NCBI GenBank assembly: GCA_011620645.1
Contig: WOYS01000018.1
Coordinates: forward strand, 1-58,329
DNA from: Mycobacterium sp.
GTDB lineage: Bacteria > Actinomycetota > Actinomycetes > Mycobacteriales > Mycobacteriaceae
Length of the DNA stretch: 58,329 bases
Reading direction: 5' to 3'
Made by a program: the position numbers and the translations under genes. Below, in pieces: positions 1 through 58,329 of this stretch (positions are counted from its first letter, which is position 1; every line of letters starts with the position of its first letter). Under the pieces are notes generated by a model, which saw only the letters and a list, made by a program, of their open reading frames with translations, searched no databases and was not told the DNA's origin.

Positions 1-772
1 CCGACACCCTCACCGACGATGGTCCCGTCGGCGGCATCCGAGAACGGCCTGCGGTCACCCGTGGGCGAAAATGCCGGCGTCTTGGAAAAGCACATGAACA
101 TCATGACGTCGTTGAGCGCGTCGACCCTGCCCGTCAGCACCATGTCGGACTCGTGAAGATACAGCCGGTGCAGCGAGGCCTGCAGCGCCAAGAGCGAACT
201 GGCGCAGGCTGCATCGACGACGAAGTTGCTACCGCCGAGGTCAAGGCGGTAGGCGATGCGTCCAGCGACGACATCGACGAGGAGACCCGGAAAGGTGCTT
301 TCCTGCCAAGCCGGGTACAGGTCGGCGATGTCGCGACAGATCTCCTCTGCCTCGTCTTCCGGCAAGCCGTCTTCGAGCATCGCCTTCCGCCAGATCGGCC
401 GCTGCATCCACGAACCCATCTGGACGACGAGCTCGGTCGCCGAGGCGACCCCGAGGACCACGTCCACGCGGTCGAGGTCGACTTCCACACCTCCGCGCGT
501 CGCCTCGTCAAGCAACTTTCTGGCGGCAATGAGTTCGAGCAGCTGCGCGGAGTCGGTCGAGGGTAACGCGTTGGGCGGCATACCGAATCGGACCGGATCG
601 AAGAGCACCGGGTCGTGAAGCCGCCGCGTTTGCAGTAGGTGCGGTCCGTGGCCTTGGGGTCGGGGTCGTAGCAGTCCTCGATTTGCCAATGCGAGGGCGG
701 TACCTCGCCGATGGCGTCCCGGCCGCCGGTGATGGTGCGCCAGTAACCTTCCAGCCCCGGCTCCCCCCGGAT
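1..772 (-). pseudogene. PfaA-like polyketide synthase remnant (ketosynthase domain), frameshifted, cut by left edge
   Basis: Read on the minus strand, about 770 down to 618 encodes a ketosynthase N-terminal stretch (GLEGYWRTITGGRDAIGEV, then YDPDPKATDRTYCKRGGF). The homology then changes frame near 618 and continues to base 1 without a stop (FDPVRFGMPPNALPSTDSAQ and onward). The active-site cysteine motif DAACASSLLALQ is present near 140-180. This order is typical of ketosynthases of PfaA/polyunsaturated fatty acid synthase type. The frameshift separates the start from the catalytic part, so I call it a broken gene. The portion beyond the left edge cannot be judged; an internal start at 581 (MPPNALPSTD) would leave a truncated protein. 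Confidence 0.7.
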
Positions 773-801
773 AGATGGCGGTCATGTAGATGGCGGTCAT
801 G
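772..801. repeat. 15-bp perfect tandem duplication
   Basis: The unit TAGATGGCGGTCATG occurs at 772-786 and again at 787-801, followed by a further partial copy (GCGGTCATGGCG). It lies where the thiolase-like and ketosynthase-like homologies meet on the minus strand, so it may be scar sequence from the fusion of the two remnants. Confidence 0.85.
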
Positions 802-846
802 GCGGTCATGGCGACGACGCCCCACACTGGGGCGTGCGGCGCGACC

Positions 847-951
847 GACGAGGAGCCGGGCGGACATGTCGGCGGGGTGAATGCCGGACAGGATGCCGTT
901 GCGCCGGCCCACCGGCGCCCGTAAGGCTTCGACAATCGCCGCGTCGTGCAT
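847..951 (-). pseudogene. Thiolase N-terminal remnant
   Basis: The minus-strand reading from an ATG at 951 begins MHDAAIVEALRAPVGRRNG and continues LSGIHPADMSARLL. This is the first beta-strand and substrate loop of acetyl-CoA acetyltransferases (compare [15 protein letters not shown] in the gene at 1139). After about 35 codons the homology stops and the frame runs into the repeat and the ketosynthase remnant in a different frame. Only the N-terminus of a roughly 390-residue enzyme remains. It is divergent from the second damaged thiolase at 1139, and the two share the intervening promoter region. Confidence 0.6.
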
Positions 952-994
952 TGTCTGCTCAATCTGTTGGCGGCCGACAGGCAGCTACACCACT

Positions 995-1882
<888 letters not shown>

Positions 1883-1930
1883 GCAAGCGCTCCGTCGCAG
1901 CCCGGCCGGACGCACGACAACAACCCTCTT

Positions 1931-1975
1931 CTAGTTGTATGCTAAATTGCTTAACTGATGGATTGCGCTACTTTA
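1931..1975. promoter_or_regulatory. Candidate ArsR-type operator, site B, before arsR-hyc operon
   Basis: TATGCTAAATTGCTTAA lies at 1938-1954, followed by GGATTGCGCTAC. It matches the site before the second arsR gene (TATGCTAGATTGCTAAG at 9415-9431) at 14 of 17 positions. It ends about 40 bases before the arsR start, a position suited to autoregulation. Confidence 0.55.
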
Positions 1976-1993
1976 TAACTTCTGGGGAGGTGC

Positions 1994-2329
1994 GTGGTGG
2001 TGGAATCGCTGGACGCGCTGAAGTCGGAGTTCTTCAGATCGCTGGCACATCCTGCGCGTATCCGGATTCTGGAATTGCTGGTTGCTGGTGATCGGTCGGT
2101 GACCGAGTTGCTGCCCGCGGTCGGTGTGGAAGCCTCAAACCTGTCTCAGCAGCTCGGTGTGCTCCGCAGGGCTGGAATTGTGAGTGCACGCCGGCAGGGC
2201 AATTCGGTCACCTACTCGATCGGCTCCCCGCATATCGCTGAGCTGTTGGCGGTGGCCCGCACAGTGCTGTCGGGACTGTTGAACGAACAGGTCGACGCGC
2301 TTGAGCGTTCGGCGATCGAGGCGTCGTGA
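1994..2329 (+). CDS. ArsR-family transcriptional regulator (Rv0081-like), first gene of hyc operon
   Basis: This 111-residue winged-helix protein carries the ArsR signature FFRSLAHPARIRILELL, and its recognition-helix region reads VGVEASNLSQQLGVLRRAGIV. It closely resembles M. tuberculosis Rv0081, a regulator I recall as linked to hypoxia and to the adjacent hyc genes. No cysteine pairs are visible, so a classical metal site on alpha-3 is not evident. The start is GTG at 1994 or GTG at 1997, behind GGGGAGG at 1984-1990. The stop overlaps the GTG start of the next gene, so it is translationally coupled to the hydrogenase-like operon. A paralogue lies at the far end of the operon (9533). Confidence 0.88.
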   Translation: MVVESLDALKSEFFRSLAHPARIRILELLVAGDRSVTELLPAVGVEASNLSQQLGVLRRAGIVSARRQGNSVTYSIGSPHIAELLAVARTVLSGLLNEQVDALERSAIEAS

Positions 2330-2808
2330 GGGGCTGGATCGCCAAAATAGTCAAGGTCGGCCGGGTCACCGGTCCGGCTGGTGATCGGCCGGCGGTCGCT
2401 GCCGATGCCCCGACGGGGGTGGCGGGTTCATTGCAGGTGCGCCACGTCGACGCCGGTTCGTGCAACGGCTGCGAGGTGGAGATTTCCGGCGCGTTCGGCC
2501 CCGTGTATGACGCTGAACGCTTCGGCGCTCGCCTGGTCGCCTCGCCGCGGCACGCCGATGCGCTGTTGGTGACCGGTGTGGTGACCCGCAACATGGCCCA
2601 GCCGTTGCGCAACACCCTGGAGGCGACACCGGCGCCGCGGGTGGTGATCGCGTGCGGTGACTGCGCGCTCAACCGTGGGGTGTTCGCTGAGGCCTACGGG
2701 GTCGTCGGTGCGGTCGGGGAGGTGGTAGCGGTCGACGTTGAGATTCCGGGCTGCCCGCCGACGCCCACGCAGATTGTGGCCGCGCTGCGGTCGGTGACCG
2801 GGCGATGA
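2326..2808 (+). CDS. NuoB/HycG-like iron-sulfur subunit of hydrogenase-type membrane complex (Rv0082-like)
   Basis: This 160-residue protein corresponds to the small electron-transfer subunit of group 4 hydrogenases and complex I. The four cysteines that hold the proximal [4Fe-4S] cluster are visible: C46 and C49 in GSCNGCEVE, C113 in ACGDCALN and C143 in PGCPPTP. The gene starts with GTG overlapping the arsR stop (GTGA) and its own stop overlaps the next ATG (ATGA at 2805). The partner large subunit is encoded at 7876. The cluster ligands are intact here, unlike the nickel site of that partner, so this subunit could still carry electrons. Confidence 0.85.
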   Translation: MRGWIAKIVKVGRVTGPAGDRPAVAADAPTGVAGSLQVRHVDAGSCNGCEVEISGAFGPVYDAERFGARLVASPRHADALLVTGVVTRNMAQPLRNTLEATPAPRVVIACGDCALNRGVFAEAYGVVGAVGEVVAVDVEIPGCPPTPTQIVAALRSVTGR

Positions 2809-4781
2809 CCGTCAGTGTCGAGGCCGCAGTCCGCGTCGAACCGATCGTGTTGCGCCACCGCGGTTTCGGATCTGCCACCGCAGGACTGTTGACATCTGCG
2901 CTGGGTGTGGTCGGGGTTGGGCTCGGCCTGGCCGGGGTGCTGGGGCCACCGCGCTCGGTAGAGATCGGCTGGTTGGTTCCGTTGCTCGGCGTCGCGCTTC
3001 GCCTGGATCCGCTGGGCGGGTTCTTCATGGCGCTGACCGGCGCGGTCGCGGTCCCGGTCGGGATCTATGCGATCGGGTACGCCCGCCGTGGGCACCTGGG
3101 CCTCGTCCCACTGTCGGTGCTGCCGTTGTTCGTAGCGGCGATGATGTTGGTGTCGGCTGCGGCGTCGATATCGACGTTCTTGCTGGCCTGGGAACTGATG
3201 GCGGCCGCATCGCTCGTCCTCGTGCTCGCTGAGCACACCCGTCCCGCGGTGCGCTCGGCCGGGGTGTTCTACGCGGTGATGACTCAGCTCGGGTTTGTGG
3301 CGATCCTGCTCGGGCTGATGCTGCTGTCCGCGGCCGGTGGAGCTGACCGGTTCGCCGACCTGTCGGCGGTGCCGCCCGGTGTCGGCACGGCGGTGTTCGT
3401 GCTGACACTGGCCGGCTTCGGGTCCAAAGCCGGGCTGCTGCCGTTGCACGCTTGGTTGCCGCGTGCACACCCCGAGGCGCCTAGCCCGGTCTCGGCGTTG
3501 ATGAGCGCGGCCATGGTCAACCTCGGGATATACGGGATCATCCGAGTCGACCTGCAGCTACTGGGGCCGGGGCCTCGCTGGTGGGGGGTGACGCTGCTGG
3601 TGATCGGCGCGGTGTCGGCGGTGTATGGGGTGTTGCAGGCATCGGTGGCCACCGATCTCAAACGGCTGCTGGCCTACTCGACCGTGGAGAATATGGGGCT
3701 GATCACTGTCGCGCTCGGTGCCGCGACACTGCTTGCCACCTCGGGCGCCACGTCGGCGGCCACGGTGGCGATGGCCGCGGCGCTGCTGCATCTAGTGGCC
3801 CACGCCGGGTTCAAATGCCTCGGTTTCCTGGCCGCCGGATCGGTGCTTGCCGAGACCGGGCTGCGCAACCTCGACCGCCTCGGCGGTCTGGCCCGGCGGA
3901 TGCCCGCCACCACGATCCTGTTCGGGGTGGCTGCACTCGGCGCCTCCGGTCTGCCGTTGGGCGCCGGGTTCGTCAGCGAGTGGCTGCTCGTGCAGTCACT
4001 GATTCACGCCGCGCCCGACCACAACACCCTGGTCGCCCTGGCCACTCCGCTGGCGGTCGGTGCAGTCGCGCTGACCACCGGACTCGGGGTGGCGGCGATG
4101 GTGAAGGCGTTCGGCATCGGGTTTCTGGCCCGGCCCCGCTCTGATGCCGCTGCCGAGGCCCGGGAGGCGCCCGCCAGCATGCTCACCGGAATGGTGGCGG
4201 CAGCCGTAGCCTGCGTGGTGGTGGCCGTCGCGCCGTTCGTGCTCGCCTCCCCGTTGCGGCGAGTGCTGGCCGCAGTACCCGCTTCGGCGGGGGCGGATCT
4301 GTCGGGGCTGGGTACGGTCCTGCACCTGCCCGGCCTGGCCGGGTCGATCGCTCCGGGGCTGATCGCCGTCTTCCTCGTTATCGCGGTGCTGGTCGCGGTG
4401 GGTGCGGCCCGGTGGGGATCGCGGCGGCGCCCGCAGCCGGTGGCATTACCGCTGTGGGCGTGCGGCGCGGACGATCTCACCGCGCGGATGCAGTACACGG
4501 CCACCTCGTTCGCCGAACCGTTGCAGCGGGTGTTCGACGATGTGCTGCGACCCGATACTGATATCGAGGTCACCCCCTTCGAGGAGTCGCAGTACCTGGT
4601 GGCCGAGGTCGCCTACCGGGCCCGGATCAGCGACTCCGTCCAGGATTTGCTCTACACCCCGGTCATCCGGGCGGTCACGTTGTGCGCCAACGGTGTTCGC
4701 CGCGCACACACCGGCAGTGTGCATCTTTACCTCGCCTACGGCGCGCTCGGCGTCCTGATCGTCTTGCTGGTGGCGCAATGA
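2805..4781 (+). CDS. Antiporter-like (NuoL/HyfB type) proton-translocating membrane subunit (Rv0083-like)
   Basis: This 658-residue polytopic protein carries the hallmark of the NuoL/M/N and Mrp family, GSKAGLLPLHAWLPRAHPEA followed by SPVSALMSAAMVNLGIYG, with the conserved lysine. A second conserved region, ATDLKRLLAYSTVENMG, lies near residues 285-300. About 14-16 hydrophobic segments run through the protein. In the family these subunits move protons or sodium across the membrane, driven by the peripheral redox arm. The start overlaps the preceding stop by four bases and the stop overlaps the hycD start. The soluble C-terminal part (about 550-640) is typical of HyfB-like members. Confidence 0.87.
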   Translation: MTVSVEAAVRVEPIVLRHRGFGSATAGLLTSALGVVGVGLGLAGVLGPPRSVEIGWLVPLLGVALRLDPLGGFFMALTGAVAVPVGIYAIGYARRGHLGLVPLSVLPLFVAAMMLVSAAASISTFLLAWELMAAASLVLVLAEHTRPAVRSAGVFYAVMTQLGFVAILLGLMLLSAAGGADRFADLSAVPPGVGTAVFVLTLAGFGSKAGLLPLHAWLPRAHPEAPSPVSALMSAAMVNLGIYGIIRVDLQLLGPGPRWWGVTLLVIGAVSAVYGVLQASVATDLKRLLAYSTVENMGLITVALGAATLLATSGATSAATVAMAAALLHLVAHAGFKCLGFLAAGSVLAETGLRNLDRLGGLARRMPATTILFGVAALGASGLPLGAGFVSEWLLVQSLIHAAPDHNTLVALATPLAVGAVALTTGLGVAAMVKAFGIGFLARPRSDAAAEAREAPASMLTGMVAAAVACVVVAVAPFVLASPLRRVLAAVPASAGADLSGLGTVLHLPGLAGSIAPGLIAVFLVIAVLVAVGAARWGSRRRPQPVALPLWACGADDLTARMQYTATSFAEPLQRVFDDVLRPDTDIEVTPFEESQYLVAEVAYRARISDSVQDLLYTPVIRAVTLCANGVRRAHTGSVHLYLAYGALGVLIVLLVAQ

Positions 4782-5734
4782 ACGTTCTGGCGTACCTGGC
4801 CGGGGCCGCGCAGATTGGTGGAGTCGCTCTTGGCGCCCCGGTGGTGATCGGAATGACGCGCCAGGTCAGGGCTCGGCTGGAAGGTCGCGTCGGTGGCGGG
4901 GTGCTGCAGCCGTGGCGGGATCTGCGCAAACAGCTCCGCAAACAGCAGATCACCCCGAACGGCACCACCGTGGTGTTCCGCGCGGCGCCCGCCATCCTGG
5001 CCGGAACGACGCTGCTCATCGTCGCCGTGCTGCCGCTGGTGGCGACCGGCTCACCGCTGGACCCCGTCGCCGACCTGTTCGCCGTTGTCGGTCTGCTGTT
5101 CCTTGGCACCGTGGCGTTGACCCTGGCCGGCATCGACACCGGCACCTCGTTCGGCGGGATGGGCGCCAGTCGCGAGATCACCATCGCCGCCCTGGTCGAA
5201 CCCACCATCCTGCTCGCGGTCTTCGCCCTGTCCATCCCGACCGGGTCGTCCAACCTCGGCGCCATCGTGGCGCACACGATCGACAACCCCGGCCAGGTGG
5301 TGTCACTGCCCGGTGTGCTCGCCTGCGTGGCGCTGGTGGTGGTGATCATCGCCGAAACGGGCCGCCTTCCCGTCGACAACCCCGCCACCCACCTGGAGTT
5401 GACGATGGTGCACGAGGCGATGGTGCTCGAATACGCCGGGCCGCGCCTCGCGGTCGTCGAATGGGCCTCCGGAATGCGCCTGACGGTGCTGCTCGCACTG
5501 CTGGCGAACCTGTTCATCCCATGGGGTATCGCCGGTCCGGATCCCGGCGTCCTCGATGTCGTGATCGGCATCCTCGCGGTCGCCGTGAAGGTCGCGGTCC
5601 TGGCCGTCTTGCTGGCCGGCGCCGAGATGTTCCTGGCCAAGCTGAGGCTGTTCCGGGTGCCCGAACTGCTCGCCGGATCCTTCCTGCTGGCACTACTCGC
5701 GGTGACCGCAGCCAACTTCTTCATCCGGGCATGA
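4778..5734 (+). CDS. hycD: HycD/NuoH-like membrane anchor subunit
   Basis: This 318-residue membrane protein of the NuoH/HycD family links the peripheral arm to the ion-pumping arm. The family motif is visible as [20 protein letters not shown], followed by [16 protein letters not shown], including the charged Glu and Asp residues that line the channel entrance in relatives. Around eight hydrophobic helices can be counted. The ATG at 4778 overlaps the stop of the preceding gene as ATGA. A short gap separates it from hycP, with a purine-rich stretch (GAAAGGGA) spanning its stop. Confidence 0.87.
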
Positions 5735-5747
5735 AAGGGACCAAACC

Positions 5748-6410
5748 GTGACCGACACCGCCTTCGCGGGCCTGATCGATCTCGCCGCGGGCGCCATGGT
5801 GCTGGCCGCCGTCCTGATCGTGTGGCGCCGCGATCTGGCATCCATCATCAGGCTGCTCGCCTGGCAGGGGGCCGCGCTGGCCGCGATCCCGATCATCCGC
5901 GGCGTACACGAGGGCGACGCAACGCTGGTCGGTATCGGCGTGCTCATCGCGGTGCTGCGTGTGGTGGGGTTGCCGTGGCTGCTGGCCCGGGCGTTGGGGG
6001 CCGAGGAACGCGGATCGCGGGAGGCCACCCCGCTGGTGAACACCACCGCCTCGCTGTTGATGACGGCACTTCTGACGGTCGTCGCGTTCGGGGTCACCCG
6101 GCCCGTGGTGAACCTGGAGCCCGGCGTCACCACGGGCGCGGTTCCCGGTGCGTTCGCCGTGGTGCTGATCGCGTTGTTCGTGATGGTCACCCGGCGCCAC
6201 GCTATCTCGCAGGCGGCGGGATTCTTGATGCTGGACAACGGGATTGCCGCGACCGCGTTCCTGCTAACCGCCGGAGTGCCGGTGATCGTGGAGTTCGGCG
6301 CGTCGCTGGACGTGCTGTTCGCGGTGATCGTGATCGGTGTCCTCACCGGTCGGATGCGACGCAAATTCGGCGGCGCTGACCTCGACGCACTGCAGGAGTT
6401 GCACGACTGA
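5748..6410 (+). CDS. hycP: HycP/HyfE-like small membrane subunit
   Basis: The 220-residue hydrophobic protein starts with GTG at 5748 behind GAAAGGGA. It has about seven predicted membrane helices and matches the HyfE/HycP class in position and length (Rv0085 in M. tuberculosis). The N-terminal half resembles NuoK in helix pattern; the family has no catalytic motif. The C-terminus ends with a basic segment (GRMRRKFGG) probably on the cytoplasmic side. Its stop overlaps the ATG of hycQ by one base. Assignment rests on context plus hydrophobic pattern more than on sequence motifs. Confidence 0.8.
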
Positions 6411-7879
6411 TGACACCGCTGCTGCTCATCTCGCTGGTGGCGCCACTGGCGGCCGCCGCGATCACCGCTGTGGCCGGTTGGCACCGCGTGACGGCGACCG
6501 CGTCGGTGCTGGCCGCGATGAGCATCCTGGGCTGCGGTGCCGCACTCGCGTTCCAGGTCGGATCGGCCCAGCATGTGCTTGCCGGTGGTCTGTTGCGCGC
6601 CGACGCGCTGTCGGTGGTGATGCTGATCGTCATCGGCACCGTCGGCACCCTGAGCGCCGTGGCCAGCATCGGCTACATCGACGCCGAAGGCGACCACGGC
6701 CACACCACCCCGGCGGGCGCGCGGCTCTACGGCACGCTCACCCCAGCGTTCCTGGCCGCCATGGTCCTGGCGGTGTCGGCCAACAACATCGGCGTCATCT
6801 GGGTTGCGATTGAGGCGACCACGGTGATCACCGCGTTCCTGGTCGGGCACCGCCGCACCCGGGGCTCGCTGGAAGCGACCTGGAAATACGTGATCATCTG
6901 CTCGGTCGGGATCGCCATGGCGTTCCTGGGCACGATCCTGCTGTATTTCGCCGCCCAGCACGCGGGCGCCGACAGCGGCCACGCCCTGGACCTCGACTTC
7001 CTCGTCGCCCATGCGGGTGGTCTCGATCCCGGCGTGACCCGCCTGGCGGGCGGGCTGCTGTTGATCGGCTACGGCGCCAAGGTCGGGCTCGTCCCGTTCC
7101 ACACCTGGCTGGCCGATGCGCACAGCCAGGCACCCGCCCCGGTGTCGGCCTTGATGAGCGGCGTCCTGCTGTCGGTCGCGTTCTCGGTGCTGCTACGGAT
7201 CAAACCGATCATCGACACCGCGGTCGGAACGGGGTTCCTGCGCTGGGGGTTACTCACGGTCGGGCTGGCCACGGTCGGCGTCGCGGCGATGCTGCTGACC
7301 GTGACCACCGACCTGAAACGAATGCTCGCCTACTCCTCGATGGAAAACATGGGGCTGATCGCGATCGCCGCCGCGGCCGGCACGAAACTCGCGATCGCGG
7401 CGCTGCTGCTGCACGTCCTGGCGCACGGCATCGGCAAGACCGTGTTGTTCCTCGCCAGCGGGCAATTGCAGGCGGCCCACGATTCCACCTCAATCCCCGA
7501 CATCACCGCGGTGTTGCATCGTTCCCGTCTGATCGGGGTTTCGTTCGCAATCGGCATGCTGGTGCTGCTCGGGTTGCCGCCATTTGCGATGTTCGCCAGC
7601 GAACTGTCGATCGCACGGGCACTGGCCGATGCCCGGCTGGCCTGGGCGCTGGGCGTCGTTCTGCTGCTGATCGCGGTCGCCTTCGCCGCCCTGGTGCGCC
7701 GTTCAGGGCGGATGCTGCTCGGGGCACCGGCCGCCGGGTCGCCCCCGATCGCGGTCCCGGTGACCGTCGCCGCAGCGCTGCTCGTCGGGGTTGCGGCCTG
7801 TTTCGTGCTGGGTGTCACCGCCGGTCCGCTGACCGCACTGTTGCACACCGCCGCTGAGCAACTCGGGGTGCCGTGGTGA
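6410..7879 (+). CDS. hycQ: HycQ/HyfF-like antiporter-type membrane subunit
   Basis: This 489-residue protein is a second member of the NuoL/M/N family in the same operon. It shows GYGAKVGLVPFHTWLADAHS and then APAPVSALMSGVLLSVAFSV, the conserved lysine-bearing helix, and TDLKRMLAYSSMENMGL in the next conserved region. Having two antiporter-like subunits fits HyfB plus HyfF in hydrogenase-4-type complexes, implying more than one ion-translocation path. The start overlaps hycP, and the stop overlaps the GTG start of hycE. Confidence 0.86.
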   Translation: MTPLLLISLVAPLAAAAITAVAGWHRVTATASVLAAMSILGCGAALAFQVGSAQHVLAGGLLRADALSVVMLIVIGTVGTLSAVASIGYIDAEGDHGHTTPAGARLYGTLTPAFLAAMVLAVSANNIGVIWVAIEATTVITAFLVGHRRTRGSLEATWKYVIICSVGIAMAFLGTILLYFAAQHAGADSGHALDLDFLVAHAGGLDPGVTRLAGGLLLIGYGAKVGLVPFHTWLADAHSQAPAPVSALMSGVLLSVAFSVLLRIKPIIDTAVGTGFLRWGLLTVGLATVGVAAMLLTVTTDLKRMLAYSSMENMGLIAIAAAAGTKLAIAALLLHVLAHGIGKTVLFLASGQLQAAHDSTSIPDITAVLHRSRLIGVSFAIGMLVLLGLPPFAMFASELSIARALADARLAWALGVVLLLIAVAFAALVRRSGRMLLGAPAAGSPPIAVPVTVAAALLVGVAACFVLGVTAGPLTALLHTAAEQLGVPW

Positions 7880-9351
7880 CCGCGCAGCGCAGCAGCCGGA
7901 CGGTGGTCGCCGACGAACGCCCCGACGCGACCGAGGAATTGCTCGCCGCCGGATATCGGCTGGGCCTGGTCGCCGCGCACGACGACGGCGACGCGGTGCG
8001 GATTGTGTCGCTCTTCCTCGCCGGGCGTCCCGATCGTCGCGTCGAACTCACCACCAGTGTGCCCACCGACGATCTTGCGCTGCGGTCCTTGGCCTATCTG
8101 TCGTTCCCGGCGGGCCGCTTCGAGCGGGAAATGATGGACCTCTACGGCATTGAGCTAGTGGGCCATCCGCGGCCGCGGCGCTTGGTCCTCCACGCGCACT
8201 GGCCACAGGAGTGGTATCCGATGCGCGCCGATGCCGGGCCTGCGCCCGAATTCTCGGCTAGCCGCTACCCGTTCCTCACCGTCGACGGAGAGGGTGTCTA
8301 CGAGATCCCTGTCGGGCCGGTCCACGCCGGGCTCATCGAACCCGGGCACTTCCGGTTCTCCGTCGTCGGGGAAACCGTTCTGCGGCTGAAAATCCGGCTC
8401 TGGTTCACCCACCGCGGTATCGAGAAACTCTTCCAGGGCCGCGCCGCAACCAACGCCACCGACATCGCCGAACGGATCAGCGGGGACACCTCGGCGGGTC
8501 ACGCGCTGGCGCACAGCCTGGCCGTCGAGGACGCCCTCGGTATCGCGGTACCCGACGAGGTGCACCGGCTGCGGGCGCTGCTGATCGAACTGGAACGCCT
8601 CTACAACCACGCCACCGACCTCGGCGCCCTGGCCAACGACGTCGGCTTCGCCCTGGCCAACGCCCACGCCCAGCGCATCCGCGAACAACTTCTGCGGATC
8701 AACGACGACGTGACCGGTCACCGATTGCTGCGGGGCGCGATCCGCCCCGGCGGGGTGGCGCTACGGGCGCTACCCGACCCCCACGAACTCGAGGCGATCG
8801 GAGGGGACCTCGCCGAAGTCGCCGAGCTGACCCTGGCCAATACGGGGGTCTATGACCGGTTCGCCGGCACCGCGATCCTGAGCACCGAGCAGGCCGGCGA
8901 GCTGGGCTGTTTGGGCTTCGTCGCCCGCGCCAGCGGTGTGGCCACCGATGCCCGCCTCGACCATCCCAGCGTCGCCCTGCCAGTCACCGCGATCAGCGCG
9001 ACGGCCGGGGATGTGCTGGCCCGCTACACCGTGCGCCGCGACGAATTCGCGGCCTCGGTCGCCTTAGCGTGTCATCTGATCGACAGCGCCGATATGCGGC
9101 TCGACTACGTTGCCTCACCACCACCGCCTGGTGCCGTACGCAGCGGCGTCGGCATCGTCGAAGGATGGCGGGGGACCATCGTGCATCGCGTCGAACTCGA
9201 CGCCAATGGGGCGATCACCCGATCGAAAATCGTCGACCCGTCCTGGTTCAACTGGCCTGCCCTGCCGGTGGCGATGGCCAACACCATCGTCCCGGACTTC
9301 CCGCTGACCAACAAAAGCTTCAACCAGTCCTATGCCGGCAACGACCTCTAA
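7876..9351 (+). CDS. hycE: HycE-like large subunit (fused NuoC/NuoD domains) lacking nickel ligands
   Basis: This is a fusion of an N-terminal NuoC-like domain (about residues 1-125; EREMMDLYGIELVGHPRPRR) and a C-terminal NuoD/hydrogenase large-subunit domain. True [NiFe] enzymes have two CxxC motifs. Here the first position reads RISGDTSAGHALA (about residues 200-212), with serines in place of both cysteines, and the C-terminal one reads DPSWFNW (about 454-460) where DPCxxC would be. No Ni-Fe centre can be bound in the usual way. The family resemblance is to energy-converting hydrogenase-related (Ehr) complexes. The start is GTG at 7873 or 7876; I use 7876, which overlaps the hycQ stop as GTGA. 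It is the last gene of the operon; no hyp maturation gene, ferredoxin-like HycF or formate dehydrogenase accompanies it. Confidence 0.85.
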   Translation: MTAQRSSRTVVADERPDATEELLAAGYRLGLVAAHDDGDAVRIVSLFLAGRPDRRVELTTSVPTDDLALRSLAYLSFPAGRFEREMMDLYGIELVGHPRPRRLVLHAHWPQEWYPMRADAGPAPEFSASRYPFLTVDGEGVYEIPVGPVHAGLIEPGHFRFSVVGETVLRLKIRLWFTHRGIEKLFQGRAATNATDIAERISGDTSAGHALAHSLAVEDALGIAVPDEVHRLRALLIELERLYNHATDLGALANDVGFALANAHAQRIREQLLRINDDVTGHRLLRGAIRPGGVALRALPDPHELEAIGGDLAEVAELTLANTGVYDRFAGTAILSTEQAGELGCLGFVARASGVATDARLDHPSVALPVTAISATAGDVLARYTVRRDEFAASVALACHLIDSADMRLDYVASPPPPGAVRSGVGIVEGWRGTIVHRVELDANGAITRSKIVDPSWFNWPALPVAMANTIVPDFPLTNKSFNQSYAGNDL

Positions 9352-9411
9352 CCAGCACCAAGTTCTTGCCTCGCCACCGCGTGGGGAAACTTGAATGCCC
9401 CACGAGCAGGA

Positions 9412-9440
9412 ATTATGCTAGATTGCTAAGGTACGCAAGT
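9412..9440. promoter_or_regulatory. Candidate ArsR-type operator, site C, before second arsR
   Basis: TATGCTAGATTGCTAAG at 9415-9431 is followed by GTACGCAAG. It is nearly the same as site B (TATGCTAAATTGCTTAA) and is AT-rich against the background. It lies about 100 bases before the ATG at 9533. Confidence 0.55.
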
Positions 9441-9464
9441 AACGGTGTCAGATAAGTGGGACCG

Positions 9465-9496
9465 CACGCGTAGACGTGAACACGCGTAGACGTGAA
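9465..9496. repeat. 16-bp perfect tandem duplication in arsR2 leader
   Basis: CACGCGTAGACGTGAA occurs at 9465-9480 and again at 9481-9496, between operator site C and the ribosome binding site of the second arsR gene. Confidence 0.9.
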
Positions 9497-9532
9497 CACC
9501 GGGGCCCGCGCGACGATACCGGAGGAGAGCCC

Positions 9533-9895
9533 ATGGTAGAACTATCGCGTCAGCCGCTGTATCGGATGAAGGCAGACTTCTTCAAGACACTGGGCCACCC
9601 CGCCCGCATCCGCGTGCTTGAGTTGCTCAGCCAACGCGAGCACACCGTCTCGGAAATGGTGCCCGAAATCGGGATCGAGCCGGCCAACCTCTCCCAGCAG
9701 CTATCTATCCTGCGCCGAGCCGGTCTGGTCGTCGCCCGCCGCGAAGGGCTGTCAGTGACTTATGCACTGACCTCGCCGCGGGTCGCCGAACTGCTGGTGA
9801 CCGCGCGGGCGATCCTGACCGGCGTGGTCGCCGGACAGGCCGAAACGCTCGAAGACCGACCCGTGCCCGATCTGGTCAGCGGCTCTACGGGCTGA
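9533..9895 (+). CDS. Second ArsR-family regulator, Rv0081-like paralogue
   Basis: The 120-residue protein is a paralogue of the one at 1994: FFKTLGHPARIRVLELL and EPANLSQQLSILRRAGLV match it almost word for word. The start is set at ATG 9533 because a strong GGAGGAGAG lies at 9521-9529; the frame stays open further upstream to a GTG at 9476, but that reading passes through the tandem repeat and has no ribosome site. It follows the hyc operon on the same strand with its own promoter region. The shared operator-like motif suggests that the two paralogues read overlapping sets of sites, perhaps as homo- or heterodimers. Confidence 0.87.
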   Translation: MVELSRQPLYRMKADFFKTLGHPARIRVLELLSQREHTVSEMVPEIGIEPANLSQQLSILRRAGLVVARREGLSVTYALTSPRVAELLVTARAILTGVVAGQAETLEDRPVPDLVSGSTG

Positions 9896-9990
9896 TTCGA
9901 CCGCAGTAGACGACAAGTCAAGCCCGCCCATTAATTGCAGAAATTCTAAAGTGCGAACATAAAGGTGACGAGTTGGGGGTGGACCGGGAA

Positions 9991-10224
9991 ATGTTTACGA
10001 TGACGAACAATTCCGCTGGTGAGGTACGCAGCGCGGCCCAGGCCAGCCGGGTGCTCTCGCCCATCGGGGTCGGCGTGATCGGGGTCGCCGCGACCCGCAC
10101 CCGACCCTGCACCGCGTGGACGGCGATGGAGGATTTGCCGGCGGCGCTGTTCGACTACGGGCGCGCCGCACAGGCAACCCTCTCGCAGATCCTCGCCGGC
10201 TGGTGTGAGGACTACCGCACGTGA
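9991..10224 (+). CDS. Small hypothetical protein
   Basis: An open frame of 77 codons begins at ATG 9991 after GGGGGTGG. The central part (PAALFDYGRAAQATLSQILAG) looks like an ordinary soluble helical protein, and codon third positions are GC-rich as in real mycobacterial genes. I do not recognise a family. It follows the second arsR gene by about 95 bases and precedes a strong hairpin at 10250, which fits a short transcription unit. It could also be a chance frame or a remnant. Confidence 0.4.
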   Translation: MFTMTNNSAGEVRSAAQASRVLSPIGVGVIGVAATRTRPCTAWTAMEDLPAALFDYGRAAQATLSQILAGWCEDYRT

Positions 10225-10249
10225 CAGTGCAGACAGTGATCGACTAGCC

Positions 10250-10270
10250 GCGCGCTGCTGCACAGCGCGC
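10250..10270 (+). terminator. Strong hairpin, likely transcription terminator
   Basis: GCGCGCTG at 10250-10257 pairs with CAGCGCGC at 10263-10270 across a five-base loop. There is no U-tract, as is common for mycobacterial terminators. It lies 25 bases after the small frame ending at 10224. Confidence 0.5.
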
Positions 10271-10585
10271 AATGCCCGTCGATGATCGCCCTGATTGAAC
10301 CCGTTGAGGATCACACCAGGGGGAGTTCTTCATCGCGGCCCAACGAGCAGGCGGACTGGCCGACGGCCACCATCAGCTGATGTGCAGCGCCGCCTCGAGC
10401 GCCAGGCGAAGGTTGCCGAGAGGCTCACCGCCAAGAATGTGCTGACCTCACCCCTGTGACAGAACCGACCACCCAGTGGTGCGGTGCATGAACTGAAACA
10501 GTGACCGCCGAGAGGGTTTGCGGGGCGGTGGAGAACGACGGTGGGCGGCGTCCGTGACTGGCGCGCAGTGGACTAAACTCACTAG
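10271..10585. other. Intergenic stretch without recognisable gene
   Basis: No frame here has a convincing start, ribosome site or family resemblance. The last 60 bases probably hold the promoter of the desaturase-like gene at 10586, but I cannot point to clear -35 and -10 elements. Confidence 0.4.
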
Positions 10586-11413
10586 ATGCCGCACGAACGC
10601 GTTGCTTCACCGTTGATGCTCGAACTCGAACCCGTCGTCATCGATACCTACGCGCGACACATCGAGACGGCCACACGGTGGTATGCGCACGACTACGTGC
10701 GGTTTGATCAAGGTCAGAATTTCACATCCCTCGGTGGCCACGACTGGGATCCGTCGCAGGTGACGCTGCCCGCCCACGTCGCCGACGCGCTGGAGATCGT
10801 GCTGATCACCAAGGACAACCTGGCCGGCTACCACCACCGGCTGGCCGAGCACTTCATCCTTGCGGGCTGGTGGGGCAAGTGGATCGGCCGGTGGACGGCT
10901 GACGAGTATCTGCACGCGTTCGCGCTGCGCCAAAACCTGGTGCTGACCCGCCAGATCGACCCGATCGCCAACGAGAGGGTCCGCGTCGAGCATGTGATGG
11001 CGGGTCACCGCCCCGACGACCACACCCAGGTCGAGACCCTGGTGTTCATGACGTTGTGGGAACGAGTTCACGCGGTGTTCCTGCGTCGGCTGGCCACCCA
11101 CATCGAGGAACCGGTCCTGCGCCGCCTTGTCGAGGTAATCGCCGCCGACGAGGAGCGCCATGAGACGTTCTTCGCCGAGATTGTCCAGGCCTGCCTGCGG
11201 ATTGTGCCCGCCGCGACTATCGCGGCCATCGTCGCCCGCGCGCTCGAGCTGCAAGTGGTCGGCGCAGATATCGACGCATACAAGGACAAAGTCCGCAATG
11301 TCGCGAACAACGGCATATTCGACCAGGACACCCTGCGTGAAGTGATTTCCGACCGCATCAAAACGTGGCATCTGGCAGAGCTTCCCGAGCTGAGCAACTT
11401 CGTCGTCACGTGA
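10586..11413 (+). CDS. Acyl-[ACP] desaturase-like diiron protein
   Basis: The 275-residue protein shows the ferritin-like layout of soluble acyl-ACP desaturases (DesA group). An early Glu on a helix (about residue 88, AEHFILAGWWGKW) precedes DEYLH (about 106-110) and later DEERHE (about 189-194), giving the two ExxH motifs that bind a diiron centre. In the family such enzymes introduce a double bond in acyl chains carried by ACP, using oxygen and a ferredoxin-type electron donor. The start ATG at 10586 has only a weak upstream ribosome site. It stands alone between accessory remnants. Substrate cannot be told from sequence; a plain ferritin-like oxidase role is also possible. Confidence 0.75.
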   Translation: MPHERVASPLMLELEPVVIDTYARHIETATRWYAHDYVRFDQGQNFTSLGGHDWDPSQVTLPAHVADALEIVLITKDNLAGYHHRLAEHFILAGWWGKWIGRWTADEYLHAFALRQNLVLTRQIDPIANERVRVEHVMAGHRPDDHTQVETLVFMTLWERVHAVFLRRLATHIEEPVLRRLVEVIAADEERHETFFAEIVQACLRIVPAATIAAIVARALELQVVGADIDAYKDKVRNVANNGIFDQDTLREVISDRIKTWHLAELPELSNFVVT

Positions 11414-11574
11414 GCCGGCTGCGCGGCAGGGCGGTGGGGTAACGACACGCATTCGCACGCATCCCGCGACGAAGCGTGAACGGTTCGATATCAATCTGAT
11501 TCGGCTGCAACAACTCCCACCCACTTCCCTCCTTCCGGCGCGCTTGGGCGGCGTTGCGCTACGACGAGCGCCGT

Positions 11575-11857
11575 GAGGTCAACAAAAAAAGCAACCGGCC
11601 GATCTGATGGTCGGTGTGCTCCAGGAACCCGGCGAACACCTCCATCATGCGGGCGTAGAGCCGGCGCCATCGGCAGGCAGGTCATCCCACTGCTGCACAT
11701 CGGGATCGTGGCGGGACAGCACCGCATCCGCAGGCACGATGCCCCGTTCCTTCTGATGCGCGAATACCTTCTCGCGGTAGGCGTCCCAGCCGTCATCGAA
11801 TTTGCCGGATGTACTTGTCCGCCCATTCCCTGGGCACATGGTGCGGGGTGTGCATGC
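11575..11857 (-). pseudogene. Arylsulfatase fragment with frameshifts
   Basis: Three minus-strand frames together rebuild part of a sulfatase. HTPHHVPREWADKYI lies near 11855-11810, GKFDDGWDAYREKVFAHQKE with [20 protein letters not shown] in a second frame, and [20 protein letters not shown] with IGRLL in a third frame ending near 11585. This is the order found in full-length arylsulfatases after the catalytic N-terminal part. The catalytic Cys region and the C-terminus are absent, so this is a dead internal fragment of about 90 codons. It lies between the desaturase-like gene and the radical SAM gene, which are otherwise unrelated. Confidence 0.8.
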
Positions 11858-11914
11858 TACGTCGGTGACGAGTTGGGCAAGCCCGGTGGCAGCCGCGGTG
11901 CTCCGCGGGCTGTC

Positions 11915-12958
11915 CTAGAAAAGGGTGGGGTGCGCCGGTGCCGTGACTTCGGAGGAAACGGCACCGGCGCTCGCCGTCGGCTGTGCCGACAATGTGGCCG
12001 GGGTGGGGGTACGCCCAGTCAGTCGGTACCGCGCGAGCAGCGGCGCCACCCGGGCACGCAGCTCATCTCGGTACTCCGGGGACAGATAGGCTCCACGCCG
12101 GTACAAGCTCCGGTATTCGAAGACGCGCTCGGGATGGGTGCGCTTCAACCACTGCATGAACCAATCCCGCGTCGAACCGCGCAGATGCAAGGCGAACACG
12201 GTGGCCCCGGTGGCGCCCGCCTCGGCGATCTGGCGCAGCAGCGCATCGAGATGCTCGACGGAATCGGTCAGTCCGGGTAGCACCGGGGCAACCATCACGT
12301 GGCAGTCCAGTCCGGCGTCGCGGATCGCAGAGATCAGCGCCAGTCGCGCCTGCGGCGACGGTGTGCCGGGCTCCAGTTCACGCTGCAATGTCGGGTCCGC
12401 CATCGCCAGCGAGATCGCCACGCTCGCGCCGGCCCCCTCGTGGGCGGCCTCGGCGATCAGCGGCAGATCCCGGCGCAGCAGCGTGCCCTTGGTGAGGATG
12501 GAGAACGGCGTCCCGGAATCGGCGAGTGCGCTCACGATGCCCGGCATCAGCCGGTAGCGCCCCTCGGCCCGCTGATACGGATCGGTGTTGGTGCCCAGCG
12601 CCACCGTCTCCCTGGCCCAGGACGGACGGCGCAACTCACGGGAAAGTACCTCGGCCACATTCGTTTTCACCACGACCTCGGTGTCGAAGTCCGAACCCGG
12701 GTCGAAGTCCAGGTATTCGTGGGTGGGCCGGGCGAAGCAGTACCGGCAGGCGTGCGAGCACCCGCGGTAGCCGTTGACGGTGTACCGGAACGGCAGCATG
12801 GCGGCGTTGGGCACCTTGTTCAGCGCGGACTTGCACAGGATCTCGTGAAAGGTGATCCCGTCGAACTCCGGCGTTCGCACGCTGCGGACGAATCCGAGGC
12901 GCTGCAGACCGGGCAGCGCGCCGTCGTCGACGCGTACACCTTGTCCGTCCCATCGCAT
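11915..12958 (-). CDS. Radical SAM protein of Rv2578c family, LexA-controlled
   Basis: This 347-residue protein has the CxxxCxxC motif as RGCSHACRYCFARPTHEYL (Cys 67, 71, 74), which binds the [4Fe-4S] cluster that cleaves S-adenosylmethionine. The family is conserved in actinobacteria (Rv2578c in M. tuberculosis); the C-terminal region resembles spore photoproduct lyase-like radical SAM proteins only loosely, and the substrate is unknown to me. The ATG at 12958 abuts a 28-bp palindrome that contains a perfect mycobacterial LexA box, and the promoter geometry puts the transcript start at or next to the ATG, implying leaderless translation. That places the gene in the DNA-damage response. The last 30 residues are low complexity and rich in Ala, Thr and Pro. 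Confidence 0.85.
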   Translation of the reverse strand: MRWDGQGVRVDDGALPGLQRLGFVRSVRTPEFDGITFHEILCKSALNKVPNAAMLPFRYTVNGYRGCSHACRYCFARPTHEYLDFDPGSDFDTEVVVKTNVAEVLSRELRRPSWARETVALGTNTDPYQRAEGRYRLMPGIVSALADSGTPFSILTKGTLLRRDLPLIAEAAHEGAGASVAISLAMADPTLQRELEPGTPSPQARLALISAIRDAGLDCHVMVAPVLPGLTDSVEHLDALLRQIAEAGATGATVFALHLRGSTRDWFMQWLKRTHPERVFEYRSLYRRGAYLSPEYRDELRARVAPLLARYRLTGRTPTPATLSAQPTASAGAVSSEVTAPAHPTLF

Positions 12959-12993
12959 AAATCAATCGAACGATTGTTCGATTGATTTGTCAA
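12958..12993 (-). promoter_or_regulatory. LexA/SOS box and leaderless promoter of the radical SAM gene
   Basis: TCGAACGATTGTTCGA (12966-12981) matches the mycobacterial LexA consensus TCGAAC-N4-GTTCGA at every defined position and is extended to a 28-bp palindrome (12960-12987) with arms AATCAATCGAAC and GTTCGATTGATT. On the minus strand TTGACA (12988-12993) is a perfect -35, and 17 bases later TTCGAT (12965-12970) serves as -10 inside the operator. The expected start point about seven bases on coincides with the ATG at 12958. Confidence 0.85.
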
Positions 12994-13020
12994 GCAGCTA
13001 CCACGTCAAGCAGCTACCAC
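12989..13020. repeat. 16-bp perfect tandem duplication duplicating the -35 region
   Basis: GTCAAGCAGCTACCAC occurs at 12989-13004 and at 13005-13020. The copies include most of the TTGAC of the radical SAM promoter and the last codons and stop of the upstream secreted-protein gene. Confidence 0.9.
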
Positions 13021-13451
13021 TGAGCGCCCTGGCACAACGGGCTGTAGGGGTTGTCCTGCGCAGCGATGACCACTCCGTCGGCAGCGATCTCACAGCGCGC
13101 GTTGGGGGCGCCGACACTGCCCTTGGTGGTGCTGCTCACCTGGAAGATCGCCCACTGCGGGTCGGCCAGCGTCGTCTCGACCGCCCAGGGTGCCCCCGGC
13201 CCGACGTTGATGGTCTCGCGCTTGACGTAGGCGTAGGCGTCATCGTTGTAGGCGTCCTTACTCGCCGGCTGAGCCGTGAGGTAGAGCACCTGGAACTGGT
13301 ACGGAGCAGCCGATGTCAGCGTGTACCGCACCAACTGTCCGGCGGGTTCGGCGTTGGCCGTCGCCGCGCCGAACGCGAGCGCGGTGCCCGCGACCATCAC
13401 CGCTGCACCGACGGTTGCCCCGACCTTGCTCGTAGCTTTTCGCATGCCCAT
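13014..13451 (-). CDS. Small secreted protein (Rv2576c-like)
   Basis: The frame is open from 13514, but the sensible start is ATG 13451 or 13445, giving MRKATSKVGATVGAAVMVAG as a Sec signal peptide with a cleavage site near TANAEP. The mature part of about 105 residues begins VRYTLTSAAPYQFQVLYL and ends with a Cys pair (ARCEIAADG and PLCQGAQW) that could form a disulfide. The beta-rich pattern recalls MmpS-like periplasmic domains of mycobacteria, but this is only a resemblance. Position next to the phosphatase and the radical SAM gene matches Rv2576c. The end of the gene lies inside the tandem repeat that abuts the neighbouring promoter. Exact role unknown. Confidence 0.7.
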   Translation of the reverse strand: MGMRKATSKVGATVGAAVMVAGTALAFGAATANAEPAGQLVRYTLTSAAPYQFQVLYLTAQPASKDAYNDDAYAYVKRETINVGPGAPWAVETTLADPQWAIFQVSSTTKGSVGAPNARCEIAADGVVIAAQDNPYSPLCQGAQW

Positions 13452-13578
13452 CACATCGTCGGACGCTACCGCATCGTTACAACTGCCACATCGGCTCCGT
13501 CCGGGCGGCGACACAGGCGCCGTAGTACCCGTAAACCGCCGGTTGCCTACTGTTTACCCGACGCCGGTATCGATGTAG

Positions 13579-15156
13579 GTGATGTCAGAGCAGCCACCTG
13601 CGAGAACCGGCGGCCTCACCCGGCGCACGGTGCTGATCACCAGCGCCGCAACGGCCCTCGTCGGCACCGGCGTGGGATTCGCCCTGGGGTCCGTCACAGC
13701 CGCCGGCCCCGGGCCCGATCTCTGGTCGCGGCCCGACGGTCTCGGCGCGCCACGGGTGGGTGGCCTGCACCTGCAGTTCGGCAGCGACGCGTCCGCCGAG
13801 GTCGTGGTGTCCTGGCACAGCACCGATCCGGTGGGCAACCCCCGCGTGCTGCTGGGCACGCCGACCGGCGGCTTCGGGACCCTCGTCGCGGCGGAAACCC
13901 GCACCTACCGGGATGCGCAGTCGGGCACCGAAGTCCGCGTCCACCATGCCCGGCTGACCGGTCTGACGCCGGACAGCGACTACGTGTACGCCGCACAGCA
14001 TGACGGTGCCGCAGCGGAACTCGGGACCGTGCGTACCGCGCCGGCCGGCCGCGCGCCGCTGCGCTTCACGAGTTTCGGTGACCAGGGAACCCCGACACTG
14101 GGCAGGCTCTCCGGAACCGGGTATGTGAACGACAACCTCGGGTCGCCCGCCGCCGGCGACATCACCTCGGGGGTGGAACGCCTTGCGCCGCTGTTCAACC
14201 TGGTCAACGGCGATCTCTGCTATGCCAACCTGTCCGACGACCGCATCCGCACCTGGTCGGACTGGTTCGAGAACAACACTCGTTCGGCGCGGTACCGCCC
14301 GTGGATGCCCGCCGCGGGCAATCACGAGAACGAATTGGGCAACGGCCCTGTGGGTTACGGGGCCTACCAGGCGTATTTCGCGGTCCCGGACTCAGGATCC
14401 GACGAGGAGCTGAGCGGCCTCTGGTATTCGTTCAGCGCCGGCTCGGTCCGGGTCATCAGCCTCAACAACGACGACGTGTGTTTCCAGGACGGCGGCAACA
14501 GCTACGTGCGGGGCTATTCCGGCGGGGCCCAGCGCCGTTGGCTGGAAGCCGAACTCATGGCGGCGCGCAGCGATGCGCGCATCGACTGGGTGGTGGTCTG
14601 CATGCACCAGACAGCGGTCTCCACCGCCGACCGTGCCAACGGCGCCGACCTCGGGATCAGGCAGGAATGGCTGCCATTGTTCGACCGCTATCAGGTGGAC
14701 CTGGTGGTCTGCGGCCATGAACACCACTACGAGCGCTCCCACCCGATCCGCGGTGCACTGACCGGCGACACCTTGACTCCGGTGCCGGTGGCGACTGCAG
14801 CCGACACGATCGACACCACCAAGGGCACCGTGCACCTGGTCATCGGCGGGGGTGGTACGTCGGTGCCGTCCAATGGGATGTTCTTCGACCAGCCGCGCTG
14901 CCGGGTGCTGACCGGGGTCGGTGCGTTCGACCCGGGCGCCGGCCGTAAGCCTCCGATCTACGTGCACGAGGACGCGTCGTGGTCGGCTTTCCGCGACCGC
15001 GAGCATCCCTACGGATTCACGGCTTTCGACGTCGACCCCGGACCGGTGGGTGGAAACACCACCATCACCGCGACCCACTACGCGGTCAGCGGGCCGTTCG
15101 GTGCGCTATCGGAAGTCGACCGATTCACACTCACCAGGCCCCGCGGCGGCGCCTGA
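13579..15156 (+). CDS. Tat-exported purple acid phosphatase-like metallophosphoesterase (Rv2577-like)
   Basis: The protein has 525 residues from GTG 13579, or 524 from ATG 13582. The N-terminus carries a twin-arginine signal (LTRRTVLITSAATALVG). After a fibronectin-like N-terminal domain (about 50-150) come the five metal motifs of purple acid phosphatases: SFGDQGTP (near 167), NGDLCYAN (210), GNHENE (247), VVCMHQTA (340) and CGHEHHYERSHP (378). In the family a dinuclear metal site hydrolyses phosphomonoesters outside the cytoplasm. It is divergent from the secreted-protein gene, with about 130 bases between the likely starts. Substrate not deducible. Confidence 0.88.
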   Translation: MMSEQPPARTGGLTRRTVLITSAATALVGTGVGFALGSVTAAGPGPDLWSRPDGLGAPRVGGLHLQFGSDASAEVVVSWHSTDPVGNPRVLLGTPTGGFGTLVAAETRTYRDAQSGTEVRVHHARLTGLTPDSDYVYAAQHDGAAAELGTVRTAPAGRAPLRFTSFGDQGTPTLGRLSGTGYVNDNLGSPAAGDITSGVERLAPLFNLVNGDLCYANLSDDRIRTWSDWFENNTRSARYRPWMPAAGNHENELGNGPVGYGAYQAYFAVPDSGSDEELSGLWYSFSAGSVRVISLNNDDVCFQDGGNSYVRGYSGGAQRRWLEAELMAARSDARIDWVVVCMHQTAVSTADRANGADLGIRQEWLPLFDRYQVDLVVCGHEHHYERSHPIRGALTGDTLTPVPVATAADTIDTTKGTVHLVIGGGGTSVPSNGMFFDQPRCRVLTGVGAFDPGAGRKPPIYVHEDASWSAFRDREHPYGFTAFDVDPGPVGGNTTITATHYAVSGPFGALSEVDRFTLTRPRGGA

Positions 15157-15247
15157 CAAACCGTCCCCAATTTCGAGTAGCCCGCTCCTGAGCCGAGCAC
15201 AAACACTCCACCTGGCTAGGAGGACCGGGATTCGGCATGCTGTTGCC

Positions 15248-15802
15248 ATGACCTCAGCGGCTGAGCCGGTAATCATCGCCGAACAGGGCGGCCTGGTAGT
15301 CGCCGAGGCCGGTCCGCACGTGCTGGTGATCGACCGCGGCAGCATCCTCACCCAGATCGCGGCGTTCGTGCTGCTGGTCATCACCCTGGTGTTCGGCGGC
15401 TTCGGCATCGTGTCGACGTCGATGGCGCTGCGGGGCGCCGAGAGCGACCCGCCGTTGCTCATGGGTGTGGTGATCCTCGCGGTCGGCGCCGTCGCCGCGG
15501 CGGCCCTGCTCGTCACCGTCCGCTCACTGCGCCGCATCCGGTCGGCACCGTTGAGCGCCTTCGTGCCCGTCGCCGTCTTCGACCGCAGCGACGGCACCTA
15601 CCGGGACCGGGCGGGACAGGTCGTCGGCAGACTGGACCAGGTGCGCTTCGAGAAGCGGATGCAGATCGGGTCCAGCTCACCGAAGCTGGTGGCCGTCACG
15701 CCCAACGGCACCTATGTGCTCAAGCGCGGCAACCCGTTCGGCGGACGTATCCACGGTATGGATGCGGTGCTGTCCACCGCGATCTTCGGCTCGGCACGCT
15801 AA
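15248..15802 (+). CDS. Membrane protein of unknown function, two transmembrane helices
   Basis: From ATG 15248 the 184-residue product has a soluble N-terminus of about 35 residues, two hydrophobic helices (about 36-62 and 75-95), and a cytoplasmic C-terminal half rich in Arg and Lys. No motif recognised. The stop TAA at 15800-15802 is directly next to the end of hisS on the other strand, so the two genes converge with no spacer. The preceding gene ends 91 bases upstream. A GGAGGA lies about 25 bases before the ATG, rather far for a ribosome site. Confidence 0.65.
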   Translation: MTSAAEPVIIAEQGGLVVAEAGPHVLVIDRGSILTQIAAFVLLVITLVFGGFGIVSTSMALRGAESDPPLLMGVVILAVGAVAAAALLVTVRSLRRIRSAPLSAFVPVAVFDRSDGTYRDRAGQVVGRLDQVRFEKRMQIGSSSPKLVAVTPNGTYVLKRGNPFGGRIHGMDAVLSTAIFGSAR

Positions 15803-17083
15803 CTAACCCAAATGCTCACCCAGGCGGCGCAACACCTCCGCGGACACCGCGTCGATCGCGATGTCTACTTGCTCGCCGGTGCCGAGGTCCTTCACCCCGA
15901 CGCTGCCCGTTTCGATATCGCGGTCCCCGGCCACCAGCGCGATCGCGGCGCCGGAGCGGTCCGCACCGCGCATCGAGGCCTTGAGGCTGCGATCTCCGTA
16001 GGCCAGATCGACCCGAACCCCGTTGGCGCGCAACGCTGCCGCTAGTTTCGCCAGCTCAAGCTTGGCCGTCTCCCCCAGCGGCACGCCGTACACGTCCACC
16101 CGATTGGTGGCGCCAACGGCCTTACCCTCGGCCTTGAGTGCCAGCACGGTGCGGTCCACCCCGAGCCCGAACCCGATACCGGACAGATCCTGCCCACCGA
16201 GCCGGCTCATCAGGCCGTCGTAGCGGCCACCACCTCCGATCCCGGACTGCGCGCCCAGCCCGTCATGCACGAATTCGAAGGTCGTCTTGGTGTAGTAATC
16301 CAGCCCACGCACCATCCGCGGGTTCACCGCATAGGGCACCTTCAGCGCGTCCAGATGCGCCAGCACGGTCTCGAAGTGCGCCTTGGCGACATCGGAGAGG
16401 TGATCGAGCATCAACGGCGCATCGGCGGTCATCTCCCGCACCGCGGGACGTTTGTCGTCGAGCACCCGCAGCGGGTTGATCTGCGCGCGGCGAGCGGTTT
16501 CCTCGTCGAGGTCCAGCTTGAACAGGAACTCCTGCAACAACTCCCGATACTGCGGCCGACAGGTCTCATCGCCGAGCGAGGTGATCTCCAGGCGGAAACC
16601 GTCCAGCCCGAGGGACCGGAAGCCGCCGTCGGCCACGGCGATCACCTCGGCATCCAGCGCCGGGTCATCCACGCCGATGGCTTCCACCCCGACCTGCTGC
16701 AGCTGCCGGTACCGCCCGGCCTGCGGTCGCTCGTACCGGAAGAACGGGCCCGCGTAGCAGAGTTTGACCGGCAGCTGCCCGCGGTCCAGCCCGTGCTCGA
16801 TGACCGCGCGCACGACACCGGCAGTGCCCTCCGGCCGCAATGTCACCGAACGCTCGCCGCGGTCGGCGAAGGTGTACATCTCCTTGCTGACCACATCGGT
16901 GGACTCACCGACGCCTCGGGCGAACAGCGCGGTGTCCTCGAAGATCGGCAGCTCGACATCGCCGTATCCGGCGCGCCGGGCCGCGCCCAGCAGGCCGTCG
17001 CGCACCGCCACGAATCCGGCGGAATCGGGCGGCAGATAGTCGGGGACACCCTTCGGCGCCCTGAAATCAGTCACGGTAATCAC
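15803..17083 (-). CDS. hisS: Histidine-tRNA ligase
   Basis: This 426-residue class II aminoacyl-tRNA synthetase charges tRNA-His. Motif 2 is visible as [17 protein letters not shown] and [18 protein letters not shown]. The histidine-specific signature [16 protein letters not shown] lies near residues 255-272, followed by [14 protein letters not shown] and motif 3 [10 protein letters not shown]. The C-terminal 95 residues form the anticodon-binding domain. The GTG at 17083 directly follows the stop of the hydrolase gene; a second GTG at 17074 would give [16 protein letters not shown] and is equally plausible. Confidence 0.95.
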
Positions 17084-17773
17084 TCACAGAGTCAGACCTT
17101 CGAGAAACGGGTTGGTTCGGCGTTCGACGCCGATGGTGGATTCTTCACCATGGCCCGGTAGTACCACGGTGTCATCGTCGAGCACCAACAGTTTTGTCAC
17201 GAGCGAGTTCAGCAGATCCTGGCCGCTTCCACCGAAGAGGTCGGTGCGGCCCACCGAGCCCCTGAACAGGGTGTCACCGGTGAAGGTCATCGCGGACACA
17301 AGCCCCCCGCCGCTGCGCGCCAGCCCGCCGGAAACCCGAAAACACACCGACCCCAGCGTGTGCCCGGGCGTGTGGTGGACAGTCACCTGGACGCCGTCGA
17401 AGTCCAGCAGCTGACCGTCCTGCGCCAGCTCGATCACCTGGCGCGGTTCCCGGAACAGCGTGGCCAGCGCCAGCTGACCGAGCCTCGGACCGATGCCCTT
17501 GATCGGATCGGTCAGCAACATCCGGTCCTGCGGGTGGATGTACACACCGCAGCCGTAGGTGTCGGCGACCTTCTGCGCCGACCACATGTGATCGATGTGG
17601 CCGTGGGTGAGCAGTACGGCGGCCGGGGTGAGCCGTTTCTCGTCGAGGATCCTGCGTAACCGGCCGAACGCCGACTGTCCGGGATCGACGATGACGGCGT
17701 CGGCTCCTGCGTGCGGTGCCAGCACGTAGCAGTTGCACGCCAGCACCCCCGCCGGGAATCCGGTGATCAACAC
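17084..17773 (-). CDS. Metallo-beta-lactamase-fold hydrolase, glyoxalase II-like (Rv2581c-like)
   Basis: Start set at GTG 17773 (MLITGFPAGVLACNCYVLAP), giving 229 residues; the frame continues upstream but that part has no ribosome site and reads as intergenic. The zinc ligands are present: LTHGHIDHMWSA, HHTPGHTLGSV, FTGDTLFRGSVGRTD and VLPGHGEES. The family cleaves thioesters such as S-lactoylglutathione; mycobacteria lack glutathione, so the real substrate may be a mycothiol thioester or another compound. It is in an operon with hisS (adjacent stop and start) and divergent from the cyclophilin gene. Confidence 0.85.
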   Translation of the reverse strand: MLITGFPAGVLACNCYVLAPHAGADAVIVDPGQSAFGRLRRILDEKRLTPAAVLLTHGHIDHMWSAQKVADTYGCGVYIHPQDRMLLTDPIKGIGPRLGQLALATLFREPRQVIELAQDGQLLDFDGVQVTVHHTPGHTLGSVCFRVSGGLARSGGGLVSAMTFTGDTLFRGSVGRTDLFGGSGQDLLNSLVTKLLVLDDDTVVLPGHGEESTIGVERRTNPFLEGLTL

Positions 17774-17910
17774 GGCCCAAGTTTCCCACGCCGGGCTCCG
17801 CCCCCGGTATTCGCGCGGGTCGCACGGCCAGTACTCAGTTTGGCCTGGCACACTCGTTGCCGATGCGAACGCGCGGCTGACGCTGCGCACAACCGAGGAG
17901 GACAGCGGCG

Positions 17911-18792
17911 GTGCCGACCAACGAACAACGACGGGCAGCGGCCAAGCGCAAGCTCGATCGACAACTGGAACGCCGGGCGGAGCGGGCCAAGAGGCAGCGC
18001 CTGCTCACCATCATCGCCGCGGTGACCGGGGTACTCGTGGTGGTCGGCGCGGTGGTGGCCACCGTCGTCATCACCAACAAGGACTCCGCGAGCACGGCAT
18101 CGGCGTCGTCGACGACGACAACCAGCCTCGATCCGGGGGCCCCGCAGCCCGCCGCCGACGGGAAACTGCCCGAGTTCGTGGCTCCGGCAGGCCTCGGCTC
18201 GAATTGCCAGTACGCGCCGGCCGGGGAGGCCAGCAAGAAGGTCAACCCGCCGCGCACCGGCCAGGTCCCGACCGACCCGCCGCAGGTCAGCGTCAGCGTG
18301 GTCACCGGCCAGGGCAATATCGGCCTGCAGCTGGACAACGCCAAGGCGCCCTGCACCACCAACAGCTTCGCCAGCCTGGCCGGGCAGAACTACTTCAACG
18401 ACACCCCGTGCCACCGGCTGACCACCACCGAAAGTTTGTCGGTCCTGCAGTGCGGTGACCCGACCGGCCAGGGCACCGGCGGACCGGGTTACGAGTTCGC
18501 GAACGAGTATCCGACCGACCAATATCAGCCGGACAACCCGGCGCTGCACCAGCCCGTGCTCTACCCGCGCGGCACCCTGGCCATGGCCAATGCGGGTCCC
18601 GGCACCAACGGCAGCCAGTTCTTCCTGGTCTACAAGGATTCGCAGCTGCCGCCGAACTACACGGTGTTCGGCACCATCGACGAGACCGGCCTGGCCACCC
18701 TGGACAAGATCGCCGGCGCCGGCGTGAAGGACGGTGGCCAGGACGGCGCGCCGGCCAACGAGGTGCTGGTGAAGTCGATACAGCTCGACTGA
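17911..18792 (+). CDS. ppiB: Membrane-anchored cyclophilin-type peptidyl-prolyl isomerase, copy 1 (Rv2582/PpiB-like)
   Basis: This 293-residue protein starts at GTG 17911 behind GAGGAGGA. An N-terminal basic coiled stretch (RRAAAKRKLDRQLERRAERA) is followed by one membrane helix (about 31-56), a Ser/Thr-rich linker, and an external cyclophilin domain from about residue 90. Cyclophilin features include FASLAGQNYFNDTPCHRLT, LQCGDPTGQGTGGPGYEF and NAGPGTNGSQFFLVYKDS, with the catalytic Arg in CHRL. It would catalyse proline isomerisation in exported proteins. The following gene, four bases on, is a second copy. Confidence 0.87.
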   Translation: MPTNEQRRAAAKRKLDRQLERRAERAKRQRLLTIIAAVTGVLVVVGAVVATVVITNKDSASTASASSTTTTSLDPGAPQPAADGKLPEFVAPAGLGSNCQYAPAGEASKKVNPPRTGQVPTDPPQVSVSVVTGQGNIGLQLDNAKAPCTTNSFASLAGQNYFNDTPCHRLTTTESLSVLQCGDPTGQGTGGPGYEFANEYPTDQYQPDNPALHQPVLYPRGTLAMANAGPGTNGSQFFLVYKDSQLPPNYTVFGTIDETGLATLDKIAGAGVKDGGQDGAPANEVLVKSIQLD

Positions 18793-18796
18793 ACCG

Positions 18797-19768
18797 ATGA
18801 ACGTCCCGCCGTACGGGTCCTACCCGCAGCAGTACGGGTATCCCCCACCGGTCAGGCCCACCAACGGGCTGGCTGTCGCGTCACTGATCTGCGCCTTCCT
18901 GATCGCGCCGCTGGGCATCATCTTCGGCCACATCTCGCTCTCGCAGATCAAGCGCTCCGGTGAGGACGGACGCGGGATGGCCGTCGCCGGGCTGGTGATC
19001 GGGTATCTCCTGACGGTGTTGGGGACGCTGGTGCTGGTCTTCAGCTTCGTCCTGTCGCGGGCGATCTTCGAAGAGGTCGGCGACTACCGGCCGACCTCAC
19101 CGGGATACACCGCCCAGCCCGGCGCCACCGCGGCTGAGCTGCCACCGTTCACACCGCCGGCTACCCTGGGCTCCAACTGTCAGTACCTGACCACCTCCGA
19201 GCCGGCGAGCAAGCCGGTGCGCCCACCCCGGATGGGCAAGGTGCCGAGAACGCCGGCGACCGTCAGCGGCGTCATCACCACCGACCGCGGCGTGATCGGC
19301 GTGCAGCTGGACAACGCGAAGGCGCCGTGCACGGTGAACAATTTCGCCAGCCTGGCCGCACAGGACTATTACAAAGACACGGTCTGTCATCGGCTGACCA
19401 CCGCTGCCGAGCTCGGGGTGCTGCAGTGCGGCGACCCGTCGGGCACCGGTAAGGGCGGCCCGGGGTACCAGTTCCCCAACGAGTATCCGACCAATCAGTA
19501 CCGGCTGACCGATCCCGCGGTGAACATCCCGGTGATCTACCCCCGCGGAACTCTGGCGATGGCCAATGCCGGTCCCGGCACCAACGGCAGCCAGTTCTTC
19601 CTGGTCTACGAGGACTCCGAACTACCGCCCACCTACACGGTGTTCGGCACCATCGACGAAGCCGGACTGGACGTGCTGGACGAGATCGCCTCCGGCGGCG
19701 TCGCCGACGGCAGCGATGACGGCGAGCCGGCCACCTCGGTGACCATCAAATCGGTACGGGTGCAGTGA
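18797..19768 (+). CDS. Cyclophilin-type peptidyl-prolyl isomerase, copy 2, with DUF4190-like membrane domain
   Basis: The 323-residue product has a short Pro/Tyr-rich N-terminus, a two-helix DUF4190-like module (about 25-100; LAVASLICAFLIAPLG and GMAVAGLVIGYLLTVLG), and then a cyclophilin domain very close to copy 1: NNFASLAAQDYYKDTVCHRLT, LQCGDPSGTGKGGPGYQF and NAGPGTNGSQFFLVYEDS. Cysteines at SNCQYL, KAPCT, VCH and LQCGDP are shared by both copies, so disulfides are likely conserved. It starts four bases after copy 1 and is probably cotranscribed. The pair looks like a tandem duplication in which one copy acquired a different anchor. Confidence 0.85.
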   Translation: MNVPPYGSYPQQYGYPPPVRPTNGLAVASLICAFLIAPLGIIFGHISLSQIKRSGEDGRGMAVAGLVIGYLLTVLGTLVLVFSFVLSRAIFEEVGDYRPTSPGYTAQPGATAAELPPFTPPATLGSNCQYLTTSEPASKPVRPPRMGKVPRTPATVSGVITTDRGVIGVQLDNAKAPCTVNNFASLAAQDYYKDTVCHRLTTAAELGVLQCGDPSGTGKGGPGYQFPNEYPTNQYRLTDPAVNIPVIYPRGTLAMANAGPGTNGSQFFLVYEDSELPPTYTVFGTIDEAGLDVLDEIASGGVADGSDDGEPATSVTIKSVRVQ

Positions 19769-19773
19769 ATCTC

Positions 19774-19849
19774 AGCTGTCGAGCTTGGACTGGATGCGGA
19801 ACTCGACATGGTCACCCTCGGGCTTGATGGTCGACCCGCAGTATTACAG
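19774..19849 (-). other. Short coding-like tail downstream of rel
   Basis: The minus-strand frame reads YCGSTIKPEGDHVEFRIQSK and ends LDS before a stop at 19774-19776. It looks like the C-terminus of a protein but has no start and no upstream body, because rel ends immediately before it. Possibly a remnant; not recognised. Confidence 0.25.
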
Positions 19850-22186
19850 CTACGCCGCTGACGTCACCCGATATACGTCGTAGACACCCTCGACATTGCG
19901 CACCACGTTGAGCACGTGTCCGAGATGTTTGGGGTCGCCCATCTCGAAGGTGAAGCGGCTGATGGCCACCCGATCGTTGGAGGTCGTCACCGACGCCGAC
20001 AGGATGTTGACCTTCTCGTCGGCGAGCACCCGGGTCACATCGGAGAGCAGGCGGTGCCTGTCGAGCGCCTCGACTTGGATAGCCACCAGGAACACCGACG
20101 ACGGTGACGGCGCCCAGTGCACCTCGATGATGCGCTCGGACTGCTCCTGCAGCGCCTCGGCATTCGTGCAGTCCGTGCGGTGCACGCTGACTCCGCCGCC
20201 ACGGGTCACGAACCCCATGATGACGTCACCGGGCACCGGCGTGCAGCATTTGGCGAGCTTGGTCAGCACACCAGCCGCGCCGGGCACGGACACACCGACG
20301 TCATCGCTGGTGCGTTGCCGCACCGGCATCGTCGCCGGAGTGGACCGTTCGGCGATCTCATCCTCGGCTTCCTCGTCGCCGCCGAGTTGGGCCAGCAGAC
20401 GCTGCACGACATGGCGTGCCGAGGTGTGCCCCTCACCGACCGCGGTGTACAGCGCGGAGACGTCGACGTAGTGCAACTCGCGCGCCAGCGAAGACATCGA
20501 GTCGGCGTTCATCAACCGCTGCAACGGAAGTCCGCCTCGGCGCACCTCCTTGACGATGGCGTCCTTGCCGGCTTCGAGCGCCTCCTCGCGGCGCTCCTTG
20601 GCGAACCACTGCCGGATCTTGGCCTTCGCGCGCGGCGAGACCACGAAGGTCTGCCAGTCCCGCGACGGCCCGGCATTGGCCGCCTTGGAGGTGAAGACCT
20701 CGATCTGGTCCCCGTTTTCGAGCTTGCGTTCCAGCGCCACCAGCCGGTGGTTCACGCGGGCGCCGATACAGCGGTGCCCGACCTCGGTGTGCACGGCGTA
20801 GGCGAAGTCGACCGGGGTGGATCCGGTGGGCAGCGTGACCACGTCACCCTTGGGGGTGAAGACGAAGATCTCCTGCACCGCAAGGTCGTAACGCAGCGAC
20901 TCCAGGAACTCGCCCGGGTCCGCAGCTTCCCGCTGCCAGTCGAGCAGCTGGCGCATCCAGGCCATCTCGTCGATCTCGGCGGCTGACTGCCCGGCCGGTA
21001 AACCGTTGCGGCCCTTGGCTTCCTTGTATCGCCAGTGCGCGGCGATGCCGAACTCCGCGGTGTCGTGCATATCGTTGGTGCGGATCTGCACTTCCAGCGG
21101 TTTGCCTTCGGGCCCGATCACCGTGGTGTGCAGCGACTGGTAGACGCCGTAGCGGGGCTGGGCGATGTAATCCTTGAACCGGCCCGCCATCGGTTGCCAC
21201 AGCGAATGCACCACACCGACGGCCGCGTAGCAGTCACGCATGTCGTGGCACAGGATCCGCATGCCGACCAGGTCGTGGATATCGTCGAAGTCGCGGCCCT
21301 TGACGATCATCTTCTGATAGATCGACCAGTAGTGCTTGGGCCGGCCCTCTACCGAGGCATTGATCTTCATGGCGGCCAGCGATGAGCCGATCTCGGCGCG
21401 CACCCGGGCTAGGTAGGTGTCCCGCGACGGCGCCCGATCGGCCACGAGCCGCACGATCTCCTCGTACCGTTTCGGGTGCAGGATCGCGAACGACAGATCC
21501 TCCAGCTCCCACTTCACCGTCGCCATCCCGAGCCGGTGTGCAAGTGGGGCAATGACTTCCAGTGTCTCGCGGGCCTTTCGGGCCTGCTTCTCCGGCGGCA
21601 GGAACCGCATCGTGCGCATATTGTGCAGGCGGTCGGCGACCTTGATCACCAGCACCCGGGGGTCTCGCGCCATCGCGATGATCATCTTGCGGATGGTCTC
21701 GCCTTCGGCAGCGCTGCCGAGCGCCACCTTGTCGAGTTTGGTCACACCGTCGACGAGGTGGCCGACCTCGCTGCCGAAGTCGTCGGCTAGCGCCTCCAGC
21801 GTGTACCCGGTGTCTTCGACCGTGTCGTGCAGCAGCGCCGCCACCAGCGTCGTGGAGTCCATGCCCAGTTCGGCCAGGATGTTGGCCACCGCGAGCGGAT
21901 GGGTGATGTAGGGGTCACCGGAGCGGCGCGACTGGTCGGCGTGCCGCTCCTCGGCGACGTCGTAGGCACGCTGCAGGATCGCCAGGTCGGCCTTGGGGTG
22001 GAACTGACGATGCACCGCGACCAGCGGCTCGAGCACCGGGTTGACCAGACTGCGCTGCGATGTCATCCGCCGCGCCAGCCGGGCGCGGACCCGTCGCGAT
22101 GCGCTGATCTTCGAGGTGTCCGGCGATGTGATCTCACCCGTCGGCGGGGACGCAACGACCTGTCCGCTGCCGGGATCGTCAGCCAT
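19850..22186 (-). CDS. rel: Bifunctional (p)ppGpp synthetase/hydrolase
   Basis: Start set at ATG 22186 because AGGAGGTGAG stands directly before it; the frame is open 13 codons further. The 778-residue protein has the hydrolase domain with HD motif ([17 protein letters not shown]), the synthetase domain ([20 protein letters not shown] and YQSLHTTV), a TGS domain ([20 protein letters not shown]), a conserved-cysteine region ([11 protein letters not shown]) and a C-terminal ACT domain. It makes and degrades the stringent-response alarmone on starvation. Both active sites look intact. Upstream apt lies 45 bases away and the two genes are probably one unit, as in M. tuberculosis. Confidence 0.95.
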
Positions 22187-22231
22187 ACTCACCTCCTGGC
22201 CATCTGGGGCGCTGGACTTCGACAATAGCCC

Positions 22232-22768
22232 TCAGCTCGTGATCAGGCTGGTGACCTGCAGCGGTTGCACTGCGGCGCGCCCGTTCAGCGCGGTCAGCTC
22301 CAGCACCACCGCGGCTCCGGCCACCCGGGCGCCGGCATTGCCCAGCAACTGGGCGGCCGCGGCGAGTGTGCCACCGGTGGCCAGCACGTCGTCGATGACC
22401 AGAACGCTGCGGCCGGTCAGATCGACACCGTCGGCGGGGACCTCCAGCGTCGCCGACCCGTATTCCAGGTCGTACCGCACGGTGTGCACCGGGGGTGGCA
22501 GCTTGCCGCCCTTACGAACGGCCAGCACACCGGTACCCATTCTCAGCGCGACCGCGGCACCGAGCAGGAAACCGCGCGCGTCCACGCCGGCGATCAGATC
22601 GACACCGTCGGCGGCTTCGGCCAGCGCATCGGTGATCATGGCCAGCCCGCGCGGGTCGGCCAGCACCGGCGTCAGATCCTTGAAATCGACACCGGGTATC
22701 GGAAAGTCGGAGACGTTGCGGGTCAGGGTGTCGATGAGGGTCGCGGCTTCGCGGCGGGCGTCACTCAC
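22232..22768 (-). CDS. apt: Adenine phosphoribosyltransferase
   Basis: The 178-residue purine-salvage enzyme converts adenine and PRPP to AMP. The PRPP-binding loop is visible as [17 protein letters not shown] (about residues 121-137), and the N-terminal part [16 protein letters not shown] is typical of Apt. The start is GTG at 22768 (MSDARREAA). It lies 13 bases after the lipoprotein stop and 45 bases before rel. Standing next to rel is an old actinobacterial arrangement linking purine pools with the alarmone. Confidence 0.93.
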
Positions 22769-22781
22769 GTCCGGAACCGAC

Positions 22782-24437
22782 TCATGTCAGGGTCCACCGA
22801 TCCATGTTCCATCCTGCTCCCCATCGGGTCGGGTTACTGCTCACGGCGGAGACACGCTTCGAGGTCAACAGGATCCGCTGCTGACGGTACAGCGGCAGCG
22901 TCGGGACGTCCGCCCACAGGATGGGGCCGCTCTCCCCCAACAACCGGGCCAGTTCCTTGGGGTCGGCCGTCACCACCAGTGCGTCGATGATGCCGTCGAT
23001 ACGCTCGTTGCTGTAGCCGGGCAGGTTGTTGCCGTTCCCGGTGTGCAGGTCGTAGGCGTCCAGGCTCGAGGATCCGGTCGATCCGCTACCCGGCGCGCCG
23101 CCCGTGCTCGCCATCAGCACGTCGATCGTGTTCTCGCGCAGGCTGAGCGGGCCCACCGCATCCCCGGCGGCCTCGGTGACGGTAATTCCCGCTGCCGCAC
23201 ACGCCTGGGCGATCGCGCCGACGTTCGCGGCCAGCCGGGGGTTGGGGCTCTGATATCCGATACGCACGGTCATCGGCTGGTTGTTCAATGCCGCCCGCGC
23301 ACCTTCGATGTTGGCGACACTGAACTGTCCTGCCTCCCCGGCACTTTCGGCCGCCGATACGGCGTCCTCGGTGGTGGGGCTGAGCCGGGTATTGACGACC
23401 GGAACCTGTGCGTTGCGGGCGATGCCGTCCCGCGGTGTGCACAGCGACAGGGCACGCCGCGCCGGCGGGGCGGCCATCGGGCCCTGCGCCGAATAGATCA
23501 GCTGCTCGATACCCGCCGAGGCGGTGTCGGTGCGGGAGTACCCCGCAGGCGGGTTCAGGGTTCCCGACGAGCCCGCCGAAATGTCGACGACGTCGAAAGA
23601 TCCGTTGTTGATCCGGTCCTGGATGTCGGCGCCGCGGGTCCACACCGTCACCCTGGGCGTCGCCGGCTTGGCGCCCCACCACTTGTCGTTGGCGACCAGT
23701 ACCACCGCGCCGTCCCGCGTGATCGAGTCGACCTTGTACGGTCCCGAGGACGGCAAGCGCTTGACGTCGGTGTCTGCGTCCAGACCCCAGGTGGAATTCC
23801 AGGCCAGCGCGATGCGCACCAGATTTCCCACATCGCTGGTCTGCACGGCGGTGGTGACGCCGCCATCGCCCAGACCCAGCTCGTCGGCGAGGACGTGGGA
23901 CGGCATAAGCGCGGTCGCCCCGAAAAGCTGGCCGTAATCGATGACGGCGCGGTCCTGGGCGAACGTCACCCGGGACTTCTTCCGTCCGGGCACACAATCG
24001 ATGGTCGCGATATCCCGGTAGCCGGCGGTGCTCGCCGCATCGAAGGCCGGGAACCGGCCGGACTGCGCCGCCCAGGTGAGCACCATGTCGTCGCAGGTGA
24101 TCGGTTTCCCGTCGGAGTACACGGCATTGGCGTTGATCTCGTAGTCCAGCACCAGCGGCGCGCGCCCGACCACGGAGACCGTGCCGTAGTCACGGTCGCT
24201 GACGATCTGGCCGTCGGGCCCGCGATAGGTGAAGCCGGTGAGCACGCGGGCAAAGGCCTGCGGCCCACTCGAGGCGGCACCGGCCACCGAGTTGGTGTTG
24301 TAGCTGTTCAGCGGGCCGTCAACGGCATAGTCGATGACATCGTCGGAACCGGCCGAACAGCCGGTCATCACCAGAGCCACCGACAGCGACAAGCTGGCTG
24401 CCGCAACGCCGGTCCGCAGTTTCACACACCCGGGCAC
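22782..24437 (-). CDS. Extracellular solute-binding lipoprotein, SBP family 5 (Rv2585c-like)
   Basis: This protein of about 550 residues has a lipoprotein signal: [20 protein letters not shown] precedes the lipobox Cys at residue 27 (MTGCSAG). The body resembles oligopeptide/dipeptide-binding proteins (DppA/OppA class): ALVMPS-type internal motifs, [15 protein letters not shown] near the start and [12 protein letters not shown] near the end. No ABC permease or ATPase genes are adjacent, so its transporter is elsewhere or it has another role. The GTG at 24437 overlaps the secF stop by one base; a GTG at 24425 (MKLRTG) gives a more conventional signal peptide and may be the true start. Confidence 0.82.
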
Positions 24438-25696
24438 TACGTCCGCCGTTTACCCGACGGTCGATTGGGCCGCAGCGGACGCGCACCGGGAGCCGGCTTG
24501 TCCGGTGCCGGGCCTACGGGCGCGGCGGCCGCGCTCTTCACCGCATTCGGCCCACTGTCCTCGACGGTGTCATCGTCCTCGATCTCGGTGTCCGCATCGG
24601 CGCCCGTCTTGGCGGCCACCGCGGCACGGCGCCGCAGCACCCGCTTGGTGTGCTTGCTCACCAGCTCGGTGCGCTCACGCAGGCTCACCAGCAGCGGAGT
24701 GGCGAAGTAGATCGACGAGTACGTTCCGACGAGCACGCCCACCAACTGCACCAGCGCCAGATCCTGCAGCGTGCCCACACCGAGCAGCCACACCGCGATC
24801 ACCATCAACGCGATGATCGGCAGTGCCGAGATGAGGCTGGTGTTGATCGAGCGCATGAATGTCTGGTTGACGGCGAGGTTGGCCTGTTCGGCGAAGGTGC
24901 GGCGGGTGGTGTGCTCGAATCCGTCGGTGTTCTCCTCCACCTTGTCGAACACGATGACGGTGTCGTAGATGGAGAAACCGAGGATGGTCAACAGACCGAT
25001 GACGGTGGCCGGGGTGACCTCGAAGCCCACCAGCGCGTACACGCCCGCGGTGACGATCAGGTCGAAGAACATCGCTGCCAGCGCCGCGAGCGCCATGTAC
25101 CGCTCGTAGCGCACCGTGATGTAGATGGAGACGAGCACCAGGAACACCACCAGCGCGATGAGCGCCTTCTGGGTGATCTGGCCGCCCCACGTCGAGGACA
25201 CCGCCGAATCACTGATGGCCTGCTTGCTCGGCTCGCCATTGGCGCCCCTGGGTGCGAACGCGTCGAACAGGGCGACGCGCAGCTTCTCGGTGTCCTCGTT
25301 GGTCAACGTCTCGGCGCGGATCTGCACGGTGGCCGACGATCCGTTGCCGACGATCACCACCGACTCGGGCGCCTTGCCGAAGGTGTCGCTGTAGACCGTC
25401 TCGACCTGCTCGCTGGTGACCACGCCATTGGCGCCGTCCACCGGCATCGAGACCTTGGTGCCACCCTCGAAGTCGATACCGAAGGTGAAGCCGCGCACCA
25501 GCATCGCCAGGATCGAGATCCCGACAATGACACCGCTAACCGCATACCAGAGCTTGCGTTTGCCGATGACCTCGAACGCACCGGTGCCGGTGTAGAGGCG
25601 CACGAAGAAACTGTGCTTGGTCGCCTTGGCCGACCCGGACGCCTCGACCGCGCCGGACTCGGTGATCTCCACAGCGGCGGAATGCTTCGTCGACAT
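24437..25696 (-). CDS. secF: Protein translocase subunit SecF
   Basis: The start is set at ATG 25696 (MSTKHSAAVEITESG); the frame continues 11 codons upstream through the end of secD. It has about 419 residues and six membrane helices. Motifs are visible as FTFGIDFEGGTKVSM after helix 1 and GLLTILGFSIYDTVIVFDKV with EENT in helix 4-5. SecF with SecD uses the proton gradient to help complete export through SecYEG. The C-terminal tail of about 70 residues is acidic then Pro/Ala-rich and cytoplasmic. It is in an operon with secD (stop five bases before this start). Confidence 0.94.
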   Translation of the reverse strand: MSTKHSAAVEITESGAVEASGSAKATKHSFFVRLYTGTGAFEVIGKRKLWYAVSGVIVGISILAMLVRGFTFGIDFEGGTKVSMPVDGANGVVTSEQVETVYSDTFGKAPESVVIVGNGSSATVQIRAETLTNEDTEKLRVALFDAFAPRGANGEPSKQAISDSAVSSTWGGQITQKALIALVVFLVLVSIYITVRYERYMALAALAAMFFDLIVTAGVYALVGFEVTPATVIGLLTILGFSIYDTVIVFDKVEENTDGFEHTTRRTFAEQANLAVNQTFMRSINTSLISALPIIALMVIAVWLLGVGTLQDLALVQLVGVLVGTYSSIYFATPLLVSLRERTELVSKHTKRVLRRRAAVAAKTGADADTEIEDDDTVEDSGPNAVKSAAAAPVGPAPDKPAPGARPLRPNRPSGKRRT

Positions 25697-25700
25697 GTGA

Positions 25701-27386
25701 CTAACCCCGTCCTGTCGTATGCGTGGCACGACGCTCGCGGGCGATCTGCTGGACCGCCCCGAGCCCGTTGAACGCCGGCTTGGCCAGCGTGGCCGACTTG
25801 GATGACAGGTACACCAGCGGCCAGGTCACCAGGAACACCACCAGGATGTCCAGGATGGTGGTCAGACCCAGGGTGAAGGCGAAGCCCTTCACCTGGCCGA
25901 CCGCCAGGAAGTAGAGCACCGCCGCGGCCAGGAAGGTGACCGCGTTACCGGACAGGATCGTCTTACGGGCACGGGCCCAGCCGCGCGGCACCGCCGAACG
26001 GTAGGAGCGGCCCTCGCGGATCTCGTCCTTGATCCGCTCGAAGAACACCACGAACGAGTCGGCGGTGGTGCCGATACCGATGATCAGACCGGCGATACCG
26101 GCCAGGTCGAGGGTGTAGCCGATGTATCTGCCCAGCAACACCAGCAGCGCGTACACCATGGCGCCCGCCAGGATCAGCGACAGCGCGATCAGCAGGCCGA
26201 GCACCCGATAGTAGAGCAGTGAATACAGCAGCACCAGCGCCATACCGACGGCGCCCGCGATCAGGCCGGCCTTCAGCGACGTCAAACCCAGGGTGGCCGA
26301 GACGGTTTCGGCCTCCGAAGACTCGAAGGACAGCGGCAGCGAACCGTACTTGAGGACGTTGGCGAGCTCGCGCGCGGACGAGTCGGTGAACTGCCCGGTG
26401 ATCTGGGTGCGCCCACCCGGGATCGCCTCTTGGATTTCGGGCGCGCTGACCACCTGCGAGTCGAGGGTGAATGCGGTCTGGGTGCCGACATTGGCGGCGG
26501 TGAAATCGGCCCAGATTTTGGAGCCGCCGCCCTTGAATTCGACGTCGACGACATAGTCGCCGCGCTGTTGATCCAGCCCGGATCCGGCGGTCTTGATCTC
26601 TTCGCCGCTCATGATCGACTTGTCCAGCAGGTAGACGGTCTGGTGGTCGACCGAGCAGGTGATCAGGGGCAGGTTGGGATCGTCGTTGCCGGCGAGCACG
26701 TCCTCGTCGTTGCAGCGGGTGGCCTGGAACTGCAGGGCCAGCAACTGGATGCTCTGGTCGGTACTCTGCCGCAGCTGCTTCTCGTCGGCGATGCGCTGAG
26801 CCAGGTCCGCCTGCTCATCGGGCGCACCGGGAACGGGCGGCTGACCGGGAGTCGGCGGCGGGGCCGGAGGCGGCGGCGGCTCCAGCGGGTAGGGCCGCGG
26901 CTGGGCCGGCGGCGGCGCGGGAGCACCGGGGGCCAGCAGGGGTGGCGCTCCGGGATCGCCCCCCGGCGGCGGCGGGACGGCCGGGTCACCGGGCGCCGGT
27001 GCCTGCGCCGGCATGGCGTGGATGACGGGGCGGATGTAGAGCCGCGCGGTCTGGCCGAGGCTGCGCGCCTCGGATCCGTCATCGCCGGGGACGGTGATGA
27101 CGAGGTTGTCGCCGTCGATGATCACTTCCGAACCCGATACGCCGAGTCCGTCCACACGGGAGCTGATGATCTCCTGCGCCTGAATCAGGGATTCACGAGA
27201 AGGCTGTGAACCGTCGGGGGTCCGCGCGGTGAGGGTGACCCGGGTGCCGCCCTGCAGGTCGATGCCCAGCTTCGGCTCAGGCTTCTTGTCGCCGGTCAGA
27301 AAGACCAGGAGGTAGACGCCGACGAGGAGTGCCAGGAACAATGACAGATAGCGGGCAGGGTGGACCGGCGCCGAAGACGAAGCCAC
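25701..27386 (-). CDS. secD: Protein translocase subunit SecD with Pro-rich insert
   Basis: The 561-residue protein begins at GTG 27386 behind AAGGAGA. Helix 1 is followed by [14 protein letters not shown], the SecD signature. The periplasmic domain contains a low-complexity insert at about residues 125-189 made largely of Pro, Ala and Gly. After the large periplasmic region come the last five helices, with [20 protein letters not shown] and FERIKDE in the conserved block. It acts with SecF and YajC in late steps of protein export. Similar but shorter Pro-rich inserts occur in mycobacterial SecD as I recall. Confidence 0.94.
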
Positions 27387-27470
27387 GGTTCTTGGGTCTC
27401 CTTGAAACGATCAGGGATGGGTTAAGCAGCACTGCTTAGCGCTACCGGGAGGGTACGCGGTGAAACTGAG

Positions 27471-27830
27471 TCAGTTGCTGTCAGTCTTCGGTGTCGGCCG
27501 ATCGGTCAACTCGACGGCAGCGGACTCCTCGGCGTAGCTGTCGGTCTCGTACTCGTCGTCATCATCGTCGTCAGCCTCGACGATGCGGTCGCGGATCGCC
27601 AGTTTCATCCAGGTGGTGATCACGCCTGGAGCGATCTCGAGATCGACGTAATCATCGTTGATACCGGCGATGGTGCCCTTCAGGCCCGACGTGGTGTGCA
27701 CGAGGTCCCCGATGGTCAGGGACTCCTGCAGATCGATGGTGGCCTGCATGGCCTTCTTCTGCTTGCGCGATGCGAAGTACATGAAGGCGCCCATGATGAG
27801 GATGAGCGGCAGGAATACGACGAGATCCAT
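27471..27830 (-). CDS. yajC: Preprotein translocase subunit YajC
   Basis: This 119-residue protein has one N-terminal membrane helix (MDLVVFLPLILIMGAFMYF), a basic stop-transfer (SRKQKKAM) and the conserved cytoplasmic part SLTIGDLVHTTSGLKGTIAG. The C-terminal 35 residues are strongly acidic (a run of six Asp). It accompanies SecDF in the translocase. A small inverted repeat TAAGCAG-CA-CTGCTTA at 27423-27438 lies between yajC and secD, 84 bases apart, perhaps a processing or attenuation site. Confidence 0.9.
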   Translation of the reverse strand: MDLVVFLPLILIMGAFMYFASRKQKKAMQATIDLQESLTIGDLVHTTSGLKGTIAGINDDYVDLEIAPGVITTWMKLAIRDRIVEADDDDDDEYETDSYAEESAAVELTDRPTPKTDSN

Positions 27831-27992
27831 GAAACTGCTGTCCTTCGCGGTTGTTCAGCGGGTATGGCTCACCAGTGTGCCACTAAGGGTGCGGCCCCAT
27901 CCCCGGTCACCCCCCGCCGGCCGGGTCGGACCAACGCCGCAGCCGCCGTTGGCGCATTAGGGTGAGATCCCACCCCGAGCAGGAGTTCAGTC

Positions 27993-28481
27993 GTGACTGC
28001 CGTCGAACAGACCCGCCACCTAGCCACCGCCATCCCCGGCCCGAAGTCATCGGCCCTGATCGGCCGGTTCCGCGATGCGGAGTTCGGCAAGGAACTGGCC
28101 ACCGACGGCGAACTGGCCGCCAAGCGCGCCATCGGCGTGATCGACAAGCAGGTCGGCGCGGACAACCTGGCCGCCGTCATCATCGAGCCGATCCAGGGTG
28201 AAGGCGGATTCATCGTTCCCGCCCAGGAAGCCCTGATGAAGGAACGGCTTGGCCGTCTCCAAGCCGATGACGACCGCATCGGCGATGTGCGGGGCCGCGG
28301 CGCGATGATCGCCGTCGAACTCGTCAAACCCGGCGGCATCGAACCCGACGCCGACCTGACGAAGGCACTGTGCGCGGCCGCGCACTCCCAGGGTGTCATC
28401 GGGCTGTCGTGTGGCACCTACGGAAACGTGCTGCGTTTCCTGCCGCCGCTGTCGATCAGCGATGCACTGCTCGACGAAGGG
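27993..28481 (+). pseudogene. gabT: 4-aminobutyrate aminotransferase with two internal deletions, interrupted by IS607-type element
   Basis: The GTG at 27993 starts a GabT-like N-terminus (TAVEQTRHLATAIPGPKSSA). Near residue 26 the sequence jumps to the middle of the enzyme (LAAKRAIGVIDKQVGADNLA and IEPIQGEGGFIVPA), and near residue 78 it jumps again to the C-terminal domain (DDRIGDVRGRGAMIAVELVK). Both junctions keep the frame. About 270 of roughly 450 residues are missing, including the PLP-binding Lys (family motif TAKGIADG) and the nucleotide-like binding core. The gene is further cut at codon DEG by the mobile element starting at 28482; its last codons resume at 30633. The enzyme would transfer the amino group of GABA; here it must be dead. 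Confidence 0.88.
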
Positions 28482-28554
28482 TTATTAACAGTTGCAGGCT
28501 AACGCGCTTGAGTGATCGGAACACTTGTCGGTGGTGTGCGGTATGAACAGAGTC

Positions 28555-29142
28555 ATGAACCTCGCGACGTGGGCACAACGCAACGGTGTCGCGCGCGTGA
28601 CTGCGTATCGTTGGTTCCATTCTGGCGCGTTGCCGGTGCCCGCCCGCAGGGTTGGGCAGCTCATTCTGGTTGATGATCCAACCGTCGTGACGCAGATGGC
28701 CGGCCGCACTGCGGTGTATGCGCGGGTGTCGTCGGCGGATCAGAAGGCCGATCTGCATCGCCAGGTCGCGCGAGTGACCGCGTGGGCTTCAGACGAGCAG
28801 ATTCCGGTCGACAAGGTCGTGACCGAGGTCGGTTCGGCGTTGAACGGTCACCGCCGCAAATTCCTTGCCCTGCTGCGTGACCCGTCGATCACCCGGATCG
28901 TGGTCGAGCATCGGGACCGATTCTGCCGGTTCGGGTCCGAGTACGTTCAGGCCGCGCTAGCAGCCCACGGCCGCGAACTTGTGGTTGTCGATTCGTCCGA
29001 AGTTGACGACGACCTCGTACGCGACATGACGGAAATCCTCACCAGCATGTGTGCTCGGCTGTACGGCAAGCGAGCTGCAGCCAACAAGGCCAAGCGCGCG
29101 ATCGCCGCCACCACGGACAGCCCAGATCAGCGGGTCGCGTGA
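28555..29142 (+). CDS. tnpA: IS607-family serine recombinase TnpA
   Basis: From ATG 28555 the 195-residue protein has an N-terminal MerR-like helix-turn-helix (MNLATWAQRNGVARVTAYRW) and a resolvase catalytic domain beginning TAVYARVSSADQKADLHRQV, with the nucleophilic Ser at residue 59 or 60. Further conserved parts are IVVEHRDRFCRFGSEYV and DLVRDMTEILTSMCARLYGK. This inverted order, with the DNA-binding domain first, defines the IS607 group. Such enzymes excise and insert the element through a circular intermediate with little target preference beyond the GG core. Other starts at 28543 and 28525 are possible. The stop overlaps tnpB by one base. Confidence 0.92.
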   Translation: MNLATWAQRNGVARVTAYRWFHSGALPVPARRVGQLILVDDPTVVTQMAGRTAVYARVSSADQKADLHRQVARVTAWASDEQIPVDKVVTEVGSALNGHRRKFLALLRDPSITRIVVEHRDRFCRFGSEYVQAALAAHGRELVVVDSSEVDDDLVRDMTEILTSMCARLYGKRAAANKAKRAIAATTDSPDQRVA

Positions 29143-30599
29143 TGGCCGAGAAGTTCAAGGTTCCTGATGGTTGGGTGTTGCAGGCGTACCAGTACGCGCT
29201 GGACCCGACCCCATCGCAGGCCGCCGGGTTGGAGTCGCATGCGGGCGGGGCGAGGTTCGCCTACAACACGATGCTGCGCGCGGTGAAAGCCAACCTGAGT
29301 CAACGCGCCGCGGAACGCTCCTACGGGATCGGCAAGGCTGATCTCACGCCGACGTTGTCCTGGTCGTTCCAGTCTTTGCGCAACGACTTCAACCGCCGTA
29401 AACACGTCGTTGCGGTAGGAGATGACGGCGCCCCGTGGTGGGGTGAGAATTCGAAAGAGGTGCACGCCAGCGCCTGCAAAAACCTCTCGGTCGCACTGAA
29501 GAACTGGGACGATTCGGCTAAAGGCGCACGTAAGGGCCCGCGTATCGGGTTCCCGTCGTTCAAGTCCAAGCGCTTTACCAGGGCGTTCGCGTTCACCACG
29601 GGAACGATCAAGGTCGAGTCGGACCGCCATCATGTGAGGTTGCCGAGGCTCGGGACGCTGCGGGTGCATGAGTCGACCCGTAAACTCGCCCGACGCCTCG
29701 AAGCAGGCACTGCGCGGGTTCTGAAGGCGACGGTGCGATTCGAGCGCGGGCGCTGGTTGGTGAGCTTCATCTGCCTGGTCGAGCGCGCGGCGAAGCGCCC
29801 GGCGCACGTCAAGCGCCTCGCGCCTGTGGTCGGGGTGGACCTCGGCGTGAAAGACCTGATCGTCGCTGCCACACCCGACGGCGAAGAACTCTTGCGCGTA
29901 AAAGCGCCCAAAGAACTCAAACGCGCGTCGCGGAAGCTGCGCGCGCTGCAACGCAAAGCCGCGCGCCAGACCGGGCCGTGGGACACGGCGGTGCAGGCGA
30001 GGCGGGAGCCTTCGAACGCGTGGCTGCGCACACAGCAGCTCATCGCGAAACAACATGTGAGGGTGTCGAACCTGCGCCGCGACCGCCTGCACAAGCTCAC
30101 TACCCGGCTCGCGCAGTCCTTCGACGTGATCGGGACCGAGACCCTCGCGGTGAGGAACATGATGCGTTCCGCGCGCGGCACCGTTGAAAACCCCGGCCGG
30201 AACGTGCGGCAAAAAGCAGGATTGAATCGCTCGATCGCCGATGCGGGCATGGGCGCGTTCTCCCGCCAGCTCGACTACAAAACCACCTGGTACGGGGCGC
30301 GGCGAGTGCAGGCCGACCGGTGGTATCCAAGCTCGAAGACGTGTTCTGGCTGCGGTTCGGTGAAAGCCAAGCTGAGCCTGTCAGAACGCCTCTACGTCTG
30401 CGACAACGAAGACTGCGGGTTTGAGATCGATCGTGATCTCAATGCCGCGATCAATCTCGCGCGACATGCGCGGGCGGAGCAGAGTGCCTGCTTCGACAGT
30501 GGTGGAGCCGACCGTAAGACGACCGCTCCGGCGGCGCTGGTGGCTGTGAAACCTGAATCCAGCAATGGAAGCGCCTCACCGCAAGGCGAGGCTGCATGA
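29142..30599 (+). CDS. tnpB: TnpB RNA-guided nuclease (IS605/IS607 orfB family)
   Basis: This 485-residue protein starts at ATG 29142, overlapping the tnpA stop. The RuvC-like nuclease residues are in place: Asp233 in VGVDLGVKDLIV, Glu333 in IGTETLAVRNM and Asp in EIDRDLNAAINLA (430-432). The zinc ribbon has Cys401, 404, 420 and 425 (KTCSGCGS and YVCDNEDCGF). TnpB proteins use an RNA made from the right end of their own element to cut DNA matching the flanking sequence next to a short motif, thereby restoring the element after excision. All catalytic residues appear intact, so this copy could be active. The 55 residues after the last motif are longer than in many relatives and overlap the probable guide RNA region. 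Confidence 0.92.
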   Translation: MAEKFKVPDGWVLQAYQYALDPTPSQAAGLESHAGGARFAYNTMLRAVKANLSQRAAERSYGIGKADLTPTLSWSFQSLRNDFNRRKHVVAVGDDGAPWWGENSKEVHASACKNLSVALKNWDDSAKGARKGPRIGFPSFKSKRFTRAFAFTTGTIKVESDRHHVRLPRLGTLRVHESTRKLARRLEAGTARVLKATVRFERGRWLVSFICLVERAAKRPAHVKRLAPVVGVDLGVKDLIVAATPDGEELLRVKAPKELKRASRKLRALQRKAARQTGPWDTAVQARREPSNAWLRTQQLIAKQHVRVSNLRRDRLHKLTTRLAQSFDVIGTETLAVRNMMRSARGTVENPGRNVRQKAGLNRSIADAGMGAFSRQLDYKTTWYGARRVQADRWYPSSKTCSGCGSVKAKLSLSERLYVCDNEDCGFEIDRDLNAAINLARHARAEQSACFDSGGADRKTTAPAALVAVKPESSNGSASPQGEAA

Positions 30600-30630
30600 T
30601 GCTGATCACTAAAGATCACTCACATGCAAC
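30480..30630 (+). ncRNA. Putative omega (right-end) RNA of the TnpB element
   Basis: By family rule the guide RNA scaffold spans the 3' end of tnpB and the right end of the element, reading out into the flank. This stretch contains a stem GCCTC/GAGGC (about 30573-30592) and the subterminal inverted block GATCACTCA. The guide would start at the GG at 30631 and read GGCTCGACATCCTCGCCGGC. Boundaries are inferred; no direct signal defines the 5' end. Confidence 0.4.
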
Positions 30631-30632
30631 GG

Positions 30633-30674
30633 CTCGACATCCTCGCCGGCGCCCTCGCCGAGATCCCCGCTTGA
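30633..30674 (+). pseudogene. gabT: Displaced 3' end of gabT
   Basis: CTCGACATCCTCGCC and following bases read LDILAGALAEIPA and a stop at 30672-30674, matching the usual end of mycobacterial GabT. It joins exactly to codon DEG at 28480 once the insertion is removed. Confidence 0.85.
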
Positions 30675-30708
30675 TCCCCGCCCACCAACCGAAACAGGAG
30701 CACCCACC

Positions 30709-32142
30709 GTGACCACTGTGCAGAACTTCATCGGCGGCGAGCTGGCCGACTCGGCGAGCGGTGCGACCATGCCGCTGGTCGACCCGTCCACCGGCGAGCG
30801 GTACGGCACCGCTCCAGTTTCCAACGAGGCCGATGTCGACCGCGCGTACGCCGCGGCGGCCACCGCGTTCAAGGATTGGAAGCGCACCACTCCGTCGCAT
30901 CGACAGAAGGCGCTGCTCGATTTCGCCGATGATGTCGAAAGGCATGCCGAAGAGCTGATCGCCGCGGAGGGGCGCAACACCGGTAAGCCCAACCACGTCA
31001 CCGCCGCCGAAGAGATCCCCCCGATGCTGGACCAGATCCGGTTCTTCGCGGGCGCCGCAAGGGTTTTGGAGGGCAAGTCGGCCGGCGAGTACATGGAGAA
31101 CCACACCTCCTGGATCCGCCGCGAACCGGTCGGCGTCATCGGCCAGGTCGCGCCGTGGAACTACCCGATGATGATGGCGATCTGGAAGTTCTGTCCGGCC
31201 ATCGCCGCTGGCAACACCGTCGTGCTCAAACCCAGCGACACCACCCCGGTCAGCACGGTGATGCTCGCCGAGATCGCAGGCAGGCACCTGCCGCCCGGCG
31301 TCCTCAACGTCGTCACCGGCGACCGTGTCACCGGTGCCGCGGTGGTGGCCCACCCCACCCCGGAGATGGTCTCCATCACCGGGTCGGTCGAGGCCGGACG
31401 GGCGGTGGCCGTCAGCGCCGGCGGCAATCTCAAGCGCACGCACCTGGAGCTGGGCGGCAAGGCTCCGGTGATCGTGTTCGACGATGCCGATATCGCCTCG
31501 GCCGCAGAGGGAATCGCCACGGCGGGCTATTTCAACGCCGGACAGGACTGCACCGCGGCCACCCGCGTGCTGGCATCGGAGTCGATCGCCGCGGATCTGA
31601 CCGCGGCACTCGCCGAGCAGTCGCAGGCGGCCACCACGACATTCGGCAGGCCCGCCGGTGACGAGGACGCCTGGGTGCCGCCAGTGAACAACGCCGCTCA
31701 GATGGACCGGGTGCTGGGCTTCTTCGAGGATGTGCCCGGCCACGCCACCGTCGCCACGGGTGGAACACGCCAGGGCGACAAGGGTTTCTACGTGGCGCCG
31801 ACGGTCGTTGGCGGGCTGCTGCAGGACGACCGGATGGTGCGGAACGAGATCTTCGGACCGGTCATCACTGTCCAGTCGTTCGACGATGACGAGCAGGCGC
31901 TGACGTGGGCCAACGGCGTCGAGTACGGCCTGGCCTCCTCGGTGTGGACCAAGGACGTCTCGCGGGCCATCCGGATGTCGAATGCGCTGGACTTCGGTTG
32001 CGTGTGGATCAACACCCACATCCCGCTGGTCGCCGAGATGCCGCACGGTGGCTACAAATCCTCCGGGCACGGTAAGGATCTGTCGATGTACGGGTTCGAG
32101 GACTACACCCGCATAAAGCACGTGATGGTCTACACCGGGTAG
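30709..32142 (+). CDS. Aldehyde dehydrogenase, gamma-aminobutyraldehyde/succinate semialdehyde type
   Basis: This 477-residue NAD(P)-dependent aldehyde dehydrogenase has the catalytic Cys in FNAGQDCTAATR, the general-base Glu in HLELGGKAPVIV and the Rossmann region PWNYPMMMAIWKFCPAIAAG. The C-terminal stretch WINTHIPLVAEMPHGGYK and then GKDLSMYGFEDYTRIKHVM is typical of gamma-aminobutyraldehyde dehydrogenases (PatD/Prr), which turn aminobutyraldehyde from putrescine into GABA. It lies 34 bases after the end of broken gabT, and the two would have formed a GABA/putrescine unit. Since gabT is dead, GABA from this step must be handled by another enzyme, or this enzyme serves other aldehydes. A GabD-like role is the alternative. 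Confidence 0.85.
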   Translation: MTTVQNFIGGELADSASGATMPLVDPSTGERYGTAPVSNEADVDRAYAAAATAFKDWKRTTPSHRQKALLDFADDVERHAEELIAAEGRNTGKPNHVTAAEEIPPMLDQIRFFAGAARVLEGKSAGEYMENHTSWIRREPVGVIGQVAPWNYPMMMAIWKFCPAIAAGNTVVLKPSDTTPVSTVMLAEIAGRHLPPGVLNVVTGDRVTGAAVVAHPTPEMVSITGSVEAGRAVAVSAGGNLKRTHLELGGKAPVIVFDDADIASAAEGIATAGYFNAGQDCTAATRVLASESIAADLTAALAEQSQAATTTFGRPAGDEDAWVPPVNNAAQMDRVLGFFEDVPGHATVATGGTRQGDKGFYVAPTVVGGLLQDDRMVRNEIFGPVITVQSFDDDEQALTWANGVEYGLASSVWTKDVSRAIRMSNALDFGCVWINTHIPLVAEMPHGGYKSSGHGKDLSMYGFEDYTRIKHVMVYTG

Positions 32143-32160
32143 CTACAGCGCAGTCGCCGA

Positions 32161-33234
32161 CTATTCAAACAGTCCGGTCTGCCCGAATCCGGTGACCGGC
32201 GGTTGCAGACCGAGGTGCGTCCAGGCCAGCGGCGTGGCGACGCGCCCGCGCGGGGTGCGGGCGACCATCCCGGCACGCACCAGGAAGGGCTCGCACACCT
32301 CCTCGACGGTGGTGGCTTCCTCGCCGACCGCCACGGCCAATGTGGACACTCCCACCGGGCCGCCGCCGAAACTGCGGGTCAGCGCCGACAGGACCGCCCG
32401 GTCGAGCCGATCCAGGCCCAGTTCGTCGACGTCGTAGACCGCCAGCGCGGCCTTGGCGATATCGCGGGTGATGATGCCGTCGGCACGCACCTCGGCGTAA
32501 TCGCGCACTCGGCGCAGCAGCCGGTTGGCGATGCGCGGCGTGCCGCGCGAACGTCGCGCGATCTCGGTGCCGGCCTCGGAACCCAGTGCGAGCCCGAGGA
32601 TCCCCGCGGAGCGCCCGAGAATCCGTTCCAGGTCGGCGGGCTCGTAGAAATCCATATGCGCGGTGAAGCCGAAACGGTCGCGCAGTGGGCCGGTCAGCGC
32701 ACCCGAGCGGGTGGTCGCACCCACCAGGGTGAAGGGCGCCACGTCGAGTGGAATCGACGTCGCCCCGGGACCCTTGCCGACCACGACATCGACCCGGAAA
32801 TCCTCCATCGCCAGGTACAGCATCTCCTCGGCGGGACGGGCGATCCGGTGGATCTCGTCGATGAACAACACGTCGTGCTCGACGAGGTTCGACAGCATCG
32901 CCGCGAGGTCACCGGCCCGTTCCAGCGCCGGACCCGAGGTGACCCGCAGCGCAGATCCGAGTTCGCTGGCAATGATCATCGCCAGCGAGGTCTTACCCAG
33001 GCCGGGCGGCCCCGACAGCAGGATGTGATCCGGTGTGCCGCCACGGTTCTTGGCACCCTCGAGGACCAGTTGGAGTTGTTCGCGCACCCGGTGCTGACCG
33101 ATGAACTCACCCAGCGAACGCGGCCGCAGGCTGGCATCGACATCGCCCTCACCGACGGTCAGCGCCGCCGAGACATCCCGGTCCTCGGACTCCTCACCCG
33201 CCGGCCCGGCAGCACCTTCGGTGAACCGGCCCAT
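32161..33234 (-). CDS. ruvB: Holliday junction branch migration ATPase RuvB
   Basis: This AAA+ motor of about 357 residues drives branch migration with RuvA. Walker A is [18 protein letters not shown], Walker [10 protein letters not shown], sensor [19 protein letters not shown], arginine finger region [19 protein letters not shown], and the C-terminal winged helix ends with [17 protein letters not shown]. The N-terminus is about 14 residues longer than in M. tuberculosis (family start near [14 protein letters not shown]). The start is ATG 33234 or GTG 33237, overlapping the ruvA stop. It converges with the aldehyde dehydrogenase, 18 bases apart. Confidence 0.95.
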
Positions 33235-33824
33235 CACGTCCTACCCAGCATCGACAGCGCCGCCCGCAGCGCGCTCGAGGTGGTGGCCGCCGGGTCGTCG
33301 ACAAGTACCTTGTCGGCGGCCTCCTCGGCCTGCTTGACCGCGAACCCCAAGCCGACAAGAGCTTCCACCACCGGTGTCCGCACCGCATGACCGGCTGCGG
33401 CGGCCGACCCACCGGAACCGGCGACCGCGCCGATCTTGTCGCGCAGTTCCAGCACCATGCGTTCGGCGCCGCGCTTGCCGATGCCGGGGACGCGGGTCAA
33501 CGCGGTCACATCACCGTCGGCCAGCGCCTGCCGCAACGTGTTCGCGTCGTACACCGCCAGCGTGGCCAGCGCGATCTTCGGGCCGACGCCCGACACACCC
33601 AGCAGCGTGCTGAAAAGATCACGCGCCTCCCCGTCGGCGAAGCCGTACAACGTCATGGAGTCCTCACGCACGATCATCGCAGTGATCAACCGGGCTTGTT
33701 CACCGCGGCGCAGAGTGGACAGCGTGGTCGGGGTGGCCATCACCTTGTAGCCGACACCGGCGACCTCGACGACCGCATGATCGAGTGCGATATCGATGAT
33801 CTCGCCGCGCACCGATGCGATCAT
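33234..33824 (-). CDS. ruvA: Holliday junction DNA-binding protein RuvA
   Basis: The 196-residue protein has the N-terminal OB fold ([20 protein letters not shown]), two helix-hairpin-helix motifs ([19 protein letters not shown] and [18 protein letters not shown]) and a C-terminal three-helix domain ([20 protein letters not shown]) that contacts RuvB. It binds the four-way junction as a tetramer. It overlaps ruvC by four bases and ruvB at its end; all three form one SOS-type operon. Confidence 0.95.
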
Positions 33825-34378
33825 GCGCGTGCCGCCTTCAGCTTGGCCTGATAGAGCTTCTTCTGTTCGGCCGCCTTGGCTTCCGCCTCGGCCATCCGCG
33901 TGATCATCGGGGCACGCCAGCAGTGACAGATGGCGAGCGCGAGCGCATCCGCGGCGTCAGCCGGAGTCGGTTTGGTCTGCAGCCCAAGGATTTTCGTGAC
34001 CATGGTGGTGACCTGCGCCTTGTCCGCACGCCCGTTCCCGGTCACCGCGGCCTTCACCTCCGATGGGGTATGGAAGAACACAGCGATCTCGCGGCGGGCC
34101 GCGGCCAGCGCGATGACCCCGCCGGCCTGAGCGGTACCCATCGCCGTGTTGGCATTCTGGTTGGCGAACACCCGTTCGATGGCGACCACATCCGGAACGT
34201 GGGTGTCCAGCCAATGCTCGACGGTGTCACTGATGGCGAGCAGGCGTTTCTGCAGCGGATCGTCGGCGGGCGTGCGTACGACATCGACGTCCAGCGCGAT
34301 GACGTGGCGCCCGCGCCCAGTCTCGATCACCGACAACCCGCAGCGCGTCAACCCGGGATCAACTCCCATTACCCGCAC
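33821..34378 (-). CDS. ruvC: Holliday junction resolvase RuvC
   Basis: This 185-residue junction-cutting nuclease starts [19 protein letters not shown], with the first catalytic Asp at residue 7. The second catalytic Glu lies in [17 protein letters not shown], and the last two acidic residues in [15 protein letters not shown]. The C-terminal 25 residues are Lys/Ala/Glu-rich and extend beyond the E. coli enzyme, as usual in mycobacteria. It is first gene of ruvCAB, with a LexA-like box about 30 bases upstream. Confidence 0.95.
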
Positions 34379-34409
34379 GCCGGCCCCTGTCTTGAATCAC
34401 CTTCGCCGT

Positions 34410-34425
34410 GAGAACACCTGTTCGA
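34410..34425 (-). promoter_or_regulatory. LexA-like SOS box before ruvC
   Basis: On the minus strand the site reads TCGAACAGGTGTTCTC. The first half matches the mycobacterial LexA half-site TCGAAC exactly and the second has GTTC with two mismatches. It lies 32-47 bases upstream of the ruvC start. Damage induction of ruvCAB through LexA is established in mycobacteria, which supports the call. Confidence 0.7.
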
Positions 34426-34562
34426 TAGCGTAGCCGCCGCGCCCGACACCATTCGGGAGGGACACGCTCGGAATCGCACCGTGGACCGAAGGGAAGAGTT
34501 GGGCCTGGGACGACGGCGCGGCCGCGCAGCACTTATGAGCGGTTCACCGAGTCGGCCCTGAG

Positions 34563-35318
34563 CTAGTCCTCGTCGAGCTGGGCGGCGACGTCGTCGGGGA
34601 TATCGATATTGGTGAAGACGTCCTGCACATCGTCGCTGTCTTCGAGCGCGTCGATCATCTTGAGCACCTTGCGGGCGCCATCGAGGTCCACCGGGACCGT
34701 CACCGACGGCTGGAAGGTGGCGTCTGCCGAGTCGTAGTCGATACCGGCCTCCTGCAGCGCGGAGCGCACCGCCACGAGGTCGGTCGGCTCGGAGATGATC
34801 TCGAAGCTCTCGCCGAGATCGTTGATCTCCTCGGCACCCGCCTCCAGCACCGCACCCAGTACGTCGTCCTCGGACAGCCCGTTCTTGTCCAGCGTCACCA
34901 CGCCCTTGCGGGAGAACAGGTAGGACACCGATCCCGGGTCGGCCATGTTGCCGCCGTTGCGGGTCATCGCGACGCGCACCTCACCGGCGGCCCGGTTGCG
35001 GTTGTCGGTGAGGCACTCGATGAGGACAGCGACCCCGTTGGGACCGTAGCCCTCGTACATGATCGTCTGCCAGTCCGCGCCGCCGGCCTCTTCGCCGCCG
35101 CCACGCTTGCGGGCGCGCTCGATGTTGTCGTTGGGTACCGAGGACTTCTTCGCCTTCTGGATGGCGTCATACAGCGTCGGGTTACCTGCCGGGTCCCCGC
35201 CACCGGTACGCGCGGCGACCTCGATGTTCTTGATCAGCTTCGCAAACTCTTTGCCGCGGCGCGCGTCCTTGACGGCCTTCTGATGCTTGGTGGTGGCCCA
35301 CTTGGAATGGCCGCTCAT
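34563..35318 (-). CDS. yebC: YebC/PmpR family protein
   Basis: The 251-residue protein has the family start [20 protein letters not shown] and [20 protein letters not shown], then [20 protein letters not shown] and [13 protein letters not shown]. YebC-family proteins were long listed as transcription regulators; newer work ties them to relief of ribosome stalling at proline stretches. It is not overlapping with ruvC (184 bases between), so it is probably transcribed separately. The proline-rich SecD encoded nearby is the kind of protein such a factor might help, but that is only a thought. Confidence 0.93.
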
Positions 35319-35495
35319 GCAGGTACGCCCTCTTTCTGGTCAAACGTCGACTGCTCAGTCTACGGGCACCGAGATTTGTGACACTCTCCTCGGGTGCGCA
35401 AGGCTCAGCCGCGCGCCCCACCACGACGTTCGGGTCCGACACTACGAACCCGACCTGGGACCAGCGAGATCCAGCGCCGGGCGATCACCGGTCTG

Positions 35496-35519
35496 AATTG
35501 ACTTACGCTAGAGTCAATT
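35496..35519. promoter_or_regulatory. Inverted repeat, candidate operator of the NCS1 transporter gene
   Basis: AATTGAC (35496-35502) and GTCAATT (35513-35519) form a perfect 7-bp inverted repeat with a ten-base spacer. It lies 76-99 bases before the start at 35595 and is AT-rich. It could bind a dimeric regulator; none is encoded next to it. Confidence 0.4.
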
Positions 35520-35520
35520 T

Positions 35521-35546
35521 CGTCCCGCAAACGTCTTCGCGGGACG
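35521..35546 (+). other. Perfect 8-bp stem-loop in transporter leader
   Basis: CGTCCCGC (35521-35528) pairs with GCGGGACG (35539-35546) over a ten-base loop. It directly follows the inverted repeat and lies in the probable 5' leader of the transporter, so it may be an RNA element or an attenuator. It does not fit a riboswitch class that I can recognise. Confidence 0.35.
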
Positions 35547-35594
35547 GAACACAGCTGTCACGCCCAGGAAACACAGTCGGCCTAATTTTGCCGG

Positions 35595-37262
35595 ATGACA
35601 CAGGAGCTCGGCGATGAGGTGCGCAACGAGGTAGTCGAGGCCGACCTCGACACCATGACGGCCACCAAGGAGACGCTGGAGGACTACACGCTGCGGTTCG
35701 CCCCGCGCAGCTACCGCAAGTGGTCCGCCCGGGTGGTGGGCATCTCGGCATTGGGCGGTATCGCCTATCTCGCCGACTTCGCGATCGGCGCGAACATCGG
35801 CATCGCCTACGGAACCACCAACGCGTTGTGGGGCATCCTCATCTTCGCGGTCGTGGTCATGGTGACCGGATTCCCGCTGGCGTTCTACGCGGCTCGGTAC
35901 AACATCGACCTCGACCTGATCACCCGCGGCAGCGGCTTCGGCTATTACGGCTCGGTGGTCACCAACGTCATCTTCGCGACCTTCACGTTCATCTTCTTCG
36001 CGCTCGAGGGCTCGATCATGGCCCAAGGCCTCGAACTCGGCCTCGGTATTCCCTTGTCGGTGGGCTACGCCCTGTCCACCATCATCATCTTCCCGTTGGT
36101 CATCTACGGCATGAAAGTCCTTTCCACACTGCAGGTGTGGACCACTCCCCTGTGGCTGGTGCTCATGGTTGCGCCCTTTGTCTACCTCGTGATCAGCCAC
36201 CCGGAATCGGTCGGAGAGTTCTTCGCCTATCAGGGTGAGGGCGGCGCTGCCGGCTTCGACCTGGGCATGACCCTGCTGGCCGCCGGCGTGTGCCTGTCGC
36301 TGATCGTCCAGATCGCCGAGCAGATCGACTACCTGCGCTTCATGCCGCCTCGGACGCCGGAGAACAGCCGCAGCTGGTGGACGTGGATGCTACTGGCCGG
36401 ACCCGGCTGGGTCATCTTCGGTGCCATCAAGCAGGTCGTCGGCCTGTTCCTGGCGGTCTACCTGATTGCCAACGTCTTCGACGGAGCGGTGGCGAGCGCG
36501 AACGAGCCCGTGCACCAGTTCCTGGAGATCTACCGGAACTTCCTGCCCCCGTGGCTCGCGATGACACTGGCGGTGATCCTGGTGGTGATCAGCCAGGTCA
36601 AGATCAACGTCACCAATGCCTACTCGGGCTCACTGGCGTGGACCAACTCGTTCACCCGCGTCACCAAGCACTACCCCGGCCGGCTGGTGTTCCTCGCGTT
36701 CAACCTGCTGATCGCCCTGATCCTCATGGAAGCCAACATGTTCGCGTTCCTGAACTCGATCCTCGGGTTCTACGCCAACTGTGGTATCGCCTGGGTCGTG
36801 GTGGTGGCATCCGACATCGTGTTCAACAAATACCTGTTGAAGATCTCGCCGCTGCAGCCCGAGTTCCGTCGAGGCATGCTGTACGCGATCAACCCGGTCG
36901 GGTTCGTGTCGCTGTTCGTTGCGGCCGGGATGTCACTGCTGACGTTCTTCGGTGTGCTCGGCGAAGCCATCAGGCCCTACTCACCCCTGGTCGCCATGGT
37001 TCTCGGGCTCGTTCTGCCGCCGATCCTCGCCGTCGCCACCAAGGGCAAGTACTACCTGCGGCGCACCGACGACGGGATCGACCTCCCGATGTACGACGAA
37101 CTGGGCAATCCGTCCGGTGAGCATCTCAAATGTCATGGCTGCCATCACGATTACGAGCGGCCGGACATGATGAAATGCGAAACCCACGCTGCCTTCGTCT
37201 GCTCGCTGTGCCTGTCCACCGACAAGGTCGCCGACCACGTGCTCCCGGCGCAGGCCCAGTAG
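35595..37262 (+). CDS. NCS1-type purine/cytosine permease with C-terminal cysteine-rich domain
   Basis: This 555-residue protein has about 12 membrane helices (residues 45-480) with the nucleobase-cation-symport-1 pattern: ITRGSGFGYYGSVVTNVIF, EQIDYLRFMPPRTPENSRSW, INVTNAYSGSLAWTNSFTRV and SILGFYANCGIAWVVVVASD. After the last helix comes a soluble tail with a likely zinc site: LKCHGCHHDYERPDMMKCET, followed by HAAFVCSLCLSTDKV (about 515-550). Transporters with a similar Cys-rich tail are known to me mainly as the front part of transporter-kinase or transporter-cyclase fusions; here the protein ends after the tail. It may therefore sense as well as transport. Substrate unknown; a purine, pyrimidine or related heterocycle is likely. 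It is monocistronic. Confidence 0.8.
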   Translation: MTQELGDEVRNEVVEADLDTMTATKETLEDYTLRFAPRSYRKWSARVVGISALGGIAYLADFAIGANIGIAYGTTNALWGILIFAVVVMVTGFPLAFYAARYNIDLDLITRGSGFGYYGSVVTNVIFATFTFIFFALEGSIMAQGLELGLGIPLSVGYALSTIIIFPLVIYGMKVLSTLQVWTTPLWLVLMVAPFVYLVISHPESVGEFFAYQGEGGAAGFDLGMTLLAAGVCLSLIVQIAEQIDYLRFMPPRTPENSRSWWTWMLLAGPGWVIFGAIKQVVGLFLAVYLIANVFDGAVASANEPVHQFLEIYRNFLPPWLAMTLAVILVVISQVKINVTNAYSGSLAWTNSFTRVTKHYPGRLVFLAFNLLIALILMEANMFAFLNSILGFYANCGIAWVVVVASDIVFNKYLLKISPLQPEFRRGMLYAINPVGFVSLFVAAGMSLLTFFGVLGEAIRPYSPLVAMVLGLVLPPILAVATKGKYYLRRTDDGIDLPMYDELGNPSGEHLKCHGCHHDYERPDMMKCETHAAFVCSLCLSTDKVADHVLPAQAQ

Positions 37263-37269
37263 GCTCGCG

Positions 37270-37851
37270 CTATAGCGAGGCCACGAACAGCGCATGCACC
37301 CGGCGGTCGCCGGTCATCTCGGGATGGAACGACGTCGCCAGCACCCGGCCCTGCCGCACTGCCACCGGATGTCCTGCCGCACTGGCCAGCACCTCGACAT
37401 CGGGGCCCACCCGCTCCACCCAGGGTGCCCGGATGAACACCGCATGCACCGCCGTGTCGAGCCCGGCGAACTCCAGATTGTCCTCGAAGGAGTCGATCTG
37501 ACGCCCGAAAGCGTTGCGGCGCACCGTCATATCGATCCCACTGAGCGGCAGCGCCTCGCGTCCCGGCACTCCGGCATCCAGGATCTCGGAGGCCAGCAGG
37601 ATCATGCCTGCGCACGACCCGTAGGCAGGCATCCCGTCGCGCAACCGGGCCCGCAACGGTTCCAGCAATTCGAACTCCCGCAGCAGGTGACTCATGACCG
37701 TCGATTCCCCACCCGGGATGACCAGGGCGTCAACGGATTCCAGTTCAGTCAGCCGCCGCACCGTGACGGCCTGGGCACCCGCTTCCACCAATGCCGCCAG
37801 ATGCTCACGGGTATCGCCCTGCAGCGCGAGAACCCCGACCCGCGCACTCAC
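37270..37851 (-). CDS. pdxT: Pyridoxal 5'-phosphate synthase glutaminase subunit PdxT
   Basis: Start set at GTG 37851 ([13 protein letters not shown]), which overlaps the thioesterase stop as GTGA; this gives 193 residues. The class I glutaminase triad is visible: Cys in [12 protein letters not shown], and His/Glu in [24 protein letters not shown] marks the oxyanion region. It supplies ammonia to PdxS for vitamin B6 synthesis. It is last gene of a pdxS-tesB-pdxT unit, the gene order I recall from M. tuberculosis. Confidence 0.93.
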
Positions 37852-38693
37852 GCGGTCGGTGGGGTGTAGCCCCGCTGGTACCGGGTCAAGCCCTCCTGCA
37901 TCACCGCGGCGACCATCTCCCCGTACTGGTTGAAGATCTTGCCCTGCGTCAGCGCCCGCCCCGCACACGCCGATGGCGAAGACTGGTCGTAGAGCAACCA
38001 CTCGTCGGCCCGGAACGGCCGCATGAACCACAGCGCATGGTCCAGCGAGGCGATCATCAGGTGGTCACGTTCGACCGGATGGTTCACCTGGGCGGAACCG
38101 AGCAGGGTCAGGTCACTCATGTACGCCAGCGCGCAGATGTGCAGCACCGGATCATCGGGCAGCGGGTCGCGGTGCCGGAACCAAACACGTTGTTGCGCCG
38201 CCGTTCCCGGCGTCTTCTCCAGTTGATCGAGGGGCACAATCCGCAGGTCCCACTCTTCGAACTGCCTGAAGCCCTCGATCTTGAACAGGTCGAGCGTCCG
38301 GGTCTCCTGCAGGTCGTCAGGGCCGGGACCGATCGGCATCTCGTCTTGGTGGTGGATGCCTTCCTGGTCGGTCTGGAACGACGCCGACATCGAGAAGATC
38401 GTCTCGCCGTGCTGCACGGCGCTGACCCGCCGGGTACAGAACGAGCCGCCGTCGCGCAGCCGCTCGACGAGGAACACCGTCGGAATCGTCGGATCACCCG
38501 GTCGCAGGAAGTACCCGTGCAGCGAATGCACGATGAACGACGCACCCACCGTCCGGACCGCCGATACCAGGGACTGACCGGCCACCAGCCCGCCGAAGGT
38601 CCGGTTGTTCAGACCCGGTGCAGACTCGTGCACCCGGCCGCGGAAGATGTTGACCTCGAGCTGCTCGAGATCGAGTATCTGTTCGATCGCCAT
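37848..38693 (-). CDS. tesB: Acyl-CoA thioesterase II (TesB family)
   Basis: The 281-residue double-hotdog thioesterase starts [19 protein letters not shown]. Family hallmarks are VFGGLVAGQ-like [29 protein letters not shown], the catalytic Asp region [13 protein letters not shown] and [20 protein letters not shown] near the C-terminus. It hydrolyses medium and long acyl-CoAs. It sits between the two vitamin B6 genes, six bases after pdxS and overlapping pdxT; no obvious metabolic link to B6 is known to me. Confidence 0.92.
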
Positions 38694-38699
38694 GTGTGG

Positions 38700-39641
38700 T
38701 TACCAGCCGCGTTCGGCAAGCCGGTGAGGCAGCGCGATGTCCTCCACATTGATGCCGACCATCGCCTCACCGAGTCCGCGCGACACCTTGGCCAGCACAT
38801 CGGGATCGTCGTAGAACGTCGTGGCCTTCACGATCGCCGCGGCCCGCGCCGCGGGATCGCCGGACTTGAAGATGCCCGAGCCGACGAACACGCCCTCGGC
38901 ACCGAGTTGCATCATCATCGCCGCATCCGCGGGCGTCGCGATACCGCCTGCGGTGAACATGGTGACCGGCAACTTGCCGGCCTTGGCCACCTCGACCACC
39001 AGATCGTAGGGCGCCTGCAGGTCCTTGGCCGCGACGAACAGCTCATCCTCGGACAACGAGCTCAGCCGGCGGATCTCCCCACCGATGGTCCGCATGTGCG
39101 TCGTCGCATTGGAGACGTCACCGGTGCCGGCCTCACCCTTGGAGCGGATCATCGCCGCGCCCTCGGTGATCCTCCGCAGCGCCTCGCCCAGGTTGGTCGC
39201 ACCGCACACGAACGGCACGGTGAACTTCCATTTGTCGATGTGATGGGAGTAATCGGCCGGGGTCAGCACCTCGGACTCGTCGATGTAGTCGACCCCGAGG
39301 CGTGTGAGGATCTGCGCCTCCACGAAATGCCCGATCCGCACCTTGGCCATCACCGGGATGGTGACCGCGGCGATGATGCCCTCGATCATGTCGGGATCGC
39401 TCATCCGCGAGACGCCGCCCTGCGCGCGGATGTCGGCGGGCACACGCTCCAGCGCCATCACCGCCACCGCGCCCGCAGCCTCGGCGATGCGCGCCTGCTC
39501 AGGAGTGACGACGTCCATGATGACGCCGCCCTTGAGCATCTCGGCCATACCGCGCTTCACCCGCGCGGTACCGGTCTGACTGCCGTTCTGCGCGGCGCCA
39601 CTGATCCCCCGGCCGCCGCGCTCCTGCCCGCCGAAATCCAT
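38700..39641 (-). CDS. pdxS: Pyridoxal 5'-phosphate synthase lyase subunit PdxS
   Basis: Start set at ATG 39641 because AAGGAGAGG lies just before it; a GTG at 39656 would place the ribosome site inside the gene. The roughly 313-residue beta/alpha-barrel makes PLP from ribose 5-phosphate, glyceraldehyde 3-phosphate and ammonia. Signatures are [18 protein letters not shown] (first catalytic Lys not far after), [33 protein letters not shown] and [20 protein letters not shown] with [12 protein letters not shown]. It heads the pdxS-tesB-pdxT unit. Confidence 0.95.
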
Positions 39642-39707
39642 CAGCCTCTCCTTCACTTAACTACTGATTCAGTCTAAAGGTGACGCAAAATCAATTGGAT
39701 CCGCAGC

Positions 39708-40742
39708 TCAACGGATCAGCTGAGGCTGCGCACCAGGCCCGGCACCCCGCATATCGGCAAGCTCACCGGCGCGAGCCAACAGTCCGCCGAGGTGAAGCGG
39801 ATACACCGATTGCCCCTTGGCGACCAGCTCGTTGATCATTGTCTCATCGCACCAGCGGTGATCGTGAATGTAGCGGCGCTCCAGGGCGGTGTGACCGGTG
39901 GTCGACGGTTCGAAGCGGTCGGTCCGGTGCACGAAGAACAGTTCCTCGCTGCGCACGACGGAGCCGTTGAAGTCGATGACGGCCTCGCGCCGCCACACCG
40001 GGCCCACCAGCTCTGCTGGGGATACCGCCAGGCCCGTCTCCTCGGCCAGCTCCCGCGCCGCGGTCTCGGCGAGTTCCTCCTCCTGCTCCACTGCGCCACC
40101 GACCGTGAACCACCAGCGCCTTGCGCCGTCACCGCTGCGAGCCGGATCGGACCCGCAGAACAACAGCACCTTGCCATCCTCGTCGAGCAGCACGACCCTC
40201 GCCGAGATCCGTGGGCTGGAGAATCCGGAATCACTCGTCGCTGCGCCGGCCCGCTCCGCGATCTCGAAGTAGGTAGGCAGCGCGGCGGTGCCACCGAGAT
40301 GCAGCAGGCGCACCATCGGACGCTCCCGCAATGCGAGGATGTCGCGCACGGCGTCGTTGTGGAAGCGGCGGGCCAGCAGCACGCGGGCCTCGGCGTCGGC
40401 GAGTTCGGCGACCAGCGCCACCGGCAGGGACAGCGGGTCCACATTCTCCAGCGCGGCTGATAGATCGTTTTCCGCGGCCTCGCGCATCGCCCGGGGTGCA
40501 CGTTCGGCGGCGTCGGCCAGGGCCGCGAGCCGCTTGCCCTCCGGCGCCCGACCGTATGCGTCGACGGCGACGGCGCGGGCGACCACCGCGCGCCGGGCCA
40601 ACAGACCGTCGAGCGCCTGCCAGGAAAGGTCGTAGCGCACGTACAGACGATCCAGCCGGTTGGCGGTCAGGTAGGCCCACGATGCGGTCAGCAGCAGCAC
40701 GGTGCCGATGAGGACAAGCAGCACGATCACGATCCAGCTCAC
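39708..40742 (-). CDS. Membrane-anchored Nudix hydrolase (Rv2609c-like)
   Basis: The 344-residue protein has an N-terminal membrane helix (WIVIVLLVLIGTVLLLTA), a helical middle region (about 30-165) and a C-terminal Nudix domain. The Nudix box reads GGAVEQEEELAETAARELAE followed by ETG, matching GX5EX7REUXEEXGU. Nudix enzymes split nucleoside diphosphate-linked compounds. It is the last gene of the PIM operon and overlaps pimA by four bases, suggesting that it may act on a nucleotide sugar or CDP-lipid by-product; that is inference. Confidence 0.87.
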   Translation of the reverse strand: MSWIVIVLLVLIGTVLLLTASWAYLTANRLDRLYVRYDLSWQALDGLLARRAVVARAVAVDAYGRAPEGKRLAALADAAERAPRAMREAAENDLSAALENVDPLSLPVALVAELADAEARVLLARRFHNDAVRDILALRERPMVRLLHLGGTAALPTYFEIAERAGAATSDSGFSSPRISARVVLLDEDGKVLLFCGSDPARSGDGARRWWFTVGGAVEQEEELAETAARELAEETGLAVSPAELVGPVWRREAVIDFNGSVVRSEELFFVHRTDRFEPSTTGHTALERRYIHDHRWCDETMINELVAKGQSVYPLHLGGLLARAGELADMRGAGPGAQPQLIR

Positions 40743-41869
40743 GTGGTCACCTGCACTTTCGCGCCGACACCGCTCACCGTCTCGTAGACCCGCATAATCT
40801 CGCCGGCCACCACCGACCAGTCGTAACGGCGCACCGCGTCGGCGGCCGCGGAGACGTACCTCGCGCGGGCCTCGTCATCGCCGAGCAGTTCGATCAGACT
40901 GGTGGCCAACGCATCTGAGTCACCGACGGGCACCAGGCGGCCGGCCGAGCCGTTGTTCAGCACCCGCCGGAAGGCGTCCAGGTCGCTGGCCACCACCGCG
41001 GTACCGGCGGCCATCGCCTCCACCAGCACGATGCCGAAGCTCTCGCCGCCGGTGTTGGGCGCGCAGTAGACGTCCACGCTGCGCAATGCCGACGCCTTGG
41101 TCGCATCGTCGACCGCGCCGAGGAAGCGCAGGTTCGCCGCGTACTCGCCGGCCTCCTCGGCAAGTTCCTCCTCGTCACCGCGGCCGACCACCAGCACCTC
41201 GACATCCGGGAACTCCGCGACCAGTCGCGGCAACGCACCCAGCAGCACCGACATCCCCTTGCGCGGTTCGTCGAACCGGCCGAGGAAGAGCACCGAACGT
41301 CCCTGGCGCGGGTAGCCATCCAGCGGTGGCGCCGACGCGAAGTCGGATACCTTGACGCCATTGGGGATCTCGACGGCATCGGAGCCCAGTGCCTCCATCT
41401 GCCAGCGCCGCGCCAGGTCCGACACCGCGATGCGGCCGACGATCTTCTCGTTCAGCGGACGCAGCATCCCCTGGAACACACTCAGCGTCAACGACTTCGT
41501 GGTCGAGGTGTGGAAGGTGGCCACGATCGGACCTTCGGCGATCATCAGCGCGAGCATCGAGACGCTCGGTGCGTTCGGCTCATGCAGGTGCAGTACGTCA
41601 AACTCACCCTGTATGAGCCATTTCTTGACCTTGCGATGGGTGGCGGGCCCGAACCGCAGCCGAGCGACGGACCCGTTGTACGGGATCGGGACGGCCCTGC
41701 CGCCGGATACCACGTAGTCGGGCAGGTCTGGATTCGCGTCGGCGGAAGACGGTGCCAGCACACTGACCTCATGACCGGCCGCGGTGAACACCTCCGCCAA
41801 CTGCAGCACATGTGCCTGGACGCCACCGTGCACGTCGAACGAGTAGGGGCACACCATCCCGATGCGCAT
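40739..41869 (-). CDS. pimA: Phosphatidylinositol alpha-mannosyltransferase PimA
   Basis: This 376-residue GT4-family glycosyltransferase starts MRIGMVCPYSFDVHGGVQ, the family's membrane/acceptor loop. The nucleotide-sugar site shows VLFLGRFDEPRKGMSVLLGA and EX7E-type NTGGESFGIVLVEAMAAGT. It transfers the first mannose from GDP-mannose to phosphatidylinositol on the cytoplasmic side, the committed step to PIMs, lipomannan and lipoarabinomannan. It overlaps patA by one base and the Nudix gene by four, so expression is coupled. Confidence 0.94.
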   Translation of the reverse strand: MRIGMVCPYSFDVHGGVQAHVLQLAEVFTAAGHEVSVLAPSSADANPDLPDYVVSGGRAVPIPYNGSVARLRFGPATHRKVKKWLIQGEFDVLHLHEPNAPSVSMLALMIAEGPIVATFHTSTTKSLTLSVFQGMLRPLNEKIVGRIAVSDLARRWQMEALGSDAVEIPNGVKVSDFASAPPLDGYPRQGRSVLFLGRFDEPRKGMSVLLGALPRLVAEFPDVEVLVVGRGDEEELAEEAGEYAANLRFLGAVDDATKASALRSVDVYCAPNTGGESFGIVLVEAMAAGTAVVASDLDAFRRVLNNGSAGRLVPVGDSDALATSLIELLGDDEARARYVSAAADAVRRYDWSVVAGEIMRVYETVSGVGAKVQVTT

Positions 41870-42843
41870 CAGCGCTCCCGGCCGCCGTCCCGCTCGTAGC
41901 CCTCGATTTTCGCCCGACGTTCCGGCGAGAGATCATCCAGCCACTGCGGTTGCAGCATATGCCAGTCCGCGGGGAACTCAGCGATCCCGGCGGCGAAGTG
42001 ATCCGCCAGCGCCTGGGTGATGACGCCGACATCACCCGAGGAGGTGTCCAGGGGCGGGTGGATACGGATGCCCCAGCCGTTGCCGGGAAACCAGGTGTGC
42101 GTCGGCAGCAGCGCGGCGCCGGTCTCCAGCGCCAGCTTGGCCGGGCCCGAGGGCAGCCGCGTCGGCTCACCGAAGAAATCGACCTGCACACCGGAGCGGG
42201 TCAGGTCGCGGTCCGCCATCAGGCACACCAGACCGTTGGCGCGCAGTCGGTCGACCAATATCTCGCCCGGGGGCCGCACGCCACCGGACAGCGGCAGCAC
42301 CTCGAACCCCAGACTTTCGCGGTAGTCGAGGAAGCGCTTGTACAGCGACTCCGGCTTGAGCCGCTCGGCCACGGTGGCGAACCGACCGTAGGTCTGGGTC
42401 AACCACACCCCGCCGATATCCCAGTTACCGCTGTGCGGCAACGCCAGCACCGCACCGCGGCCGGCGCTCAGGGCCTCCTCCACGTGCTGAAAACCCTCGG
42501 CCCCCGCCTGCACCTGTAGCGCGACCATTTCGTGGTTCATCGACGGCAGCCGGAACGCCTCACGCCAATATCGCCCATAGGACGCCAGTGAGGCGCGGAT
42601 CAGGCTGCCCGGCACCTGCTCCGGGGGCACTCCGAGCACCCGGCTCAGGTTCTTACGCAGCTGCTCGGGCCCCCCGCCGCGGGCGGCATACAGCGCGCCG
42701 GCGTCGAACATCTTGCGGGCGGCGACCTCCGGCATCGCCCGCACCATGCGCCAGCCCGCCGCATAACCCAGATCGCTGAGCCGGCCGGCCAGGGGCGCCC
42801 GGAACCCACCCACGCTCGGCAGCCCGGCCGACGGAGTGCTCAC
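41869..42843 (-). CDS. patA: PIM acyltransferase (PatA type)
   Basis: Start set at GTG 42843 (MSTPSAGLPSVGGFRAPLAG), overlapping the pgsA stop as GTGA, giving 324 residues. It belongs to the HtrB/LpxL-like acyltransferases; the HX4D motif is LPHSGNWDIGGVW. Other conserved parts are ASYGRYWREAFRLPSM and LVCLMADRDLTRSGVQVDFF. In mycobacteria this enzyme palmitoylates the mannose of PIM1/PIM2 (Rv2611c). It lies between pgsA and pimA in the operon. Confidence 0.92.
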   Translation of the reverse strand: MSTPSAGLPSVGGFRAPLAGRLSDLGYAAGWRMVRAMPEVAARKMFDAGALYAARGGGPEQLRKNLSRVLGVPPEQVPGSLIRASLASYGRYWREAFRLPSMNHEMVALQVQAGAEGFQHVEEALSAGRGAVLALPHSGNWDIGGVWLTQTYGRFATVAERLKPESLYKRFLDYRESLGFEVLPLSGGVRPPGEILVDRLRANGLVCLMADRDLTRSGVQVDFFGEPTRLPSGPAKLALETGAALLPTHTWFPGNGWGIRIHPPLDTSSGDVGVITQALADHFAAGIAEFPADWHMLQPQWLDDLSPERRAKIEGYERDGGRER

Positions 42844-43496
42844 GCTGCGTCTCCCTCGGTGGGCTGCGCTGTCGGCAGTGGGTCCATCGCGCCCGCCGAG
42901 GTACGCACCGTGTGCAGGCGCTGCGCGAAGGTCACCAGGCTGGCCGCCGCGAGCGCCCACATCGCGATGTCGAGCAGCAGCGGCAACCCGAAGAGTCCGG
43001 ACAGTCCCGCACCGGTCAGCGCGATCACCAGCCGCTCGGGGCGTTCGATGATGCCGCCGTCACCGCGCAGTCCGCTGGCCTCCGCGCGCGCCTTGATGTA
43101 GGAGATGACCTGCGAGGTCACCAGGCAGATCAGGGTGGCGACCACCAGCGCGGTGTGGTGCGCGCCGAACGCCGCCCACCAGGCCAGACCACAGAAGATC
43201 GCGCCGTCACTGATGCGGTCACACGTCGCGTCCAGTACCGCACCGAACCGGGTACCGCCGCCGCGTTCCCGCGCCATCGCGCCGTCGAGCATGTCGGCGA
43301 GCACGAAGAACGCCACGGCCACCGACCCCCACCACAGCTGGCCGACCGGGTACAGGGTCAGCGCGGCGACCACCGAGCCGGCGGTGCCCAGGATGGTGAT
43401 GCTGTCCGGCGTCAGTCCGGTGCGCAGCGCCGCCCTGGCGATCGGGCGGGACAACTTCACATACGCCGCCCTGGTCATCAGGTAGAAGTTGCTCAC
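42840..43496 (-). CDS. pgsA1: Phosphatidylinositol phosphate synthase (CDP-alcohol phosphotransferase)
   Basis: The start is GTG 43496 (MSNFYLMTRAAYVKLSRP), overlapping the HIT gene as GTGA, giving 218 residues. The CDP-alcohol phosphotransferase signature D-x2-DG-x2-AR-x8-G-x3-D-x3-D is seen as ADMLDGAMARERGGGTRFG followed by AVLDATCD. Six membrane helices. It joins CDP-diacylglycerol and inositol phosphate, giving the precursor of phosphatidylinositol; M. tuberculosis PgsA1 is essential. Its place before patA and pimA matches that pathway order. Confidence 0.93.
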   Translation of the reverse strand: MSNFYLMTRAAYVKLSRPIARAALRTGLTPDSITILGTAGSVVAALTLYPVGQLWWGSVAVAFFVLADMLDGAMARERGGGTRFGAVLDATCDRISDGAIFCGLAWWAAFGAHHTALVVATLICLVTSQVISYIKARAEASGLRGDGGIIERPERLVIALTGAGLSGLFGLPLLLDIAMWALAAASLVTFAQRLHTVRTSAGAMDPLPTAQPTEGDAA

Positions 43497-44107
43497 TGGT
43501 TCGTTTTCCCCGTCGCTGCGCTCGCCCCTGGCCGCGCAGGCCCGTCGATGCGGCTCCACTCGTCGGCGAGCAGCCGCCGGGTGTCACCGAGCAGCTGCGG
43601 GATCACCTTGGAGCCACCGATGATGGTGATGAAGTTGGCGTCCCCGCCCCAGCGCGGCACGACGTGCAGGTGCAGGTGCTCGGCCAGCGAACCACCCGCC
43701 GAGGTGCCCAGATTGAGGCCGACGTTGAATCCGTGCGGCCGCGAGACCGCCTTGATCACGCGAATGGCCTTCTGCGTGAACGCCATCAGCTCCGCGGTCT
43801 CGTCGACGGTCAGCTCTTCGAGTTCGGACACCCGCCGGTAGGGCACCACCATGAGATGACCCGGGTTGTACGGGTACAGATTGAGCACGGCGTACACCAA
43901 CGTGCCGCGGGCCACCATCAGGCCGTCCTCATCGGACATCTCGGGGATATCGGTGAACGGCTCACTCGACTGCGCCGAGCCCGAGCCCTTCTTCATCGGC
44001 GACTCGGCGATATAGCTCATCCGGTGCGGAGTCCACAGCCGCTGCAGGCGGTCAGGGTCGCCGACACCGCGATCAACAATGGCGTCCCTCGCGTCCCGAT
44101 CGGTCAT
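43493..44107 (-). CDS. HIT-family nucleotide phosphorylase/hydrolase (Rv2613c-like)
   Basis: The 204-residue protein has the histidine triad HLHLHVVPRWGGD. The N-terminal part LWTPHRMSYI and LNLYPYNPGHLMVVPYR is typical of the branch that includes the mycobacterial diadenosine tetraphosphate phosphorylase. It cleaves Ap4A-type dinucleotides, which are by-products of aminoacyl-tRNA synthetases; the neighbour upstream is thrS, which makes this pairing sensible. It starts four bases after thrS and overlaps pgsA1 by four. Confidence 0.9.
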   Translation of the reverse strand: MTDRDARDAIVDRGVGDPDRLQRLWTPHRMSYIAESPMKKGSGSAQSSEPFTDIPEMSDEDGLMVARGTLVYAVLNLYPYNPGHLMVVPYRRVSELEELTVDETAELMAFTQKAIRVIKAVSRPHGFNVGLNLGTSAGGSLAEHLHLHVVPRWGGDANFITIIGGSKVIPQLLGDTRRLLADEWSRIDGPARPGASAATGKTNQ

Positions 44108-44111
44108 GTCC

Positions 44112-46175
44112 TCAGGCTCCTGACCCCTTGATACCGGCCTCGAACAGTTCGGCGTTGGGAGTTGCGTTCTCCCGCCGAGTGATCCAGTCCACGATGGCGT
44201 CGACGGCCGCGTCGCGCGGCACTGCGTTCACCTGACTGCGATCACCGAACCGGAACGAAAGACTCGATGCCTCAACATCGCGGTCGCCGGCCAGCAGCAT
44301 GAACGGCACCCGCTGGTTGGTGTGGTTGACGATCTTCTTGGCCATCCGGTCATCGCTGGAGTCGACCTCGACCCGGACACCGCGCGAACGCAATTGGGCC
44401 GCAATATCTTCCAGGTAGTGCGCATGGGCATCGGCGACCGGGACGCCGACCGCCTGCACCGGTGCCAGCCAGGCCGGGAACGCACCCGCGTAATGCTCGG
44501 TGAGCACCCCGAAGAACCGTTCGATGGACCCGAACAGCGCCCGGTGGATCAGCACCGGCCGCTGCCTGCTGCCATCTGCGGCGGTGTATTCCAGCTCGAA
44601 GCGGTCCGGCATGTTGAAGTCCAGCTGGATCGTCGACATCTGCCAGTTGCGGCCCAACGCGTCCTTGACCTGGACCGAGATCTTCGGCCCGTAGAACGCG
44701 GCGCCGCCCGGGTCGGGCACCAGGGCCAGCCCGGAGGCCTCGGCGACCTCGCGCAAGGTGTCGGTGGCTTCCTCCCAGACCTCGTCGGAGCCGACGTACT
44801 TCTCCGGATCCTTGGTGGAAAGCTCCAGGTAGAAGTCGTCGAGCCCGTAGTCACCGAGCAGATCGAGCACGAATTGCAGCAGACCGGTCAGTTCCTCGCG
44901 CAGCTGCTCGTGGGTGGTGTAGATGTGCGCATCGTCCTGCGTCATGCCGCGCACCCGGGTCAGCCCGTGCACCACACCGGACTTCTCATAGCGGTACACC
45001 GATCCGAACTCGAAGAGCCGCAACGGAAGTTCGCGGTAGGACCGCCCCCGCGACCGGTAGATCAGATGGTGCATGGGGCAGTTCATCGGCTTGAGGTAGT
45101 AGTCCTGGCCGGGTTTGCGCACGGTGCCGTCATCGTTGAACTCGGCGTCGATGTGCATGGGCGGGAACATCCCGTCGGCGTACCACTCCAGGTGACCCGA
45201 GGTGATGTACAGGTTCTCCTTGGTAATGTGCGGGGTGTTGACGAACTGGTAGCCGGCCTGCTCGTGCTTCTGCCGGGAGTAGTCCTCCAGCTCCTTGCGG
45301 ACGATGCCACCCTTGGGGTGGAACACCGGGAGCCCCGAACCGAGCTCATCGGGGAAGCTGAACAGGTCCAGTTCCACGCCCAGCTTGCGGTGGTCGCGGC
45401 GCTGGGCCTCCTCGATCAGTTCGAGATGGCGGTCCAGTGCTTCCTGGGATTCCCAGGCGGTGCCGTACACGCGCTGCAGGCTGGCGTTGTTCTGGTTTCC
45501 GCGCCAGTACGCGGCGCTGCTGCGGGTCAGCTTGAACGCCGGGATGAACCGGGTGGTCGGGATGTGCGGGCCCCGGCACAGGTCGCCCCAGACCCGCTCC
45601 TTGGTACGCGGGTTGAGGTTGTCATAGGCGGTCAATTCGTCCCCGCCGACCTCCATGACATCCGGATCGCCGGACTTGTCGTCGACCAGTTCCAGCTTGT
45701 AGGGCTCGCCGGCAAGTTCAAGGCGTGCTTGGTCTTTGGACCCATACACCCGGCGGGAGAACAGCTGACCGTCCTTGACAATCTTCTGCATCCGCTTCTC
45801 GAGCTTCTGCAGATCCTCCGGCGTGAACGGCTCGGCGACGTCGAAGTCGTAGTAGAAGCCGTCGACGATGGGCGGGCCGATGCCCAGCTTCGCCTGCGGG
45901 AACAGGTCCTGCACCGCCTGGGCCAGCACATGGGCGCACGAGTGCCTGATGACGCTGCGGCCGTCCTCGGAATCCGCCGGGACCGCCGTAACCTCGACGT
46001 CGGTGTCGGGCACCCAGTTCAGGTCACGCAGCCTGCCGTCGGCGTCACGGACCACGACGATGGCGTCCGGGCCGCCTCGTTCCGGCAGACCCGCCTCGCG
46101 CACCGCCGCCCCGGCGGTGGTCCCGGCAGCGACCCGGATCAGGGCTGCGGGGACGGAACTGGCGGCGGCGGTCAT
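44112..46175 (-). CDS. thrS: Threonine-tRNA ligase
   Basis: This 687-residue enzyme has a TGS-like N-terminus ([14 protein letters not shown]), the editing domain with [15 protein letters not shown] (HxxxH), and [13 protein letters not shown]. The class II core shows motif 2 in [20 protein letters not shown], the zinc ligands in PMNCPMHH, and motif 3 in [17 protein letters not shown]. The C-terminal anticodon domain ends near FRFGDRSQ. It charges tRNA-Thr. It is first gene of the thrS-HIT-pgsA1-patA-pimA-Nudix operon; the 83 bases upstream separate it from the next minus-strand gene. Confidence 0.95.
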
Positions 46176-46258
46176 CGGTGGATCTCCCTATGCAGAGCAG
46201 GCTTGGAAACGGTCAAGCGATCGCGACCATGCTATCGGGGTCGCCCCGGCGCAATACC

Positions 46259-46672
46259 CTAGGACCCGGTACCGATCGGGCTCTTCAGCCAGGGCCAATC
46301 GATGCCGACCCAGCCGGCGACCAGACCGACCGCCCCGAACAGCCACAGCGTGACCACCACGACGGCGGCGGTGAACAATGCACTGAGGGCCTTCACGGCG
46401 ATGTGCTGGCGGGACAACCAGGCCATCACGGCGTCGTATCTGACCCGCGCGTGGTGCAGCACCACCTGCGCGGCCCGGAATTCGGTGGCAAGGATGCCCA
46501 GCCCGAGAAAGACGACGGCCCAGCCCGGTCCCGGGTACGGGATGGTGATGATGCCGACCGCCAGCACCAGCATACCGACGACCCCGACCGTGATTCGGTA
46601 GGCCAGGTCGGCGACCGGACGCTCGCGCAGGCGGTCCCGCCAGCGCGCCCAGGCGCGCTTCCGTTCCTTCAC
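46259..46672 (-). CDS. Small membrane protein with PGPGW motif (TIGR02611-like)
   Basis: The 137-residue protein has a basic N-terminus, two close membrane helices around the motif IPYPGPGWAVVFLGLGILAT (about 44-63), an amphipathic stretch and a third hydrophobic segment near 95-118. The motif defines a family of small actinobacterial membrane proteins without assigned function. It overlaps the upstream thioesterase gene by four bases (ATGA-type), so the two are coupled. Confidence 0.8.
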   Translation of the reverse strand: MKERKRAWARWRDRLRERPVADLAYRITVGVVGMLVLAVGIITIPYPGPGWAVVFLGLGILATEFRAAQVVLHHARVRYDAVMAWLSRQHIAVKALSALFTAAVVVVTLWLFGAVGLVAGWVGIDWPWLKSPIGTGS

Positions 46673-47289
46673 GGCTGGCCAGGCTTCAGGCGCACGAACA
46701 ACGCGTCCCCTTCGGTCAACACGTCACCGTCGTCGAGCAGCCGGCCGCTGACGAAGATCTTGCGCCCTTCGATCCGGTCGACACCGGCGTCCACCTGCAG
46801 TTCCTTACCGATCGGCACGATCTTGCGATAGTCGATATCCAGGTGCGCGGTGCGTTGGTACAGGCTCTTGGTCAGTGTGGTCGCGGTGAAGCCGAGCAGT
46901 GAATCGAACAGCAGCCCGAGCACGCCGCCGTGCACCGCGCTGTTGCGGCCCACGTGGTAGCGGCGGAAGTGTGCGGTGCCGCCGATGCGCCCGTCCTCGG
47001 TCACGTAGAGGTCGACCGGCACAGACAGGATGTTTCCCCGGTTGGGTAGATCCATGCGCCGGCCCGACGGCGAATGCCATTCGTCGGCCTCATAGGGCGC
47101 CAGCAACGCCGACACCTTCTCGATCAGCTCGGCGGCCTCGGTGATCACCGCGTCGGGCGCATCCGCCGCCCGGCTGTGATCCTGCAGGGTGCGCACCGCT
47201 TCGATGAAGCGCCCGTAGTCGGGCCCGCCGCGGTCGGTGGGGTCCGGCGGATTGAACCCGCCACCTGTATGCGCTGCACCGGTCGTCAC
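46669..47289 (-). CDS. PaaI-type hotdog thioesterase
   Basis: The 206-residue protein has a C-terminal hotdog domain: RRYHVGRNSAVHGGVLGLLF (HGG motif with the active-site region), then AHLDIDYRKIVPIGKELQVD and GRKIFVSGRLLDDGDVLTEG. The first 70 residues form an extra helical region. The family hydrolyses acyl- or aryl-CoA thioesters. No pathway partner lies next to it apart from the membrane protein. The ATG at 47289 is behind a weak ribosome site. Confidence 0.82.
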   Translation of the reverse strand: MTTGAAHTGGGFNPPDPTDRGGPDYGRFIEAVRTLQDHSRAADAPDAVITEAAELIEKVSALLAPYEADEWHSPSGRRMDLPNRGNILSVPVDLYVTEDGRIGGTAHFRRYHVGRNSAVHGGVLGLLFDSLLGFTATTLTKSLYQRTAHLDIDYRKIVPIGKELQVDAGVDRIEGRKIFVSGRLLDDGDVLTEGDALFVRLKPGQP

Positions 47290-47317
47290 AGGGCAACGTT
47301 ATTGCACGGCGGTCGAG

Positions 47318-47407
47318 TCACTCCGGCCAGTCGCTGTTCAGGATGAGCTCCACGAAGAGAATCCGATTCTCGTCAGGCCAGAACTTTGCTACCAGACGGT
47401 CGAGTGT
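47318..47407 (-). other. In-frame coding-like tail after phosphotransferase stop
   Basis: Immediately after the TAG of the upstream gene the same frame continues TLDRLVAKFWPDENRILFVE and LILNSDWPE to a TGA at 47318-47320. It has no start codon. It may be the remnant of a longer or different gene end; readthrough is not supported by anything else. Confidence 0.25.
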
Positions 47408-48460
47408 CTACAGGCCGCTGGCCAGCGCCCACGCGCGTTCGGCCAAGCCGCGGTACCGATCCCGGAACAAGTCGGTGCCCGCCCGCGCGTCGGACGCATT
47501 GCCGTCCAGCCCGCGCCGCCACACCCCGGCGGCGATCGACGCCAGCCGGAACATGGAGAACACCACGTACATCACCAGCTCCTCGGGAACCTCCCGGCCG
47601 GCCTCGCGGCAGTACTCGGCCACGAACTCAGACTCGTCTGGGATCCCCGTCCCGGCCAGGTCCTCACCGGCCACCCCCATCAACGGGTCCGCGTCACCGG
47701 GCAGGTAATAGGTCATCGCCGCATAGCCCAGATCGGCTAGCGGGTGGCCGATGGTCGCCAGTTCCCAGTCCAGCACCGCGACGATCCGCGGTTCGGTGGG
47801 ATGCAGCAGCACATTGCCCAGCCGGTAGTCGCCGTGCGCGATGCACGCTTCGTCACCGGCGGGCAGGTGCGCAGGCAACCACGCCGCCAACCGGTCCATC
47901 TCGGCGCACTCCTCGACCTTGGCGGCCTCCCACTGCCGGGTCCACAGCGCCACCTGCCGGACGAGGTAGCCGTCGGGCCGCCCGAAGTCCGACAGCCCGG
48001 CGTCGCGCCAGTCCACCCTGTGCAATCGCGCGAGCACGCGGGCAAGGTCGCGGTACACCGCGGCGCGTTCGTCGGGCGTACCGTCGCGCAGCACCCGGTC
48101 GGGAAAGATCCTCCCGGGTACGTGGTCCATCACGAAGAACGGCGTGCCCAGCACCGACTCGTCGGTGCACATGGCCCGCATCCGCGGCACCGGCACATCG
48201 CTGCCGGCAAGCGCCGACATCACCCGGTACTCGCGGCCGACATCATGCGCCCGCGGTAGCAGGATGCCCGGCGGCTTCTTACGCAGCACGAATTCCCCTG
48301 CGGGGCTTTGCAAATGAAAGGTCGGGTTGCTCTGGCCACCCTGGAACTGCCGGATCTGCAGCGGGCCGTCGATGCCGTGGTCGCCCAGATAGTGGACGAG
48401 CGCGGCTTCGTCGAAGCGGTGCCGGGGCAGGACGTCGATGAGTTCGGGTACACCGGACAT
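47408..48460 (-). CDS. Aminoglycoside phosphotransferase-like protein of acyl-CoA dehydrogenase-associated type
   Basis: The 350-residue kinase-like protein shows GGQSNPTFHL, FVLRKKPPG (ATP Lys), IAHGDYRLGNVLLHPTEPRI (catalytic HGD) and VLDWELATIGHPLADLGYAA (metal-binding D). This group of APH-like proteins often pairs or fuses with acyl-CoA dehydrogenases (ACAD10/FadE36 type) and is thought to phosphorylate hydroxy-acyl compounds. No dehydrogenase is adjacent here. It is divergent from glgP with 81 bases between. Confidence 0.82.
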   Translation of the reverse strand: MSGVPELIDVLPRHRFDEAALVHYLGDHGIDGPLQIRQFQGGQSNPTFHLQSPAGEFVLRKKPPGILLPRAHDVGREYRVMSALAGSDVPVPRMRAMCTDESVLGTPFFVMDHVPGRIFPDRVLRDGTPDERAAVYRDLARVLARLHRVDWRDAGLSDFGRPDGYLVRQVALWTRQWEAAKVEECAEMDRLAAWLPAHLPAGDEACIAHGDYRLGNVLLHPTEPRIVAVLDWELATIGHPLADLGYAAMTYYLPGDADPLMGVAGEDLAGTGIPDESEFVAEYCREAGREVPEELVMYVVFSMFRLASIAAGVWRRGLDGNASDARAGTDLFRDRYRGLAERAWALASGL

Positions 48461-48541
48461 CTCAGCAGCGTCTCACGTCCGTTAACCCACCCGACGCTCA
48501 TTGCGCGCGCAATGTGCACGAACCCCTGACAGACTCCTTCA

Positions 48542-51037
<2,496 letters not shown>

Positions 51038-51295
51038 CACCCGCCATCACCGACTGGATCTGGGAGCGCATCGACTGACGTTTCGGGCTCCGGCATCGGG
51101 GGTACCCGAGTTGTCGTCCGGCCGGCAGTTAGGGGATCGTCCGGGTGCTGGACGGGGTGATCGCGTCAGCGTGCGCGGATCCCTGGTAGGCGCAGCGCCA
51201 GGGTACAGACTGGACTGGCTGCCCACCCAGGTGCGGAATGACCGGCCGTCGGTGGCCGTTGTCGCCTGAGACCGCGCACGAAAGGGAGAAGATCT

Positions 51296-52462
51296 GTGGC
51301 TGCCCCTCCGGAATCCCCCAACCACCTGCACCTCGGCGTCGCCTTGGAGGGCACCGGCTGGCATCCGGCGGCCTGGCGACAATCCGACGCCCGGCCCGCC
51401 GACCTGCTGACCGCGCCCTACTGGACCGGCCTGGTGGTCGAGGCCGAACGAGGCCTGCTGGACTTCGTCACCATCGAGGACGGTCTGGCCCTGCAGTCCG
51501 ACCATCCGTGGCGTGCCGATACCCGCACCGACCGGGTGCGTGGCCGGGTGGATGCGGTGCAGATCGCGGCGCGAGTGGCGCCCAAGACCCGGCACATCGG
51601 CCTGATACCGACCGCGATCACCTCCCACACCGAGCCGTTCCACCTGTCCAAGGCGATCTCCACGCTCGACTACGTCAGCACCGGCCGGGCCGGGGTCCGG
51701 GTGCAGGTTTCTGCCAACCCCGAATCCGCGGGTCACTTCGGACGGGAGGTCGCCGATGACGCGCTGGCCGAGGCCGCCGACTACGTGGAGGTGCTGCGCC
51801 GGCTGTGGGACAGCTGGGAGGACGACGCCGAGATCCGCGATGCGTCCACCGGTCGCTTCGTCGACCGGGACAAGTTGCATTACATCGACTTCGAGGGCCG
51901 CTGGTTCTCCGTCAAGGGCCCGTCGATCACCCCGCGGCCCCCGCAGGGGCAGCCGCCGGTCGCCGCTCTCGGGCACGGTGATCCCGCCTACCGGCTGATC
52001 GCGTCGAGCGCCGACATCGGGTTCGTCACGCCGCACAGTGCCGAAGAGATCGCCACGCTCATCGACGTCATCACCGCGCTGCGCCCCGCAGGCGTCGCGC
52101 CGGTGCGAATCCTGCCCGACGTGGTGGTGTTCCTGGGCGACACCGCAACCGCCGCCGCGGCGCATCGCGCACATCTCGACGATCTGCTCGGCCGCGAATA
52201 CATCAGCGATGCCGAAGTTTTCGTCGGCACCCCGGCACAGTTGGCCGACTTGCTGCAACAGTGGCAGGCAGCGGGCGCCGACGGGTTCCGGTTGCGGCCC
52301 GCCAGCATCGGCCACGACCTGCACCAGATCACCGGCGGACTCGTCCCGGAGTTGCGACGGCGCGGCGCTTTCCGCAGCGCCTACGAACAGTCCACCTTGC
52401 GTGGATTGTTCGGTCTGTCCCGCCCCGTCAACCGGTACGCACACTCCTTAGGACCACGATGA
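51296..52462 (+). CDS. Flavin-dependent monooxygenase, bacterial luciferase family (first of pair)
   Basis: The 388-residue product begins at GTG 51296 behind AAAGGGAGAAG. It is a TIM-barrel luciferase-like monooxygenase: LLDFVTIEDGLALQSDHPWR near the flavin site, KTRHIGLIPTAITSHTEPFH, LSTLDYVSTGRAGVRVQVS-type strands and PQGQPPVAALGHGDPAYRL. Such enzymes use reduced FMN and oxygen, often to break carbon-sulfur bonds or oxidise amines. It overlaps the next gene by four bases, so the two act together. No flavin reductase or sulfonate transporter is adjacent. Confidence 0.85.
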   Translation: MAAPPESPNHLHLGVALEGTGWHPAAWRQSDARPADLLTAPYWTGLVVEAERGLLDFVTIEDGLALQSDHPWRADTRTDRVRGRVDAVQIAARVAPKTRHIGLIPTAITSHTEPFHLSKAISTLDYVSTGRAGVRVQVSANPESAGHFGREVADDALAEAADYVEVLRRLWDSWEDDAEIRDASTGRFVDRDKLHYIDFEGRWFSVKGPSITPRPPQGQPPVAALGHGDPAYRLIASSADIGFVTPHSAEEIATLIDVITALRPAGVAPVRILPDVVVFLGDTATAAAAHRAHLDDLLGREYISDAEVFVGTPAQLADLLQQWQAAGADGFRLRPASIGHDLHQITGGLVPELRRRGAFRSAYEQSTLRGLFGLSRPVNRYAHSLGPR

Positions 52463-53829
52463 CCAAGCCCATCAAGCAGATTCATCTGGCCGCGCACTTC
52501 CCCGGCGTCAACAACACCACGGTGTGGAGCGATCCGAACTCGGGCAGTCACATCGATTTCGCGTCGTTCACCCATTTTGCGCAGACTGCGGAACGCGGCA
52601 AGTTCGACTTCCTGTTCCTGGCCGAGGGCCTGCGCCTGCGTGAACAGGGCGGCCGGATCTATGACCTCGACGTGGTCGGGCGACCGGACACGTTCACGGT
52701 ACTGGCCGCACTCGCTGCGGTCACCGAGAAGCTCGGCTTGACCGGCACCATCAACTCGACGTTCAACGAGCCCTACGAGGTGGCAAGGCAGTTCGCATCG
52801 CTGGATCACCTCTCCGGTGGGCGTGCCGCGTGGAATGTCGTCACCTCGTGGGATGCGTTCACCGGCGAGAACTTCCGGCGCGGCGGCTTCCTGGCCGAGG
52901 ATCAGCGCTACGCCCGCGCCGAGAGCTTCCTGGCCGCCACAAACACCCTCTTCGACTCGTGGCACGGTGATGAGATCGTCGCGGACAAGGACACCGGCGT
53001 CTTCCTGTCCGATGCGGATGCCGGCGGATTCTCTTACCTCGATGACCATTTCGACATCTCGGGCCGGTTCAATGTGCCGCGCAGCCCGCAGGGGCGGCCC
53101 GTCATCTTCCAGGCCGGCGATTCCGATCGCGGTCGCGAGTTCGCCGCCCAGGCTGCAGATGCGATCTTCTCGCGGCACGGCGCCTTGGCCGAAGGACAGG
53201 CGTTCTTCGCCGATGTGAAGGGGCGGCTGGCCACGTACGGCCGCAGTCACGATCAACTGCTGATCCTGCCTGCTGCCACGTTCGTGATCGGCGATTCCGA
53301 TGCCGAGGCCGCCGATATCGCCCACGATGTCCGGCTGGCGCAGGTATCACCGGCCACCGCGATCAAATTCCTTGAACAGCTGTGGAACCGGGATCTGTCC
53401 GATCACGATCCCGACGGTCCGCTGCCCTCGGTCGACCCCGTCGTCGGGGAGAACACCATCGCCCGCGGCCGGGCCAGTGTGCGGATGCACCGCGATCCCA
53501 TCGCGGTCGCCGACGAGTGGCGGGCCAAGGCCGAGGCCGAGAACCTCAGCACCCGCGAACTCATCATCGAGGTGACGGGGCGGCAGAACTTCATCGGTTC
53601 ACCGGCGACAGTGGCCGACGAGATCAACAATCTGGTGCAGGAGGATGCCTGCGACGGTTTCATCCTGGTCCCGCACGTCACGCCGGCCGGGCTCGATCCG
53701 TTCGTCGACTCGGTGGTGCCACTGCTGCAGGAGCGCGGTGTGTTCCGCACCGACTACACGGGTGTCACGCTGCGCGACCACCTGGGCCTGGCGCCGGCTC
53801 TCACTCCACAACAGTCAGCGCGCCGGTGA
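52459..53829 (+). CDS. Flavin-dependent monooxygenase, NtaA/SnaA/DszA type (second of pair)
   Basis: From ATG 52459 (ATGA overlap) the product has 456 residues. The N-terminus IHLAAHFPGVNNTTVWSDP and then FAQTAERGKFDFLFLAEGL is characteristic of the NtaA/SnaA/DszA/SoxA branch. Further conserved parts are SLDHLSGGRAAWNVVTSWD, FDISGRFNVPRSPQGRPVIF and QAGDSDRGREFAAQAADAIF. These monooxygenases act on sulfones, nitrilotriacetate and similar compounds with FMNH2 from a separate reductase. A linked pair of two luciferase-like enzymes suggests a two-step oxidation of one substrate. Substrate unknown. Confidence 0.87.
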   Translation: MTKPIKQIHLAAHFPGVNNTTVWSDPNSGSHIDFASFTHFAQTAERGKFDFLFLAEGLRLREQGGRIYDLDVVGRPDTFTVLAALAAVTEKLGLTGTINSTFNEPYEVARQFASLDHLSGGRAAWNVVTSWDAFTGENFRRGGFLAEDQRYARAESFLAATNTLFDSWHGDEIVADKDTGVFLSDADAGGFSYLDDHFDISGRFNVPRSPQGRPVIFQAGDSDRGREFAAQAADAIFSRHGALAEGQAFFADVKGRLATYGRSHDQLLILPAATFVIGDSDAEAADIAHDVRLAQVSPATAIKFLEQLWNRDLSDHDPDGPLPSVDPVVGENTIARGRASVRMHRDPIAVADEWRAKAEAENLSTRELIIEVTGRQNFIGSPATVADEINNLVQEDACDGFILVPHVTPAGLDPFVDSVVPLLQERGVFRTDYTGVTLRDHLGLAPALTPQQSARR

Positions 53830-53879
53830 CCTTGACCAACCGCACCTGCGGTCGGTCGGGCACCCCGCCGATTGATGTG

Positions 53880-54206
53880 TCATGCGGTGATTCCTCTCGT
53901 GATCAGGGTGGCGGTGCGCTCGATCCACGCATCGTCGGGAGCGGAGCCGCGGGCGATCAGCGCCAGGAAGGTGATGCCGGCAATCGATTCGGCCAGGTCG
54001 GTCGCGGTGACCTCGGCACGAACCTCGCCGCGCGCCGCCGAGGCGTCGAGATAGTCACCGAGGCCGCGGACCAGGGTGTCCCCGAAACGCTCCAGCAGGG
54101 CGGTATGCAGCGCCGGGTCGGCAGCCATCTCCCCGACCAATCCGGGCAGGGCCGTGCGGGCCGCCGGTGCGCTCAGGACGGCCAGGCCGCGTGACAGCGT
54201 TGAGGC
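53880..54206 (-). pseudogene. TetR-family regulator, C-terminal half only
   Basis: The minus-strand frame from 54206 to 53880 reads like a TetR ligand-binding domain end: LAVLSAPAARTALPGLVGEM, then ADPALHTALLERFGDTLVRG and LGDYLDASAARGEVRAEVTA. An in-frame TGA at 54207-54209 cuts it off, and no helix-turn-helix domain follows upstream. About 110 residues are left of roughly 200. It may have regulated the neighbouring monooxygenase pair before it was truncated. An internal ATG at 54140 would give only 86 residues. Confidence 0.75.
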
Positions 54207-54297
54207 TCAACAGATCCGGAACATGATGGCCGCACCTGCATACCGATCTCGCGTATTGCGGCCACGCATCATGGATACGCCGCCCGATGGCTGCAAA

Positions 54298-54311
54298 AGG
54301 ACCAACGTCAC
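54298..54311 (+). promoter_or_regulatory. Degenerate DosR-box-like sequence before fdxA
   Basis: AGGACCAACGTCAC resembles the DosR core GGGACTWWAGTCCC with about four mismatches. It lies 59 bases before the fdxA start. M. tuberculosis fdxA is in the DosR (hypoxia) regulon, which is the main reason to consider it. Confidence 0.3.
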
Positions 54312-54369
54312 TTTCACCGATGCCATTGGACTCCGGCGCAGCCAGGCCCGCTTTTCCTACCGTCGACTC

Positions 54370-54723
54370 ATGACTTACGTGATCGGCTCGGCGTGCGTTG
54401 ACGTGATGGACAAGTCGTGTGTGGCGGAATGCCCCGCGGACTGCATCTACGAGGGCGCCCGCTCGCTGTACATCAACCCCGACGAGTGCGTGGACTGCGG
54501 CGCCTGCAGAATCGCGTGCCGGCTCGATGCGATCGAATACGAAACCGATCTCGCCGAGGAAGACCTGGCGCACCTGGCCGACAATGCGGCGTTCTTCCTG
54601 ACGGTGCTGCCCGGGCGCGATGCCCCGCTGGGCTCACCAGGCGGCGCGCACGCACTCGGGCCGGTCGGCGTCGACACGCCACTGGTGGCGGCAATGCCGG
54701 TGCGCCCTCCCATCGCCCACTGA
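54370..54723 (+). CDS. fdxA: Seven-iron ferredoxin FdxA
   Basis: The 117-residue product is nearly the known mycobacterial FdxA: MTYVIGSACVDVMDKSCVAE followed by CPADCIYEGARSLYINPDEC and VDCGACRIACRLDAIEYETD. Cys 9, 17, 21, 25, 40, 43, 46 and 50 are the [3Fe-4S] and [4Fe-4S] ligands. The C-terminal extension DNAAFFLTVLPGRDAPLGSP and GVDTPLVAA is specific for the actinobacterial form. It carries electrons at low potential, for example for cytochrome P450s. The frame extends upstream to 54076, but the ATG at 54370 is the family start. In M. tuberculosis the gene is induced by hypoxia. Confidence 0.94.
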   Translation: MTYVIGSACVDVMDKSCVAECPADCIYEGARSLYINPDECVDCGACRIACRLDAIEYETDLAEEDLAHLADNAAFFLTVLPGRDAPLGSPGGAHALGPVGVDTPLVAAMPVRPPIAH

Positions 54724-54747
54724 ACCCCATCGCCCACTGAACCGGCA

Positions 54748-54890
54748 TCATTTGCCCAGATCGATATCGGTGCCGACGCCGAGTTCCCGCGCCCTGGCGA
54801 TCACCAGGCCGACCTTGACCGAGGGCCCGGCCATGATGAGAGCAGGCACCGCCAGTTGGCGAGCAGCGACACGGACACCCCGGCAATGGT
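54748..54890 (-). pseudogene. C-terminal remnant of an unidentified protein
   Basis: The minus-strand reading ARQLAVPALIMAGPSVKVGL followed by VIARARELGVGTDIDLGK ends at a stop at 54748-54750. It looks like a real protein end, but there is no start or upstream body. Family not recognised. Confidence 0.3.
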
Positions 54891-54962
54891 GCTACGGATT
54901 GGCCGACACGGTCCTACCAGGAGGAGGACCCTGGAACTTGTCGATCGGGAAAGGGGATTCAG

Positions 54963-55331
54963 ATGATCGAGGTGCTCACAGACATGCCCGACGGGGTGAC
55001 CGGCATCCGGGCGTCCGGCCGCATCAGTGGTGAGGATTTCCGTGGGTTCGCACCGACCATGGACGCGCTCGGCGCCGCGAAGGAGATCCGGATCGTCGAG
55101 GTGATCGCTCCGGACTACGAGGGGTTCGGTTCGGGCGGTCTGGCCGAGGACCTGAGAATGGGCTTCGGCACGCTGCTGCGACATCATTCGGCGTTCAAGC
55201 GGGTCGCGGTGGTGTCCGATAAGGACTGGGTCCGGCACACCATGCATGCGCTGGGCTGGATGGTTCCCGGCGAACTCGCGGTATTCGGCCTGGACGAGCT
55301 GGACGAGGCCAAGGAGTGGGCCGCGGGATAG
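54963..55331 (+). CDS. SpoIIAA-like (STAS-related) protein
   Basis: The 122-residue protein starts at ATG 54963 behind AAAGGGGAT. It matches SpoIIAA-like small proteins: MIEVLTDMPDGVTGIRASGR at the start, FKRVAVVSDKDWVRHTMHAL and AVFGLDELDEAKEWAAG at the end. The group has a STAS-related fold often bound to lipids or membranes; its role in bacteria is not settled. It is followed at 55417 by a terminator that belongs to the tRNA-Val remnant on the other strand but could also serve this gene. Confidence 0.8.
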   Translation: MIEVLTDMPDGVTGIRASGRISGEDFRGFAPTMDALGAAKEIRIVEVIAPDYEGFGSGGLAEDLRMGFGTLLRHHSAFKRVAVVSDKDWVRHTMHALGWMVPGELAVFGLDELDEAKEWAAG

Positions 55332-55416
55332 TTCAGGCGATACCGAGCGCAACCAGCACCGCAGCAGCCCGGCGCCTGCCATCGCACCTCTTCCGGCCGC
55401 ACATGCGAATGCCTGA

Positions 55417-55450
55417 AAGCAAAAGAACCGCCCGAAGGCGGCTCTTGCTT
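55417..55450 (-). terminator. Intrinsic terminator of the original tRNA-Val gene
   Basis: On the minus strand AAGCAAGAGCCGCC, a four-base loop TTCG and GGCGGTTCTTTTGCTT form a strong stem followed by a T-rich tract. It starts directly after the 3' end of the truncated tRNA-Val copy. The intact tRNA-Val at 57579 has no such terminator downstream. Confidence 0.8.
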
Positions 55451-55493
55451 GTGGTCCCGGCTGGGATCGAACCAGCGACCCTCCGCGTATGAG
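55449..55493 (-). repeat. Left attachment repeat, truncated tRNA-Val 3' part
   Basis: The minus strand reads the anticodon-arm end, variable loop, T-arm and acceptor 3' strand of tRNA-Val (GGTCGCTGGTTCGATCCCAG and then CCGGGACCAC). The 5' half is absent: bases beyond 55493 do not pair as a tRNA. It equals 57576-57620 except at two positions. Confidence 0.88.
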
Positions 55494-55639
55494 ATCGGCG
55501 GTTCGGCATTCGCCCAGCTCGCGCCGGAACGCCGAGCCCGCCGACCTGCACGTTTACATCGGCGAGTCCGGGGAGCGTCAGCATCTCCTCCGGGATGTGC
55601 GTCGCCGGTTCATGGCGTCACGCTCGTGGTGTTCATTTG

Positions 55640-55885
55640 GCTTTGGGGTGCCAGTTGTGAACGGGGAGCAGCACGTCGATGCCGATGAACAGCATACGTG
55701 TGGGTGTGGCTTCAGGTGATGTCGAGATCGACGTGCGCCCACGAATTGTTGGCGTAGCCGCGGATGATCAGGGGCCCGGCCGCAATCAGGTGGATCTGCA
55801 GGCCCTTGGGGACCTCGCGGTTGACGATGCACAGGAACTTCAGGAACTCCTGGTGGAGCTGGTCATTGGTGCGCCAATCCGTATC
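55640..55885 (-). pseudogene. IS630-type transposase fragment, degraded
   Basis: The minus-strand reading HQEFLKFLCIVNREVPKGLQ followed by IHLIAAG matches the segment of IS630-type DDE transposases before the second catalytic Asp (family pattern FL..LDR.VP..LQIHLI.DNY.TH). A later piece in another frame, ARRSRHHLKPHPHVCC, resembles the following WL..HPRFHLHFTPT stretch. Stops and frameshifts rule out function. Call is from pattern only. Confidence 0.45.
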
Positions 55886-56079
55886 TCGCCCTGCGTCAGG
55901 CTGATTTGCTCTGAACCAGTGGACTCAACTCACCCTGACACACAGGCGCGGTGCGTCAGCGAGAATCCACTGCGACGACAGTGCGCAGGCGTAAGCTTCG
56001 CACGTGGCTGCTCTTGCCCTCGCCTGAACGATGACCCGCCGAGCCAGACAACATGAAAATCGACACCAAAGGAGTTCAT

Positions 56080-56226
56080 ATGCCGCGAAGCCTCGGAGAA
56101 CGATACGAGTGCGACCAGTGTGGAGCAGCGCTCGTCTACGAAAAGCCATGCCCATGCCCGCCCGAGATGAAGCATGCGGAAATCTGCTGCGACAAGCAGA
56201 TGAAGCAAGTGGCGCAGGAGAAGTAA
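56080..56226 (+). CDS. 48-residue desulforedoxin-like Cys-rich protein
   Basis: ATG 56080 follows a very good ribosome site (AAAGGAG at 56068-56074, five bases before). The product starts MPRSLGERYECDQCGAALVY, continues EKPCPCPPEMKHAEICCDKQ and ends MKQVAQEK. The spacing CxxC, then CC about 20 residues later followed by xxxM, is like the iron-binding desulforedoxin module (Cys 11, 14, 36, 37), with an extra CPCP pair between. It might bind iron, zinc or copper. It is the only intact gene in the island, and below the usual size for gene finders. The family is not named with certainty. Confidence 0.7.
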   Translation: MPRSLGERYECDQCGAALVYEKPCPCPPEMKHAEICCDKQMKQVAQEK

Positions 56227-56284
56227 GTTCGGCCCTGGGGTGTTCCATGCTCGGTCTGGTTCCCGAGGCAACTAGTGCAGCACT

Positions 56285-56312
56285 CCAGTTCTTGAGTTCC
56301 AGTTCTTGAGTG
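56285..56312. repeat. 14-bp tandem duplication
   Basis: CCAGTTCTTGAGTT at 56285-56298 is followed by CCAGTTCTTGAGTG at 56299-56312, one mismatch at the last base. It lies just before the 44-bp palindrome. Confidence 0.85.
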
Positions 56313-56316
56313 TGTT

Positions 56317-56360
56317 CTAATAGCAACGGTATACCCCTAGGGGTATACCGTTGCTATTAG
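56317..56360. promoter_or_regulatory. Perfect 44-bp palindrome with CsoR-like core
   Basis: Arms of 21 bp (CTAATAGCAACGGTATACCC plus C, and its exact complement) meet at TA. The centre ATACCCCTAGGGGTAT has the G-tract form of operators of CsoR/RcnR copper or metal sensors. The symmetry extends much further than a normal CsoR site needs. No start codon for a regulated gene is close: the desulforedoxin-like gene ends 90 bases before it and a cytochrome oxidase fragment on the other strand begins 365 bases after. Confidence 0.75.
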
Positions 56361-56725
56361 CCACTAGGGTCCAGAGCGCACAGGGATCAGTGCACGCCAA
56401 CCCCCGGCAGCGTTGCCGTCGGCTATTGCGATGCTGCGACGGCTGGCTCTCGGGTCGCCGGCTTTCCGATTCGGCGTGGCGGGTGATCGTTGAGATGCCA
56501 TCTACGTCCGGATCTGCGACGGGGCGGGACACGCGACCTCTTGGACCTAGACCGTTGCGCCGACGGATATGAAGCGTCAAAGGGAGCGAAGTTCCGGGTG
56601 GCTGACGGCCACCGAGATCCAGAACCGACGAGCCACCGCGGTGTCAGGGTCGCCTGTGACGGATTGCGAGGAGTGCCAGTGTCGCCGACGGCCATCAGCC
56701 GATATGCGCCTCGGTGTGGTTGCGA
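56361..56725. other. Stretch without recognisable gene inside the island
   Basis: Both strands were read. Frames here have no start with ribosome site and no family resemblance. The minus-strand frame continuing from the ctaD fragment stays open to 56423, but the homology ends near 56726. Confidence 0.4.
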
Positions 56726-57003
56726 CCCCACGTAGGCCTCGGCGCTCATCCGTTCCACCATATGTGGGTAGTGCAGATCGAAGGCTGGGCGCTCCGACCG
56801 GATGCGGGGCAGTTCGGTGAAGTTGTGCCGCGGCGGCGGGCAGCTGGTGGCCCACTCCAGCGAGTTGCCGTAACCCCACGGGTCATCGACGGTCACCGGC
56901 TCGCCGTAGCGCCAGCTCTTGAACACGTTCCACGCGAACGGAATCACCGACACACCAAGGATGAACGCACCGATCGTGGACATGACGGTTTCAACGTGGT
57001 GAA
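56726..57003 (-). pseudogene. ctaD: Cytochrome c oxidase subunit I, C-terminal fragment
   Basis: The minus strand encodes [40 protein letters not shown] and [20 protein letters not shown], then [15 protein letters not shown]. This is the last membrane helix and tail of actinobacterial CtaD. A frameshift near 56990 separates it from WFTTL, the preceding residues. All haem and copper ligands lie upstream in the family and are missing. It is a second, foreign ctaD copy reduced to about 90 codons. Confidence 0.88.
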
Positions 57004-57230
57004 CCACTGTCGATCGCCGCGGCTTGACTCGCCACCGACGACGGCAGCACTACCGGCGCACCAAAGACGAAAAGCAGCATCCGCGTGCTTGCCTATGCCC
57101 GATGATCTCGCGCACCCTCGCCAACGAATTAGCGCGCCAGACCGCCTTGCTCCAGGAGTTGCAGTCGCGGCGGCCGGGCTCCGGTTTGGTCGTCGTTGAC
57201 GCAGCGGACTCTCCCCCGACCCAGACACGA

Positions 57231-57412
57231 TGACCTATGCGTGGGCCGCACTGGCCGCTGCCGGGCTGCCACACGTTCGACTCCGCGATGCGCGCCACTC
57301 TCCTGAATGGGGTTGCGCCGAAGGTGGTGATCGCTGCATAGCTCGGCCACACCGGCGCGCGCTCGCGCTGGCTAGCTACGCACACTCTCTACGACGATGA
57401 GCCACAGGTATC
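57231..57412 (+). pseudogene. Tyrosine integrase, C-terminal fragment
   Basis: The plus strand reads TYAWAALAAAGLPHVRLRDA and RH, the box with the conserved Arg (HxLRH type), then in another frame ATLLNGVAPKVVIAA, a stop, and LGHTGA. These are the successive conserved parts of the catalytic domain (RLHDLRH, TLLLxxGVxPKVV, LGH) in correct order. One frameshift and one stop break it. It ends about 165 bases from the intact tRNA-Val, the normal place for an island integrase. Confidence 0.72.
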
Positions 57413-57578
57413 GCTACCGCGCTCGACAAGTTGGTTCATAACTCGAAGACAAGCGGTGACATTCCGCCGTGTAAGACACCCGGGGATGGCCCACAAGAGG
57501 CCCACCGAGACGAACAACTCAGTATCGATGACGAGCTGGATCGGCACGAAAACAGCTGATGACGTGCGCGTTCGTTTG

Positions 57579-57650
57579 TGGTCCCGGCTGGGATCGAACC
57601 AGCGACCTTCCGCGTGTGAGGCGGACGCTCTCCCCCTGAGCTACGAGACC
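57579..57650 (-). tRNA. tRNA-Val (anticodon CAC)
   Basis: On the minus strand it starts GGTCTCGTAGCTCAGGGGGA. The anticodon loop reads CTCACAC, giving CAC, and the T-arm is GCTGGTTCGATCCCAGC. The acceptor GGTCTCG pairs with CGGGACC with one G-T pair. No CCA is encoded. Its 3' 42 bases are repeated at 55449-55493. Confidence 0.93.
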
Positions 57651-57931
57651 GGGGAACGAGGACGAAGACTAGCACGCACCTACCGGCCAGCTGGAATCGG
57701 CTGGTCCCGGTGGCGCCAAGCTGAGCGCGATTCACCCAACCTGCGGTGCGACAGCGCAGAGAGTGGTATCACCTGTCTCGACAGCAACGCTGGCCACGGC
57801 TTTGCGATCGCACGTCAGGTTTACCAGCTGTTTTAGGAACGATTGCCGTGCTGTTGCAAGTGATTTGTAGTTCCTCGCATGGTTGGACTAATGTTCCTTT
57901 CCGCACCGGGTGACGATCTCACCCGAGGCGC
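57651..57931. other. Intergenic stretch between divergent tRNA units
   Basis: No gene seen. It must hold the promoters of the minus-strand tRNA-Val and of the plus-strand Gly-Cys-Val cluster; I cannot fix their elements. Confidence 0.4.
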
Positions 57932-58004
57932 GCGGACGTGGCGCAGTTGGTAGCGCACAACCTTGCCAAGGTTGGGGTCGCGGGTTCGAATCCCGTCGTC
58001 CGCT
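57932..58004 (+). tRNA. tRNA-Gly (anticodon GCC)
   Basis: Acceptor GCGGACG pairs with CGTCCGC; D-arm GGCGCAGTTGGTAGCGC; anticodon loop TTGCCAA; T-arm GCGGGTTCGAATCCCGT. First of three tRNA genes on the plus strand. Confidence 0.95.
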
Positions 58005-58031
58005 CGAAGGTGCGGTGGCATCAACCCCAAT

Positions 58032-58105
58032 GGTGGAGTGGCCGAGTGGTGAGGCAACGGCCTGCAAAGCCGTGCACACGGGTTCGATTCCCGTCTCCAC
58101 CTCCA
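58032..58105 (+). tRNA. tRNA-Cys (anticodon GCA)
   Basis: Acceptor GGTGGAG pairs with CTCCACC; anticodon loop CTGCAAA gives GCA; T-arm ACGGGTTCGATTCCCGT. The 3' CCA is encoded (58103-58105). It lies 27 bases after tRNA-Gly. Confidence 0.95.
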
Positions 58106-58117
58106 AGTTAGACCCCG

Positions 58118-58192
58118 GCGCGATTAGCTCAGCGGGAGAGCGCTTCCCTGACACGGAAGAGGTCACTGGTTCAATCCCAGTATCGCGCACCA
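58118..58192 (+). tRNA. tRNA-Val (anticodon GAC)
   Basis: Acceptor GCGCGAT pairs with ATCGCGC; D-arm TAGCTCAGCGGGAGAGC; anticodon loop CTGACAC gives GAC; T-arm CTGGTTCAATCCCAG. CCA is encoded at 58190-58192. Third gene of the Gly-Cys-Val cluster. Confidence 0.95.
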
Positions 58193-58207
58193 CAATTCGT
58201 GCAGATG

Positions 58208-58229
58208 AGGCCCGGTTTCGACTGGGCCT
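58208..58229 (+). terminator. Hairpin after the tRNA cluster
   Basis: AGGCCC (58208-58213) pairs with GGGCCT (58224-58229) over a ten-base loop, 16 bases after the last tRNA. The short stem and TTCGT tail fit a weak terminator. Confidence 0.5.
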
Positions 58230-58329
58230 TCGTCATGTTCGCGCAATGATCGCACCGAGCGACACGCCGATCGCGAACAATCTCCCGGATCTCACGCCAT
58301 TTGTCGGTGGCATTCGCTAGCCTCCCGGC

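What the first reader, a model, noticed from the sequence alone, without database searches (positions are those of the whole stretch)
1994..9351. Hydrogenase-4-like complex whose catalytic subunit has lost all nickel ligands
The operon encodes every membrane part plus an intact NuoB-like Fe-S subunit (Cys 46, 49, 113, 143). The large subunit reads RISGDTSAGHALA and DPSWFNW where [NiFe] hydrogenases have CxxC motifs. No formate dehydrogenase, polyferredoxin or hyp maturation genes are present. Seen: the residues and gene content. Known: Ehr-type complexes lack these ligands and have unknown substrates. Inferred: an ion-pumping redox machine with a different electron donor or acceptor, probably relevant under low oxygen given its Rv0081-type regulator.
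Basis: partly seen in the sequence, partly recalled or inferred. Interest (0 to 1): 0.75.

Follow-up and report, generated by a model that had tools for sequence, protein, structure and literature searches.

The report
Hydrogenase-like proton pump without nickel site
This mycobacterial operon, of a type often labelled a hydrogen-making enzyme, encodes a complex I-like membrane pump whose nickel site has been replaced by a different, strongly conserved pocket, so it almost certainly does not handle hydrogen and its real job is unknown.

Summary
Six intact, closely packed genes (2326-9351) behind an ArsR regulator encode a Hyf-like complex whose large subunit has no nickel ligand. The first CxxC is S203-G-D-T206. 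The NuoB-like subunit keeps all four cluster cysteines. It is an Ehr complex (energy-converting hydrogenase-related), a known kind of unknown function.

The vacated site is conserved, not decaying: 76 of 78 homologues picked without regard to it have G-D at 204-205, the other two the Cys pair. Y487, G489 and D491 are invariant in 90 Ehr rows; dN/dS is 0.04-0.27. Unlike most related hydrogenases and basal Ehr examined, the operon has no ferredoxin subunit, leaving one predicted redox centre.

HypD and real [NiFe] hydrogenase genes exist elsewhere in the genome.

Unexpectedly, related complexes in CPR bacteria, some Microbacteriaceae and a second mycobacterial operon have lost that last cluster too; where tested (CPR, second operon) the genes are under purifying selection. 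Redox chemistry may be dispensable in this family.

The parts
1994..2329 (+). ArsR/SmtB-type regulator, no cysteine; overlaps the next gene by 4 bases
   Evidence: PF01022 2.4e-9; NF033788, 83 bits over cut-off 55
2326..2808 (+). NuoB/HyfI/HycG-like small subunit; Cys46, 49, 113, 143 for one predicted [4Fe-4S] cluster, CxxC spacing as in hydrogenases
   Evidence: (PF01058 4e-29)
2805..4781 (+). HyfB-like antiporter-type membrane subunit; its eight family-conserved charged or His residues are the same in E. coli HyfB, six of eight in HycC
   Evidence: (NF005086 1.2e-167, 559 bits, below cut-off 667)
4778..5734 (+). HyfC/HycD/NuoH-like membrane subunit; 13 of 18 family-conserved charged or His residues the same in E. 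coli HyfC
   Evidence: (PF00146 1.6e-40)
5748..6410 (+). HyfE-like membrane subunit
   Evidence: NF008556 7.6e-18, below its cut-off; no Pfam match
6410..7879 (+). HyfF-like antiporter-type membrane subunit; its 15 family-conserved charged or His residues are the same in E. coli HyfF
   Evidence: (NF005044 2e-101, below its cut-off)
7873..9351 (+). HycE/HyfG-like large subunit (NuoC-like plus NuoD-like), no nickel ligand, no C-terminal extension
8473..8502 (+). codons 201-210, RISGDTSAGH: former first CxxC, now S203 and T206, with D205 between them
9328..9339 (+). codons 486-489, SYAG: former second CxxC, now S486 and G489
9235..9255 (+). codons 455-461, DPSWFNW: not the CxxC site; D455 is typical of Ehr (81 of 90 rows), S or A in 23 of 25 related hydrogenase rows

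Best explanation
An Ehr complex of the type without ferredoxin subunit. Shown by sequence: no nickel ligand, the full hydrogenase-type cysteine set for one [4Fe-4S] cluster, a membrane arm with its conserved charged residues, and a vacated pocket remade with conserved residues. Inferred: a soluble low-potential carrier docks on the NuoB-like/large-subunit face left bare by the missing ferredoxin subunit and passes electrons through the single cluster to a small polar substrate (or a quinone held in a way unlike complex I) in the old Ni-Fe pocket. The redox-linked movement drives H+ or Na+ translocation through HyfC, HyfF and HyfB. It does not make or use H2. That it is an Ehr and not a hydrogenase I hold at about 0.97; the redox-coupled mechanism is the less certain part, and the confidence below is for that.
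Against: No donor, acceptor or partner gene was seen to recur beside the operon, though the gene picker was crude and only ten neighbours from seven loci were annotated. Related complexes lost the last cluster, and those tested stay under selection, so the cluster may not be essential. Three more Ehr rows have one cluster Cys replaced (L066, L068, L082). The model is weakest (pLDDT under 50) at residues 105-108, 128-132, 134-181 and 488-492, part of the pocket region; no pocket or tunnel was computed. dN/dS does not tell redox from non-redox function.
Confidence: 0.55

Rival explanations
1. Non-redox ion transporter: the complex works as an ion translocator or antiporter gated by a ligand in the old active site, and the cluster is structural or vestigial.
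For: The last cluster is lost in 13 of 13 full-length CPR-type NuoB rows (three or four of four Cys replaced, mostly by T, D, E or G), in 8 of 8 second-type mycobacterial operons, and three of four Cys in L209 and L234 of Microbacteriaceae. Purifying selection: second mycobacterial type 0.14-0.19 in five comparisons; one CPR NuoB pair 0.04, the other four CPR pairs having saturated dS; the Microbacteriaceae rows were not tested. The L090 operon has all six genes, and the 28 positions compared in its HyfB, HyfC and HyfF have the residues of the window; its HyfE gave no hit in that call.
Against: The window and 67 of 73 Ehr rows keep all four Cys. The window NuoB is among the slowest-evolving subunits: 98.8% identical to L039, though HyfC is slightly slower against L041 and L043. 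The CPR clade is a separate side branch of the main Ehr clade (100/100). In the second mycobacterial type some membrane-arm residues have changed as well (HyfB 222 and 286, HyfC 213 and others).
Confidence: 0.25
2. Ferredoxin- or flavoprotein-fed (mena)quinone reductase, complex I-like at its acceptor site.
Against: The His38 equivalent is Ile in 90 of 90 rows and the Tyr87 equivalent is Y 44, F 25, H 11, A 8, L 2. NuoB has CxxC, not the adjacent CC that a paper gives for complex I (passages). No NuoI-like subunit in the operon.
Confidence: 0.13
3. MBS-like: polysulfide reduced directly at the proximal cluster.
For: MBS also lost nickel and uses the proximal cluster as catalyst (PMC7684303, passages).
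Against: MBS has a cluster loop three residues shorter with three Cys ligands, keeps two of the four Ni cysteines and has a subunit with two more clusters. The window has the full four-Cys set, no Ni cysteine and no such subunit.
Confidence: 0.04
4. A working [NiFe] hydrogenase or formate hydrogenlyase, as such loci are annotated.
For: Annotation by homology in papers (PMC6901956, PMC3087520; passages); HypD in the genome.
Against: None of the four ligands is present; 76 of 78 homologues also lack the first pair.
Confidence: 0.02

Closest known systems
Ehr complexes (energy-converting hydrogenase-related), as described for comammox Nitrospira, CPR and Margulisbacteria
   Same: Group 4-like large subunit without CxxC motifs and antiporter-type membrane subunits (passages). 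My own Nitrospira and CPR rows fall in the same supported main clade as the window (97/91).
   Different: The window type has no ferredoxin subunit; the Margulisbacteria work proposes a partner formate dehydrogenase, and none was seen to recur here.
M. tuberculosis Rv0081-Rv0087 (hyc locus)
   Same: Same gene order by annotation: regulator, rv0082, rv0083, hycD, hycP, hycQ, hycE (table passage).
   Different: Papers read in passages here call it a putative hydrogenase or formate hydrogenlyase. Its sequence was not examined here.
E. coli hydrogenase 4 (Hyf) and formate hydrogenlyase (Hyc)
   Same: Subunits B, C, E, F, G and I of Hyf have counterparts; HycE is the best structural match.
   Different: E. 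coli has four Ni cysteines and a C-terminal extension, HyfD, HyfA/HyfH or HycB/HycF subunits and, for Hyc, a maturation protease; the window operon has none of these.
Group 4 hydrogenases of the EPGHFRF type in the phylum of Thermincola and in Planctomycetota (L111, L117, L180 and kin)
   Same: Same PVGPxHAGxIEPGHFRF start and a C-terminus ending just after the site.
   Different: They have the Cys sets (one row, L185, has Phe for one Cys) and a ferredoxin motif next to the large subunit in L111, L117 and 10 of the 15 EPGHFRF-type hydrogenase rows among L178-L201.
Respiratory complex I (NuoB, C, D, H, L/M/N)
   Same: Fold of the large subunit and homologous membrane subunits.
   Different: Quinone-ligand residues and tandem CC motif absent; no NuoI, E, F or G in the operon.

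Membership tests
Ehr complex | Group 4-type large subunit lacking the Ni-Fe cysteines | tested here: met
Ehr complex | Antiporter-like (Mrp-type) membrane subunits in the same operon | tested here: met
Ehr complex | NuoB-like subunit with a proximal Fe-S cluster (feature recalled, not from a passage read) | tested here: met
   four Cys by sequence; the cluster itself is not shown
Ehr complex | Groups with other Ehr in a tree | tested here: met
   main clade of 39 rows 97/91 with Nitrospira and CPR rows; all Ehr as one group only 15/41; no sequence published under the name Ehr was fetched as such
[NiFe] hydrogenase group 4 / formate hydrogenlyase | Two CxxC motifs binding Ni-Fe | tested here: not met
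   S203/T206 and S486/G489
[NiFe] hydrogenase group 4 / formate hydrogenlyase | HycB/HycF-type ferredoxin subunits | tested here: not met
   no such gene among the ten ORFs scanned; motif within 1 kb downstream of the large subunit in only 4 of 80 loci, two of them hydrogenases
[NiFe] hydrogenase group 4 / formate hydrogenlyase | H2 activity | not testable with these tools
   needs a purified complex
Complex I (quinone-reducing NuoB/D) | Adjacent CC pair in NuoB; His38/Tyr87-type quinone ligands in NuoD | tested here: not met
   CNGC; Ile155, and His214 at a variable position; Thermus residue numbers recalled
MBS sulfane reductase | Shortened cluster loop with three Cys ligands, two remaining Ni cysteines, subunit with two more clusters | tested here: not met
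   feature list from PMC7684303 (passages); window

The most novel reading that the evidence does not exclude
Ehr complexes are complex I-type machines being stripped of redox centres step by step: first Ni-Fe, then the ferredoxin subunit, then (independently in CPR, some Microbacteriaceae and a second mycobacterial operon) the last Fe-S cluster, often with aspartates in place of cysteines. The ion-translocating arm and a remade ligand pocket stay under selection. They would then be ligand-driven or ligand-gated ion transporters, and the window complex would be one that still carries its cluster.
Probability: 0.22. Interest if true: 0.88.

Novelty: new member of a known kind. Interest (0 to 1): 0.55.

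Why it matters
Loci of this gene order, including the hyc locus of the tubercle bacillus, are described as hydrogenase or formate hydrogenlyase in the paper passages read here. If they share the window's residues, H2 or formate-lyase roles inferred for them would need revising. The family also offers a natural test of what a complex I-type pump needs: which redox centres can go while the machine is still kept by selection.

Tried and rejected
Rejected: hydrogenase reading (no ligands); MBS reading (cluster loop and Cys pattern differ); pseudogene or decay (intact frames, low dN/dS); missing hyp genes as evidence (HypD and hydrogenase genes are in the genome). DosR box search: nothing at the promoter. 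Neighbour genes: ten proteins from seven loci were annotated: a histidine kinase and a sigma-54 regulator at one Nitrospira locus, and otherwise unrelated families; no shared partner enzyme was seen. The ORF picker is crude: in high-GC loci antisense or fused frames displaced some operon genes (clusters 5, 7 and 8 look like such artefacts), so subunit absences in that table are not evidence. Paper searches. None of the listings or passages I saw states that the mycobacterial locus lacks Ni ligands or that Ehr lost the NuoB cluster, but He 2011, Marreiros 2013 and Berney 2014 are not held, so priority is open. Model coordinates were not found in the script box, so no pocket geometry was computed.

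Rows dropped before counts: one search left out L054, L069, L071, L074, L094, L105, L112 and L116 (partial or odd frames) of 80, L012 (one in-frame stop), L027 and L028 (partial), and added 10 of the 22 other full-length rows L004-L026. One search removed duplicates of the same genomes and identical rows: 92 to 90 Ehr, 28 to 25 Cys rows. One search used 78 of the 80 loci (L054 and L105 not in that alignment). One search covered 118 loci plus the window; 16 gave no NuoB, and L057 is a spurious partial hit counted among those that are not CCCC; besides the four loci named, 12 loci have hits to the loose Cys pattern that lie elsewhere or look spurious (L065 and L076 have ferredoxin-like hits 5-8 kb away); contigs that end before NuoB or a ferredoxin gene say nothing. 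In one search the row L013 is too short to hold HyfB, and its HyfB line is a mis-hit. In one search the CPR rows L096, L098 and L099 were given the NuoB state of a NuoB gene in the same genome, not shown to be adjacent.
Full report
What is there. The window holds an ArsR-type regulator and six genes in one direction, most overlapping by a few bases: NuoB/HyfI-like, HyfB-like, HyfC-like, HyfE-like, HyfF-like and HycE/HyfG-like. The order matches rv0081-rv0087 as annotated in M. tuberculosis (table passage of PMC6901956). The nearest named relative is an uncultured Mycobacterium (L039, 87%), so the host is a mycobacterium or close kin (inference).

The nickel site. phmmer and MAFFT alignments with E. 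coli HycE and HyfG put RISGDT at RVCGIC and SYAG at CYSC. The first-stage reader placed the second site at DPSWFNW. That motif (455-461) lies upstream and aligns with AATYANW of HycE. No cysteine is shifted into either site, and the protein ends three residues after the second, so there is no C-terminal extension of the kind E. coli HycE has (that such extensions are cleaved in maturation is recalled).

The site is conserved. Their titles include Actinobacteria, Acidobacteria, Rokubacteria, Nitrospira, Proteobacteria, CPR lineages and one archaeal MAG. These loci were chosen by two other motifs (GVYEIPVG, IEPGHFRF) and by overall similarity. Of 78 that could be aligned, 76 have G-D at 204-205 and two have the Cys pair. 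In the 76, the C-terminal site reads S-Y-x-G in 68, has N or A for the Ser in 4, and is missing from 4 partial rows. In a wider set of 90 distinct Ehr rows, classed as Ehr by that G-D, Y487, G489, D491, D256, R433, H159 and K481 are invariant and S203 (85), S486 (86), N484 (86) and D455 (81) nearly so. In 25 distinct hydrogenase rows the N-terminal Cys pair is present in 25 and the two C-terminal Cys in 23 and 24, one row being truncated. D205, D256, D455, N484, S486 and G489 set Ehr apart from hydrogenases. Position 206 is freer (T 58, S 21, E 9, N 2). The pocket has been remade rather than abandoned.

Tree. With the two motif sites removed, 78 rows give a main Ehr clade of 39 rows (97/91) that contains the window. 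The hydrogenase rows of the EPGHFRF type are near kin, and E. coli HycE/HyfG lie outside. All 49 Ehr rows need a single change on the tree, but that branch has little support (15/41), so one loss of nickel is possible, not shown.

Electron path. The NuoB-like subunit has four cysteines with CxxC spacing. A paper on MBS states that this spacing lets both cysteines bind the proximal cluster in hydrogenases, while complex I has adjacent cysteines and MBS a shortened loop (PMC7684303, passages). By this criterion the window cluster is hydrogenase-like, made for electron transfer. A ferredoxin-type Cys motif lies within 1 kb downstream of the large-subunit gene in 4 of the 80 loci: the two true hydrogenases (L111, L117) and two basal Ehr (L092, L101). 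In the sample from the phylum of Thermincola it is there, at least in part, in 9 of 9 Ehr loci (L190-L194, L196-L199) and in 16 of 21 hydrogenase loci, not in L182, L183, L195, L200 and L201. So the window complex, with no such gene among its ORFs, would have one redox centre.

Selection. dN/dS between the window and three relatives (L039, L041, L043) is 0.04-0.27 over the six genes.

The genome. The own genome has one other NuoD-like gene, on contig C22, and on contig C66 a HypD and two [NiFe] large subunits. One shows both Cys motifs; of the other I read only the C-terminal part, which has DPCLSC. Six stretches match molybdopterin oxidoreductases; of four that I named, one is a YdeP/FdhF-type protein over its cut-off and two resemble formate dehydrogenase or nitrate reductase below cut-off. 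Thus hydrogenase maturation serves other enzymes (inference), and a formate dehydrogenase partner elsewhere cannot be excluded.

The unexpected part. All four NuoB cysteines are present in 67 of 73 Ehr rows, in 22 of 22 hydrogenase rows and in 0 of 8 rows of a second type. Of the six Ehr exceptions one is a spurious hit (L057), three have one Cys replaced (L066, L068, L082), and L069 and L090 have lost three. (a) The second type is a Hyf-like operon in 8 of 297 sampled same-genus genomes. It has D/N, D, D and S/A at the four positions in 8 of 8. Its large subunit lacks three of the four Ni cysteines in seven rows and all four in one. (b) CPR: a NuoB match was found in 13 of 379 genomes sampled from the phylum of L090. 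With four genomes reached through loci (one in both sets), 13 of 13 full-length Ehr-type rows have lost three or four cysteines; a further row is cut off, and two more distant NuoB-like rows, probably from other enzymes, keep all four. Adjacency to the rest of the operon was checked for L090 only. (c) In 299 genomes of one Microbacteriaceae sample, nine have a match: six have a single Cys replaced (S or N), two have lost three, and one resembles type (a). On the tree, (a) and (b) count as two changes; (c) would be a third, since its kin keep most or all cysteines. Selection: dN/dS 0.14-0.19 in five comparisons for (a); 0.04 for one CPR pair with high dS (1.7), the other four pairs being saturated; (c) was not tested. 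Type (a) sits on a long branch (2.72), so its position is unsure. A paper on CPR metabolism notes that CPR Ehr lack the Ni cysteines (PMC7304191, passages); loss of the cluster is not mentioned in the passages I saw.

How it most likely works. I commit to a redox-coupled ion pump with an unknown non-H2 substrate in the old active site (0.55). The chief rival is an ion transporter for which redox chemistry is dispensable (0.25), then a quinone reductase (0.13). What speaks for redox is the full cysteine set and the slow evolution of the window NuoB subunit (98.8% identical to L039; HyfC is slightly slower against L041 and L043). What speaks against it as a general rule are the clusters lost elsewhere.

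Known or new. Ehr complexes are known and of unknown function (PMC6349859, PMC10284858, PMC10432482; passages). This is a member, in a genus where such loci are called hydrogenase or formate hydrogenlyase in the passages read here. About 84 of 297 sampled same-genus genomes carry a window-type large subunit, some in fragments (my tally of the rows). The stepwise loss of redox centres was not found in my searches, which cover open-licence papers only.

Noticed in passing
L119 about 5824-13438 (+) and L120 about 5912-13451 (-): A second Hyf-like operon in 8 of 297 sampled same-genus genomes whose large subunit has no Ni site and whose NuoB-like subunit has lost all four cluster cysteines (GSDGSDEWE, VGTDA, PGSP in L119). 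It looks redox-dead yet has dN/dS 0.14-0.19 in the two genes tested.
   Followed up: partly
L210-L213, L217-L225: CPR Ehr-type small subunits with three or four of the cluster cysteines replaced, mostly by Thr, Asp, Glu or Gly, in 13 of 13 full-length rows.
   Followed up: partly
L208, L209, L229-L235: Microbacteriaceae small subunits show graded loss: six with one Cys replaced by Ser or Asn, two with three lost, one of the DDDA type.
   Followed up: partly
L190-L194, L196-L199: Ehr variant in the phylum of Thermincola with SGDE in place of SGDT, Asn for the usual His210 and a ferredoxin motif beside the gene.
   Followed up: partly
window 1043-1882 (+): Thiolase of 279 aa that matches the steroid 3-ketoacyl-CoA thiolase model in two stretches, the second (137-278) on model positions 245-386, so that about 100 residues seem to be missing; perhaps an internal deletion.
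   Followed up: no
window 9476-9895 (+): A second ArsR-type regulator just downstream of the operon, in the same sequence cluster as the first.
   Followed up: no
L012 1501-2922: In one same-genus genome the large-subunit match has one in-frame stop; described only.
   Followed up: no
L185: Hydrogenase-like large subunit with the first Cys of the C-terminal pair replaced by Phe, FYSC.
   Followed up: no
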